From: a bacterium
Lineage (GTDB): Bacteria > Actinomycetota > Acidimicrobiia > Spongiisociales > Spongiisociaceae
Direction: 5' to 3'
NCBI GenBank assembly: GCA_028821235.1
Contig: JAPPGV010000063.1
Span: 1 to 54,170 of the forward strand
DNA length: 54,170 nucleotides
Part shown: in pieces, positions 1 through 54,170 of the stretch
How positions within the stretch are numbered: position 1 is the first letter of the stretch
Layout: every line of letters begins with the position of its first letter
Notes under the pieces: model-generated
What the model was told of the DNA's origin: nothing
Databases searched by the model: none
The model's input: only the letters and a program-made list of their open reading frames with translations
Made by a program: the position numbers and the translations under genes

Positions 1-70
1 TGGACGTAGCGTTCCTCAACCCTTTCGATTACCAATTGACCGGTTGACCTCGGTATCTAAGCGGTTGTGG

Positions 71-1399
71 TCATCCGCGGTCGGCTTCCAGGCGGAGGAC
101 TGAACCGGAGGCGGTGAGGACGTATACCTCTCCGGCGTGGTCCGTACCGAAGGCGACCACCTGCCCGGCGTTGCCGACCTGGTCGGTCCAGTCGTGCGGT
201 TCGTCGAAGGGTTCCTCTATCGGGAAGCTGCGCAGGTAGCCGCCGCAGTAGTCGGAGAACAGGTAGTGCCCGTACAGCTCGGGGATCTCCGCACCCCGGT
301 ACACCACTCCCCCGGTGATCGAGCAGGTCCCCGAGTCGGCGTGCGAGATTTCCAACACCGGGAGGGTCAGGCCCGAGGCATCGCAGTCCGAGGGGGGATC
401 GAAGCAGTGGAGCCCTTCGGTGATCGGCCAGCCGTAGTTCAACCCGCCGGCGGCGACCGGCGCCACCGAGACCTCCTCGAAGAGGTTCTGGCCCACGTCG
501 GCGATGACGATCAGGCCGGACGGATGGTCGATCACGAACCTCCACGGATTGCGAAGGCCGATCGACCACACATCCGGCGCGGGGAAGGGATTGCCGGGGG
601 CGGGAGACGCAATGCCGGGCACGGAGACATCGAACCGGAGCAGGGCGCCCAGGGGGGTCCGCTCGTTCTGGCCGTGGCCGAACTGGTCATTCGCCCCGCC
701 GCCGTCGCCGAGGCCCACGTAGAGGTAGCCGTCGGGGCCGAAGGCGATCGTCCCTCCGTTGTGGTTGGCGGCGGGTTGGGCAAGGCGGAACAGCACGGCC
801 CCCTCTGCGTCCACCGCACCGTCCGCAACCGTGTATTCCGCCAAGACCGTGTCCCCGTTAAGCGCCGAGTAGTGGACGAAGAGGCGGCCGGAATCCGGGT
901 AGTCGGGATGGAAGGCGAATCCCAGCAGGCCCTGCTCGCCCCGGTTGCGGACCCGATCGCTGATGTCGAGAAACGGCGCGCCGGCGAGCCCGCCGGCCCC
1001 GTACAGCCACACGCGGCCCTCCTTCGAGGCGATTGCCAGGAGGGAGGTTCCGGGCACCGGCGCCAGATCGATCGGGAACGGTAGGTTCGCCACCTCGCGA
1101 TAGGCGAGGGAACGGAGCGGCGGGAGGGTCGTGGTGGTCACAATCTCCGAAGCGGCCACCGTTGACGGAGGCGAGGTCGTAGTGGTCGGCTCGGGTACCT
1201 CCTCCGATATCCGCTCCGTGGTGTCTACTTCGGCCACCGCCACGGAGGTCGTAGTGCTTGCCAGAACGGGCGCCGCCGTGGTCGAGGTGGGGGTGGACGT
1301 CGTGGTGGTCGGCGCCGTGACCACATCGGGCTGCTCGGGCGCGCCGCAAGCCACCAGCGTCAACACGAGAACGATCGGTGCCGTGGCCCATCTGCGCAT
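71..1399 (-). CDS. PQQ-dependent sugar dehydrogenase-like lipoprotein
   Basis: 442 aa. The first 18 residues form a lipoprotein signal: a basic start, a hydrophobic stretch, then a lipobox ending LVAC (Cys18). A Thr/Ser/Pro-rich spacer of about 80 residues follows, then a six-bladed propeller of the soluble glucose/sorbosone dehydrogenase (GSDH) family. Family landmarks are the AANHNGG segment followed by DGYLYVGLGDGGG, the NPWRF segment, and the late SITGGVVYRG and FSDYCGG strands. Members oxidise aldose sugars with PQQ on the outer side of the membrane; the substrate is not predictable here. The gene is divergent from the MFS permease at 1485, so a sugar-linked pairing is possible but inferred. 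No PQQ synthesis genes lie in the window. Confidence 0.88.
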   Translation of the reverse strand: MRRWATAPIVLVLTLVACGAPEQPDVVTAPTTTTSTPTSTTAAPVLASTTTSVAVAEVDTTERISEEVPEPTTTTSPPSTVAASEIVTTTTLPPLRSLAYREVANLPFPIDLAPVPGTSLLAIASKEGRVWLYGAGGLAGAPFLDISDRVRNRGEQGLLGFAFHPDYPDSGRLFVHYSALNGDTVLAEYTVADGAVDAEGAVLFRLAQPAANHNGGTIAFGPDGYLYVGLGDGGGANDQFGHGQNERTPLGALLRFDVSVPGIASPAPGNPFPAPDVWSIGLRNPWRFVIDHPSGLIVIADVGQNLFEEVSVAPVAAGGLNYGWPITEGLHCFDPPSDCDASGLTLPVLEISHADSGTCSITGGVVYRGAEIPELYGHYLFSDYCGGYLRSFPIEEPFDEPHDWTDQVGNAGQVVAFGTDHAGEVYVLTASGSVLRLEADRG

Positions 1400-1484
1400 G
1401 CCGAGACAGTATCGCCCTGAGACAACTAGCGCCGGACCCGGCCGGTGCTACCGTCCGATAGTCCCCGATCCTGGATTCCGACGC

Positions 1485-2816
1485 TTGACCGAGCTGGTAC
1501 GAAACGACCGCAAGACCATCTTCGGTTGGGCCATGTACGACTGGGCCAACTCCGCCTTCATCACCACTCTCGGCGCGGTGGTCGCCCCGTTCTTCTCCTC
1601 GGTGATCGTGCCTGAAGGCGGGTGGAACGGCTGGTCGGCCGAGACCATCTGGGCGGCCGTGGTGTCCATCGGCTCCACGGTCCTGTTCCTGAGCATGCCG
1701 ATCCTCGGGGCGATCGCCGATTTCAACTCGGCCAAGCGCAGGTTCCTCCGCAACTGCGCCGTGGCGGGGGGAGTCCTGGCGCTGATGCTGCCCTTCGTGC
1801 CCGACGGCGCGGTTCCGTTGTTCCTCGTGATAGCCGTCACCGCCCACATCGGGTTCGTGGCGTCCAACGTCTTCTACGACGCGTTCCTGCCGGGCCTGAC
1901 CACCGACGACACCATCGACCGGGTGTCCTCCAAGGGCTACGCTTTCGGCTACGTGGGCGGTGGGCTCTATCTTGCGCTGGGTCTGGCCCTGATCCTGTCC
2001 AGCGGAGACGGCGGCTTCACGGGGCTGTCGACCAGCGGTGCCGCCCGCGTCGTGATCTTCGGCTCCGGATTGTGGTGGATGGGGTTCGCCGCCTACGCCC
2101 TGCGCCGCCTGCCGGAGGTGGGCGAGGCCTCCCCGTTGCCCTCCCGCTACCGCGGGATGCGACCCTGGCGGGCATATGCGGCTATCGGCTTCGGCAGGAC
2201 CATCGGCACGGCCAGGAAGCTGGTCGGGTACCCGCAACTGCTGCTGTTCGTGGTGGCCTTTCTCTTCTACAACGACGGTACCCAGACTGTGATCAACATC
2301 TCGGGGTCGTACGCATCCGAGACCCTGGATCTCGAACTCGCGGAGATCTCGACGGCTTTTCTCATCGTCCAGTTCGTCGCCTTCGGGGGGGCGCTCTTCT
2401 TCGGGATGCTTGCTGACCGGATCGGCGCGAAGCGGGCCATAATCTGGTCTCTGGTCGGCTGGTCCCTCATCGTCGTGGCGGCCTACTTCCTGCCCGCCGG
2501 AGAGGCCATGCCGTTCTACATCATCGCCTTGGTGGTCGGATGGGTGCTCGGGGGCGTGCAGGCGCTCAGCCGCAGCCTGTACGCGACGATGATTCCGGAG
2601 CAGGCCGCCGCCGAGTTCTTCGGCTTCTACAGCGTCTTCTCCAAGTTCTCGGCCATCTGGGGGCCGCTCGTGTTCAGCGTCGTGAGCCACAGGACCGGAT
2701 CCGGGCGCCCGGCCGTTCTCTCGATCGTCGCGTTCTTCGTGATCGGAGGCTTCCTGCTGGCGAAGGTGAACGTGGACGAGGCGCGGGCTTCAGCAAAGGA
2801 GTGGACCGCCGGTTGA
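1485..2816 (+). CDS. MFS transporter, UMF1/Atg22-like family
   Basis: About 443 aa from a TTG start. The N-terminal WAMYDWANSAF motif is the hallmark of the UMF1 (vacuole effluxer Atg22-like) branch of the major facilitator superfamily. In this branch it lies within the first 15-25 residues, which favours TTG 1485 over the upstream ATG at 1398; that start would also overlap the divergent gene. Around twelve hydrophobic segments can be traced, with the central loop near residues 205-230 and the RxGAKRA loop after TM8. The C-terminal GGVQALSRSLYATMIPEQAAAEFFGFY segment is also typical. The substrate is unknown; bacterial members are poorly characterised. No convincing Shine-Dalgarno precedes the TTG, so the start is moderately sure and the family call is strong. 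Confidence 0.85.
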   Translation: MTELVRNDRKTIFGWAMYDWANSAFITTLGAVVAPFFSSVIVPEGGWNGWSAETIWAAVVSIGSTVLFLSMPILGAIADFNSAKRRFLRNCAVAGGVLALMLPFVPDGAVPLFLVIAVTAHIGFVASNVFYDAFLPGLTTDDTIDRVSSKGYAFGYVGGGLYLALGLALILSSGDGGFTGLSTSGAARVVIFGSGLWWMGFAAYALRRLPEVGEASPLPSRYRGMRPWRAYAAIGFGRTIGTARKLVGYPQLLLFVVAFLFYNDGTQTVINISGSYASETLDLELAEISTAFLIVQFVAFGGALFFGMLADRIGAKRAIIWSLVGWSLIVVAAYFLPAGEAMPFYIIALVVGWVLGGVQALSRSLYATMIPEQAAAEFFGFYSVFSKFSAIWGPLVFSVVSHRTGSGRPAVLSIVAFFVIGGFLLAKVNVDEARASAKEWTAG

Positions 2817-2900
2817 GACGGGTCGGATGGTCGGGCGGGTTACCGGGCAGCGGCCATGCCGGACAGCGCCACTACCATGCCCGAGTCTCGGGAGGTAAAG

Positions 2901-3464
2901 ATGAAGATCACGCAAGAGTTCCAGGTGGCCGGCGCTCCCGCCAACGTGTTCGGCTTTTTCCAGGACGTGGCATCGGTGGCCCAATGCATGCCGGGCGCGG
3001 AGCTCACCGACGACCACGGCGACGGCAGCTACACCGGATCGGTCTCGGTCCGGCTCGGCCCGATGACGGCTCGGTTCGAGGGCCGGGCCACCATCACGTC
3101 CGACCCGGAGACGATGACCGGCAACATCGTCGGCAAGGGTGTGGATAGGCGGGGCGGTTCGCGAGGCAACGTGACGGTGGACTACGCGCTGGCGGCCTCG
3201 GATGGAGGCACCACGGTGGCCGTCGATGCCGACATCACCATTTCCGGCACGGCGGCGCAGTTCGGCCGTACCGGGCTCCTGAACCAGCTCACGCAGCGCC
3301 TGATCCAGCAGTTCGTGGACTGCCTGGAGGCGAAGCTCGGGGCGGAGGACCCCGAGGATGCCGCCGCTATCGAAGCCGGAGAGGTGAAAGGCGTTTCCCT
3401 GGTCGCCTCCACGGTGGGCTCCAGTGTGGCGAAGGGCGCCAAGAAACTGCTCGGACGCGATTAG
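2901..3464 (+). CDS. CoxG-like SRPBCC family protein
   Basis: 187 aa. A GGAGG at 2891-2895, five bases before ATG 2901, fixes the start; an in-frame ATG at 2856 lacks a good site. Residues 1-145 match the carbon monoxide dehydrogenase subunit G (CoxG) branch of the SRPBCC/START-like fold: an N-terminal strand ending in FFQDVASVAQCMPG, a GSVSVRLGPM strand pair, a GKGVDRRGGSRG turn and a C-terminal helix (QLTQRLIQQFVDCLEAKLG). The remaining ~40 residues are an Ala/Val-rich tail that could associate with the membrane. CoxG-like proteins recruit or assemble molybdenum hydroxylases at the membrane. A xanthine-dehydrogenase-type operon lies about 5 kb away on the other strand, but a functional link is only inferred. 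Confidence 0.85.
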   Translation: MKITQEFQVAGAPANVFGFFQDVASVAQCMPGAELTDDHGDGSYTGSVSVRLGPMTARFEGRATITSDPETMTGNIVGKGVDRRGGSRGNVTVDYALAASDGGTTVAVDADITISGTAAQFGRTGLLNQLTQRLIQQFVDCLEAKLGAEDPEDAAAIEAGEVKGVSLVASTVGSSVAKGAKKLLGRD

Positions 3465-3476
3465 TTACTATTTGTC

Positions 3477-3510
3477 AGTTGCTAGTTAGTAGTGTTACAA
3501 ACTAGCAACT
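3477..3510. terminator. Bidirectional hairpin between convergent genes
   Basis: Perfect 11-bp inverted repeat: AGTTGCTAGTT at 3477-3487 and AACTAGCAACT at 3500-3510, with a 12-nt loop. It lies between the stop of the CoxG-like gene (3464) and the stop of serC, whose TAG (3509-3511) it partly covers. The region is conspicuously AT-rich against GC-rich neighbours. The position and symmetry fit a terminator serving both strands, although neither side ends in a long T tract. Confidence 0.7.
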
Positions 3511-4630
3511 AATTGAGGCTCGCTTCGATCACATACTCCAGGCAGGCGATGAACGCCTCCATATCCGAGCGGGGTATGGAGGGCCAGAGCCCGATACGGA
3601 GATGGTTTCCGTCCTTGTGATAGGGCTCCGTGTCCACGATCCCGTTGGCCCGCAGGGTGGCGGCCAGATGGGCCCAGGACAACGGCCGGTGGAAGTCGAT
3701 GGTGGCGCCGACCTGCGAGCGCATGCTCGGCTCCGGCACGAACGGCTCCGCCATCGGGTGTTTCTCGGCCCATCCGTAGAGCAACGCGGCGTTGGCGGCA
3801 CACCTCTCGGAGGACCAGGCCAGGCCGCCCTGCGCGTTCATCCACTCCACGGTGTCGGCCAGCATGAAGATCGTGCCGAGAGCGGGGGTGTTGTAGGTCT
3901 GGTCCTTGACCGACTGTGACACCGCAGACGACAGCGACAGGAACGGGGGAATCCACCGGCCCGATCCCGCGATCCTCTCGATCCTCTCCAGCGCTCTCGG
4001 CGAACACAGGGCTAAGTACAGCCCGCCGTCCGCTCCGAAGGCCTTCTGCGGCGAGAAGAAGTAGACGTCGAACTGCCTGGGGTCGACCTGCGTCGCCCCG
4101 GCCGCGGACGTGGCATCCACCACGGTCAGGCCGTCCGCCTCCACCCGCCGGACGGGCATGGTGACCCCGGTGGAGGTCTCGTTGTGGGTTAGGGCATAGA
4201 GATCGATGCGGTCCGATGGAGACGGCATGGGATGCGTACCGCGCGGCGACTCGATCACGTCGGGCTCTTCAAGGTGGGGGGCGCCGGAAACCACTCCGAC
4301 GAACTTCGAGGAGAACGCTCCGAACTTGAGGTGCTGGCTGGCCCGTTCGATCAGGCCGAAGGCGGCAGCGTCCCAGAAACCGGAGGCGCCGCCGTTGCCG
4401 AGCACCACCTCGTAGCCGTCGGGCAGGTCGAACAGTTCGGTGAGCCCGGACCGGACCCGCCCGACCATATGCCGCACCGTGAGCTGGCGGTGCGAGGTGC
4501 CCATGTAGGACGAGCCCGATTCCGCGAGGCGGTCCAACGTGCTCTGGCGCACCCTGGTGGGGCCGCATCCGAACCGGCCGTCGGCGGGCAGCAGATGGCG
4601 CGGGATACGGATCGAGGTGTCTTCTTGCAT
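3509..4630 (-). CDS. serC: Phosphoserine aminotransferase (actinobacterial type)
   Basis: 373 aa, the usual length of the mycobacterial/actinobacterial SerC branch. The enzyme converts 3-phosphohydroxypyruvate and glutamate to phosphoserine and 2-oxoglutarate in serine synthesis, and works in pyridoxine synthesis in some bacteria. The N-terminal [14 protein letters not shown] and GTSHRQ segments carry phosphate-binding residues. HNETSTG lies at about 149-155, the PLP-ring aspartate at about 172 (VVDATSAAG), and the Schiff-base lysine at 196 in FFSPQKAFG. The C-terminal [11 protein letters not shown] motif is also typical. It is divergent from the aminotransferase at 4672 with only about 41 bp between start codons, so the two probably share a compact control region. 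Confidence 0.93.
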
Positions 4631-4671
4631 GTCTATCGTTCCCTCTCCAGGACCCCGATGCGGAGAACGTG

Positions 4672-5868
4672 ATGTCAGGATTATCGCAGCGAATCGAATC
4701 CATGGCCGAATCGGCCACGATGGCGATCACCGCCAAGGCGAGGGCCTTGCGGGCCGCCGGTCACGACGTGATCGGCTACGGCGCGGGCGAGCCGGACTTC
4801 CCCACCCCCGAACCGATCGTGGCGGCCGCCAGAGCCGCTGCCGCCGACGTTGCCATGCACAAGTACACCCCGGCGCCCGGCCTCCCGGAACTGCGGGAGG
4901 CTGTTGCCGACAAGACCCTGCGGGACTCGGGCTACGAGGTGGCGCCGTCGCAGGTGATCGTCACCAACGGGGGCAAGCAGGGCGTCTACACGGGGATCCA
5001 CTGCCTGGTCGATCCCGGTGACGAGGTGCTGCTGCCGGCGCCCTTCTGGGTCACCTACCCGGCGGTGGTGGAACTGGCCGGCGGGGTAACCATCCCCATC
5101 GACACCGATGAGACCAGCGGGTTCAAGGTGACAGTGGACCAACTGGAGGCCGCTTACACCCCCCGGACCAAGCTGCTGATCTTCGTCTCCCCCTCTAATC
5201 CGACCGGTGCGGTGTACAGCGCCGCGGAAGTAGCGGAGATCGGCCGTTGGGCGGTGGATCGCGGGGTGTGGGTGCTGACCGACGAGATCTACGAACACCT
5301 CGTGTACGGGGACGCCTCGTTCGCGTCGCTGCCGGTGGAGGTCCCGGAACTGGCCGAACGTTGCGTGATCGTCAACGGGGTGGCGAAGACCTACGCCATG
5401 ACCGGCTGGAGGGTCGGCTGGATGGTCGCTCCGGACCACGTGATCAGAGGGGCGACCAAGCTGCAGGGCCACCTGACGTCCAACGTCGGCAACATCGCGC
5501 AGGCCGGCGCCGTCGCGGCCGTGTCCGGCCCCCTCGACGACGTCCACATGATGCGGGAGGCCTTCGATCGGCGCCGGAAGATCATGCACCGGATGCTCAA
5601 CGAGACCCGGGGCATCGAATGCATCGAACCCGAAGGGGCCTTCTACTGCTTCGCCTCTGTTCGCGGAGCACTCGGCCGCCGCGTCGGCGACGCCCGCCCC
5701 GCCACCTCCCTGGAACTCGCCGACGTCTGCATAGACCAGGCCGGAGTCGCCTTCGTTCCGGGCGAGGCATTCGGGGCACCCGGGTACGCCCGCTTCTCCT
5801 ACGCCCTAGGCGACGATGACCTGGTAACCGGTCTGTCCAGGCTCCAAGACCTCCTGGGAACCGCCTGA
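4672..5868 (+). CDS. aspC: Class I aspartate/prephenate-type aminotransferase
   Basis: 398 aa from ATG 4672; a GTG directly upstream at 4669 is the alternative, and a GGAG at 4662-4665 suits either. It is a fold-type I PLP enzyme: [11 protein letters not shown] near residue 40, [17 protein letters not shown], the substrate-side SPSNPTGAV, the PLP aspartate and tyrosine in [11 protein letters not shown], and the catalytic lysine at about 239 in [16 protein letters not shown]. The final arginine segment (GYARFSYA) binds the substrate carboxylate. Sequences of this type transaminate aspartate and often prephenate, linking central nitrogen metabolism to aromatic amino acids. The symbol is given by family; specificity towards prephenate was not established. 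Confidence 0.88.
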
Positions 5869-5887
5869 CAGAAACCGCAGTGTCGAT

Positions 5888-5929
5888 TTACTCAATACTT
5901 TGAGTAAAATTACTCAGTATGTTGAGTAA
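5888..5929. promoter_or_regulatory. Tandem palindromes upstream of the DUF4143 ATPase
   Basis: Two 20-bp near-palindromes lie head to tail: TTACTCAATACTTTGAGTAA (5888-5907) and TTACTCAGTATGTTGAGTAA (5910-5929). The outer arms TTACTCA/TGAGTAA are perfect in both, and the copies are offset by exactly 22 bp, about two helical turns. They end 45 bp before the ATG of the ATPase at 5975 and are AT-rich in a GC-rich setting. The layout is that of a dimeric repressor site with cooperative binding, plausibly autoregulatory. No regulator gene is adjacent. Confidence 0.65.
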
Positions 5930-5974
5930 TTCGTTAGACTGGGTCCGTTTCTCCGGCAAGAGCTAGGCCATCTC

Positions 5975-7186
5975 ATGTTTCCGGATCCTGTGTCCGCTGG
6001 CTTCGTAAGGCCCCAAGCCGACGAGCTCACGCGCAGGTTGTCCGAACCGCGCCGGTTCATCCAGGTGGTTACCGGACCTCGACAGGTCGGTAAGACCACC
6101 ATGGTGCTCCAGGCGACCGAGCGGTCCGGGCTCCCGACGCACTACGCGACCGCTGATCTCCCGACAGCACATCCGGAGCGTTGGATCGAACAGCAGTGGG
6201 AGGCAGCCCGTCTGCTGGTTGATCGGGCCGATCGGGACGGGGCGGTACTCGTCCTGGACGAGATACAGAAGGTCCCAGGGTGGTCCGAGGTGGTCAAGTA
6301 CCTGTGGGATGAGGACACCCGCCTGGCCAGACCCCTGAAGGTTGTCATCCTCGGCTCTGCCCCACTGCTGGTCCGGCGAGGCCTCGGCGAGAGCCTGGCC
6401 GGTCGGTTCGAATCGATACGGGCACCCCACTGGAGCTTCGACGAGATGCGTACTGCCTTCGGCTGGGATGTCGAACAGTACATCTTCTACGGGGCATATC
6501 CGGGGGCTGCCTCGCTAGTGCAGCAACCGGATCGTTGGGCTCGCTACATCCGAGATTCGCTCATAGAACCCGTTCTGTCGCGGGACATCTTGCTGCTCTC
6601 CCGTGTGGACAAACCAGCCCTTCTGAGACAGGTGTTCAACCTCGGATGTGCCTACTCGGGTCAGATCCTCTCTTACACGAAGATGCTCGGGCAACTCCAG
6701 GATGCCGGCAACACCACGACCATCGCCCACTACCTCGACCTGTTGGGCGGAGCCGGGCTCGTGATCGGTCTCCGGAAGTACTCGGGCGGAGTAGTGCGGC
6801 GCCGGTCATCCAGCCCCAAGCTACAGGTCCTCAACACGGCTCTTATCGCCGCCCTGTCCGGCTCGGGCTTTGACGAGGCTCGTCAACGTCCGGATTTCTG
6901 GGGCCGGGTGGTGGAGTCGGCAATCGGCGCCCACCTGGCGAACGCCGCCTCGGCGGGCCTCTGCGAGGTCTACTACTGGAGGGATCGCAACCGCGAGGTC
7001 GACTTCGTCGTCCGATCCGGCGACCGGCTGGTAGCCATCGAGGTCAAGAGCGGTCGCGCGCCCCGAGCCCAGCCGGGGATCGACGCCTTCTCCGATGCCC
7101 ACCGACCATCCCGAACTCTGCTAGTCGGCGGCGGGGGAATCGACATCGGATGGTTCCTGTCGACACCCATCACTGAGTGGTTGTGA
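5975..7186 (+). CDS. AAA ATPase with DUF4143 domain
   Basis: 403 aa. Walker A is GPRQVGKTT at residues 34-42 and Walker B is VLVLDEIQ at about 90-97, followed by sensor-type segments (VVILGSAP). The C-terminal half is DUF4143. It contains the restriction-endonuclease-like signature REVDFV(V)RSGDRLVAIEVKSG at about 339-360, with the D and ExK spacing of a PD-(D/E)XK core. Such proteins are common in accessory regions; their biological role is largely unresolved, and suggestions include defence or stress functions. The gene stands alone between the aminotransferase and a convergent gene. Two tandem palindromes (5888-5929) immediately upstream suggest tight regulation. The family call is strong; function is unknown. 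Confidence 0.88.
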   Translation: MFPDPVSAGFVRPQADELTRRLSEPRRFIQVVTGPRQVGKTTMVLQATERSGLPTHYATADLPTAHPERWIEQQWEAARLLVDRADRDGAVLVLDEIQKVPGWSEVVKYLWDEDTRLARPLKVVILGSAPLLVRRGLGESLAGRFESIRAPHWSFDEMRTAFGWDVEQYIFYGAYPGAASLVQQPDRWARYIRDSLIEPVLSRDILLLSRVDKPALLRQVFNLGCAYSGQILSYTKMLGQLQDAGNTTTIAHYLDLLGGAGLVIGLRKYSGGVVRRRSSSPKLQVLNTALIAALSGSGFDEARQRPDFWGRVVESAIGAHLANAASAGLCEVYYWRDRNREVDFVVRSGDRLVAIEVKSGRAPRAQPGIDAFSDAHRPSRTLLVGGGGIDIGWFLSTPITEWL

Positions 7187-7388
7187 TCTCACCAGCGAAC
7201 AGAACGACGGGCGCCGATGGTCGCACCCACTGCCCACAAGCCGTGTATCTGCGCGGTCCGGGCTCCATGAGACGACTCGAGACGATTCAATATGACATAA
7301 CCAAAACAGTCAGATCCTCATTTGTGTGATTGACTCATAAGTGGACCTGAGCGTTCCAGTCGACACTGTCGGGCGGGTCGGTAGCCCG

Positions 7389-8000
7389 TCAGTTGAGGTA
7401 GTCACAGACGTGGTCGGCGAAGGTTGTGGTCGCTTCGACCATCCGCCCCGCCTCGGCCCAGTCCCATTCGCTTCCCCCGGTGTGGAGGCTGTTATCAAAC
7501 TCCAAGGTGCCTAACAGGTCGAGAAGAGCAAAGCAGACGTAAAGGCGGGCCTGGGTTGATCCCGGGGTTGCTGAGGCTATATCGAGAGCGTTTGACACCC
7601 GCACTATGGCCTCTAGCACCGGGAGCGATGGCGGTTCCTCTGGCCAGGCATTCACCCAGCGGGCTTCCTCCCACAGATCGATCGCTACCGGAACAGTGGT
7701 GGGTGGGACGGTTGAGGTAGTGGTGGCCGGTCCCTCATTCGCCATAGTTGTCGTTGTGGCGGCTCGGGTTGTGGTTGAGGTGGTGGTGGGCTGGGGTCTA
7801 GTGGTGCTAGTTGTGGCGGTAGGTATGCAGCGCCCTAGCACTTCTCCAACCATGTCGTCCGGCCCGCATACCGGCAGAGTGGTAGTGGTCGGCGTCGGGA
7901 TGTTCTCGGAGATCAGATAGCCAGCGGCTACCCCGACGATCAGAACCAGAAGGATCGTGACGGCGGTAACAATCTTACGGATGAGTTCGTCCCTCGACAC
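7389..8000 (-). CDS. Membrane-anchored protein with Thr-rich linker
   Basis: 203 aa, no recognised family. A short basic N-terminus precedes one hydrophobic helix (residues about 9-30, ending VAAGYLI). A Thr/Pro-rich stalk of about 80 residues with TTTTT and TTTS runs follows, then a compact alpha-helical C-terminal domain of about 90 residues rich in Trp, Ala and Leu (ARWVNAWPEE, LYVCFALLDLLG, EWDWAEAGRMVE). The layout is a single-pass anchor holding a small domain on the outer face. It begins 33 nt after the stop of the coiled-coil microprotein at 8034-8165 on the same strand, so the two are probably co-transcribed at the end of the xanthine-dehydrogenase-like operon. Function unknown. Confidence 0.7.
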   Translation of the reverse strand: MSRDELIRKIVTAVTILLVLIVGVAAGYLISENIPTPTTTTLPVCGPDDMVGEVLGRCIPTATTSTTRPQPTTTSTTTRAATTTTMANEGPATTTSTVPPTTVPVAIDLWEEARWVNAWPEEPPSLPVLEAIVRVSNALDIASATPGSTQARLYVCFALLDLLGTLEFDNSLHTGGSEWDWAEAGRMVEATTTFADHVCDYLN

Positions 8001-8033
8001 CTTGTCTATACCGTGCTCGTAGATGGCGGGGGG

Positions 8034-8165
8034 CTAGCCCGCTTGTTCTAGACCCGACACTCGGTCGGTTAGAGCTTCCCTGTCCGCCATAAGGCCGGTG
8101 ACGTTTCCTATCAGAGTAGTAACACTCTTCTCCATCTTTCCCATCCGGCGCTCTACCTTATCCAT
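8034..8165 (-). CDS. Coiled-coil microprotein coupled to xdh stop
   Basis: 43 codons from ATG 8165 to TAG 8034-8036. The peptide starts MDKVERRMGKMEKSVTTLIG and ends SGLEQAG; hydrophobic residues recur at heptad-like spacing (V, M, M, V, L, I, V, L), giving an amphipathic helix likely to form a short coiled coil. The ATG overlaps the stop codon of the Moco subunit by 8 nt (ATGGATAA), an arrangement typical of translational coupling. The frame stays open upstream to about 8217, so a TTG at 8174 could also start it. It resembles short dimerising partner helices, but no family is recognised. Whether it belongs with the hydroxylase or the downstream membrane protein is open. Confidence 0.5.
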   Translation of the reverse strand: MDKVERRMGKMEKSVTTLIGNVTGLMADREALTDRVSGLEQAG

Positions 8166-10413
8166 CCGGGTCAAGATGGACCCCAACGCGAGAACCGAGG
8201 GCGACGTGTTCGGGTCTCACGGGGGTGCGGTTGAGTTCCAGGCCGGTGGCGTCGCGGATGGCGGCTACCACTGCGGCCGTGGACGAGACGGTGGGCGGCT
8301 CCCCCACTCCCTTGGCGCCGAAGGGGCCGAACGAACTCGGTTCCTCGATCACCTCGATCTCTATGGGCGGGGCGTCCAGGAAGGTGGGCAGCAGGTAGTC
8401 GGTGAAGGTGGGGTTCTTGATCACGCCGTCCTCGACCACGATCTCCTCGAGGGTGGCCAGGCCGATCCCTTGCATGGTCCCGCCCTCTATCTGGCCCACC
8501 ACCGACCTGGGGTTGATCATGAAGCCCACGTCCTGGACCGTGTCGACCTGCACCACCCGGAAGAGCCCCAGTTCCTGGTCCACATCGACCACGGCCCTAT
8601 GCGCCGCGAAGGCGAAGTCCACGTGGATGTCGCCCTGGCCGTTGTCATCCGGCGCGTCCGTCTGCTGATGGTGGAACCGGGTGTGGTACTCGATGCTCTC
8701 CCGTCCGACCAGGTCCTCCATCGGAGTCACGAGGACTCCGTCCTTCCAGACTCCCTCGCCATCGAGTTCGTCGCCCCCGCCCCGCTCCAGGGCGATCCGG
8801 CGGGCCATCCGCGCCGCCTCCATGACCGCTCCCCCGGTCATCTGGGTCTGGCGGGAGGCCGACGTGGAGCCGGCCGACCCGATCTTGGACGTGTCGTCGT
8901 AGTAGACCACCACATCCTCGATGCCGAGGACGGTCCGTGCGATCTGCGCGCACGCCATTCCGAGACCCTGGCCCACCTCGACCGCCGCCGTGTGCACCTC
9001 CACACCGAACGGGGTTATGGCGACCCTGGCCTCCGCGTAGTCGTCGAAGCCGCCCGAGAAGCAGAGGTTCTTGAGCCCGACCGCGTACCCGACCCCCCGC
9101 CTCACCATCGGCCGGGAGGTGGTCAGCCCGGTACCGCCCGGTAACAGGCGTGGATCGTCGCTGCGGTTCTCATCCGGCAGGGGCATGCGGCGAAGCCTCT
9201 CGAGAATCTCTGTGACCGGCGCCGACGTGTCGATCACCTGCCCCGATGTGGCCAGAGGATCCCCGCGGCGCACGGCGTTGTGGATCCTGAGCTCCACCCG
9301 GTCCATGCCCAAGGCATCGGCCAGCTTGTCCATCTGGGCCTCGTGACCGAAGCAGGCCTGCACCGCCCCGAAGCCCCGCATCGCTCCGCAGGGCGGGTTG
9401 TTGGTCCGTACGGCCACCCCTTCCACCGACACCGAGTCGCACCGGTAGGGACCGGCGGCGTGGTAGACAGCGTTGCCCACTACCGAGTCGCTGGTCGAGC
9501 GGTAGGCGCCCCCGTCGATGATGATCCTCGCCTCGATGCGGCGGAGGGTTCCGTCGGGATCGGCCTCATGGCGCATCCACAGCTGGGCCGGATGGCGGTG
9601 GACGTGGCCCACGAAGCTCTCCGCCCGGCTGTACTCCATCTTCACTGGCCGTCCCGTGTACAGGGCGAGCAGGCAGAGGTGGATCTGGAGGCTGACATCC
9701 TCCCGCGCCCCGAAAGCGCCCCCGACCCCGGCATGGTGGACCCGCACCATGTCCTCGTCCACCCCCAGGCCGGCCACGATCTGATCACGGTCCACATGGG
9801 TCCACTGGGTGGCGATGTGGAGATCGACCCCGCCCTGCCCGTCGGGAATCGCCAGGCCGGACTCGGTGCCGAGCGGGGCCTGGTCCTGCATCCCCACCTC
9901 GTAGTAGCCCTCCACGACCACGGCCCCGGACGCATCCTGGGGGCCTCGCCGACATCTGGCCCGGTGGAACGCGGAGTCCCGGCGGTCGGCCTCCTCCGGG
10001 TCGGTGAGCGGCTCCAGCACCTCGTACTCGATCTCGATGGCTTCCACCGCCCGGCGAGCGGTCTCGGGGTTGTCAGCCGCGACCAGCGCCACCGCCTGGC
10101 CCCAGTACTCGACCAGGTCCGTGGCGAGGATCGGCTGGTCCGTGGACTCCAGACCGAAGGCATTGAGACCCGGGACGTCGTCGCCGACGAGGACGGCATG
10201 GACGCCGGTCATGGCCACGGCAGGGCCGATGTCGAGCCCGGTGATCCTCGCCTTCGGATGGGGGCTCCGGAGGGTGGCGCCGAAGAGCATGCGGTCCATG
10301 TAGAGATCGCCCGAGTAGAGGTAGGTACCGTCCACCTTCGGGATCCCGTCGGTTCGGGAGGTCGACTCGCCGACGCCATCCCGGACGGTGCGGGACCTCA
10401 CCCGGGTGGTCAT
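8158..10413 (-). CDS. Xanthine dehydrogenase-type molybdopterin subunit
   Basis: 751 aa, the usual size for the large subunit of three-subunit molybdenum hydroxylases (compare PucD/XdhA). The start is ATG 10413, which forms an ATGA overlap with the 2Fe-2S gene; the frame is open further upstream, but that stretch is the other gene. Domain order: a fold with GKVDG-like IPKVDGTYLYSGDL at the N-terminus, then Moco-binding domains. The substrate loop reads AMRGFGAVQ (Met345-Arg346), as in xanthine/purine enzymes, and lacks the AYRCSF loop of CO dehydrogenase. The catalytic glutamate is E705 in KGVGEPP. It would hydroxylate a purine or another N-heterocycle in the cytoplasm. The exact substrate is not determined by sequence. 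Confidence 0.88.
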   Translation of the reverse strand: MTTRVRSRTVRDGVGESTSRTDGIPKVDGTYLYSGDLYMDRMLFGATLRSPHPKARITGLDIGPAVAMTGVHAVLVGDDVPGLNAFGLESTDQPILATDLVEYWGQAVALVAADNPETARRAVEAIEIEYEVLEPLTDPEEADRRDSAFHRARCRRGPQDASGAVVVEGYYEVGMQDQAPLGTESGLAIPDGQGGVDLHIATQWTHVDRDQIVAGLGVDEDMVRVHHAGVGGAFGAREDVSLQIHLCLLALYTGRPVKMEYSRAESFVGHVHRHPAQLWMRHEADPDGTLRRIEARIIIDGGAYRSTSDSVVGNAVYHAAGPYRCDSVSVEGVAVRTNNPPCGAMRGFGAVQACFGHEAQMDKLADALGMDRVELRIHNAVRRGDPLATSGQVIDTSAPVTEILERLRRMPLPDENRSDDPRLLPGGTGLTTSRPMVRRGVGYAVGLKNLCFSGGFDDYAEARVAITPFGVEVHTAAVEVGQGLGMACAQIARTVLGIEDVVVYYDDTSKIGSAGSTSASRQTQMTGGAVMEAARMARRIALERGGGDELDGEGVWKDGVLVTPMEDLVGRESIEYHTRFHHQQTDAPDDNGQGDIHVDFAFAAHRAVVDVDQELGLFRVVQVDTVQDVGFMINPRSVVGQIEGGTMQGIGLATLEEIVVEDGVIKNPTFTDYLLPTFLDAPPIEIEVIEEPSSFGPFGAKGVGEPPTVSSTAAVVAAIRDATGLELNRTPVRPEHVALGSRVGVHLDPDG

Positions 10414-10865
10414 CGGCCCCCCACCAACGTCTCCAGGCCTCGGAGAATGGCGCCGTAACCGGTGCACCGGCAGATGTTGCCGGCCAATGCCTCGCGCATC
10501 TCGTCGGACGAAGGGGTCGGGTTCTCCTCGAGGAGAGCCGCCGCGGCGACCACGAAACCCGGGGTGCAGAAGCCGCACTGCACCGCCCCCGAATCCACCA
10601 GGGCCTTCTGCACGGGATGGAGTTCCGGCCCGCCCATGCCTTCGATCGTGACGACCTCCGAACCCTCGGCGTCCGCCGCCATCACCAGGCAGGAACACAC
10701 CAGCTCCCCATCCAGCAGCACCGAGCACGACCCGCACTCCCCCTGCTCGCAAGCCCCCTTGGAGCCGGTCAGATGGAGGTAGTCGCGGAGGGCGAACAGC
10801 AGGCTCTCGGAACCCTTCACGTCGCACACCCGTGCCTCACCGTTCACGGTCATCTGCACTCTCAT
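10410..10865 (-). CDS. Molybdenum hydroxylase 2Fe-2S subunit
   Basis: 151 aa. The start ATG at 10865 lies in an ATGA overlap with the FAD subunit; a longer open frame upstream is antisense noise. The N-terminal plant-ferredoxin-like domain carries Cys39, Cys44, Cys47 and Cys59 (CEQGECGSC...C) for the distal cluster. The C-terminal four-helix domain carries QCGFCTPG and NICRCTGY for the cluster near the molybdopterin. Both sets are complete, so the electron path from Moco to FAD is intact. Corresponds to PucE/XdhC-type small subunits. Confidence 0.92.
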   Translation of the reverse strand: MRVQMTVNGEARVCDVKGSESLLFALRDYLHLTGSKGACEQGECGSCSVLLDGELVCSCLVMAADAEGSEVVTIEGMGGPELHPVQKALVDSGAVQCGFCTPGFVVAAAALLEENPTPSSDEMREALAGNICRCTGYGAILRGLETLVGGR

Positions 10866-11665
10866 GACGACAGGCACCTTTCGAGTAGGCGGCGGGCCAG
10901 GACGCCGGAGGCGTGACGCCGGTAGTCGCTGGTCCCCCGATGATCCGTGATGGGGCTCACCTCCTCTGACACCAACCGGGCGAACTCCTCGAGCGCCGCC
11001 GGGCCGGGATCGGCTTCCTCCGAGATCATCTCCTCGGCCCGCCGGGCCCGGATCGGCGTGGGGCCCACGGAGCCGAGCGCCACCCGGGTGCGGCCGTCCC
11101 GCCACCTGAAGACGCAGGCCGCGACGATGGAGATGACCATGGCGCTTCGCTGGCCGATCTTGGCGAACTCCTGGAAGTCGGGGAGATCCTCCGGCAGCAC
11201 CGCGGCGGTGATCAGCTCGTCGGGACGGCGGGCCGTCCGCTTCACACCGGTGAAGAACTCGTCCCAGGGCAGCCGGCGCGTTCCCGACGTGGAGTGAAGC
11301 TCGATCTCGGCGTCCAGGCCGGCGAGGAAGGGAAGGGAGTCTCCTGCCGGGCTGGCGGTCCCGATGTTCCCGCCGATGGTCCCCGCCGCCCTGATCTGGG
11401 GAGAGCCGATGGTGCGGGCCAGCTGCGCGAGGGCGGTGTGGTCACCCGACTCGAGACGCCGGAAGGTCACGCCCGCGCCGATCCGGCGCCGGGAGACGTC
11501 CTGGATGTCTTCCAGCCTCCGCAACGCCACGACCGTCTCCGGGCGGATCTGGTCGAAGTTGACCTCCACCATCAGGTCGGTTCCTCCCGCCAGCAGCACG
11601 GCTTCGGGATGCGCGGCAAGCGCACCGACGGCCTCATCGATGTCGGCCGGATGTACTACTTCCAT
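10862..11665 (-). CDS. Molybdenum hydroxylase FAD-binding subunit
   Basis: 267 aa, first gene of the hydroxylase operon. FAD contacts are visible in VLLAGGTDLMVEV (residues ~24-36) and in the AAGTIGGNIGTASPAGDSLPFL segment (~93-113), which corresponds to the TIGGNI..SPA.D motif of the XdhB/CoxM family. The C-terminal CO-dehydrogenase flavoprotein domain ends with RRHASGVLARRLLERCL. It passes electrons from the 2Fe-2S protein to NAD+ or another acceptor. Gene order FAD, 2Fe-2S, Moco with 4-nt overlaps implies a stoichiometric complex. No Moco-insertion chaperone (XdhC/PucA) is adjacent. Confidence 0.9.
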   Translation of the reverse strand: MEVVHPADIDEAVGALAAHPEAVLLAGGTDLMVEVNFDQIRPETVVALRRLEDIQDVSRRRIGAGVTFRRLESGDHTALAQLARTIGSPQIRAAGTIGGNIGTASPAGDSLPFLAGLDAEIELHSTSGTRRLPWDEFFTGVKRTARRPDELITAAVLPEDLPDFQEFAKIGQRSAMVISIVAACVFRWRDGRTRVALGSVGPTPIRARRAEEMISEEADPGPAALEEFARLVSEEVSPITDHRGTSDYRRHASGVLARRLLERCLSS

Positions 11666-11790
11666 GACTGCGCGGTCCGTTCTCGGGATCGGGCTGTGCT
11701 CTCAGGATACCAACGGGGATCCCTTTGGCGGCGCAACCCACACGCCCCCGGCCAACAGGTAAGCAGGGGATCCCCTCCTAACCTGGCCGG

Positions 11791-12768
11791 ATGGCGCGGA
11801 TCCTGCTTTGTACCAATCCTTCGGCCTCCGGGTTCACCGGCGGGCTCCACCGATCGGTGGTGGCGCGGCTCCGGGAGAGCTACGAGGTCGAGACCGAGTG
11901 GCCCGGGACCACCGCCGAGGCCCGATCGATCAGCGCCGCCGCCGCAGCCGACCGGTTCGACGTGGTGGTCGCCATGGGCGGGGACGGCGTGGTCCACCAC
12001 ATAGCCAACGGCCTAGCCGGGACCGGCACCGCCCTCGGGATCATCCCGGCGGGAACCACCAACGTGCTCGCCCGGATACTGGGCCTCCCCCGCAATCCCC
12101 GGGCCGCCACCGAGTTCATCTGCGGGAGACCGCCGGTGGCGGCCGTGCCGACCGCCATGCTCACCCTCGACCATGGGGAGTCGGGCGTGGAGAGCCGGCT
12201 GGCCACGTTCTCGTGCGGCGCCGGGTTCGACGCCGCCGTCGTGGAGCGGGCCGAGCAGGAGCCTCATCGCAAGTACCGCTTCTCGGGGCTGCACTATGCC
12301 CGCTCGGCTGCCTCGGTCGCCTGGACCGGCTTCTCCGAACGGCCACCCGATCTGGAGGTGACCACAAGGGACCGGTCAGCCGGGGCGGTGGCCGTGTTCG
12401 TCAGCCTGTACGACCGATACACCTACTTCGGGCGCATCCCCGTCCGCTTCGGATCCCACGAGCCCGGCACGCTGTCGGTGCTCGTGGCCCGCGAGCTGCC
12501 GAGACGGCGCCTGGTCTCCATCCTGCGACGGGTCGTCACCGGCGCCGCGCTGTCCGGCGCTGAGGGACTCGAGGTCTGGACCGGCGTCACCTCCGTGGAG
12601 GTGTCGGCACCCGGCGGGTTCCCGGCCCAGGCTGACGGCGAATTGCTTAGGTCGCCGGTGAAGTTCTCGGTCGCCGCGCGCCCCGACCACCTCCGGGTGC
12701 TGAAGCCCGGATCCCCGGAGCAGCCCGGACCCGACGACATTCCCGGAAAAGGCCCGGATGGCGGGTAA
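11791..12768 (+). CDS. Diacylglycerol/lipid kinase family protein
   Basis: 325 aa. N-terminal DAGK catalytic domain: NPSASG at the start, VVVAMGGDGVVHHIANGL with the nucleotide-binding GGDG at about 63-66, and GIIPAGTTNVLAR. The C-terminal beta-sandwich includes CGAGFDAAVV and ends with QADGELL. The family phosphorylates diacylglycerol, sphingoid bases or related lipids at the inner membrane face. The gene is divergent from the hydroxylase operon and 31 bp upstream of a VanW-domain protein, so both may act in envelope maintenance. The substrate cannot be told from sequence. Confidence 0.88.
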   Translation: MARILLCTNPSASGFTGGLHRSVVARLRESYEVETEWPGTTAEARSISAAAAADRFDVVVAMGGDGVVHHIANGLAGTGTALGIIPAGTTNVLARILGLPRNPRAATEFICGRPPVAAVPTAMLTLDHGESGVESRLATFSCGAGFDAAVVERAEQEPHRKYRFSGLHYARSAASVAWTGFSERPPDLEVTTRDRSAGAVAVFVSLYDRYTYFGRIPVRFGSHEPGTLSVLVARELPRRRLVSILRRVVTGAALSGAEGLEVWTGVTSVEVSAPGGFPAQADGELLRSPVKFSVAARPDHLRVLKPGSPEQPGPDDIPGKGPDGG

Positions 12769-12799
12769 CATCCGGCGCGGTGGTTGGCAATGAGTCCTC

Positions 12800-14698
12800 A
12801 TGTCCGGTTCGCGCCGTCTAGTCCTCTTCCTCGGAGTTCCGATCCTCGCGCTGGGGGTCCTGGCCGTGGTGATCATGAACCAGGACGGCACCACCCCCGG
12901 ACCGGGTAACGGCGGCGGAACCGCAACCACCCGCCTCGACCCCTCCCGGCTGGAAGCGATATCCGCGCTCGCCGACCTGGAGAACATCCTGGCGCTGACG
13001 CCGATCCGGATCGAGGTGAGCGAGTCCAGCTTCAGCCTGCTGCCGGCGGCCATCGGCTTCGACCTGGACGAGGACGCCACGCTCGACACGGCGCTGGCAG
13101 ACCGCTCGTTGGACGCGATCCTCGAAGACCTCCAGCGCAGGGGCGACGACTCTGGGGCCGGCCTGCCCTGGGCGATCTCGGGAACCATTGACGAGACCGC
13201 CCTCGACGGACTGCTGGACCTGTACGAATCGGCTCTGGTAGCACCCGATGAGGGCGGTATCGACATCCGCGGCTCGACGCCGGTGGCACGCTTCCCCCGA
13301 GCCGGCTTCGTGATCGATCGGGCCGTGGCCCGCAACCGGATCGTCGAAGCCTTACTCGGCCAACCCCGCGCCGACGCGGTGCGGTTGCCGACGGTCGAGG
13401 TGCAACCCGTCCTGCCCAGGGCCGCGGTGAACGCGGCTCTGGAAGAGGCCACCGTGCTGCTGGCGGGACCGGTCACCCTGACCCGCACCGACCCCGCCGC
13501 CACCCTCCACCTCGATGTCGGCCAGCTGGGCCGCGCCCTCACCACCGAGGTGGTCACGGACCCGAGTCCGGGTCTCCGGGTCGCCTTCGATCGGGATGTG
13601 ATCAACGGGTATCTGAATCCTCTCCGATCAGGCTTCGAGGCGCCGCCGCGGAACGCCTACATCCTGATCGACGACCAGGAGACGATCACCTACGTCCCGG
13701 GATTCCCGGGCGCTCTCTTGGATGTCGACCTGGTGATCAGGGCGATCAACCAGGCGACCCGCCGGGAATCGCGCCAGTCCACCCTTCCCCTCCAGACCGG
13801 CGTGGAGCCCGAGATAACCGCCCAGGAGCTGGCCGCCATGGGTCCGCTCAGCCTGATCAGCGAGTTCACCACCAAGCACAACTGCTGCCAGCCGAGGGTC
13901 CAGAACATCCACCTGTTCGCCGATGTCATGGACAACGTCAACGTGCTACCGGGGGAAACCCTCTCGCTCAACGAGACGGTGGGAGAGCGAACCCTGGAGC
14001 GGGGCTTCCTGCCCGCCCCCACCATCATCCGGGGAGAGATCGAAGACCAGGTGGGCGGCGGCGTCAGCCAGTTCGCCAGCACTTTCTACAACGCGGTGTT
14101 CTGGGCCGGGCTCGAGGTCATCGACCACAAGCCCCACAGTTACTACTTCTCGCGCTACCCGATGGGCATCGAGGCCACGGTCAGCTGGCCCGTGCCCGAC
14201 CTCGTGTTCCGGAACGACACCGATACGCCTCTCGTCATCAAGACCGCGTACACGAGGACCTCGATCACCGTCAGGTTCTACGGCAACAACTCGGATCGGG
14301 AGGTGACGGCCTCGGTGTCGGGGCGCTACCAACCGGTGCCTTATCCCACCGAGTACGTCCCGAACCCCGAGGTGATGCCCTGGGACGAACCGATGGAGGT
14401 CCAGCAGGGCGCCGATGGATGGAGCGTCACGGTTACCAGAGACATCGCCTTCACCGACGGCACCACCTCCCATGAGGAGTGGAAGGTTCGCTACCGGCCC
14501 TGGGCGCACCGGTTCGAGGTCCACCCGTGCCAGCTGCCCGAGGATGCGGAGGACTACACCGGGGACCCATGCCCGCCCAGTCCCGACTTCCCCGACGGCT
14601 TCCCCGTCACCCTGCCTCCCGACCCGAACGCCGAAGAGCTCGTGGAGGAAGGCGCGACCGGGGAAGGCGAGACCACAGAAAGCGAAACCGGCGAGTAG
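12800..14698 (+). CDS. VanW-domain cell-wall protein
   Basis: 632 aa. One N-terminal membrane helix (residues ~7-27) is followed by an extracytoplasmic Gly/Thr spacer and two putative peptidoglycan-binding-type repeats (about 45-190 and 200-330), the second with GYLNPLRSGF and PGFPGALLDVDL. The VanW domain occupies about 349-490: a Cys-Cys pair (HNCCQPRVQNI), PGETLSLNETVGERT, GGGVSQFASTFYNAVFWAGL and HSYYFSRYPMGIEATVSWPVPDL. The tail is acidic and Thr/Glu-rich. VanW proteins are named after glycopeptide-resistance clusters, but most, as here, are not linked to vancomycin genes and have no proven activity. It follows the lipid kinase by 31 bp and is probably co-transcribed with it. Confidence 0.88.
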   Translation: MSGSRRLVLFLGVPILALGVLAVVIMNQDGTTPGPGNGGGTATTRLDPSRLEAISALADLENILALTPIRIEVSESSFSLLPAAIGFDLDEDATLDTALADRSLDAILEDLQRRGDDSGAGLPWAISGTIDETALDGLLDLYESALVAPDEGGIDIRGSTPVARFPRAGFVIDRAVARNRIVEALLGQPRADAVRLPTVEVQPVLPRAAVNAALEEATVLLAGPVTLTRTDPAATLHLDVGQLGRALTTEVVTDPSPGLRVAFDRDVINGYLNPLRSGFEAPPRNAYILIDDQETITYVPGFPGALLDVDLVIRAINQATRRESRQSTLPLQTGVEPEITAQELAAMGPLSLISEFTTKHNCCQPRVQNIHLFADVMDNVNVLPGETLSLNETVGERTLERGFLPAPTIIRGEIEDQVGGGVSQFASTFYNAVFWAGLEVIDHKPHSYYFSRYPMGIEATVSWPVPDLVFRNDTDTPLVIKTAYTRTSITVRFYGNNSDREVTASVSGRYQPVPYPTEYVPNPEVMPWDEPMEVQQGADGWSVTVTRDIAFTDGTTSHEEWKVRYRPWAHRFEVHPCQLPEDAEDYTGDPCPPSPDFPDGFPVTLPPDPNAEELVEEGATGEGETTESETGE

Positions 14699-15093
14699 CA
14701 GACCACCTAGCGTCCCGTGTCTTTGGTCGCCGTGTTTCTGCGACGTGTGGCCGTGGCGGATTCCTCGGGCGCCGCGCCTGACAAGGGGGTTGAAAGTGTC
14801 ACGGACCCGTCGCATACTGCCCCGCAGCCACAAGCACCGCCGGTTTCCTGCTTTTCGACGTCGAGGGAACCGGAACCGGGATCAATTCGGGAGCGGACCC
14901 GCAGGGGGATAGCGGACCGCGCACGGACCGAAGGAGGTGGTGGCTGGGGGATGGGCCCGCCGGGGTGGGGCGTGTTCTCGCGATTTTCGCGTTCTCGTCG
15001 TATCGGGCGTGGATGATGAACTACCGAACCTGAACGGTCAGCTAGGGACGGCCGATCCCCCTGCCTGCGACAACACAGTCTCGAGAGAAACGG
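14699..15093. other. 395-bp gap between convergent genes
   Basis: Separates the VanW gene (+) from the Nfu-N-like gene (-). It holds a possible 38-residue basic reading frame (14796-14912, listed separately) and a GGAGG at 14931-14935 followed by GTG/ATG codons whose frames look non-coding. No convincing terminator hairpin, RNA gene or repeat was seen. Confidence 0.5.
14796..14912 (+). CDS. Possible short Arg-rich peptide
   Basis: GTG 14796 to TAG 14912, 38 residues, beginning VSRTRRILPRSHKHRRF and very rich in Arg, His and Asn. A GGGGG run seven bases upstream could serve as a ribosome site. It sits alone in an intergenic gap downstream of the VanW gene. The composition could also arise by chance from GC-rich non-coding DNA. 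Confidence 0.2.
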   Translation: MSRTRRILPRSHKHRRFPAFRRRGNRNRDQFGSGPAGG

Positions 15094-15399
15094 TTAGGAG
15101 TCGTCCCGGTAGAAGGCGAGCGAGTGGCGGATGGTGTCGGACATCTCGGTCACGAGGTCGTCGGTCCAGCCTCCGAAGCGGCGCACCGAGATCGTGTTGG
15201 AAAACACGTAGACCGAAGTCAGCGACGGGGTCACCTCGAACAGCGCGGCCGCCAGCCGGGCGGGGAAGGTATCGGCCTGTCCGGCCGCCTCGGCGCTCCG
15301 GTACGTCTCACCCTCCTGACCCGAGAGGCTCCGGTCGGTGTCGAAGACCGCCACGTCCCCCAGCAGTAGGTGATCGACTTCGATCAGCTGGCCCAACAT
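15094..15399 (-). CDS. Small Nfu/NifU N-terminal-domain-like protein
   Basis: 101 aa from ATG 15399, preceded by GGAGGAG at near-ideal spacing, which sets the start. The order of elements matches the Nfu N-terminal fold: DRSLSGQEGETYRSAEAA, then FPARLAAALFEVTPSLTSVYVFSNTISVRR and a final helix DDLVTEMSDTIRHSL. The C-terminal CxxC cluster-scaffold domain of full Nfu proteins is absent and there is no cysteine in the chain. It may be a stand-alone regulatory or partner domain for iron-sulfur assembly. It lies about 130 bp downstream of pyruvate kinase on the same strand. The assignment rests on pattern resemblance and needs a profile search. Confidence 0.6.
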   Translation of the reverse strand: MLGQLIEVDHLLLGDVAVFDTDRSLSGQEGETYRSAEAAGQADTFPARLAAALFEVTPSLTSVYVFSNTISVRRFGGWTDDLVTEMSDTIRHSLAFYRDDS

Positions 15400-15532
15400 T
15401 CTCCTCCCGCATCGAGCCCCGGAACCGTCGCGGCTGCTGTGCAACCCTGCAACGAGGCGGTCGCATGGTAGCCGACCCCGGTACCGGTAGTCCGCCTCGG
15501 GCCAGGCCGTGGGAGTTCGCCTTCCCGGCGCC

Positions 15533-16993
15533 TCATGGACGGCCGCGGTGGCCGGCTCTCCAAGACGCTCTCAGGCGCTCGCCGATCACGTGCAGCTTGA
15601 CCAGGTTGGTCTTGGCCTGGGTATTGGGAGGCGTGCCCGCGATCATCACCACTCCCTCGCCCCGCTCGCACACCCCCTCCTTCTCCAGGTACTTCTCGGC
15701 AGCGGCGAACATCAGGTCGGTGGACGCCCTCGGCTCGAACCGGATCGGGGTAACCCCCCAGAAGAGGGCCATGCGGCGCCGGATCCTCCCGCTCGGAGCG
15801 AACACCATGATGTCCGCCGAAGGCCGGTACTTTGACAGCAACCGGGCGGTGCCACCCGACTCGGTGAAGGCCACGATGGTCCTGAACCCCAGGTTGCGGG
15901 CCGCCTCGGTGGCCGCCTTGGCGGTGGCCGAGGCGAACGTCATCGTGCTCTCCAGGAACTCTATGGCATCGGCGCCGGTCATCTGCTGATCCCGGTAGCG
16001 CTCGGCCTCCACACAGATGGACGACATGGCCTCGACCACCCGGGCCGGATGGCGCCCCACCGCCGTCTCCGCCGAGAGCATGACGGCATCCGTGCCCGAG
16101 GCGACCGCGTTGGCCACGTCGGTCACCTCCGCCCGGCTGGGCCGCAAGGCGGTGACCATCGACTCCAGCATCTCGGTGGCGGTTATCGAGATGAGCCCGG
16201 CCTGGTTGGTCCGATGCAGTATGTTGGCCTGAATATTGGGGATCGTCTCCAGCGGCAGCTCGACGCCCAGGTCACCGCGGGCCACCATCACGCCGTCGGC
16301 CTGATCCAGGATCGAGTCGAGATTGCTGTAGGCCAGGGCCAGCTCCACCTTGGCGATGACCGGGGTGGAGCCGCCGGCCAGCTCGCGCACCTGCGATATG
16401 TCCTCGCCCCGCTTTACGAACGAGGCGGCCACGTAGTCCACGCCCATCTGCCGGCCCAGCTCGAGATCCACCTGATCCTTCTCGGTGACCGGCCCCAACT
16501 CGAGATCGCTGTCGGGGAAGGCGATCCCCTTGCGGTCGGGCAACTCCCCACCTCGTTCGATGAGGACCGTCAACCCCTCGCCGTCCGATCCGGTGACCCG
16601 ACCCTCGATCAGTCCGTCGGCCATCACCACCCGTGCCCCCGTGCCCACGTCGTCGGGCAGCCGCGGATAGTCGACCGGGATCAGGTCGGGACCGCCCTCG
16701 TCCCCGGTCACGGCAAGGCGGACGGTCGCCCCCTGCGGCAGATCGACAGAGCCGCCCCGGAAGTGCCCCACCCGCGTCTTCGGCCCCTGGATGTCCTGGA
16801 GGATGGCGATGGAACGGCCCACCTCGGCGGCGGCCTGGCGTATCCACTTGATCATCCGGACGTGTGACTCGTGGTCGCCGTGGCTGAAGTTGAGCCGGGC
16901 GACGTCCATCCCGGCCTGCACCAGCCCCCGGACCGCGTCCAGATCGGCCACCGCCGGGCCCATCGTGGCCACGATCTTCGTCCTGCGCCGCAT
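15533..16993 (-). CDS. pyk: Pyruvate kinase
   Basis: 486 aa, complete. It catalyses the last glycolytic step, phosphoenolpyruvate + ADP to pyruvate + ATP. N-terminal TKIVATMGPA and MDVARLNFSHGDH start the TIM barrel; the B domain covers about 70-165. The active-site lysine lies in PVIAKVELALAYSNLDSIL (about 220), a variant of the usual AKIE(N/K) signature in which the residue after Glu is Leu. The metal-binding region is MVARGDLGVELPLE, and the helix usually reading TQMLESM reads TEMLESM. Both variants are unusual but keep the key Lys and Glu. The C-terminal allosteric domain (about 345-475) is present. A putative Nfu-N protein follows. Confidence 0.93.
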   Translation of the reverse strand: MRRRTKIVATMGPAVADLDAVRGLVQAGMDVARLNFSHGDHESHVRMIKWIRQAAAEVGRSIAILQDIQGPKTRVGHFRGGSVDLPQGATVRLAVTGDEGGPDLIPVDYPRLPDDVGTGARVVMADGLIEGRVTGSDGEGLTVLIERGGELPDRKGIAFPDSDLELGPVTEKDQVDLELGRQMGVDYVAASFVKRGEDISQVRELAGGSTPVIAKVELALAYSNLDSILDQADGVMVARGDLGVELPLETIPNIQANILHRTNQAGLISITATEMLESMVTALRPSRAEVTDVANAVASGTDAVMLSAETAVGRHPARVVEAMSSICVEAERYRDQQMTGADAIEFLESTMTFASATAKAATEAARNLGFRTIVAFTESGGTARLLSKYRPSADIMVFAPSGRIRRRMALFWGVTPIRFEPRASTDLMFAAAEKYLEKEGVCERGEGVVMIAGTPPNTQAKTNLVKLHVIGERLRASWRAGHRGRP

Positions 16994-17137
16994 AGCTCCA
17001 CGTTATGAAGGTGGCAGCAGGTATCAAAGCACCAACCGCTCGTAGGGGCGATCCCGGTGGGGCCGGCGGGCGAACTCCGGGTGAAAGCTCAGGTCTCCGG
17101 CGTTCCTACACTGCGAGCACATCACGAATGGAGGACC

Positions 17138-17548
17138 GTGCTCTCACTCAGCGGACTGAACTGGCTAGCGATCATCGTCGCGGCCATAGCGTTCTTCGGC
17201 CTGGCCGCCATCTGGTACCAACCGAAGGTCATGGGCACGAAGTGGATGGAAGCAGCCGGGGTCGACCCTTCGTCCTCCGACGGACCCAAGCCCATCTTCT
17301 TCGTGGTCACCTTCGTCGCCTACCTGATGATGGCGACCGTACTGGCCATGATCGCCCGCGGCACGGGCGCCTCCACCTTTGGTGAAGGACTGGTCCTGGG
17401 CCTCCTGACCGGATTCGCATTCGTAGCCCTCCAAGCCATGGTCAACGCCATATACGAAGGACGGGGACGGTGGATCGTCCGCGCCAACGGCGGAATCGGC
17501 ATCATCGGCCACACCGCAATGGCCGTAATAGTCACTATGTGGGCATGA
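17138..17548 (+). CDS. DUF1761 membrane protein
   Basis: 136 aa from GTG 17138, with GGAGGA at 17130-17135 supporting this start over the longer open frame. Four hydrophobic segments can be traced: about 8-26 (LAIIVAAIAFFGLAAIWY), 52-72, 80-100 and 118-135. The WYQPKVMGTKWMEAAG segment after the first helix fits the DUF1761 family of small integral membrane proteins, whose function is unknown. It is divergent from pyruvate kinase with a 144-bp shared upstream region. Confidence 0.8.
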   Translation: MLSLSGLNWLAIIVAAIAFFGLAAIWYQPKVMGTKWMEAAGVDPSSSDGPKPIFFVVTFVAYLMMATVLAMIARGTGASTFGEGLVLGLLTGFAFVALQAMVNAIYEGRGRWIVRANGGIGIIGHTAMAVIVTMWA

Positions 17549-17886
17549 TCAAGCCGGGTCCTTAACCCTCAGGACCGGGCACCGGTGCTCGGGCGATCCC
17601 TACTCTCAACAACTGATCACCGGAGCACTCGTGGGGATAGCGGAGGCCGGTCCCGGACCAACTCGGATCAGCGACCCGGCGACCCGGTCTCGAACTCTAC
17701 ATAGAAGGGGCCGATGGTAAGCTGCCGGTCTCCAATCGCGATCGGAGATTGCAGCAAAACTGCACTCGCGGTCGCGACCACAACGCACGCCAGAAGGTGA
17801 TCCCGTCAGCAGCAAGACCACCTTTGGACCGGACGCGCTCGTCCGGTTGGGCTCCTCATCGTTTCCTCAAGACCGAGGATGTCACG
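17549..17886 (+). other. 338-bp gap before CDF transporter
   Basis: Just after the DUF1761 stop there is a hairpin with arms GGTCCT (17557-17562) and AGGACC (17571-17576), extendable with one mismatch, a weak terminator candidate. Near the other end TGCAG at 17750-17754 pairs with CTGCA at 17760-17764 across CAAAA, about 125 bp before the GTG of the CDF gene; this could be a metal-regulator site. The frame of the CDF gene is open back to 17749, but that stretch does not resemble family N-termini. No known riboswitch was recognised. Confidence 0.4.
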
Positions 17887-18789
17887 GTGAGTGAGGCTCA
17901 CGATCACACGCGCGCAGGGCGCGACACCCACGTTCGTGCCTTGGCGATCTCCTTCGGGTTGGTGGCCGTGTTCATGGTGGTCGAGTTCGTGGGCGCGATC
18001 CTCAGCGGATCCCTGGCCCTCCTGTCGGATGCCGGGCACATGGCAACCGATGCTCTGGGACTCGGCATGGCTCTGGCGGCGCGGATTGCCGCGCGCCGGC
18101 CGGCCGACAAGTTACGTCACACCTACGGTCTGTACCGCGTGGAGATATTCGCGGCACTGGCGAACGCAGTCCTACTGCTCGGCGTCGGCGGGTATGTCCT
18201 TTACGAAGCGTTCGGGAGGTTACAGGCTCCGCCCGAGGTCCTCCCGGTCACCATGCTCGTCGTAGGTTCCCTCGGGTTGGTGGTGAACCTGATCAGCTGG
18301 CGCCTGCTTCGCACCGGCGCCAAGGAGTCGCTCAACGTCGAAGGGGCCTACCTGGAGGTGCTTGCCGACCTGCTCGGCTCGATCGCCGTCCTGGTCGCCG
18401 CCCTTGCCATCCAGGTAGCCGGACTGCTCATCATCGATGCCGTGGTGGGCGCGCTGGTCGGGCTCTTCATCGTGCCGCGGGCAGTCCGGCTCGGGTGGAA
18501 GGCTCTACGGATACTGGCACAGCTGGCCCCCAAGGATGCGGACCTGGAGACGATCACCGCCCAGCTGGGCGCGATCGAGGGAGTGACTGACGTACACGAT
18601 CTGCATGTGTGGACACTGACCTCCGAGATGGAAGTCGCCACGGTCCACTTGATGACCGGAGCCGACGTCGATGCCCACAGGGTTCTGGACGAGGCCAAGG
18701 CGATACTCGACGTGAACCATGGAATCGATCATGCCACGTTCCAGGTGGAGCCCGAGACCCACGTCGAGTGCGCCGAACCCTCCTGGTAA
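17887..18789 (+). CDS. Cation diffusion facilitator metal exporter (CzcD-like)
   Basis: 300 aa from GTG 17887. Six membrane helices occur in about the first 205 residues, with metal-site motifs SDAGHMATDALGLG in TM2 (HxxxD, with the D of SDAGH) and a second set in TM5 (EVLADLLGSI, with E replacing the usual H/D at one position). HTYGLYRVEIFAAL lies between TM2 and TM3. The cytoplasmic C-terminal domain (about 210-295) has VTDVHDLHVWTLTSEMEVATVHL, the dimerising metal-sensing fold. The family exports Zn2+, Co2+, Cd2+ or Ni2+ in exchange for protons. Unlike the second CDF gene at 44045 it has no long His-rich N-terminus, only a short HDH patch. Confidence 0.9.
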   Translation: MSEAHDHTRAGRDTHVRALAISFGLVAVFMVVEFVGAILSGSLALLSDAGHMATDALGLGMALAARIAARRPADKLRHTYGLYRVEIFAALANAVLLLGVGGYVLYEAFGRLQAPPEVLPVTMLVVGSLGLVVNLISWRLLRTGAKESLNVEGAYLEVLADLLGSIAVLVAALAIQVAGLLIIDAVVGALVGLFIVPRAVRLGWKALRILAQLAPKDADLETITAQLGAIEGVTDVHDLHVWTLTSEMEVATVHLMTGADVDAHRVLDEAKAILDVNHGIDHATFQVEPETHVECAEPSW

Positions 18790-18911
18790 ACGACCGAGAG
18801 CTGCGGTTGTACCAACCGGCAAGCGCTCGCGCATCGCCGTGGTTTATCCGGCCGGGGCCCTCCGCTTTGTGCCATCTTCCCAGGGGCGTAACGGACCCCT
18901 CCCACAACCTG

Positions 18912-19853
18912 TCAGCTTGCTTGCTCCTCGGCGACCAAACTCGCTGAGATCGTCGCGTGGGCGGCTCGGGCGTCGAAGGCGTGGCTCAGGCCTTGCCCAG
19001 CCAGGGTCACTGCCAGAGCCGAAATGAAGATGGCCAGGCCGGGGAAGATGATGAGCCACGGCTCCCTCTGCATATACGGCTGCGCCTCGCGCAGCATCGC
19101 ACCCCAGTCGGCATCCGGCGGCTGAACACCGAGACCCAGGTAGGAGAGGGCCCCGATGCGTATCAGCATGTGCCCGAACCGCAAGAACCCCATCGCGAGG
19201 ACCGGATTGATCGTGTGGGGAACTATGTGACGGGTGATGATGAACCAGCGCGAGCATCCGAGTGCCTCAGCGGCCTCTATGAACTGTTGGCTGTTGATGC
19301 TCAACGTCTGCCCTCGCACCAGCCGCGCGTAGGGAGTCCATCCCAGGAATGACAGCGCGAGGATCAGGCTGAAGAAGCCGGGTCCCAGTATCGCAACGAT
19401 GACCAGGGCGATGATGAACGTCGGGAAACCCAGGGAGAGGTCGACGAAACGCATCGCAGCCTCGTCGAAGAATCCCCCGATCTGCCCACTGGCCGCGCCG
19501 ATCAGAGTGCCCACGACGATCGATATGACGACCGATATCGCAGCGATGAAAAGGGCCAACCGGCCGCCGTACAGCAGCCGGCTGAGCACGTCACGACCGA
19601 AGTTGTCCACTCCGAGCCAATGCGCCCCGCTCGGCCCGGTGAGCCGGTTGATCAGATCGATCTCATTCGGGTCATATGGGGCAATCCACGGGGCGGCGAA
19701 AGCGAGCAACATGATCACCGTGATCGTGATCAAGCCGATCTTCCCGGTCCAAGGAGTCCGGCTCCAGATGGCGGCAATCGAGAAAATGTTGCTATGGCCC
19801 CCGCGCGCCTTCTTTTCCGGCGGCGCAGCCTGGGCGGTCTCCAGGGCCGTCAT
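18912..19853 (-). CDS. Peptide/nickel-type ABC permease (DppC-like)
   Basis: 313 aa from ATG 19853, in an ATGA overlap with the DppB-like gene. An N-terminal OppC segment (residues about 25-75) includes one membrane helix followed by APWIAPYDPNEIDL. HWLGVDNFGRDVLSRLLYGGRLAL precedes the BPD_transp_1 domain (about 100-300) with five more helices. The EAA loop reads EAAEALGCSRWFIITRHIVPH, the contact for the ATPases. WGAMLREAQPYM is typical of the Opp/Dpp/Nik family. Last gene of the importer. Confidence 0.92.
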   Translation of the reverse strand: MTALETAQAAPPEKKARGGHSNIFSIAAIWSRTPWTGKIGLITITVIMLLAFAAPWIAPYDPNEIDLINRLTGPSGAHWLGVDNFGRDVLSRLLYGGRLALFIAAISVVISIVVGTLIGAASGQIGGFFDEAAMRFVDLSLGFPTFIIALVIVAILGPGFFSLILALSFLGWTPYARLVRGQTLSINSQQFIEAAEALGCSRWFIITRHIVPHTINPVLAMGFLRFGHMLIRIGALSYLGLGVQPPDADWGAMLREAQPYMQREPWLIIFPGLAIFISALAVTLAGQGLSHAFDARAAHATISASLVAEEQAS

Positions 19854-20788
19854 CGCCTGAGCTTGACCGTGGGATCGATGACTGTGTACAGCAGGTCGGC
19901 GAGCACGTTGAATACCACCGCCAGCGCCACAATCGTCATCAGGCCTGCCTGGATGAGCGGGATGTCCGAGTTGAGAACTCCTTCGTACATGAGCCGTCCC
20001 ATCCCGGGGACGGCAAAGATCACTTCGACTACAACGGACCCGCCGAGGAGGCCTGCGAACCACATAGCGAATACGGAGAGGACGGGTAGAGAGGCGTTGC
20101 GGATGCCATGCCTGACGACGGTTTTCGCGTAGGAGAGCCCCCGGGCTCGAGCGGCGGTTATGTAGGGAGACGAGAGGACGTCAAGCATCGCGGCTCGGCT
20201 TATGCGAGTGATGTAGGCGATCGGCCGCAAGGCCAAGGTCAACGCCGGGAGAACCAGGTACTCCGGGCCGCGGAGACCCGCTGACGGTACCAACCCGAGG
20301 GTGAGAGCGAACAGGAGGATGAGCAAGGGCCCCAGCCAGTACTCCGGTATGGCTACGCCTGTCTGCGTAACGGCGACGATGGCGTTGTCCAACCATCCCC
20401 CGCGCCGCGCCGCGGCGAGCGCCCCCATCGGCAACGACACCAGAAGGCTGAACGTCAGCGTGACAGTGGTCAACAGGAATGTGATCTGAAGGGCGTTGAC
20501 CAGCAACTCGCCGACCGGCTCCTTACTTACCATCGAGTAACCGAGGTCCCCTTCCAGGGCGCTGCCGAGCCAGCGCTGGTACTGGACGAACAGGCTCTCG
20601 TTCAGACCCAACTCTTCACGAATCGCCTCGAGGACCTCCTCGTCCGGGGCCCGCTCGGCGACGCGAGACTGAAGAATCTCTCGAGCCGGATCACGACCGG
20701 TCACGTACGGCACGAAGAAGGCGAAGATGGATACTACGAGGAGGACAACGGCGACGAAGCCCAAGCGACGCAGCGCGAACATCAGCAT
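19850..20788 (-). CDS. Peptide/nickel-type ABC permease (DppB-like)
   Basis: 312 aa from ATG 20788; ATG 20815 is an in-frame alternative. Six helices: the first at about 8-30 (VAVVLLVVSIFAFFVPYV), then a long periplasmic loop with ESLFVQYQRWLGSALEGDLGYSM, and the BPD_transp_1 core from about 85. The EAA loop is ARARGLSYAKTVVRHGIRNA. The C-terminus VLADLLYTVIDPTVKLR is diagnostic of DppB/OppB permeases. It pairs with the DppC-like subunit to form the membrane channel. A strong hairpin lies between it and the upstream SBP gene. Confidence 0.92.
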   Translation of the reverse strand: MLMFALRRLGFVAVVLLVVSIFAFFVPYVTGRDPAREILQSRVAERAPDEEVLEAIREELGLNESLFVQYQRWLGSALEGDLGYSMVSKEPVGELLVNALQITFLLTTVTLTFSLLVSLPMGALAAARRGGWLDNAIVAVTQTGVAIPEYWLGPLLILLFALTLGLVPSAGLRGPEYLVLPALTLALRPIAYITRISRAAMLDVLSSPYITAARARGLSYAKTVVRHGIRNASLPVLSVFAMWFAGLLGGSVVVEVIFAVPGMGRLMYEGVLNSDIPLIQAGLMTIVALAVVFNVLADLLYTVIDPTVKLRR

Positions 20789-20976
20789 CGTGATGCCCCC
20801 GCCGGTCGAGCGCAAGATCGGCGCCGAATGGTTCTGGCTCGCCGATCGACTCGTAACAGTCGATGGCTTCGTTGCAGGCCCTGCGGAGTTGGCCGACGAG
20901 CCATAGCGCGAGCCGGACTGTCCCTGATGACGCGGGGATGCGCCGATCGCGGACCCGGCACTTCTTCGATACGGAG

Positions 20977-21007
20977 GGCGGAGAGGTTCGTCAGGAACCT
21001 CTCCGCC
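20977..21007 (-). terminator. Intercistronic hairpin after the SBP gene
   Basis: GGCGGAGAGGTTC (20977-20989) and GAACCTCTCCGCC (20995-21007) form a perfect 13-bp stem with a 5-nt loop, 50 bp after the SBP stop and about 190 bp before the DppB start. No T tract follows on the minus strand, so it is more likely an attenuator or 3'-end stabiliser than a full terminator. Such structures let the binding protein be made in excess over the permeases. Confidence 0.7.
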
Positions 21008-21056
21008 GAATCCGGTACCAACCGGTCACCTGGTACGTCGTTTCATAGAGTCTCGA

Positions 21057-22727
21057 TCATCCGGTCACAGCGACGTCGGTGGTGATCACGTAGTGGCCCA
21101 TGGGGTGGGTCCGGTATCCGACCACATTGCTGCTGTGCGCGTCGATGGCGATCTGGTGGGTAAGGAACCCGGTGATCGCCCGATCTTGAAGGACGCCGGA
21201 AAGCTCCCCGTATACCGCGTACCGCTCCGCCGTGTCCATGCCTCTCGCCGCGGTGAGCGCGGCGTCGAACTCGGCATCGCAGAAGTGACTCAGGTTGTAG
21301 CCACCTTCGCACCCGTAGTCGGCCTCGAGGAACCCGATCGGGTCGTACACGTCCAGCAGATGGGACCGCGACAGTATGAACAGGTCGAAGTCGCCGGCGA
21401 GGACGCTGCCCTCCAAGGGTCCGTACTCGGTAATGGTCAACTCGGTGCTAATTCCGACGTCTCGGAGCATCGCTTGCATAGCCACGGCGATGTCGGACAA
21501 CTGGGGTCGTTCGATGTAGGTCCAGAGACGCAGCCTCAGCGGATTGTCGTCTCCGTATCCGGCTTCGGCCAGCAATGCCCTGGCTGTGTCGGGCTCGTAC
21601 GGGAACGCCCTGATGGTCGGGTCGGCCCATTCCTCCCAGAACGGGAACGGACCGATGGCCGGATCATCGGAACCCTCGAGCACCGCGGCAGCGATCAATT
21701 CGCGATCGATCGCGTAGTTGACCGCCTCTCGTACGGTCTGGTTCGTGGTGGGGCCGGCAATGTTGTTCAGATAGACCGAGGTCGTGCGTGGCAACGGGGT
21801 CTTCAACACGACCAGGTTGGGGTCGCCCTCGAGCAACGGCAGGTCGGTGATGGGGACCTGGGCGATGATCTGGGCTTCGCCCGACCGGAGCATCCCGGAC
21901 CTGACCTGCCCGTCCGGGACGAAGAAGACCTCAAAGCCGGCAAGCTTCGGCGCCTCGCCCCAGTAATTCGGATTGGCTTCGAGCCTTATCAGCTGGTCGG
22001 GAACTATGTCAACCAGCACGAAGGGGCCCGTTCCCCCCGCGAAGGGGTCGATCGTCCGGTCGGGAAGGTACGCAGAGGGAGAGAGGATGGCACTGTTGCC
22101 GCTCACCAGACGCTGTGGCAGCACGGCGTCGGGACCGTTGGTCGTCATGACCACGGTGGAGTCGCCTTCGACGGCCACCGTGGCGACGATGGACCTGCTC
22201 AGACCACGGGGAGGAGTCGGTGAGTCGAGCAAGTAGTTGAGAGCGTCGGCCACCGCCGTCGCGGTCAGGTCCGAACCATCATGGAAGGTGACCCCGGAGC
22301 GAATCTCGAACGCCCACTCGAGTTCAGAGCGGCGCTCCCAGGACGTGGCCAGCCCGGGAACAAGATTGCCGTCGAAGTCCACGACCACCAACGGCTCGGC
22401 GATTCCATAGTTGGTGAAGAGGAGGGCATCGTCGGTCTCGATCCCCCAACCTGCGTTAGGGCCGAACGTCTCGGTCACTGCCAGCGTTCCGGCCGGCTCT
22501 GCCGGCGCGGCCGGCGCAGCCGTGGTGTCGGGGGCACTATCGTCAGCTTGGGTCGTTGCCGGAGCCTCCGGCGCAGCGGTCGTGGCAGGCGCTGTGTCCG
22601 TGGGGGCGGCTGTCGTGGCCGTCGTGGCGGGTGCTGTGTCCTCTACCTCGTCAGCCGTATCTCCGCACGCGGCGGCTATCAGCGCCATGGCAGCCAAAGC
22701 CGCCAACAATCTATTCCGATATTTCAT
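21057..22727 (-). CDS. ABC transporter substrate-binding lipoprotein (family 5)
   Basis: 556 aa. Lipoprotein signal with Cys21 after IAAA, then a ~50-residue Thr/Ala/Pro linker, and an SBP_bac_5 domain from about 85 to the end. Landmarks: PGLATSWERRSELEWAFEIRSGVTFHDG, DALNYLLDSP, GGTGPFVLVDI, VREAVNYAIDRELIAAAVLEG and PDTARALLAEAGYGD. It captures peptides, opines, nickel complexes or other polar ligands outside the membrane; the ligand is not evident. AGGAAGG upstream of ATG 22727 is a good ribosome site. The gene has its own promoter (22775-22803) within the importer locus. Confidence 0.92.
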   Translation of the reverse strand: MKYRNRLLAALAAMALIAAACGDTADEVEDTAPATTATTAAPTDTAPATTAAPEAPATTQADDSAPDTTAAPAAPAEPAGTLAVTETFGPNAGWGIETDDALLFTNYGIAEPLVVVDFDGNLVPGLATSWERRSELEWAFEIRSGVTFHDGSDLTATAVADALNYLLDSPTPPRGLSRSIVATVAVEGDSTVVMTTNGPDAVLPQRLVSGNSAILSPSAYLPDRTIDPFAGGTGPFVLVDIVPDQLIRLEANPNYWGEAPKLAGFEVFFVPDGQVRSGMLRSGEAQIIAQVPITDLPLLEGDPNLVVLKTPLPRTTSVYLNNIAGPTTNQTVREAVNYAIDRELIAAAVLEGSDDPAIGPFPFWEEWADPTIRAFPYEPDTARALLAEAGYGDDNPLRLRLWTYIERPQLSDIAVAMQAMLRDVGISTELTITEYGPLEGSVLAGDFDLFILSRSHLLDVYDPIGFLEADYGCEGGYNLSHFCDAEFDAALTAARGMDTAERYAVYGELSGVLQDRAITGFLTHQIAIDAHSSNVVGYRTHPMGHYVITTDVAVTG

Positions 22728-22774
22728 TACGAAGCCTTCCTCTCAGGTGAGCCGCCCCCGGATGCGGGGTACCA

Positions 22775-22815
22775 AATCTATTGCTGTATGCGCATACTGT
22801 CAACTGTCGACAATC
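22775..22815 (-). promoter_or_regulatory. SBP promoter with palindromic operator in spacer
   Basis: Read on the minus strand: TTGACA (22798-22803), 17-nt spacer, TAGATT (22775-22780), a close match to a housekeeping promoter, 47 bp before the ATG. The spacer contains the perfect 12-bp palindrome GTATGCGCATAC (22786-22797), abutting the -35 box, a typical repressor position. The next bases upstream read GATTGTCGAC (22806-22815), shared with the promoter of the propeller/amidase operon at 40131-40140. Confidence 0.75.
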
Positions 22816-22875
22816 CAGGGTGCGGGCGTCGCCGATTGAAAACACCCCTTCGGATGGGGCACCGCCGCTACGGCA

Positions 22876-23907
22876 TCAACGATCTCCCACGGTGACGGAT
22901 GACAGGCTCTTCTTGGCCTGCTCCCACCGCCAGCAAGCCGCACCGTGCTCGGCCTCGACCTCCTCCAAGGGCGGTGACTGCTCCAAGCATCTGGCCTCGG
23001 CCAGCGGACACCGGGTGTGGAAGCTGCAACCCGGGGGCGGAGAGAGTGGGCTCGGGATCTCCCCGCGCATCGGAACGGGAGCGAAAGCGCCCGGCTCGAG
23101 AGACGGGATCGAGCTGATCAGAGCCTGGGTGTAAGGGTGGAGCGGGTTCTCGAAGAGCTCATCAGTAGCTGTCATCTCGACGATCTCTCCGAGGTACATC
23201 ACTGCGATCCGGGTCGAGACGCGACGCACCACGTCCAGGTCGTGACTTATGAACACATAGGTCAGCCCCAGGTCTTCACGGAGCCCGTTGAGAAGGTTGA
23301 GCACCTGGGCCTGCACCGAGACATCAAGGGCGGATGTGGGTTCGTCGCATACGATCAGCTCCGGACCCAGAACAAGGGCTCGAGAGATCCCCACCCGCTG
23401 CAGCTGACCACCGGAGCACTCATGCGGATACCGGTTCGCGTAGTCGGCGCTCAGCCCCACCTTGTCCAGGGTCTCAACGACCCTGGCGTGCTGCTCGTCG
23501 CGGGTGCCGACCCCATGCTGGCGCAAGGCTGTTGCGATGCTGGTTCCCAGGCGCATCCGCGGATCGAGTGAGGAATGTGGGTCTTGAAAGACCATCTGTG
23601 CTTGCCGGCGCAGACCCTTCATCTCCCGTGATCCCAAGACGGAGATGTCCTGACCGTTCAGCTTGACCACTCCGCTGGTAGGGGCGAGCAGACCCAGGAT
23701 CAACCGTGCGAGAGTGCTCTTTCCGCAACCGGACTCACCGACCAGGCCGAGGCTCTCCCCCCGGTCCAGATCGAAAGTGACACCGCGAACCGCACGGACC
23801 GACGCCGGCTTGTCGAAGATATGCTGCTTGCGATGCCGGAAGGTCTTCGCGACCTCTTGGAGGCTGAGCAGGGGCACAGAGGCCGAGGAGTCGCGGGTGT
23901 CAGACAC
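22876..23907 (-). CDS. ABC transporter ATPase (DppF-like)
   Basis: 343 aa. Walker A is GESGCGKST (about 59-67), Q-loop VFQDPHSSLDP, signature ECSGGQLQRVGISRAL, Walker B LIVCDEPTSALD, and switch histidine in YVFISHDLDVVRR. The C-terminal oligopeptide/dipeptide extension (about 255-320) includes PHPYTQ-like HPYTQALISSIPS and PPGCSFHTRCPLAEARC, with a cysteine set that in relatives can hold a 4Fe-4S cluster. It pairs with the DppD-like ATPase, whose end it overlaps by 8 nt. Confidence 0.93.
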   Translation of the reverse strand: MSDTRDSSASVPLLSLQEVAKTFRHRKQHIFDKPASVRAVRGVTFDLDRGESLGLVGESGCGKSTLARLILGLLAPTSGVVKLNGQDISVLGSREMKGLRRQAQMVFQDPHSSLDPRMRLGTSIATALRQHGVGTRDEQHARVVETLDKVGLSADYANRYPHECSGGQLQRVGISRALVLGPELIVCDEPTSALDVSVQAQVLNLLNGLREDLGLTYVFISHDLDVVRRVSTRIAVMYLGEIVEMTATDELFENPLHPYTQALISSIPSLEPGAFAPVPMRGEIPSPLSPPPGCSFHTRCPLAEARCLEQSPPLEEVEAEHGAACWRWEQAKKSLSSVTVGDR

Positions 23908-24916
23908 CGGCCGCCTCTCCGTGGCCTAGTTCTATGGCGTGGCATCTGGTTCGCCGACCCGCCTGGGATTCCACGAGCGATGGCATCTCGTCACGACATC
24001 GATCGCTGATGCCCACCCGGTCGTGGACGTCGCAGCGGTCGAAGAAGCGACATCCCTCGCCCAGATCCTCGCTGCTGGGGCGAATCGTCACCAGCTCCCC
24101 GTCCGCGGTCGCCAGCGATGCACATGCCACCAGAGCACACGTGTACGGATGCAGAGGCCCCCGCAGAATCTCTACAGTCGTTCCTTCGGCTACGAGTTGG
24201 CCCGAGTACATGACCAGCACCCGGTCGGCAATCGCCGCAACCACTCCGAGGTCGTGCGTGATGAGCAGCATCGCCATCCCGCGCTCTCGGCATTCTTGCT
24301 GCAGCAGCTGGAGGATCTGAGCCTGCACCGTCACGTCGAGCGCGGTGGTCGGCTCGTCGGCGATGAGCAGATCGGGCTCGGCGGCAAGAGCCGTGGCGAT
24401 CATGACCCTCTGGGCCATGCCTCCGGAGATATCGATGGCATAGCTCCGGGCTCGTTCTTCCGGATCCGGGATCTCGACATCCCGGAGCAGGCCGACCGCC
24501 GTGGACCAGGCGTCCCGCTTCGATGTCGAGCGGTGGATTCTGAGGGGCTCGCCAACCTGGTTACCTACCCGACACGTGGGGTCAAGCATGACCCTCGGCT
24601 CTTGGAACAGCATTCCTATCTGATCGCCACGGACGGCGTTCATCTCATCCTCATCGAGGTCGAGGAGGCTCGTCTCGCCGAGAAACACCTGGCCACCCAC
24701 GATCTTGCCGGGCGGCGATATCAGCCTGGCGATCGACCGTGCGGTGACGGTCTTTCCCGAACCGGATTCCCCGACCAGGCCTACGATCTCGCCCTTCTTG
24801 ATCGAGAAACTGACCTTGTCCGCCGCCTTGATGACCTGGTCGTCCTTGGCGAACCACGTACTCAACTCGTCCACGCGCAGCAAGACGTCCTGGTCGGCCG
24901 GGCTCGTCCGGCTCAT
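23900..24916 (-). CDS. ABC transporter ATPase (DppD-like)
   Basis: 338 aa. Walker A GESGSGKT (about 50-57), Q-loop [11 protein letters not shown], signature [16 protein letters not shown] (M in place of the commoner Q), Walker [13 protein letters not shown], His switch in [10 protein letters not shown]. The C-terminal oligopeptide extension has [12 protein letters not shown] and [19 protein letters not shown]. It is the first gene of the importer, 151 bp after the alpha/beta hydrolase. A weak promoter-like TTGTTA/AGTTAT pair lies near 25020, so this unit could be transcribed alone or from upstream genes. Confidence 0.93.
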
Positions 24917-25067
24917 GAAGTCGTCTCGCTGCCGTTTGCCACCTCAATCTCCCTCAGAACCCGCGGACGGAGCGAAACCCAGGACCGGGCCAAAGCCGAT
25001 AACTGGTAACTGTTGCCAACCATAACAATCCCGGCTCCGGATGGAACGGGCGAGTAGCCGCCGATTG

Positions 25068-25886
25068 TCATCCGAGGGCGTCGAGAAGCGTCGCGACGAT
25101 CGCTTCGGGGGCGTCCTCCTGGACGAGGTGGCCGGCACCGGCCACCAGGCGGAGTTCGGCCGACGGGATGAGCGCCTTCAAGCGGAGCCCCTGCTCGCTG
25201 AGCAGCCATCGGTCCTCTTCGCCCCAGAGGATGAACGTCGGGCAGCGCACCTCGCCGTAGCGCGGCTCGATCTCGTCGGTGAACCGCACGTCACACTGGC
25301 TCATCTGCCGGTAGAACGCGGCCTGCCCGACATCGCCCAGCCACGGCTCCAGGTAGGGCGCAAGTTCGTCGTCAGGAAACGCTCGCCGGACCGTCTGGCG
25401 GATGTACGCCGAGACGACAGCGGTGTGGATGGACAGCGACAGGCTCGAGAAAGCGCCTTCGTGGCCGCGGATCGTCTGATCAAGTCCCTGACACCATGGC
25501 CGGAGGGCGACCGGATCGATCAGGACGAGGTTCCGGTACTCGCGTCCGTTGAGCAAGTGCGTCCTCAGGGCGGTCGTCCCACCGATATCGTGGCCGACGA
25601 CGTCCGGCCGGTCGAGCCCCCAGTGGACCAGAAGCTCGGCGAGGAGCTGGTTCTGAACGGGAAGCGACACGTCCTGCCCGTCGCGCATCTCCGACTGCCC
25701 GTAGCCGAGCAGGTCATAGAAGAAGACCTCGTACCGCTCGACCAGGTACGGGGCGATCCGATGCCACACGTAGGACGAAAAGGGCGTACCGTGCACGAGG
25801 ACCATCGGAGAGCCCGAGCCCATGACCCCGTACCGAACGGTCTGGCCGTGGAAGTCGTAGCTCTCGCCCAGATTCCAGCTCGTCAT
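25068..25886 (-). CDS. Alpha/beta hydrolase with Asp nucleophile (dehalogenase-like)
   Basis: 272 aa from ATG 25886; GGAGG lies five bases before it, whereas ATG 25898 directly abuts the previous stop codon and has no room for a site. Fold landmarks: VLVHGTPFSSYVW (oxyanion HGT), FYDLLGYGQS, nucleophile elbow VVGHDIGG with Asp rather than Ser, WGEEDRWL carrying the likely acid, and AGHLVQEDAPE with the catalytic His. An Asp nucleophile places it with haloalkane dehalogenases and epoxide hydrolases, although the residue after it is Ile, not the usual Trp. It is part of the catabolic block, directly behind the PLP lyase. Confidence 0.8.
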   Translation of the reverse strand: MTSWNLGESYDFHGQTVRYGVMGSGSPMVLVHGTPFSSYVWHRIAPYLVERYEVFFYDLLGYGQSEMRDGQDVSLPVQNQLLAELLVHWGLDRPDVVGHDIGGTTALRTHLLNGREYRNLVLIDPVALRPWCQGLDQTIRGHEGAFSSLSLSIHTAVVSAYIRQTVRRAFPDDELAPYLEPWLGDVGQAAFYRQMSQCDVRFTDEIEPRYGEVRCPTFILWGEEDRWLLSEQGLRLKALIPSAELRLVAGAGHLVQEDAPEAIVATLLDALG

Positions 25887-25898
25887 GACATCCTCCAT

Positions 25899-27104
25899 CT
25901 ACCCGAGGGCTCGATCCAGGTCGTTGATGAGGTCCTCGTCGGATTCGATCCCGATCGACAGCCTGTTCAAACCGGGATGGTGTGCCCACGGCGATCTCGG
26001 GATAGCTGCCATCAGTTCGGGGTCGGTTTCGAGCCAGGCCGTGGGCGGAAAGATGAGCGATTCGACACCGCCCAGGCTCGTAGCCAGCCGGAACAGCGCT
26101 GTTCGCTCAGAGACAAGCCTGGCCGCCTCCGAGCCGCCTCTGATCTCGAACGAAACCATGGCGCCGAACCCGCCGGGCATTTGCGCATGCGCCAACTCGT
26201 GCTGTGGATGGCCTGAGAGTCCCGGATAGAAGACCCGAACCACCCGCGGATCATCGTCCAACCATTCGGCTACCGCTTGGGCATTGGTCATTTGCCGGCG
26301 CATCCGGACACCGAGAGTTCGGATGCCCCGCATGAGCAGCCAGCTGTCGAACGGGCTGGGGATAGCGCCCAGGAGGTACTGGCGATCGGCGATACGCCGA
26401 GCGAGATCTTCCGAGTTGGAGGTCACCGCTCCGCCGAGCAGATCGCTGTGTCCTCCGAGATACTTGGTAGTGCTATGGACCACGAGGTCCACGCCGTGAT
26501 CGAGCGGATTCTGGCAGTAGGGAGACGCGAAGGTGTTGTCGACGACACTCAGCGCACCGATCCCGCGGGCGATCTCCGCAAGGGCCTTCAGGTCCACGAT
26601 GTCGAGCAGTGGATTAGTCGGCGTCTCGATCCAGATCAGTCGGGTGTTCGGCTTGATTGCGGCCTGCACGGCCTCCGGATCGGAGAGATCGACGAAATCG
26701 GCCTCGACACCGTACCGAGGCAGATCGTTTGCAAAGAGGTGATAGGTACTGAGGTAACTGTCGTACCCGACGACGGCGCGGTCACCTGCCGATAGGAGCT
26801 GAAGCACCGCATTGATCGCGGCCATACCGGATGAGAACGCGGAAGCGGACACACCATGTTCGAGGCCGGCGAGGAGGGATTCGAGCGCATCACGAGTGGG
26901 ATTGGCCCGCCGAGCGTACTGGTAGCGAGCATCGTCGTCGATACGACTTCTGACGAAGGTCGAGGCCGGGTGTATCGGCGGGACGATGGCTCCGTCCGCG
27001 TTCGGCTCCGACCACCCGTGAAGCAACAACGTGTCCAGATCCCAGGCGTCGTCCTGGTGGGGAGTCGAAAGATCAGCCGGCAAAGTGCTCCATGAAGTAC
27101 ACAA
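25899..27104 (-). CDS. Trans-sulfuration-type PLP enzyme (Cys/Met metabolism)
   Basis: 401 aa. Cys/Met-metabolism PLP family (cystathionine gamma-synthase/lyase, methionine gamma-lyase). YARRANPTRDALESLLAGLE is the substrate/tetramer loop, SSGMAAINAVL holds the PLP phosphate, Asp189 is in VVDNTFASP, and the Schiff-base lysine is K214 in VHSTTKYLGGHSD. The C-terminal segment is PRSPWAHHPGLNRLSIGIESDEDLINDLDRAL. It removes or replaces a beta or gamma substituent of an amino acid. Because it sits among amine oxidase, semialdehyde dehydrogenase and importer genes, a lyase role in catabolism is more likely than methionine synthesis (inference). Confidence 0.85.
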   Translation of the reverse strand: MCTSWSTLPADLSTPHQDDAWDLDTLLLHGWSEPNADGAIVPPIHPASTFVRSRIDDDARYQYARRANPTRDALESLLAGLEHGVSASAFSSGMAAINAVLQLLSAGDRAVVGYDSYLSTYHLFANDLPRYGVEADFVDLSDPEAVQAAIKPNTRLIWIETPTNPLLDIVDLKALAEIARGIGALSVVDNTFASPYCQNPLDHGVDLVVHSTTKYLGGHSDLLGGAVTSNSEDLARRIADRQYLLGAIPSPFDSWLLMRGIRTLGVRMRRQMTNAQAVAEWLDDDPRVVRVFYPGLSGHPQHELAHAQMPGGFGAMVSFEIRGGSEAARLVSERTALFRLATSLGGVESLIFPPTAWLETDPELMAAIPRSPWAHHPGLNRLSIGIESDEDLINDLDRALG

Positions 27105-27249
27105 GAGTACCCGGCCCGGCTCTTCCCTCTCGAGGAGTCAGCTCAGGGAGCAGGCATCCCACGATCGACCCACGGCCAAGCCATGGCCGTTGGAACCCCA
27201 CCCGGCCAAGCAATCCGCGCGCCCTCTTGGATGATCCGCCGGGTTCGGG

Positions 27250-28707
27250 TTACCACTCTGCTGCGATGTACTTGGTCTCCAGGAATTCCATCATTCCTTC
27301 GTGACTGCCCTCTCGACCCAGTCCCGATTGTTTCATGCCTCCGAACGGCGCGGCCGGGTCGGACATCACGCCTCGGTTGATCCCGACCATCCCGGCTTGA
27401 ATGGCCTCCGAGGCACTCAGGCCGCGGGCAAGGCTCGATGTGTAGACGTAGGCGGCCAACCCGTAGATCGTGTCGTTGGCCAGAGCCAAGGCCTCGTCGT
27501 CGGTGTCAAAGGTCACGACCGGGGCGATGGGACCGAAGATCTCGGTGTCGAGAATCGGATCCGTAAGGCTCACGTTCGACAAGACAGTCGGTTCGAAGAA
27601 GTAGCCGCGGCCGTCGGGCCGCCCTCCGCCCACACGAACATCGGAGCCGTTGACGGTTGACGCCTCGACCAGGCCTGACATGTCGTCGACGGCTTGCTCG
27701 TTTATGACCGGCCCGAGAGTGACGCCTTGTTCCATACCCGGACCCATCCGCACCGAAGCCATCGCGCTTGCCAGACGTCCGGTGAATGCGTCAGCCACCG
27801 AGCTCTGGACGTAGACACGGTTGGCGGCAATACAAGATTGGCCTCCGTTCCGCATCTTGGCGACCATCGCCCCCTCGACGGCGGCATCGATGTCCGCATC
27901 GTCGAACACGAGGAAGGGGGCGTTTCCGCCGAGTTCCATCGAGCAGCGCACGACCCGGGCAGCGGCCAACTCCAGGAGCAGCCTCCCCACCTCGGTCGAG
28001 CCCGTGAACGAGAGGTTCATCACCCTTTCATCGGCCAGCATGGCCGCCACCACCTCGCCCGAACGCCGGGAGGGAAGCACGTTGAGGACGCCTTTCGGGA
28101 GTCCCGCCTCTTCCATAATCCGGACTATCGCCAGGGCTGTCAGTGGCGTGTCCGAGGCCGGCTTCAGCACCATGGCGCACCCTGCGGCGATGGCCGGGCC
28201 GATCTTCCGGGTGGCCATTGCGGCCGGGAAGTTCCACGGCGTGACCAGAAGGGAGACGCCTATCGGCTGGTGGACGGCGATGATCCGCTTGTCTCCTCCG
28301 GGAGCGGTGGTGATGTACCCGATGTTCCTCAACGCCTCACCGGAGAACCACCGGAAGAACTCGGCCGCATAGGCTGCCTCGGCTCTCGCCTCGGGCAGAG
28401 CCTTGCCCATCTCGGCCACGATCAACTCCGCGATCATCTCGCTTCGCTCCGTCATGAGCTCGAAGGCCCTACGCAGGATCTCCGAACGCTCTCGCGGCGT
28501 CAGCGCGGCGAACTCAGACCCCGCCTCATGAGCTGCGGCGACCGCGGCGACGGCATCCTCCGTTGATGCGCTCGAGACATGGGTGAGCACCTCTTCGGTC
28601 GCCGGATTGAGGACGGGGAACTCGTGGCTGTCTGACGATTCCCGCCACTCACCGTCGATGTAGAGGTGATTTCCCCCGTGGGTTTCAAGCTCTTGCAGGA
28701 GTTTCAT
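27250..28707 (-). CDS. gabD: Succinate-semialdehyde-type aldehyde dehydrogenase
   Basis: 485 aa, NAD(P)+-dependent ALDH superfamily, GabD branch. Landmarks: TPWNFPAAMATRKIGPAIAAGCAMVLKPASDTPLTAL, FTGSTEVGRLL, the general base in MELGGNAPF, and the nucleophile Cys292 in NGGQSCIAANRVYV. EIFGPIAPVVTFD and FGGMKQSGLGREGS are near the C-terminus. It would oxidise succinate semialdehyde or a related short omega-acid aldehyde released by the neighbouring amine oxidase or lyase. The symbol is by family only; the substrate is inferred. Confidence 0.87.
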   Translation of the reverse strand: MKLLQELETHGGNHLYIDGEWRESSDSHEFPVLNPATEEVLTHVSSASTEDAVAAVAAAHEAGSEFAALTPRERSEILRRAFELMTERSEMIAELIVAEMGKALPEARAEAAYAAEFFRWFSGEALRNIGYITTAPGGDKRIIAVHQPIGVSLLVTPWNFPAAMATRKIGPAIAAGCAMVLKPASDTPLTALAIVRIMEEAGLPKGVLNVLPSRRSGEVVAAMLADERVMNLSFTGSTEVGRLLLELAAARVVRCSMELGGNAPFLVFDDADIDAAVEGAMVAKMRNGGQSCIAANRVYVQSSVADAFTGRLASAMASVRMGPGMEQGVTLGPVINEQAVDDMSGLVEASTVNGSDVRVGGGRPDGRGYFFEPTVLSNVSLTDPILDTEIFGPIAPVVTFDTDDEALALANDTIYGLAAYVYTSSLARGLSASEAIQAGMVGINRGVMSDPAAPFGGMKQSGLGREGSHEGMMEFLETKYIAAEW

Positions 28708-28808
28708 GGGTCACTTCCGTTGTCTGGCCGCCCCCGGCTTGCGATGTATGGCCAGGGCGGGCGGCGCCCCTAGCCCTCATTTGGGTCGTCCGAGCAGGTC
28801 GCGCAGGC

Positions 28809-30158
28809 TCAAGAGACGAGGCGCGGCTTCTTGTAGCTGCCGTCCGCGAAACGAGACAGACGGAAGGCGGAGAGGTCGAATGACGAGTTCCCGTCTACGA
28901 CGAGCTCCGTTATGACGCGTCCGACGATCGGGCCCATGCCGAAGCCGTGCCCGCTGAACCCGGTGGCGATGACCAAACCGGCCGGCCGATCGAGTAGGTC
29001 GATGACGGGGACTGCATCCGGTGTCGAATCGATGTAACCGGCCCAGGTGTGGGCGACTTCGAACTCCAGGTCCGGGAACATCTTCTGGAACTCGACGACA
29101 CTCTTGCGAACTTGCTCCTCGCTTGCCGAAGGTGCGAGCACCCGCTGGGTCCGCCATGGAAGCCGGTGGCGTCTCCGGCGGAGCACGGCGTTGGTGACGT
29201 CCCTTCCCAGCGGACGTCCGACGTGGACCCGGAGCATCCGGCGGTTCTTCACGTAGTTCGGGAGGAACATGCGAAGGTGACGGAAGGACTGGAGCGTGAC
29301 GTCGTGATCGCCCCCGCTTGCGGCGATGTACAGGGTGCCATCGCGACGCTGCCGGAGAGACACAACCGGGTGGTAGCCGACGGCTATCTCGGTCAGCGGG
29401 TCGATCGGGGTGGTGCTGGCCACCGTGGCCCGGACGATCCGGACCGGCAAGTCGATACCCACGCCACGTAGTAGCCGCGCCGACCAGACCCCGGCCGCAC
29501 AGATCACGTGCCGGGCCCGGATGACACCCCTCTCGGTCGAGACTCCTGTCACTCGGCCCCGCTCGACCGTGATCCGATCCACCGCGCATCCCTCGATGAT
29601 GGTTGCCCCTGCCCTCTCGGCCGCCCGCGCGAACGCCCACGTAGCCTTGGTCGGTTCGGCGTGCCCATCGCTCGGCGTGAACATCGCGCCCTTCCATCGC
29701 CCGTGGACTTCGGGCAAGACCGCCGACACGTCGGACGGGGTCAGGAGCCGGCTGTCCAATCCGGCCTCGCGAGCGACGGCGAGCCACTCCTTGAAGAAGG
29801 CGATACGGACCGGATCCCTTGCGAGCGCGAGGTTTCCCCCTTGGGTCCATTCGATGTCAGCCCCCAGATCACGCTCGGCTGTCCGCCATATCCGGTTGGA
29901 CTCGATCATCAACGGCAACTCGTCGACATCCCGAGCCTGTTGCCGTATCCAGCCCCAGTTCCGTCCCGACTGTTCCCCGGCGATCCTTCCCTTCTCGATC
30001 ACAGCCACCGATCGACCTGCCCGAGCAAGAAACAACGCACTGGCGACACCCATGATCCCGCCACCGATCACCACGACATCGGCCGACGTGGGAAGCGTGC
30101 GTTCCACAACAGGACCCGGCGGCACGGCATCCGGACCGCTGGCAGCACCGAAGCTCAC
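28809..30158 (-). CDS. FAD-dependent amine/amino-acid oxidoreductase (DAO family)
   Basis: 449 aa. N-terminal Rossmann fingerprint VVVIGGGIMGVASALFLARAGRSVAVIEK at about 28-56, then GEQSGRNWGWIRQQ near the flavin. The middle antiparallel substrate domain is followed by the second FAD segment GLVIATGFSGHGFGMGP at about 390-406. This is the D-amino-acid oxidase/sarcosine oxidase-like family, which oxidises secondary or primary amines of N-substituted amino acids to imines and aldehydes. The start is locked to the MFS gene by an ATGA overlap (30155-30158), implying uptake and oxidation of the same compound. A second DAO-family enzyme lies at 42428. Confidence 0.87.
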   Translation of the reverse strand: MSFGAASGPDAVPPGPVVERTLPTSADVVVIGGGIMGVASALFLARAGRSVAVIEKGRIAGEQSGRNWGWIRQQARDVDELPLMIESNRIWRTAERDLGADIEWTQGGNLALARDPVRIAFFKEWLAVAREAGLDSRLLTPSDVSAVLPEVHGRWKGAMFTPSDGHAEPTKATWAFARAAERAGATIIEGCAVDRITVERGRVTGVSTERGVIRARHVICAAGVWSARLLRGVGIDLPVRIVRATVASTTPIDPLTEIAVGYHPVVSLRQRRDGTLYIAASGGDHDVTLQSFRHLRMFLPNYVKNRRMLRVHVGRPLGRDVTNAVLRRRRHRLPWRTQRVLAPSASEEQVRKSVVEFQKMFPDLEFEVAHTWAGYIDSTPDAVPVIDLLDRPAGLVIATGFSGHGFGMGPIVGRVITELVVDGNSSFDLSAFRLSRFADGSYKKPRLVS

Positions 30159-31399
30159 GGCTGGTCACCGAAGGGGCTCGACGAAGACACGCTCATTCGG
30201 TTCCGTGTGGACAGCGCCGCGGCGACGAGTACCGCCACGCCGACGAGGCTTACAGCCAGGTTGGGCCCAACCCCGTCGGCCAGCAAGCCGACCGGAATCG
30301 CACCGATCGGACCCAGGGCCACCCCCACCTGGTACAGGCTCGCCAGCCGGCCGCGAAAACGTTTCGCATCAGGGTGCGTCATCAGCAGTGAGCTGTTTGC
30401 GATCAACCCCGTCGTGAAGCAGAACCCGATGAGCCCGACCCAAGCCATCGCGACCCAAACCGAGCGGGCTGTTCCGAATGCCACCAGTCCGAGTCCCAAA
30501 CCGAAGACTGCGAACCGTTGGGCCAGCCAGAGACGCCGCGGTTCGGAGAAGGCCGAGTCGGCGAGGGCCCCCATCAACCCGCCGACTCCGCTCGCGGCCA
30601 CCAACAGTCCCAACTCCTCGGGCCCGGCCTGGAGGGTCTGATCGGTGAAGATCGGCAGCACGTACACGTAGGCCATGCCCCCGAAGGCGATCAGAGCGGT
30701 GAGGCCGAGGAGCTTGGGTAGGGGCGGGTTCGACAACGCGAATGTGATGCCGCCGCGCACCTGGCCCCAGGTCGTGACCGCGCCGTTGACTGGGCCATTG
30801 CTAATCGTCGGCGTCTCGGGCAGCCGGGAATGGACTATGGCTGCGACCACATAGAGCCAGCCGATGACGACGTACGTCCAGCCGATGCCGACCACCGGCA
30901 AGCGCAGGAGCACTCCGGCCGCGACCGGTCCGACGATCGCGATGAACTGCGAGATGAAGAAGAAGGCAGCCATCGTGTTGGCTACGAGCCGGTGCTCGAC
31001 GGCATCGATCGAATAGGCGATGCGGGCGGGAGTAAGAAACGAGAGGGTTACGCCGAGCACCAGCCCATGAATGACCAGAGCCCACCATGTCAGGGTCTGG
31101 GTCAGAAAGAGTACGGCGATGAGTCCGGCCGACCCTGCCACGGCGAGGTGGGAGGCAACCATGATGCGCCTTCTCGAGCGGTGATCCGCGGCGGCTCCTC
31201 CCGCAAACGGGATCAACGCCACCGGGATGCCCCAGGCGCCGCCAACCAACCCCACGATGAATGCCGACCCAGTGAGGGTCACCGCGGCATAACCACCGGC
31301 AACCACACCCATATGAAACGCGAGAAGCGAGGGGACCATGCCCCACCAGAGCAATCGGTAGGCCGGTACGGCCAGCGACGGATAAACGCGGGTGGCCAT
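30155..31399 (-). CDS. MFS transporter
   Basis: 414 aa from ATG 31399; the frame is open to 31531 but the extra residues do not look like a family N-terminus. About twelve hydrophobic helices. The loop between TM2 and TM3 reads GGAAADHRSRRRIMVASH, a good MFS motif A variant (G.xaD..gRr), and the central loop lies around residue 190. The substrate is unknown, but translational coupling to the FAD oxidoreductase suggests import of its substrate or export of a product. It shares a 294-bp divergent control region with the propeller gene at 31694. Confidence 0.85.
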   Translation of the reverse strand: MATRVYPSLAVPAYRLLWWGMVPSLLAFHMGVVAGGYAAVTLTGSAFIVGLVGGAWGIPVALIPFAGGAAADHRSRRRIMVASHLAVAGSAGLIAVLFLTQTLTWWALVIHGLVLGVTLSFLTPARIAYSIDAVEHRLVANTMAAFFFISQFIAIVGPVAAGVLLRLPVVGIGWTYVVIGWLYVVAAIVHSRLPETPTISNGPVNGAVTTWGQVRGGITFALSNPPLPKLLGLTALIAFGGMAYVYVLPIFTDQTLQAGPEELGLLVAASGVGGLMGALADSAFSEPRRLWLAQRFAVFGLGLGLVAFGTARSVWVAMAWVGLIGFCFTTGLIANSSLLMTHPDAKRFRGRLASLYQVGVALGPIGAIPVGLLADGVGPNLAVSLVGVAVLVAAALSTRNRMSVSSSSPFGDQP

Positions 31400-31471
31400 C
31401 GGCTTCACGGCGCCGTGACCACGTGCATGCAAAGGCGTTGGGTGTTGCAGGACATTTTCGATGGACGTCCG

Positions 31472-31624
31472 GTTGACTCCGTCAACGCTCCCAACTCGGT
31501 TAGTCGGATCGATCGCTAGGAGCGGCTCCAATCGAACTTACTCTGAGTTTCTTCGCCCTGTCGGTAGGTTGGTCGGATTGTATATTGCCGACAGGCTGTC
31601 TCGGGCGGGCGGGCATCCTGTCGG
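31472..31624. promoter_or_regulatory. Phased repeats in divergent control region
   Basis: Two kinds of symmetry lie between the MFS gene (-) and the propeller gene (+). GTTGAC at 31472-31477 pairs with GTCAAC at 31481-31486 across TCC, a perfect 15-bp palindrome. Further right CTGTCGG occurs at 31558-31564, inverted (CCGACAG) at 31588-31594, and again at 31618-31624, each copy starting exactly 30 bp after the last, about three helical turns. An extra CTGTC at 31596-31600 makes a small palindrome with the middle copy. Likely regulator sites for the divergent pair. Confidence 0.5.
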
Positions 31625-31693
31625 AGACTCGAGGCCGGATCTGGTCCGCCGGATCCCCATGCGCCCCCTGTAGAGGAAAGGAAGATGAGGTAG

Positions 31694-34600
31694 TTGTCGA
31701 GCAGGCACCCCACACGCCAGGTTCTGAGCGGCATCAGGTTTCGCTGCATCGGCCCTCCTCGCGGGGGCAGATCGGTCGCGGTCGCCGGGGATCCCGACCG
31801 ACGTTCTGTCTTCTACCTCGGAGCAGCCGCAGGAGGCATTTGGAAGACGTCTGACGCCGGGTTGACCTGGGAGAACGTCAGTGACGGGTACTTGAGAACG
31901 GCATCAGTGGGCGCCCTGGCGGTCTCACCCACGGACCCCGGAATCATCTATGCGGGGATGGGAGAAGCCTGCATCCGCAACGATGTCTCGCCCGGCGACG
32001 GTGTGTACCGATCGCGGGACGGCGGCGACACGTGGGACCACACGGGTCTGGCGGACACTCGGCACATCGGGGAGGTCCTGGTCGACCCGTCCGACCCGGA
32101 CCGTGTCTACGTGGCCGCCCTGGGCCACGCATTCGGCGCCAATCCCGAACGCGGGATCTATCGAACCCTCGATGGCGGCGACACGTGGCAAAGGGTGCTT
32201 CACACGAGCACCAAAGCCGGCGCAATCGACATCACCATGGACGCGGGCTCTCGCGACATGCTGTACGCGGCCGTCTGGGAAGCTCGGCGTACTTTCTGGG
32301 ACATGATCAGCGGGGGGCCCGACAGCGGGATCTGGAGATCGACCGACGGCGGCGACAGTTGGACCGAGATCACGCGGAACGAGGGGCTTCCCCGGTCGGC
32401 GATCATCGGCCGGGTGGGACTGGCGGCCTCCGGAGCGCGCCCCGGAAGGCTCTGGGCCTTGATCGAATCGCCCGAGGCGCCGGGCCTCTACCGGTCCGAC
32501 GACTTCGGCCGGGCGTGGAGTCTGGTGAGCGCGAAGCGTGAGCTCCGCAACCGACCCTTCTACTTCACCCACGTCAAGGCCGACCCGCTGCGCGAGGATC
32601 GGGTCTATGTCATGAACTCGCACATGTGGCGATCCGATGATGGGGGTGTCAGTTTCGAGAGAATCGCCACCCAGCATGATGACAACCACGACCTCTGGAT
32701 CGACCCTGGGGACAACCTCCGCATGATCTCGGCCAACGACGGGGGCGCCAATGTCTCCTTCGACGCCGGAGCGTCCTGGAGCACCGTCAATAACCAGCTC
32801 ACAGCGCAGATCTACCGGCTGGACACGGACAACCGCGCACCCTTCTTCTACGTCTACGGCACCCAGCAGGACAACTCCACCATTGCCGTGCCCAGCGGTA
32901 CGACCGATGGTGCGATCACCATGGTCGACTGCCGCGAGACGGGCACCGGTGAGAGCGGCTCAGTGGCAGTGCATCCCGGTGACCACAACACGGTGGTGGT
33001 GGGGGGGATAGGGAGCTCTCCCGGTCGAGGGGCCGCCCTTCAGCACTATGACCACCGCAGCAAGCAGATACGTCTGATCAACATCTGGCCTGAGTCCCAC
33101 GACGGTGTAGCGCCGTCTGATCTCAAGTACCGGTTCCACTTCACGTTCCCGGTCCTGTTCTCCTCTCATGACCCGGGCGTCCTGTATGCGGCTGGAAACG
33201 TCCTGTTCATGTCGCGCGACGTCGGTGACAGTTGGGAGGTCATCAGTCCTGACCTCACACGGAACGATCCCGAGAAACAACAGCTCTCGGGTGGGCCCAT
33301 CAAGAAGGAGACATCGGGCGCCGAGGACTACTGCACGATCACAGCGCTGAGCGAGTCTCCGCTCGATCCGGAACTGCTGTGGGCCGGGTCGGATGACGGC
33401 CTTGTCCACTTGAGCCGAGACCGAGGGACCACATGGGAGGATGTCACACCGCCCGACCTTCCTGAGTGGACCTTCGTCAAGAACATCGAGCCGTCCCGGC
33501 ATCGCCGGGGCACCGCCTACCTCGCGGCGACGAGATACATGCTCGACGACTTCCGGCCGTTCCTGCTCCGCACCGACGATCATGGCCGGACCTGGGTGAG
33601 CATTGTAGGTGACGGCGATGAAGCCATCGCCGCTGAAGACTTCGTCAGGGTGGTGCGCAGCGATCCGATTGTGGACGGGCTCCTGTATGCAGGAACCGAG
33701 ACCGGCCTCTACGTATCCGTGGACGACGGGTCGAACTGGCTCAGGTGGTCCACTATCCCCACCACCCCGGTGTACGACCTGAAGGTCCACGGGCCCGATC
33801 TGGTCGTTGCCACCCACGGGCGCGGCTTCTGGATCGCCGACGACCTCACCCCGCTGCGCCGGCTGGCCCAGGACCCTTCCCTGTCCGGCGACTTCCTGTT
33901 CACCCCGAAAGAGACCTGGAGGGTGCTCCCCCATCTGACTTCGGCGTGGGTCGCCACCGAGGGCAAGGACTACTGGACCGCCCTGGGCAAGGCGGCGACC
34001 TTCGTGGCCGGGGCAGACGAGACGGGGCAGGTGGAGCGGCGTTATCTCGACGCCGGTTCCACCGGACCGACCGGCGCGGCGATCCACTATTACCTGAGCG
34101 ACGCGACCGCGTCCGATCCCGGCGTGGTGATCACCCTGGACTTCCTCTACGGCGACAAGGGCGTGGTGAGGTCGATCCGGTCGGCCCCCGACGACCCCGA
34201 AGGAGTCGCGCCCCGGGTGCCCAAGGACCCGGGTATGTGTCGCTTGGTGTGGGATCTTCGCCACGAAGGAGCCATGCCACTGCCCGGAGGCCCGACGGGA
34301 GGAGAAGCCGATCGAGGCCCCCTCGTCGTGCCGGGCGAGTACGAGGTGAGGCTCACCGTAAAGAGGCTGGACGGCTCGACGAGCGCGCAGACCGCGCCCC
34401 TAGTGGTGGTCAACGATCCCCGACGTGAGGTGTCGCAAGACGATCTGGAGCGGCAGCTCTCAGCCCTCTTGTCGATACGCGACAAGATAAGCGAGGCGCA
34501 CGGTGCCCTGGCGCGGCTTCGCGAAGCACGGCGCCGGATCGAGCAACGGGCCGGTACCGGGAACATGGCGTCTCGGAGAGCCCAGGCTGTGCTCGACGAG

Positions 34601-34852
34601 CTTGCGTCTGTCGAGAAGGAGTTGATAGTCCTCCCCGGCCCCCTGAGTGACACGTTCGGTCGTGGTGAGAAGGCTCTGATCCAAGGCCTGACGACGGTGA
34701 TCAGCGTCATTGCCAGCGCGGATGCCAAGCCGACAAGACAGGCATCGAGCGTGGTGTCGATCTACTTCGAGCAGATCGATGCCCAGTTGGCACGCCTGCG
34801 ACAGGTCTTGGACGTGGACTTCGAAGGCCTGCCCCATCAGGCCGGCGGGTGA
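31694..34852 (+). CDS. Asp-box double beta-propeller protein (BNR/sortilin-like), copy 1
   Basis: 1,052 aa from TTG 31694, directly after an in-frame stop, with purine-rich AAGGAAG and GAGG upstream. Residues 15-740 hold at least ten Asp-box/BNR motifs of the form S/T-x-D-x-G-x-T/S-W (TSDAGLTW, RDGGDTW, LDGGDTW, TDGGDSW, SRDVGDSW, SRDRGTTW, TDDHGRTW), consistent with two joined propellers of the sialidase/Vps10 type. A beta domain follows at about 760-900, and a helical coiled-coil C-terminus at 905-1050. No signal peptide or membrane helix is visible, unlike many relatives annotated as glycosyl hydrolases, so a cytoplasmic location is likely. Closely related to the protein at 36404-39625. 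Enzymatic activity is unproven. Confidence 0.8.
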   Translation: MSSRHPTRQVLSGIRFRCIGPPRGGRSVAVAGDPDRRSVFYLGAAAGGIWKTSDAGLTWENVSDGYLRTASVGALAVSPTDPGIIYAGMGEACIRNDVSPGDGVYRSRDGGDTWDHTGLADTRHIGEVLVDPSDPDRVYVAALGHAFGANPERGIYRTLDGGDTWQRVLHTSTKAGAIDITMDAGSRDMLYAAVWEARRTFWDMISGGPDSGIWRSTDGGDSWTEITRNEGLPRSAIIGRVGLAASGARPGRLWALIESPEAPGLYRSDDFGRAWSLVSAKRELRNRPFYFTHVKADPLREDRVYVMNSHMWRSDDGGVSFERIATQHDDNHDLWIDPGDNLRMISANDGGANVSFDAGASWSTVNNQLTAQIYRLDTDNRAPFFYVYGTQQDNSTIAVPSGTTDGAITMVDCRETGTGESGSVAVHPGDHNTVVVGGIGSSPGRGAALQHYDHRSKQIRLINIWPESHDGVAPSDLKYRFHFTFPVLFSSHDPGVLYAAGNVLFMSRDVGDSWEVISPDLTRNDPEKQQLSGGPIKKETSGAEDYCTITALSESPLDPELLWAGSDDGLVHLSRDRGTTWEDVTPPDLPEWTFVKNIEPSRHRRGTAYLAATRYMLDDFRPFLLRTDDHGRTWVSIVGDGDEAIAAEDFVRVVRSDPIVDGLLYAGTETGLYVSVDDGSNWLRWSTIPTTPVYDLKVHGPDLVVATHGRGFWIADDLTPLRRLAQDPSLSGDFLFTPKETWRVLPHLTSAWVATEGKDYWTALGKAATFVAGADETGQVERRYLDAGSTGPTGAAIHYYLSDATASDPGVVITLDFLYGDKGVVRSIRSAPDDPEGVAPRVPKDPGMCRLVWDLRHEGAMPLPGGPTGGEADRGPLVVPGEYEVRLTVKRLDGSTSAQTAPLVVVNDPRREVSQDDLERQLSALLSIRDKISEAHGALARLREARRRIEQRAGTGNMASRRAQAVLDELASVEKELIVLPGPLSDTFGRGEKALIQGLTTVISVIASADAKPTRQASSVVSIYFEQIDAQLARLRQVLDVDFEGLPHQAGG

Positions 34853-34904
34853 CCCCGACCTTCGCAGAGCCGCACCAGCGTGGCGGTGAGGCTGCCTTTC
34901 GACC

Positions 34905-36392
34905 TCAACCGAGTTCGAGGGTCTTCAGGAATCGAGGCGGTCTAGAGGCGCCCGTGGCCCCTTCGAAGGCCTGCGCAATCCCGAGAAGCCGGCTTTCGCT
35001 GCCCGCTCCGGCGAAGAAGCTCACGCCGATCGGCAAGTCGCCGAAGACGAACCCTGCCGGAACCGTGATGATGGGGTAGCCGGCCATCGCCGCGGGCAGA
35101 GCCGACGGCACGGGGGGCGGAGTGTGCTCGACCGCAGGGTCCCTCACGTAGGGTGGCCGGTCGGTGGCGACCACAAAGGCGTCGAGGTCGAGTCGACTCA
35201 AGGTCGCATCGATCCCGTCCTGCCTTGAGAGGCGCCGCCGGCGCTCCAGAGCCTCCACATACCCCTTCTCGCTCAAAGGCCCCTTACTCACGGCGCGCTC
35301 CCAGACCTCCTGGCCGAAGAACCTCATCTCCACGTCGGAGTGCCGGATGTTGAAGGCCATCAGGTCTTCGAGGCAATTCATCGGCACACCTTTGCGCTGT
35401 TCGAGGTACGCATCGATACCTGCCTTGAACTCCCAGAGATAGAGCTCATCGGAGGCGCTGGCCTCGAGCATCTCCGGGGTCGACGGGATCTCCGCGTCGA
35501 TCAGGACCGCCCCCAGCCCGAGCAGCGCCTCGAGGGCCTCCTCGAAGACCTCATCGGTATAACGGTTGTAGCCGGAGAAGGGATGACCGCGCAGGACACC
35601 GATGCGGACACCGGACACATCGTTCTCCTCCAAGGCCGCTTCGTAACGGCGGCCGCTGCCGGCCATGGCGGTCAGCAGGATCGCAGCGTCCACAACGGAT
35701 CGAGCGATGGGTCCGGGCGATCCCTGGGTGGTGGAGACCGGTATCAATCCGCCGCGCGGGACGGTCGAAACGGTCGGTTTCATCCCGACGACAGAGCCAA
35801 CCGCAGCAGGCTTGACGATCGAGGCATTGGTCTCCGTGCCCACTGCACCCGCACACAGTCCGGCGGCCACGGCGACAGCTGATCCTCCACTCGAACCTTG
35901 CGGAGTCCGGTCGAGTACGTGCGGGTTGCGTGTCTGGCCTCCCCGACCGCTCCAGCCGTCGATCGACTTCGGCGATCTGTAGTCACCCCACTCGGTGAGG
36001 TTGGCCTTGCCGAGGATCAGCGCCCCGGCACGGCGGAGTCCCGCTACCAGCGGAGCATCTTCATCGGCCGGCGTGCCCACCATGGCCAACGACCCGGATG
36101 TCGTCTGCATCCGGTCTCCCGTGTTGATGTTGTCCTTGACGAGAACCGGAATGCCGTGAAGCGGACCTCGAGTCGTTCCACCGCTGAGTTCCTTGTCGAG
36201 CCTCGCCGCGATCTCGAGCGCGTCCGGGTTCAACTCGATGATCGAGTTCAAACGGGGGCCCTGGCGGTCGATGGCCGCGATCCTCTCCAGATACATCCCC
36301 GCCAGGTCCACACAGCTGAGCTGCCGGCGCTCGATCCTGCCTGCCAGCTCGGAGATCGTGGTGCTCGCAAGCCGGGGATGCGGGTAGGACAT
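34905..36392 (-). CDS. Amidase signature enzyme
   Basis: 495 aa. Amidase-signature hydrolase with a Ser-cisSer-Lys triad: lysine in GIPVLVKDNINTGD (about 85), cis-serine in TPQGSSGGSAVAVAAGL (about 163), and nucleophile Ser in GTETNASIVKPAAVGSVVGMKPT (about 187). The usual GTDTGGS/GTETDGS reads GTETNAS here, so the oxyanion loop is slightly altered. PVPSALPAAMAGYPIITVPAGF and LPIGVSFFAG are typical of the C-terminal part. It cleaves a carboxamide or aryl-acyl amide; the substrate is unknown. It starts 11 bp after the stop of propeller copy 2, as the last gene of a three-gene operon. Confidence 0.87.
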   Translation of the reverse strand: MSYPHPRLASTTISELAGRIERRQLSCVDLAGMYLERIAAIDRQGPRLNSIIELNPDALEIAARLDKELSGGTTRGPLHGIPVLVKDNINTGDRMQTTSGSLAMVGTPADEDAPLVAGLRRAGALILGKANLTEWGDYRSPKSIDGWSGRGGQTRNPHVLDRTPQGSSGGSAVAVAAGLCAGAVGTETNASIVKPAAVGSVVGMKPTVSTVPRGGLIPVSTTQGSPGPIARSVVDAAILLTAMAGSGRRYEAALEENDVSGVRIGVLRGHPFSGYNRYTDEVFEEALEALLGLGAVLIDAEIPSTPEMLEASASDELYLWEFKAGIDAYLEQRKGVPMNCLEDLMAFNIRHSDVEMRFFGQEVWERAVSKGPLSEKGYVEALERRRRLSRQDGIDATLSRLDLDAFVVATDRPPYVRDPAVEHTPPPVPSALPAAMAGYPIITVPAGFVFGDLPIGVSFFAGAGSESRLLGIAQAFEGATGASRPPRFLKTLELG

Positions 36393-36403
36393 GGAAGCCG
36401 ACC

Positions 36404-39625
<3,222 letters not shown>

Positions 39626-39639
39626 TGGATGCGAGTCAC

Positions 39640-40056
39640 TCAGGCGGAGACTTCACCCGCCACTTCAGCGTGGATGTGGAGCATGCGAGCAACACGCCCG
39701 TCTCCTCGGGTGAATCGGAGCCCGGAAGGCTCTCCGGCCGCCACACGCTCCGCCGTGTCATCGAAGAAGGCCGGTCCCTGGTCGGGGGAACGGTCCGACT
39801 TGTCGTCCGGGTAGAGGGGGTTGATCGTGTTCTCGATCTTCGGCCAGAGGGCGCGGGCCGCATCGCCGGACTCGAAGTCCATGATCACGACCATGGTATC
39901 GGGGAGCAGCTCCTCTGCCTCCTCGACCAGCACCGAACCGCCGAGGAAACCGGGATGCCCGACAAGCGACTCGAGCCACCCGGTCAGGTACCCGATCGTC
40001 TCGTCCCGCGTCCCTGGCTTGGCGACGTAGACAAAGAGGTCTCTTCGTGGTGTCAT
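39640..40056 (-). CDS. Small ABM-like alpha/beta-barrel protein
   Basis: 138 aa from ATG 40056 with GGAGGAG nine bases upstream. The N-terminal ~75 residues (DLFVYVAKPGTRDETIGYLTGW, HPGFLGGSVLVEEAEE, TMVVIMDFESGDAARALWPKI) have the strand-helix-strand pattern of dimeric alpha-beta barrel monooxygenase-like proteins (ABM/EthD superfamily). The remainder is less ordered and ends in a beta strand RMLHIHAEVAG. No catalytic residues can be assigned. First gene of the propeller/amidase operon. Confidence 0.6.
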   Translation of the reverse strand: MTPRRDLFVYVAKPGTRDETIGYLTGWLESLVGHPGFLGGSVLVEEAEELLPDTMVVIMDFESGDAARALWPKIENTINPLYPDDKSDRSPDQGPAFFDDTAERVAAGEPSGLRFTRGDGRVARMLHIHAEVAGEVSA

Positions 40057-40099
40057 GGCCCATCTCCTCCCTTGCGTTCGGCAGCCTGCCGCCAGCCCG

Positions 40100-40140
40100 G
40101 ACTAGACCAGCGGAGCCGATGATTGCAATGGTCGACAATC
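40100..40140 (-). promoter_or_regulatory. Promoter-like element of the propeller/amidase operon
   Basis: On the minus strand GATTGTCGAC (40131-40140) is followed by CA and TTGCAA (40123-40128), then a 17-nt spacer and CTAGTC (40100-40105), about 44 bp before the ATG at 40056. The GATTGTCGAC plus -35 arrangement is the same, at identical spacing, as at the SBP promoter (GATTGTCGAC, AG, TTGACA). The -10 match is poor, so an activator may be required. Confidence 0.45.
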
Positions 40141-40174
40141 TTCCTGAGCAGTGGCTGAAGTAAGAGTAGGTGAC

Positions 40175-41485
40175 TCAACCAGCACGCAGCCGGGTCAGTC
40201 CGCGATACAGCGAGTCGGGCCTTGAGCTCCACCAGATCAGATGTAGCGCTCGGACAACGTAGAAAACCACAAGCGCCCACCAAACGCCGGAGAGATCCCA
40301 GTCCAGGGGAACGACGAGGACCAGCACGACGAGCGACGAGATCATCGATGTCAGGAGGGCCCGGGCCAGAAACCCGAAGTCGGTTGCGCCCATCACCACA
40401 CCCTCCCAGACCTGGATCGGCATGGTCAGTGGCAGCATCACGACCAGAACCGGCCACATTCCCTCCAAGGCGGCTACTACGCCCCGATCGTTCGAGAACC
40501 AGGCCGGAACCACGAGCCGGCCAAGGGCGAGCAGTACGACGAGCAGCCCACCCAATAGGAAGCCCCAGAACAGAAGCCTCATCGACACGGCTCGCACCTC
40601 CTTCCCGCGCCGGGCACCGCTGAAGCCCGCAATGAGAGCTTGTCCCGCGACAGCGAATGAATCCGCCACCTGCCCAAGCAAAAGCACGATCTGAACAGCC
40701 ACCAGGTGTGCCGCGACCTGGGCATCTCCAAGCGCAGCCGCGACCCGGGCGGCTGCCGTGTAGGCGATGACGATCGAGGCGGAACGGATAACCACGTCCC
40801 GCCCGGCCCGCAGCAAGCCGACGCTCTCGTCCCATCGAATACCGCGGAACTCTGCGCCGAGCCGGTTGCGCATCAATCGCACGAACCATATGGCGCCCAT
40901 GCCTTGAGCGACCACAGTTGCGATAGCGGCGCCTTCCAAGCCCCAGCCGACCCAGAAGATGAGGATCGGGTCGAGGATGACGTTCGCGGAGTTGAACGCA
41001 ATCGTGACGAGCAGCGGCGTTCGGGTGTCTTGATGCCCCCGAAAGGCGCCGTGCCCGAGCAGGATGACCAGCACAGCCGGGATCGCCAGGGAGCGTATCC
41101 GAAGGTACGCAGTCGCTTGCGCGTGAACCTCCCCACGGGCTCCCATAAGGTCGGTCAGCAGTCCCGCACACAGGATCAGGAGTACCGAGACGACAACTCC
41201 GAGACCCGCAGCAGCGAGAAGCCCGCTCCCGATGATGCGAGCAGCCCTTGGACTGTCTCCTTCCCCTATCGCACGTGAGACGAGAGGAGTGATCCCGTAG
41301 GCGAAGAAGATGAAGACCCAGAAACCCACGGAGAGGATGGCAATGGCGATTCCCAGTGCGGCGAGCGATGTTGCTCCGAGACGTCCGACGAAAGCGGTAT
41401 CAACCAGGCTGACCAGCGGATCGGCCAGCATCGCGCCGAGGGCAGGCACCGCCAGACGGAGAATGGACCGATCATGCCGGTTCAT
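40175..41485 (-). CDS. MATE family efflux transporter
   Basis: 436 aa, twelve hydrophobic helices in two MatE halves. The N-terminal DRSILRLAVPALGAMLADPLVSLVDTAFVGRLGATSLAALGIA is characteristic of the DinF-like branch. The second half begins near residue 225 and includes QIVLLLGQVADSFAVAGQALIAGFSGAR. The family exports drugs or metabolites using Na+ or H+ gradients. It lies divergently from the HAD/amine oxidase pair and 118 bp downstream of the operon start at 40056 on the opposite side, so it is its own transcription unit. Confidence 0.9.
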   Translation of the reverse strand: MNRHDRSILRLAVPALGAMLADPLVSLVDTAFVGRLGATSLAALGIAIAILSVGFWVFIFFAYGITPLVSRAIGEGDSPRAARIIGSGLLAAAGLGVVVSVLLILCAGLLTDLMGARGEVHAQATAYLRIRSLAIPAVLVILLGHGAFRGHQDTRTPLLVTIAFNSANVILDPILIFWVGWGLEGAAIATVVAQGMGAIWFVRLMRNRLGAEFRGIRWDESVGLLRAGRDVVIRSASIVIAYTAAARVAAALGDAQVAAHLVAVQIVLLLGQVADSFAVAGQALIAGFSGARRGKEVRAVSMRLLFWGFLLGGLLVVLLALGRLVVPAWFSNDRGVVAALEGMWPVLVVMLPLTMPIQVWEGVVMGATDFGFLARALLTSMISSLVVLVLVVPLDWDLSGVWWALVVFYVVRALHLIWWSSRPDSLYRGLTRLRAG

Positions 41486-41594
41486 CGACAGCCTGGAGTT
41501 TTGGCAAGGAAGGTCACGTGTCCGACCAGGAGAGAGGGTCTACCTCGAGCAGTCTACGAGGGTGGTGCGAGACCCCCCGGGCCGACGCACTGCG

Positions 41595-41649
41595 GCAACC
41601 ATGTCACCAGGTTGCGGGGCCACCCCCCGTCCACTACGTTGTGGCAACC
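41595..41649. repeat. GCAACC repeats in divergent intergenic region
   Basis: GCAACC (41595-41600) and GGTTGC (41610-41615) form an inverted repeat; a further direct GCAACC lies at 41644-41649. They sit between the MATE gene (start 41485, -) and the HAD gene (start 41727, +) and could bind a regulator of either. Short arms make chance occurrence possible in GC-rich DNA. Confidence 0.3.
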
Positions 41650-41726
41650 GATATCTCAGTGGCCGGGTGACCACAAGTGTCGACCCTCGCCGCGCTCGAC
41701 AGAAGGAAGGCAGGTACCGAGCCCTT

Positions 41727-42431
41727 ATGGCTGATCGTCACCCAGAACCCCGCTATATCACCTTCGACTGCTACGGGACTCTGATCAACTTCGAGATCAC
41801 CAAAACGACCAGGATCCTCCTGGCGGACCTCCTCACTCCGGAGAACGAGTCCCGGTTCATCAAGGACTTCTCGTCCATCAGGGTGGACGAGACATTGGGG
41901 CCATGGAAGCCCTACCCGAACGTGATCCGGGATAGTCTGGCGCGAGCCATGGCCAAGCACGGGCTCGAATACCGCCCGTCGTACGCCGATGCGTTGGTGG
42001 CCGCCGTCCCCACGTGGGGTCCCTACCCCGAGGTCCCGGCCACTCTGGCCAAGCTGGCGGAGGCGTACCCGCTGGTCATCCTGTCCAACGCGGATCCGGC
42101 CCAGCTGGCACAGAACGTAGAGAAGCTCGGAGCCCCGTTCCACAGACTCCTCACGTCGACCGCGGCTCACGCCTACAAGCCCCGGCATGCGGCATTCGAG
42201 TACATGTTCGATGCCCTCGACTGCGGTCCCGGCGATGTCATGCATGTCTCGTCGAGCATCCGCTACGACATGCAACCAGCCGAAGAGCTCCACATCGACA
42301 ACAAGGTGTGGGTGAATCGCGACCCGTCCATCGATCCGGACTTCACGCGCAACGTATCGTCAGGGCGTGAGAACTGGACCTACCACGAGGTGGGCGACCT
42401 GAGCGGGGTCCTGACGGTATTGGGGCTTTGA
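41727..42431 (+). CDS. HAD hydrolase, type II haloacid dehalogenase-like
   Basis: 234 aa from ATG 41727, the usual length for L-2-haloacid dehalogenases. The nucleophile Asp14 lies in ITFDCYGTLINFE (D-x-Y-G-T, Thr18 present). Motif II is VILSNADPAQL, motif III Lys is in AYKPRHAAFEYMFDAL, and motif IV DVMHVSSSIRYDMQPAEE lacks the exact HVASxxWD of characterised dehalogenases. It may therefore hydrolyse a substrate other than a chloro-acid. TTGA overlap with the FAD oxidoreductase gene downstream links its substrate to an amine. Confidence 0.82.
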   Translation: MADRHPEPRYITFDCYGTLINFEITKTTRILLADLLTPENESRFIKDFSSIRVDETLGPWKPYPNVIRDSLARAMAKHGLEYRPSYADALVAAVPTWGPYPEVPATLAKLAEAYPLVILSNADPAQLAQNVEKLGAPFHRLLTSTAAHAYKPRHAAFEYMFDALDCGPGDVMHVSSSIRYDMQPAEELHIDNKVWVNRDPSIDPDFTRNVSSGRENWTYHEVGDLSGVLTVLGL

Positions 42432-43747
42432 ACCAAGCCCGGAGGCGGGCGAGCAGGATCGCCTCGACAGCCGCCAACGTTCCGTACTGGATGGACACCG
42501 CGCCGCGGCCCGCGGTCCGGGACACAACGGAGCCGAGCCGGCGGGTCGATGTCGCGGTCGTGGGAGGAGGCTTCACCGGCCTCACCGCGGCGCTCAACCT
42601 GGCTCAGGGCGGCGCCCATGTGGCGGTAGTCGAGAAGGGGGTGGTCGGATCCGGCGCCTCCGGCCGGAACGGCGGGATGTGCACGACCGGCATGACCATC
42701 TCGTTCGGCCTGGCGGTGAAGCGCTACGGCGAGGACGCGGCTCGCCGGATGTACGTGGCGTACAACCACGCAATCGACTACGTGGAGTCGGTGATCGAGT
42801 CGGAGAGCATCGACTGTTCCTGGCAAAGGTCCGGGAGGATGACCCTCGCAGCCAAACCCAGCCACTTCGAAGGCTTCAAGCAGACCCAGGAGGCGTTGCG
42901 CGAGGTCGTGGGGCAGAAGACCGTTCTGGTTCCCAAGGAGGGCATGCGCGAAGAGATCGGCTCGGATCTGTACCACGGCGGGATCGTCGATCCGCTTGGC
43001 GCCGGACTCCACGTCGGGCGATTGGCCAACGGGCTGGCCGGGGCGGCCGAACGGGCCGGGGCCGAGGTTCACGAACAGAACGAGGCGACCGGGATCCGGA
43101 GGACCGGGGCATCCGGATTCGCCGTCGACACCCCTAGGGGCCGGATCACAGCCGGCAAGGTGCTGGTCGCAACCAACGCCTACACGGGGAGGCTCGTACC
43201 GTGGCTGGGGCGGCGGGTAGCGCCGGTTGGCAGCTTCATCATCGTCACCGAACCGCTCGGCGAGTCCGTTTGCGCGGAACTACTCCCGAACCGGCGCATG
43301 GCCTCCACCAGCCTCAGCCTCCTCTATTACTTCCGTATCACCCCCGACAACCGCCTGCTCTTCGGCGGTCGGGCACGCTTCGCTCTCTCCAGCCCCGACT
43401 CGGATCAGAAGAGCGCCGAGATCCTGGAGAGGGGCATGGCGAAGGTCTATCCGCAACTGGCCGGCGTGAGAGTCGACTACGCCTGGGGTGGGCTGGTCGG
43501 GTTCGCGCTGGATCGGATGCCGCATGCAGGTGAGCGCGACGGCCTGCTCTACTCGGTCGCCTACGCGGGTCATGGCGTGCAGATGGCCACCTATATGGGC
43601 CATCAGATGGCCAACACGATTCTCGGGAAACCTGCGCAGAACCCCTGGGCCGACGTACCCTTCCGTGCCATCCCCGGTCACTTCGGACCGACCTGGTACC
43701 TACCGTTCGCCGGTGCCTACTACCGCCTCAAGGACTGGCTGAGGTAA
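42428..43747 (+). CDS. FAD-dependent oxidoreductase (PuuB/DAO-like)
   Basis: 439 aa from TTG 42428, whose TTGA overlaps the HAD stop codon. The conserved YWMDTAPRP segment at about 20-28, typical of gamma-glutamylputrescine oxidase relatives, shows that the next ATG (residue 22) would truncate the protein. FAD fingerprint VAVVGGGFTGLTAALNLAQGGAHVAVVEK at about 39-67; GSGASGRNGGMCTTG contacts the flavin. YAWGGLVGFALDRMPHAGERDGLLYSVAYAGHGVQMATYMG is the C-terminal FAD segment. It oxidises an amine or N-substituted amino acid. Distinct from the DAO-family gene at 28809. Confidence 0.87.
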   Translation: MNQARRRASRIASTAANVPYWMDTAPRPAVRDTTEPSRRVDVAVVGGGFTGLTAALNLAQGGAHVAVVEKGVVGSGASGRNGGMCTTGMTISFGLAVKRYGEDAARRMYVAYNHAIDYVESVIESESIDCSWQRSGRMTLAAKPSHFEGFKQTQEALREVVGQKTVLVPKEGMREEIGSDLYHGGIVDPLGAGLHVGRLANGLAGAAERAGAEVHEQNEATGIRRTGASGFAVDTPRGRITAGKVLVATNAYTGRLVPWLGRRVAPVGSFIIVTEPLGESVCAELLPNRRMASTSLSLLYYFRITPDNRLLFGGRARFALSSPDSDQKSAEILERGMAKVYPQLAGVRVDYAWGGLVGFALDRMPHAGERDGLLYSVAYAGHGVQMATYMGHQMANTILGKPAQNPWADVPFRAIPGHFGPTWYLPFAGAYYRLKDWLR

Positions 43748-43795
43748 GACGGAACGCCTTGACGCCTTCCCCGGCTATTCGCGTGTCAGGGGTCT

Positions 43796-43809
43796 GCTCC
43801 GAGAGGAGC
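43796..43809 (+). terminator. Weak hairpin after the FAD oxidoreductase
   Basis: GCTCC (43796-43800) and GGAGC (43805-43809) around a GAGA tetraloop, 48 bp after the stop codon. There is no T tract; terminator role is only suggested by position. Confidence 0.3.
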
Positions 43810-44044
43810 CGCTTGCCGTCAGCTCGTTCCATACCGGGTGGCTGACCGATCTCATCCACCAGCATCGGCCCACAGTCACGGGTTTCTGCGACCCCTGCGG
43901 GCCCACGCCGAGGTGAAGGACTACCTAGCGGTCCTTCTTGGCGCGTTAGGCCCCCGGATCGTGCCCGGGCTCCATCATTGCCAACATTTGCAAGATAGAC
44001 CGATAGCAGTTTCAATTGCGAAAAGGGCAACGTAAGGATTCCTG

Positions 44045-45265
<1,221 letters not shown>

Positions 45266-45584
45266 ACCAACGCTCCCGACCGTACGCGCCACGCGCCACA
45301 AAGGAGAAGCTTCCAGGCGCTTGTTGGACACGTTGTTAGGACGGCGGATTGACTCTTGACGACCTCTGACCACCAACCCAACCGCTACGTTGCCGGCCTT
45401 CCGGTCTATAACTAGACAGCTGCCAGATGCCCCTACATTCAGCCATTGCCCTATGACCCTGGGACGCAAGACCCGGCACGACCTCTGCCTGAAAGCAATA
45501 CTCAAATAATAAGTTGACACTACTATCTATCGTAACTAATCCGGCCTCCTTGGTATACGAGTTCGACCTCGGTAACATGCAGCC
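45266..45584 (+). other. 319-bp gap upstream of the TetR gene
   Basis: No convincing gene. The last ~100 bp are much more AT-rich than the surroundings and contain the promoter/operator-like element at 45512-45526. An open frame on the minus strand (45336-45578) has no family resemblance and covers the promoter, so it is not counted. Confidence 0.5.
45512..45526 (+). promoter_or_regulatory. Putative TetR operator, site 1 (autoregulatory)
   Basis: AGTTGACACTACTAT, 58 bp before the TetR ATG. It matches site 2 (AGTTGCAACTACAAT) at 12 of 15 positions. It ends in TACTAT, usable as a -10 box, and contains TTGACA. The position suggests autoregulation. Confidence 0.5.
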
Positions 45585-46244
45585 ATGTCCACGACGGGAG
45601 ACCAGGCACCTGGCCGGCCCCGCGTGCAGAGTCGAAAAAGCAAGGCAGATCGGTTAACCAAGCTGCTGTTGCAAGCCGCATCTGAGGAGTTCATCGCACG
45701 CGGCTATGAGGCGGCCCGCGTCAGCGACATTGCCCGCCGGGTGGGCGTAACGTCAGGCGCCGTCTACGCGCGGTGGCCCAACAAGACCGACGTGATCGTC
45801 GCCGCCCTCGAGTACATGTTCGAACAGATCCTCCCCGATGAGGAACTCGAGCACCTCGGCGATGCCGAGGGGTCACCGGCCACCATGTTGGCGATGCTGG
45901 GGACGAATCTCCTGCACTTCGATCCGAACAAGGAAGTTGTGGTCCAAGTGTTCGGTAGTGCCCGTAACAACGAAGCGATCCGCACCTCCCTTGTCGCATA
46001 CCTCAACAAAGAGGCCGAACAGCTGAGCCGATACGTAGAGCAGGCCAAGGACGACGGGCTGTTTGACCCCGAAATCAGCACCGCCGCCGTCACTCTGCTG
46101 TGCCAGTCAATCGGTATTGGCGCCCACCTGCTGCTGTCAGCAGGCCTCGACGACCGCCACGTACCCACCACAGTCGAGTGGGAATCGCTGCTCTGGACTC
46201 TTATGAGCGCCGCTATCCCCGCCGAGTCCTCCGGGGCCGCGTAG
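45585..46244 (+). CDS. TetR family transcriptional regulator
   Basis: 219 aa. Helix-turn-helix at about residues 22-68: KADRLTKLLLQAASEEFIARGYEAARVSDIARRVGVTSGAVYARWPNKTDVIVAAL, a clear TetR_N domain with recognition helix TSGAVYARW. The C-terminal ligand domain (about 75-215) has no specific subfamily match recognised. It is followed by a gap and then by two large surface-protein genes on the same strand. The three genes share an AGTTG..ACTAC.AT element, so this regulator is the natural candidate to bind it (inference). Confidence 0.9.
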   Translation: MSTTGDQAPGRPRVQSRKSKADRLTKLLLQAASEEFIARGYEAARVSDIARRVGVTSGAVYARWPNKTDVIVAALEYMFEQILPDEELEHLGDAEGSPATMLAMLGTNLLHFDPNKEVVVQVFGSARNNEAIRTSLVAYLNKEAEQLSRYVEQAKDDGLFDPEISTAAVTLLCQSIGIGAHLLLSAGLDDRHVPTTVEWESLLWTLMSAAIPAESSGAA

Positions 46245-46583
46245 ACCAAGCAGTCCCCACCCCACCTTCGCCTAGGTCCAGCTTCCTGATCTGGGGGATC
46301 CGCTTGTTCATCCTCCTGAAGGACCCACCGTGAACTCCCGGTGGAGGTCGGACCGGACCATTCTCAATCGGCGGCGCTGGGACGCGGTTGAACGACGATT
46401 GCGGCCGGGCCTCACTGCTTCGGAGACGGAGGCACCTAGAGGCTGCGTAGCGGAGTTGCGTCTCTTCTGACCCGATGACCCGGTCACTGCGGGCAGTCAA
46501 GGGATAAAACTGTAGTTGCAACTACAATTTGTTACCATCTCGCCCGTTGTGTTCGACAGGAGCCCTCTGGGAGACACCAACTG
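46245..46583 (+). other. 339-bp gap between TetR and the giant surface protein
   Basis: Contains a hairpin with arms CCACCG (46325-46330) and CGGTGG (46339-46344), a possible terminator for the TetR gene, and near its end the operator/promoter element at 46511-46528. No reading frame with family resemblance was found. Confidence 0.5.
46511..46528 (+). promoter_or_regulatory. Putative operator/promoter, site 2 (perfect palindrome)
   Basis: TGTAGTTGCAACTACA (46511-46526) is a perfect 16-bp palindrome, and its right arm runs into TACAAT (46523-46528), a good -10 box, 55 bp before the ATG of the giant surface protein. Binding of a dimeric repressor here would block the promoter. Confidence 0.65.
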
Positions 46584-49500
46584 ATGGATCTGCTGGGGAG
46601 TCGCGTTCGGCGTCCGGTGGTCCGGGGATTGGCGGCTGTCGTCATGCTGGCTTCGGTGCTGGTGCCCGCGGATCCGGTGGCCGTGGCCCAGCAGGGCACG
46701 CCGTACGGGGACGTTGCTCCCGGCGCCTTCTACGCGGAGGCAGTGACCGCGCTGGCCGCCGATGGGGTGTTCGCGGGCACCGAGTGCGCCGAGGGATTCT
46801 GCCCCGCGGATTCGCTGGATCGGGCGACCATGGCGGTGTGGACGGTGCGCGTTCTGGACGGGCAGGACCCCCCCGGCGTCATCTCGACGCGCTTCGCCGA
46901 TGTGGACGGGACGCATCCTTTTGGTGCGTTCATCGAGCGCTTCGCCGAACTCGAAGTCACCAGAGGCTACGACGACACCAACTACTGCCCCGACGGCACT
47001 GTGACCCGCGCCCAGATGGCCGTGTTCCTGTCGCGCGCGTTCGATCTCGCAGCGGGACCCGACCCCGGTTTCGGCGATGTGAGGCCGGACGCCTGGTACG
47101 CAGCCGATGTCGCCAAGCTGGCCGCATCCGGCATCACAGCGGGTTGCGGCGACGGCGCCAACTACTGCCCCGGCGACAGCGTGACACGCGCCCAAATGGC
47201 GTTGTTCCTCGCCCGCGCCCTGGAATCCCCCGAAGAAGACCCCGGCCACGTAGAAGAAGCCGCCCCGGCCGTCGGCGGAGGGTTGGGCGGCGGAGGAGGC
47301 GGCGGTGGCTCCGGTGGCGGTGGCGGCGGCTCCGGTGGTGGTGGCGGCGGCACCCAGATCACCAGCCAGCAACGGACGGTAGAAGCCCCGGGCGTGCCCC
47401 GGAACTTGGTGGTGGCCGTGGAGGGCCACACCACTCTCGAGGTCGGCTGGGATGCGCCCCACAGCGACGGCGGCGACTCGAACCTCTCGTACGTGGTGCA
47501 GCGGCGGGCCGGGGCGACGGACGGCTGGTCCACCTTGAACGTGGACCAGACACTGTCCGACACGGGCCTCGGCCACCGGGCCGAGATCACGAACCTGGTG
47601 AACGGCGTGATCTACCAGATCCAGGTGGCCGCCCGCAACGGTGGCGGGACCGGACCATGGTCCGCCGTGGTCGAGGGTGAGCCGACGGCCACCGACCCTC
47701 CGGAGCGACCGTCCAGCCTTTCGATCCGACCCGGCAGCGAACAGTTGGCGGTGTCGTGGCCGGCATCCTCTGACCTGCGTGACTTTGCCTCGGTGACCTA
47801 CGAGATCGGGTACCGGGAGTCGGGCGGCGGCTGGACGACGTTCGCGTCCGATGAGACGGGCAGGTCGGTGACGATCACCAACCTGGACAACGGCGTCGCC
47901 TACGACGTGCGGGTTGCGTCCAAGTACGAGAACCTGACCAGCACCTATACCGAGGGTACGGGAACGCCTGTCGGGAGCCGGCCGAGCCTGCCCCAGTACG
48001 TGACGGAGCCCGCCGGCAACGGCGAACTCTCGCTGTCGTGGCAGGCGCCGGACAACCTCGGCGGGTACGACATCTCGTTCGTGACCTATTCGGTGCAGTA
48101 CCGCAGAGGCCGCAGCGGGAGCTTCACCCCGTTCACTTTCGACGGCACGCAGACGTCGGTGACCATCACCGGCCTCGACAACGGCGTCGAGTACCAGGTG
48201 CAGGTAGCGGCCAAGACCCCGGCCGGCTCCAGCAGCTACGTCACGAGAACGGCCACCCCGAAGGGGACCGCCCCCGGCGCGCCGACGATCGACACGGTGA
48301 CGGCCGGCAACGGGCGGCTGACGGTGGAGTGGAGCGCTCCGTCGAACACCGGCGGGTACGCCGACTCGTTCCTGCGCTACTCGGTCGAGTACCGCAAGAC
48401 GGCAAGCACCGGCGATTGGACGGTCTTCGCGGCGTCGCTGTCGTCGCGGTCGTCGACCATCACCGGCTTGGAGAACGGAGTCTCCTACGACGTCCAGGTC
48501 GCGGCCTCCAACCCGGCCGGCGCCGGCGACTACAGCTCCCCGCGTTCGCGCACCCCGGAGGGCACCGCACCCGGCAAGCCCGGCAGCGTCCGGGTGACAG
48601 CGGGCAACGGCGAGTTGGGGGTCGTCTGGAACAAGCCGTCCACCGGCGGGTACGCCGACTCGTTCCTGACCTATGACGTGCAGTACCGGCGAGCCGACGC
48701 CGACACCGCCGATCCCTGGCTGAACGGCCCCCAGGGAGTGACAGGCACCTCCGCCACCATCGCCAGCCTGAGCAACGGCGTGGCCTACGACGTGCAGGTC
48801 CAGGCGAACAACCCGATCGGTCCCAGCGGCTACACCAACCCGGTGGAGGGCACGCCGGTGGGCAACGTGTCCGGCGTGCCGACCAGCGTGTCGGTGACCG
48901 CCGGCCAATCCGGTGAGTTGGAGGTGTCGTGGACCGCGCCGTCGGCGACCGGCGGCTACGACGTCTCGCAGCTGACCTATTCGGTCCAGTACCGCCGGGG
49001 TACCACAGGAGGGTGGACCACGTTCGCCTCGGCAGCGACGGGCACGTCGACGACGATCACCGGTTTGGACAACGGCTTCGAATACCAGGTGCAAGTCGCC
49101 ACCAGGAACCCGGCGAACCTCCTCAGCCCCTACAGCGCCGCGAAGTCGGCGACGCCCGAGGGTGACGCTCCCGGCAAGCCGACCGGGGTGTCGGTCACGG
49201 CCGGCAAGAACCGGCTGTCGGTGTCGTGGAGCGCTCCGACCGGCACCGGCGGCTACGCCGCTTCGTTCTTGACGTACACCGTCGAGATCCGGGAAGGAAG
49301 CAGCGGAACATGGTCCGATGATGGGGTGACCGTGTCGGGGCGGACGGCGACGATCACCGGGCTGGACAACGGGGTGGATTACCAGGTGCAGGTGGAGACG
49401 GCGAGCCCGGCCGGCACCAGCGGTTTCACCGATCCTCCGGTGGAGGGCACGCCGGTGGGAGACCGGCCTGGGGCTCCGACGATCAGCGGGGTCACAGAAG

Positions 49501-52500
49501 GCGACGGTCTGCTCACGGTGTCGTGGGACGCGCCGACAGACACCGGCGGCTATGACGTCTCGTTCCTGTCATATGTCGTCGAGTACCGCAAGGGCAGCAC
49601 CGGGTCCTTCACTACGTTCGCTTCCGCCGAGACAGGCACAACGGTGACAATCCCGTCGCTGGACAACGGCTACCAGTACCAGGTGCGGGTTGCGACCAAC
49701 AACCCGACGAACCTCCCCAGCCCCTACGCAACGGCCACCGGCACCCCGGAAGGGCGTGCCCCGGACCCGCCGACCAACGTGTCCGTCAGCGCGCCCGCAA
49801 ACCAGGCAAACCAGCTCGAGGTCTCGTGGGACGCGCCGACAGGCACCGGTGGCTATGACGTCTCGTTCCTGTCGTATGTGGTCGAATACCGGGAGTCGGA
49901 CACAGCCGGGAGTTGGCTCGCTGCCGGGGTCAGCATCTCGGGGACAATGGCCACGATCACCGGTCTGGACAACGGGATCCAGTATGACGTGCAGGTCGCG
50001 GCCACCAACCCGGCCGATACCAGCGGCTTCGCCTCGGACAGCGGCACGCCGGTGGGGACCGCGCCCGGCGCGCCCGGCAGCCTCTCGGTGCAGGCGGGCC
50101 AGGGTGGTGAGCTGCTGGTCTCGTGGGCGGTTCCGTCGAACACCGGCGGGTACGCCGACTCGTTCCTGACCTACGACGTGCAGTACCGCCGTGCCGACGC
50201 CGACGCCGCCGATCCCTGGACAGACGGCCCCCAGAACGTGACCGGCACCTCGACGACGATCACCGGCCTCGACAACGGGGTGGCCTACGACGTGCAGGTC
50301 CTGGCGGAGAACCCGGCCGGAGCCAGCGGCTACACCACCCCGAAGGAGGGCACGCCGTCCGGCACCGAGCCCAGCGCGGTCCGCAACCTTGCCGTGACCG
50401 CGGGCGACACCAAACTCGACGTGTCGTGGGACGCGCCCGCCGACAACGGCGGGTACTCGACGCTGACCTACCGGGTCCAGCACCGCAAGCGGTACCACAG
50501 CGGATCCTGGTCCAGCGCCGGGGTGACCATCACCGGGACCACCGCCGAGATCACCGGCCTCGACAACGGCCAGGAGTACGACGTGCGGGTCAGGGCCAGC
50601 AACGATGCCGGCCACGGTCCCTACACGAGGGTCTCCGCCACACCGGAGGGGACACTGCCGGGGACGCCGGGCAACCTGATGGTCGAGGCTAAGAACAAGC
50701 AACTCAAGCTCACGTGGGACGCCCCGACCGACGGCGGGTACGACTCGCTGAGTTACGTGGTCGAGTACCGCACCGGCAGCGAAGAGTGGCGTGTCTTCGG
50801 CGAGTCGGCCGGCAACAGCACCAACACGGAGACAACGATCAGCCGCCTGTTCAACGGCACGTCCTACGACGTGCGGGTCTTCGCCAAGAACGCGCTGGGC
50901 AGCAGCACCGCAGCCACTTCCACAGGAACTCCGGTGGGAACGCTGCCAGGCGCCCCAAGACACGTGGCCGCCCGCCCGGGCCACGAGTCGCTGGACATCA
51001 CCTGGAGCGCGCCCCAGAACACCGGCGGGTACGGCTCGGCCACCCTGACCTACACCGTCGAGTTCAAGCAGAGCGGCAGCACCGACGCCTTCTCCGACAC
51101 CGGCGTGACCGTCACCGGGACGTCGGCGGCGATCACCGGTCTCACCAACGGCACGGCGTACGAGGTGCGGGTGGGCGCGTCGAACGGGGCCGGCGCCGGC
51201 ACCGCCTACGGCACCGTCACCGCGACGCCGAACAAGAGCTTCAAGCCGCGCGACGTGGTGGTGACGGGCGGTAGCGGCAGCCTGGAGGTGGCGTGGTCGC
51301 CGCCCGCCGCACCCAGCAGCGAGATCGACAGCTACGACATCCAGTACCGGTTGAACGGCACCCAGACCTGGACCGAGGTAGCCGATGTCACCTCGCCGCA
51401 CACTATCTCCTCGCTGACCGCCAACGCCTCCTACGACGTGCAGGTGGGCACCAACGACACGTCGGCCAGCGCGACCGTCTGGTCCGACACCGTCACCGTG
51501 TCGGCCCGTCCGGCACCGCCGGCAACGTGGATAAGCGACTGGGCCCGGATGAACGAGGGCAAGCCCAGAGTCCGCTGGGGCGTCGTGGGGGGCGCGAACG
51601 CGCCGACTGGATACAAGATCCAGTGGAAGCGCGAGGGCGAGGACTGGGATCCCGTCAACCGGCAGATGACCGTGAACCAGCCCTCGGGCACCGCCAGGGA
51701 GATGGAGGTCGACGTCGACAGCGGAAGGGACAACGACGGCGACGGCACGGTGTGGGATATCCGGATCATCCCTTACAACCTCGGCGGCGACGGCCCCGCC
51801 CGCAGCATCGCCTACACCCAGCTCACCAACGAAGCCGAGTACAACGTCTGGGCGGAGGAGAACATCATCGAACCGCTCGCGGCCGATTGGCAGTGGCTGG
51901 GCACCGCGTGGGACTTCCTGGACTCACGGCCGGGCGTGAACATCGAGCTGGAAGGCGGGGGAGGGAGCTTCGCGGGGCGCGTCAGCATCACCGTGCACAA
52001 CTCGCCGACCCCAGCCAACCGCAACCTGCCCGTCGCGACGTTCGGTGGCGTAACCCTCAACCAGGCACCGAGACGAGCCACCGCCACGCACGTTTCTACG
52101 GTCGTGCACGAGCTGGCCCACGTGTACACCCAGACGACCGACATAGCGGCCTACATCGACGACGTCGCACCGATCGGCATGCTCTACCTGTACATCAACG
52201 AGGAGTACCCGAACTCCCCGTTCGACGCCGACTGCTACGCCCACGAGCTGATGGCCGACCTGATCACCGCCGTGGTGATGAAGGACGCCGACGAGGCCGC
52301 CCGGAACGGCGACCTGCCCTCCCTGTTCGAACTGTCCGGATTCCTGAGCCAGTACTTGCTGTACTGGCGCTCGTGCGCTCGCATTGACCATGACGAGCCG
52401 AACGCCGATGACGAGGCGTTCATCCGCAGCGTGTTGAGCGGCAGCATCCCCGACTGGTTCACCGACACCTACGGCGGAGACGCCGGCGACGTCTACTCGG

Positions 52501-52712
52501 CCGACTACGACGGCAACGCGGCCCTGGTGTGGAAGCACCTCCGAAGGTTCCAGGCAACCGACTCGACCAACGCCAGCTTCCGGGTCGTCCCCCTGAACTA
52601 CTTCAGCAAACTCTTCGGCGGGTACTGCAGCAACTCCGCCGCCACCAACGAGGCCAAGACCAAGGGGATCCCCACCGCGGGCCGCAACCCCTGGGCCAAC
52701 GGAGGCTGCTAG
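46584..52712 (+). CDS. Giant SLH-Fn3-metalloprotease surface protein
   Basis: 2,042 aa. Signal peptide with likely cleavage after AVA (residue 35). Three SLH-like motifs at about 41-91, 102-154 and 162-213, each ending in T/D-RAxMAvfxxRaf and with paired cysteines (GTECAEGFC, NYCPDG, GCGDGANYC), suited to cell-wall attachment. A Gly/Ser linker spans 231-256. About fifteen fibronectin type III domains of 95-102 residues run from 265 to about 1757, with repeated GNGELxVSWxAPxxTGGY..SFLTYxVxYR and ITGLDNGVxYDVQV; the last is divergent. The C-terminal ~285 residues hold VVHELAHVYTQT (H1842, E1843, H1846) and CYAHELMADLI (E1888, 42 residues on), the gluzincin zinc-ligand pattern. Likely a wall-anchored, long-stalked protease or adhesin. 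Substrate unknown. Confidence 0.85.
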   Translation: MDLLGSRVRRPVVRGLAAVVMLASVLVPADPVAVAQQGTPYGDVAPGAFYAEAVTALAADGVFAGTECAEGFCPADSLDRATMAVWTVRVLDGQDPPGVISTRFADVDGTHPFGAFIERFAELEVTRGYDDTNYCPDGTVTRAQMAVFLSRAFDLAAGPDPGFGDVRPDAWYAADVAKLAASGITAGCGDGANYCPGDSVTRAQMALFLARALESPEEDPGHVEEAAPAVGGGLGGGGGGGGSGGGGGGSGGGGGGTQITSQQRTVEAPGVPRNLVVAVEGHTTLEVGWDAPHSDGGDSNLSYVVQRRAGATDGWSTLNVDQTLSDTGLGHRAEITNLVNGVIYQIQVAARNGGGTGPWSAVVEGEPTATDPPERPSSLSIRPGSEQLAVSWPASSDLRDFASVTYEIGYRESGGGWTTFASDETGRSVTITNLDNGVAYDVRVASKYENLTSTYTEGTGTPVGSRPSLPQYVTEPAGNGELSLSWQAPDNLGGYDISFVTYSVQYRRGRSGSFTPFTFDGTQTSVTITGLDNGVEYQVQVAAKTPAGSSSYVTRTATPKGTAPGAPTIDTVTAGNGRLTVEWSAPSNTGGYADSFLRYSVEYRKTASTGDWTVFAASLSSRSSTITGLENGVSYDVQVAASNPAGAGDYSSPRSRTPEGTAPGKPGSVRVTAGNGELGVVWNKPSTGGYADSFLTYDVQYRRADADTADPWLNGPQGVTGTSATIASLSNGVAYDVQVQANNPIGPSGYTNPVEGTPVGNVSGVPTSVSVTAGQSGELEVSWTAPSATGGYDVSQLTYSVQYRRGTTGGWTTFASAATGTSTTITGLDNGFEYQVQVATRNPANLLSPYSAAKSATPEGDAPGKPTGVSVTAGKNRLSVSWSAPTGTGGYAASFLTYTVEIREGSSGTWSDDGVTVSGRTATITGLDNGVDYQVQVETASPAGTSGFTDPPVEGTPVGDRPGAPTISGVTEGDGLLTVSWDAPTDTGGYDVSFLSYVVEYRKGSTGSFTTFASAETGTTVTIPSLDNGYQYQVRVATNNPTNLPSPYATATGTPEGRAPDPPTNVSVSAPANQANQLEVSWDAPTGTGGYDVSFLSYVVEYRESDTAGSWLAAGVSISGTMATITGLDNGIQYDVQVAATNPADTSGFASDSGTPVGTAPGAPGSLSVQAGQGGELLVSWAVPSNTGGYADSFLTYDVQYRRADADAADPWTDGPQNVTGTSTTITGLDNGVAYDVQVLAENPAGASGYTTPKEGTPSGTEPSAVRNLAVTAGDTKLDVSWDAPADNGGYSTLTYRVQHRKRYHSGSWSSAGVTITGTTAEITGLDNGQEYDVRVRASNDAGHGPYTRVSATPEGTLPGTPGNLMVEAKNKQLKLTWDAPTDGGYDSLSYVVEYRTGSEEWRVFGESAGNSTNTETTISRLFNGTSYDVRVFAKNALGSSTAATSTGTPVGTLPGAPRHVAARPGHESLDITWSAPQNTGGYGSATLTYTVEFKQSGSTDAFSDTGVTVTGTSAAITGLTNGTAYEVRVGASNGAGAGTAYGTVTATPNKSFKPRDVVVTGGSGSLEVAWSPPAAPSSEIDSYDIQYRLNGTQTWTEVADVTSPHTISSLTANASYDVQVGTNDTSASATVWSDTVTVSARPAPPATWISDWARMNEGKPRVRWGVVGGANAPTGYKIQWKREGEDWDPVNRQMTVNQPSGTAREMEVDVDSGRDNDGDGTVWDIRIIPYNLGGDGPARSIAYTQLTNEAEYNVWAEENIIEPLAADWQWLGTAWDFLDSRPGVNIELEGGGGSFAGRVSITVHNSPTPANRNLPVATFGGVTLNQAPRRATATHVSTVVHELAHVYTQTTDIAAYIDDVAPIGMLYLYINEEYPNSPFDADCYAHELMADLITAVVMKDADEAARNGDLPSLFELSGFLSQYLLYWRSCARIDHDEPNADDEAFIRSVLSGSIPDWFTDTYGGDAGDVYSADYDGNAALVWKHLRRFQATDSTNASFRVVPLNYFSKLFGGYCSNSAATNEAKTKGIPTAGRNPWANGGC
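47274..47351 (+). repeat. Gly/Ser linker repeat
   Basis: GGTGGC/GGCGGC hexamer-like repeats encode 26 nearly pure Gly/Ser residues between the SLH and Fn3 regions of the giant protein. Slippage here would alter linker length in frame. Confidence 0.8.
47376..51850 (+). repeat. Tandem array of about fifteen Fn3-encoding units
   Basis: Units of about 285-306 bp. Periodic landmarks are TCGTGGxACGCGCCG (SWDAP), ACCGGCGGGTACG (TGGY) and ATCACCGGCCTCGACAACGG (ITGLDNG). Units differ in sequence overall, but some blocks are nearly identical, notably 48641-48719 and 50141-50219 (79 bp with four mismatches), suggesting recent exchange or duplication between non-adjacent units. Confidence 0.8.
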
Positions 52713-52742
52713 CTCAGGAAGGCCGGCCAAGCTGGTGAGATA

Positions 52743-52761
52743 TAGTTGTCTCAACTACAAT
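52743..52761 (+). promoter_or_regulatory. Putative operator/promoter, site 3
   Basis: TAGTTGTCTCAACTACAAT: arms TAGTTG and CAACTA with a 3-bp spacer, then TACAAT (52756-52761) as -10 box, 48 bp before the likely TTG start at 52810. It differs from site 2 mainly in having a wider spacer. Confidence 0.6.
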
Positions 52762-52809
52762 GTAGGTCAGCAGTAGACGGAGCCCTGCCCGCATTGAGGA
52801 GTCTTGAGA

Positions 52810-54170
52810 TTGCCTGATCGGCCTAGCCCTGCATCGCATCGAGGTCCGGCGCGGCCGAAGCGGAGCCGGTGGTTGGCGGTCCTGGGCGTGGCCGCAGGAA
52901 TCATCGTCGCGGCGCTGGCGCCGACGACGGCGGCTACCCGTCCAGCGGATTCGCTCGCGCCTGCGGAGGTGGCTCAGGCGGCTCGGCCTGCGGCCGTGAC
53001 CGGGTTGAGCGTGCAGGCGGGCGACGCGCCCGGAGAGCTCCACGTCAGCTGGGATCCCCACCCGAACGGCGCAGTCGACTACCGGGTGAAGTGGGCCCGT
53101 GTCGGGACGAACTTCAAGTCGTACAAGAACACCGACTGGAACGCGTTCCCCGTCGACAACGAGTTGACGATCTCAGGGCTCTGGCCTGGCGAGTCCTACA
53201 AGGTCCAGGTGCGGGCCCGTTTCAGCGGTCCCAACGGCGAGTGGAGCCCGGTGGTCACCGGTACTGCGGCCGAGACGGCGCCGGAGCCCATCAAGGTGAC
53301 CGACCTGAAGTTGACGGATCTGTCCGGCCAGCCCCCCGAGAACAGCGGACCGGCCTACGCGGACGCGGCGTCCGTGGTGTGGTCGGCGACGCTCACGGTG
53401 GGGGTCGACGCCTCGCAGCCGCCGGGATCGGGCTACTCGCGATGGGCGGGGGTGGGCGACCTGTCGGAGCGAGGGCTCACGCTGGGCGGCACCTCGATGC
53501 GGGTGATGTTGATCGTGCAGATGGCGGGAGGCCTCTTCCTGGCTATGGACCGCGCCACCGACACGGACTTCACGCTCACCCTCGGCGATGCCGAGTTCGC
53601 AGCCGGCGAGAGCCTGGTCCCCGACACCGCCGGATCGGGCCGCTACTGGTGGGCGACCGACGCCGACCTCTGGGCGGTCGGCGAGGAGGTGGACGCCAGC
53701 ATCACCGCCGGCTCCGCAACGCTGGGCGAGCGGGCGACCGCGCCGCCGGTCGCATACTTCAGGCAAATGCCCGACCGCCACGACGGCACGGAGCCGTTCA
53801 CGTTGAGGCTGTACTTCGACCGGCAGCTGCCCGTCACCGCGGCCGCACTGAAGGACCACGCGCTGGAGACGGTCGGCGGGACGGTGACCGGTGTGTCCGC
53901 GGTGACGGACGGCTCGACACAGATCTGGGCGATCACTGTGCAGCCCGACGGGGCCGGCGACGTCACCGTCGCGCTGCCCGCCGGAGCGGCCTGTGACCAG
54001 CCCGGCGCGGTGTGCACCGCCGACGGTCAGAGGTTGCACAACAGCGCCCAGGCGACGGTGCCGGGTCCGTCCTCGGTCTCGGACGCGGTCGGGCAAAGGA
54101 CCACCCTGCTGGCCAGCGGCTCCTACCACACCTGCGTGATAGAGGCCGACGGCACCCTCACCTGCTGGGG
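52810..54170 (+). CDS. Secreted Fn3/RCC1-repeat protein (3' end outside window)
   Basis: 453 codons are visible and the frame is still open at the window end. TTG 52810 is preferred because GAGGAG lies eight bases upstream; TTG 52804 is too close to it. A basic N-terminus and the helix LAVLGVAAGIIVAALAPTTAA form a signal peptide ending near residue 40. An Fn3 domain spans about 63-157, and a beta domain with VVWSATLTVGVD spans about 165-310. A bacterial Ig-like domain with FTLRLYFDRQLP and VALPAGAACDQPGAVCTADGQRL follows at about 325-425. The last visible residues, LLASGSYHTCVIEADGTLTCWG, are the start of an RCC1 repeat, so a propeller probably follows. It shares the promoter element of the giant protein upstream. 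Confidence 0.8.
   Translation, partial: MPDRPSPASHRGPARPKRSRWLAVLGVAAGIIVAALAPTTAATRPADSLAPAEVAQAARPAAVTGLSVQAGDAPGELHVSWDPHPNGAVDYRVKWARVGTNFKSYKNTDWNAFPVDNELTISGLWPGESYKVQVRARFSGPNGEWSPVVTGTAAETAPEPIKVTDLKLTDLSGQPPENSGPAYADAASVVWSATLTVGVDASQPPGSGYSRWAGVGDLSERGLTLGGTSMRVMLIVQMAGGLFLAMDRATDTDFTLTLGDAEFAAGESLVPDTAGSGRYWWATDADLWAVGEEVDASITAGSATLGERATAPPVAYFRQMPDRHDGTEPFTLRLYFDRQLPVTAAALKDHALETVGGTVTGVSAVTDGSTQIWAITVQPDGAGDVTVALPAGAACDQPGAVCTADGQRLHNSAQATVPGPSSVSDAVGQRTTLLASGSYHTCVIEADGTLTCW

Follow-up and report, generated by a model that had tools for sequence, protein, structure and literature searches.

Autoregulated repressors of the TetR, AcrR, TtgR and FadR type carry a TetR_N domain in a TetR fold and act from a palindromic operator over the −10 box, both at their own promoter and at neighbouring genes, which are efflux or fatty-acid genes. 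In the TetR family, binding over the −10 box normally blocks polymerase. The locus described here resembles these systems in its regulator and its predicted operator and differs from them in its putative targets: giant surface proteins with SLH, Fn3 and RCC1 domains. Fibronectin, RCC1, cadherin and LRR proteins abound in sponge symbionts, where they are presumed to mediate host recognition. The targets considered here, with Fn3, RCC1, cadherin-like, LRR, Spondin_N and SLH domains, resemble such eukaryotic-like surface proteins. Fn3, LRR and cadherin proteins of this kind have been described in sponge symbionts (PMC9531527). Our literature search found neither published transcriptional control of such symbiont surface proteins nor an earlier description of this regulon.

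The window, that is, the whole stretch of 54,170 nucleotides analysed, is the complete contig C63 of a 3.6-Mb genome bin, and its source organism is an actinobacterium related to sponge-associated bacteria. The TetR-family regulator, P0001, has an N-terminal helix-turn-helix domain (PF00440, above its cut-off) and a recognition helix, TxGAVYxRWP, that is nearly invariant across its subfamily, which occurs in the genus of the window and in sponge-associated Acidimicrobiaceae MAGs. Its structure model is of high confidence in the DNA-binding domain only and of low confidence in the C-terminal part; with that restriction, Foldseek retrieves TetR structures (best E 2.1e-5, TM-score 0.62 by query). 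The best reading is that this predicted system belongs with the known autoregulated TetR-family repressors and that its targets are unusual. The closest NCBIfam model for all 17 members scanned is that of the ScbR/ArpA γ-butyrolactone receptors (NF041196), which covers P0001 over almost its full length at 58 bits, far below the curated cut-off of 150, and the best PDB sequence match of P0001, in the DNA-binding domain, is an MmfR-type chain (6srn). A small diffusible signal as ligand is thus a lead rather than a finding.

Downstream of the regulator gene lie two surface-protein genes. The SLH-Fn3 protein carries a zinc-protease-like HELAH motif at its C-terminus, as read in the translation, and the Fn3-RCC1 protein reaches about 1000 residues in relatives. 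For the third gene the most likely start is TTG 52810, which follows a conserved, well-spaced ribosome-binding site. Upstream of the regulator, the gene at 44045–45265 encodes a product with a very histidine-rich (HDHDH) N-terminus.

Features of the locus and of related loci, with candidate regulatory elements
Feature	Position	Strand	Remark
Site 1, candidate operator/−10 element of the TetR gene, TAAGTTGACACTACTAT	45510–45526	+	TACTAT 45521–45526; kept in five genomes of the genus
TetR-family regulator P0001, 219 aa	45585–46244	+	TetR_N 8e-14
Site 2, 24-bp near-palindrome around candidate core operator GTAGTTGCAACTAC (46512–46525)	46507–46530	.	putative −10 TACAAT 46523–46528
Giant exported SLH/multi-Fn3 protein, 2042 aa	46584–52712	+	Pfam SLH 4.7e-19, fn3 6.4e-130
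Site 3, conserved candidate operator core GTTGTCTCAACTACAAT	52745–52761	+	left extension gives 52743–52761; putative −10 TACAAT 52756–52761
GAGGAG ribosome-binding site before TTG start	52797–52802	+	conserved; sequence and alignment
Fn3-RCC1 surface protein gene, truncated by contig end	52810–54170	+	Pfam fn3 and RCC1_2
Fn3-RCC1 and Spondin_N loci compared between lineages	window 52810–54170; L147:9672–12659; L048:8617–12831; L232:2–2917
SLH-Fn3-protease fragments in three relatives	L050:9441–9911; L048 about 8100–8300; L334:2861–3378
TetR paralogue and divergent SLH gene, TGTAGTAACTACTATGTAG between	L051:38–1726 / 1824–2492; L053:484–2175 / 2273–2941

A common element upstream of three genes

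The first-pass annotation had placed one operator-like element 48–58 bp before each of three consecutive plus-strand genes, and both the sequences and the gaps are confirmed. Site 1 reads AGTTGACACTACTAT (45512–45526), site 2 reads AGTTGCAACTACAAT (46514–46528) and site 3 reads TAGTTGTCTCAACTACAAT (52743–52761), at 58, 55 and 48 nt from the respective starts, the last value assuming the TTG start. The TAC(A/T)AT ending proposed for each element is likewise present, as TACTAT at site 1 and TACAAT at sites 2 and 3. The perfect 16-bp palindrome reported for the second element, TGTAGTTGCAACTACA, was found at 46511–46526; it is enclosed by a 24-bp near-palindrome (92%). Comparison with relatives places the core of site 3 at GTTGTCTCAACTAC (52745–52758), which shifts its dyad relative to the earlier description, and only in the genus of the window are the TAGTTG-TCT-CAACTA arms present in full.

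All three elements can be described by one predicted operator, approximately GTWGTTNNAACTACWAT; its right half (TACAAT or TACTAT) would double as a −10 box. Site 1 is the weakest match (9 of 12 consensus positions). The consensus was refined on sites that include those tested, and tests made with it are not fully independent. No σ70-type −35 element was found around sites 1 and 2, and promoter use there is accordingly read from TACWAT alone. Since TACWAT closes every site at a promoter-like spacing and conservation is highest in the right half, the shared element might instead be a promoter element for a particular sigma factor, with no repressor involved. This is very improbable in view of the dyad symmetry, seen in the near-palindrome at site 2 and in tandem perfect 14-bp dyads in L147, of several sites that keep the dyad without a TACWAT facing the gene (L148:9878, L232), and of the restriction of the motif to few promoters.

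Distribution of the element within the genome

In the window, AGTTGNNACTACWAT with up to three mismatches gives nine matches against 3.45 expected, a number reached by none of 100 shuffles. The genome-wide motif scan that the first-pass annotation had proposed as a check was carried out with patterns allowing few mismatches, not with a weight matrix, and the motif proved not to be scattered at random but confined to a few promoters. Five matches to GTNNNNACTACWAT are present in the genome against none for the reversed control: sites 1–3, a position on C57 flanked by a paralogous TetR gene and an SLH gene divergent from it, and, on C143, a position in the interval that separates a divergent SLH-LRR gene from a nucleoside hydrolase-ABC transporter gene cluster. 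With up to one mismatch, GTNGTNNNNACTACWAT is confined to three places, namely site 2, site 3 and the SLH-LRR promoter on C143 (control, four strand hits), and the only exact match to GTAGTTNNAACTAC is site 2. The genome contains two instances of the pattern TAGTTGN{0,4}CAACTA, both in the window, and its rarity taken alone is weak evidence because the reversed control is equally rare (two places). In light of the shuffles and of the genome-wide scans against controls, a chance origin of the elements was rejected.

The small self-regulated regulon that had been proposed for the three genes gains comparative support, set out below, and is to be extended, as the C143 SLH-LRR gene and surface genes of relatives also carry the site. 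The extension does not reach all SLH genes, a candidate that was rejected: about a dozen further SLH genes in the genome lack the motif, their best score from −300 to +90 being 9.7 bits (some starts are uncertain), whereas the operator sites score 19–30 in leave-one-out.

Occurrence in other lineages

Five genomes of the genus, among them the window's own, encode the regulator, the other four proteins being 89–94% identical; site 1 is kept before its gene in all five and is unsupported outside the genus. At 51–61% identity the regulator recurs in the Acidimicrobiia MAGs SB0665_bin_5, SB0668_bin_28, SB0675_bin_25, SB0677_bin_3 and p16x63bins.58, which we take to be of sponge origin from their bin names and related literature, not from record titles. 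Paired TetR genes stand beside the Fn3-RCC1 gene in four of these five MAGs. In this other lineage, GTAGTTGAAACTAC lies 60 bp before a TetR gene, and the perfect dyads GTAGTTTAAACTAC and GTAGTTCAAACTAC stand in tandem near a giant Fn3 gene. Two perfect 14-bp dyads, 21 bp apart, occupy L147:8076–8110, with a TetR gene on one side and a giant Fn3 gene on the other.

Site 3 is conserved beyond the genus. Its core, GTTGTCTCAACTACAATG, is found unchanged upstream of the Fn3-RCC1 gene in SB0677_bin_3 and, in SB0668_bin_28, at the end of a contig on which the Fn3-RCC1 gene would be expected to follow; the site is identical in L220 and L221. In an alignment of six genomes from two lineages upstream of the Fn3-RCC1 gene, 16 of the 17 operator positions do not vary, in contrast to the flanks and the spacing. 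Across 15 genomes, exact matches to GTNGTNNNNACTACWAT lie at TetR or surface-gene promoters in ten cases out of ten, one of which (L220) is at a contig end with the downstream Fn3-RCC1 gene presumed. When the window was scanned with a matrix from the other lineage only, the top five ranks all fell at the three window sites, site 1 ranking fourth on the minus strand; this matrix is not wholly independent, its sites having been collected with a window-informed consensus. Conservation upstream of orthologues, on which the first-pass annotation had made its regulon depend, was therefore found for the TetR gene and for the Fn3-RCC1 gene, the latter including a distant lineage and a third family.

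An alternative reading takes the elements for AT-rich terminator hairpins, of the TAGT...ACTA kind, located just after stop codons. Such hairpins are common in the genus, 3–30 nt after stops and mostly between convergent genes, and site 3 itself sits 30 nt after the SLH-Fn3 stop and can fold (−9.1 kcal/mol, z −2.0). We rejected this reading as extremely unlikely because the site 3 orthologue lies between divergent genes in four genomes (G002, G138, G139 and G142), site 1 does not fold and no T-run follows site 3. Furthermore, no terminator match was obtained at sites 1 and 2, and it is the distance to the downstream start and the TACWAT that are kept, not the upstream neighbour. As an operator signature, TAGTNNNNACTA by itself was dropped: it is not more frequent than its control and for the most part points to post-stop hairpins, which TAGTTGN{0,4}CAACTA also picks up in relatives. 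Low-GC terminator-like hairpins of TAGTT/AACTA units, an unusual kind, were seen in L105, L107, L108, L113, L115, L128–L131 and L134 (sites near position 2700).

Among 395 genomes of the class, GTWGTNNNAACTACWAT has 14 matches against six for the control. Seven of the 14 are at regulon genes, and the remaining seven, with no visible link to the regulon, are probably chance matches, although a TetR gene of unrelated type adjoins one of them. The regulon matches include G117, from another family of the window's order, which was found in an unplanned test. The G117 contig encodes an Fn3-RCC1 protein 78% identical over 184 residues, a TetR protein 34% identical and a broken SLH-Fn3-protease with 92% identity over its last 61 residues; the predicted Fn3-RCC1 start is preceded at about 300 bp by the operator, and another element, GTTGTAGCCACTACTAT, is near the SLH remnant. 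In another family of the class, the site near 5477 of L336, GTAGTCACAACTACAAT, stands 37 bp before an unrelated TetR gene.

Further surface genes carry sites. SLH-GDSL genes do so in both main lineages (G007 and G142, 42% identical), the G007 site being a partial match, as does a C143-type SLH gene in G141 (47% identical). For the Spondin_N gene (89% identical) the site is clear in G142 and uncertain in G002 (L048:8317, TAGTATTGACTAC), because the upstream DNA there cannot be aligned with that of the G142 orthologue, whose site is better.

Between the two main lineages the Fn3-RCC1 proteins are 80–85% identical and the Spondin_N proteins 89%, as compared with 65–71% for RpoB and 51–61% for TetR. 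Because the surface proteins are more alike than RpoB, the operator-bearing surface genes have probably moved horizontally between lineages together with their operator. Fragments of the SLH-Fn3-protease gene at the locus in three relatives (G002, G007 and G117) indicate that gene turnover, by decay and replacement at one fixed position, continues there. An exchange of operator-bearing surface genes between orders, as appears to occur, would point to the way in which newly acquired surface proteins join existing control.

Predicted control of surface display

The TetR gene and the surface genes with their common promoter element very probably form a real control circuit, and we consider it likely that an autoregulated TetR repressor acts on an operator shared by the surface-display genes. 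From the sequences we infer binding, repression, use of the −10 box and induction by a ligand, as follows. P0001, or a close paralogue whose recognition helix is nearly identical, would bind the roughly palindromic operator and block RNA polymerase at three promoters, its own and those of the SLH-Fn3-protease and Fn3-RCC1 genes, and would act also at the SLH-LRR promoter on C143. Because TACAAT or TACTAT falls within the operator, the simplest action would be to deny polymerase access. Relief of repression by a ligand would lead to joint display of the surface proteins, and autoregulation would determine the amount of repressor. Some TetR-family proteins activate transcription, a mode compatible with the sequence here, and P0001 could in principle activate the surface genes from the same sites; with those sites covering the putative −10 box, we judge activation very unlikely and retain repression. 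With an operator that is short and specific and a regulator that can be named, this control of surface display becomes testable in vitro without culturing the organism.

A further, rather doubtful possibility is that genes for giant eukaryote-like surface proteins, with a common operator, cross orders of sponge-associated Acidimicrobiia and, once arrived, fall under a resident TetR protein that responds to an ScbR-like diffusible signal. Different symbionts would then turn on one and the same coat in response to a cue they have in common.

With two TetR genes at some loci and a paralogue in the window's own genome, there are several candidate binders. The C57 paralogue is 46–47% identical to P0001, has the same recognition-helix core and is associated with a related element, GTAGTAACTACTAT; together with the paired TetR genes of the other lineage, this is consistent with an operator that is real and bound mainly by another TetR protein, such as the C57 paralogue. 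We regard that assignment as unlikely, since the dyad of the C57 element differs from those of the window sites and P0001 both adjoins the window's targets and is kept with them. P0001 stands as the preferred candidate repressor. The presence of a paralogous TetR gene with a variant operator next to a further SLH gene also means that a regulon limited to the three neighbours, as originally described, has to be widened. The paralogue's element, TGTAGTAACTACTATGTAG, which in two genomes it shares with a divergent SLH gene, is kept in G002 and G007 too, where the neighbouring gene differs.
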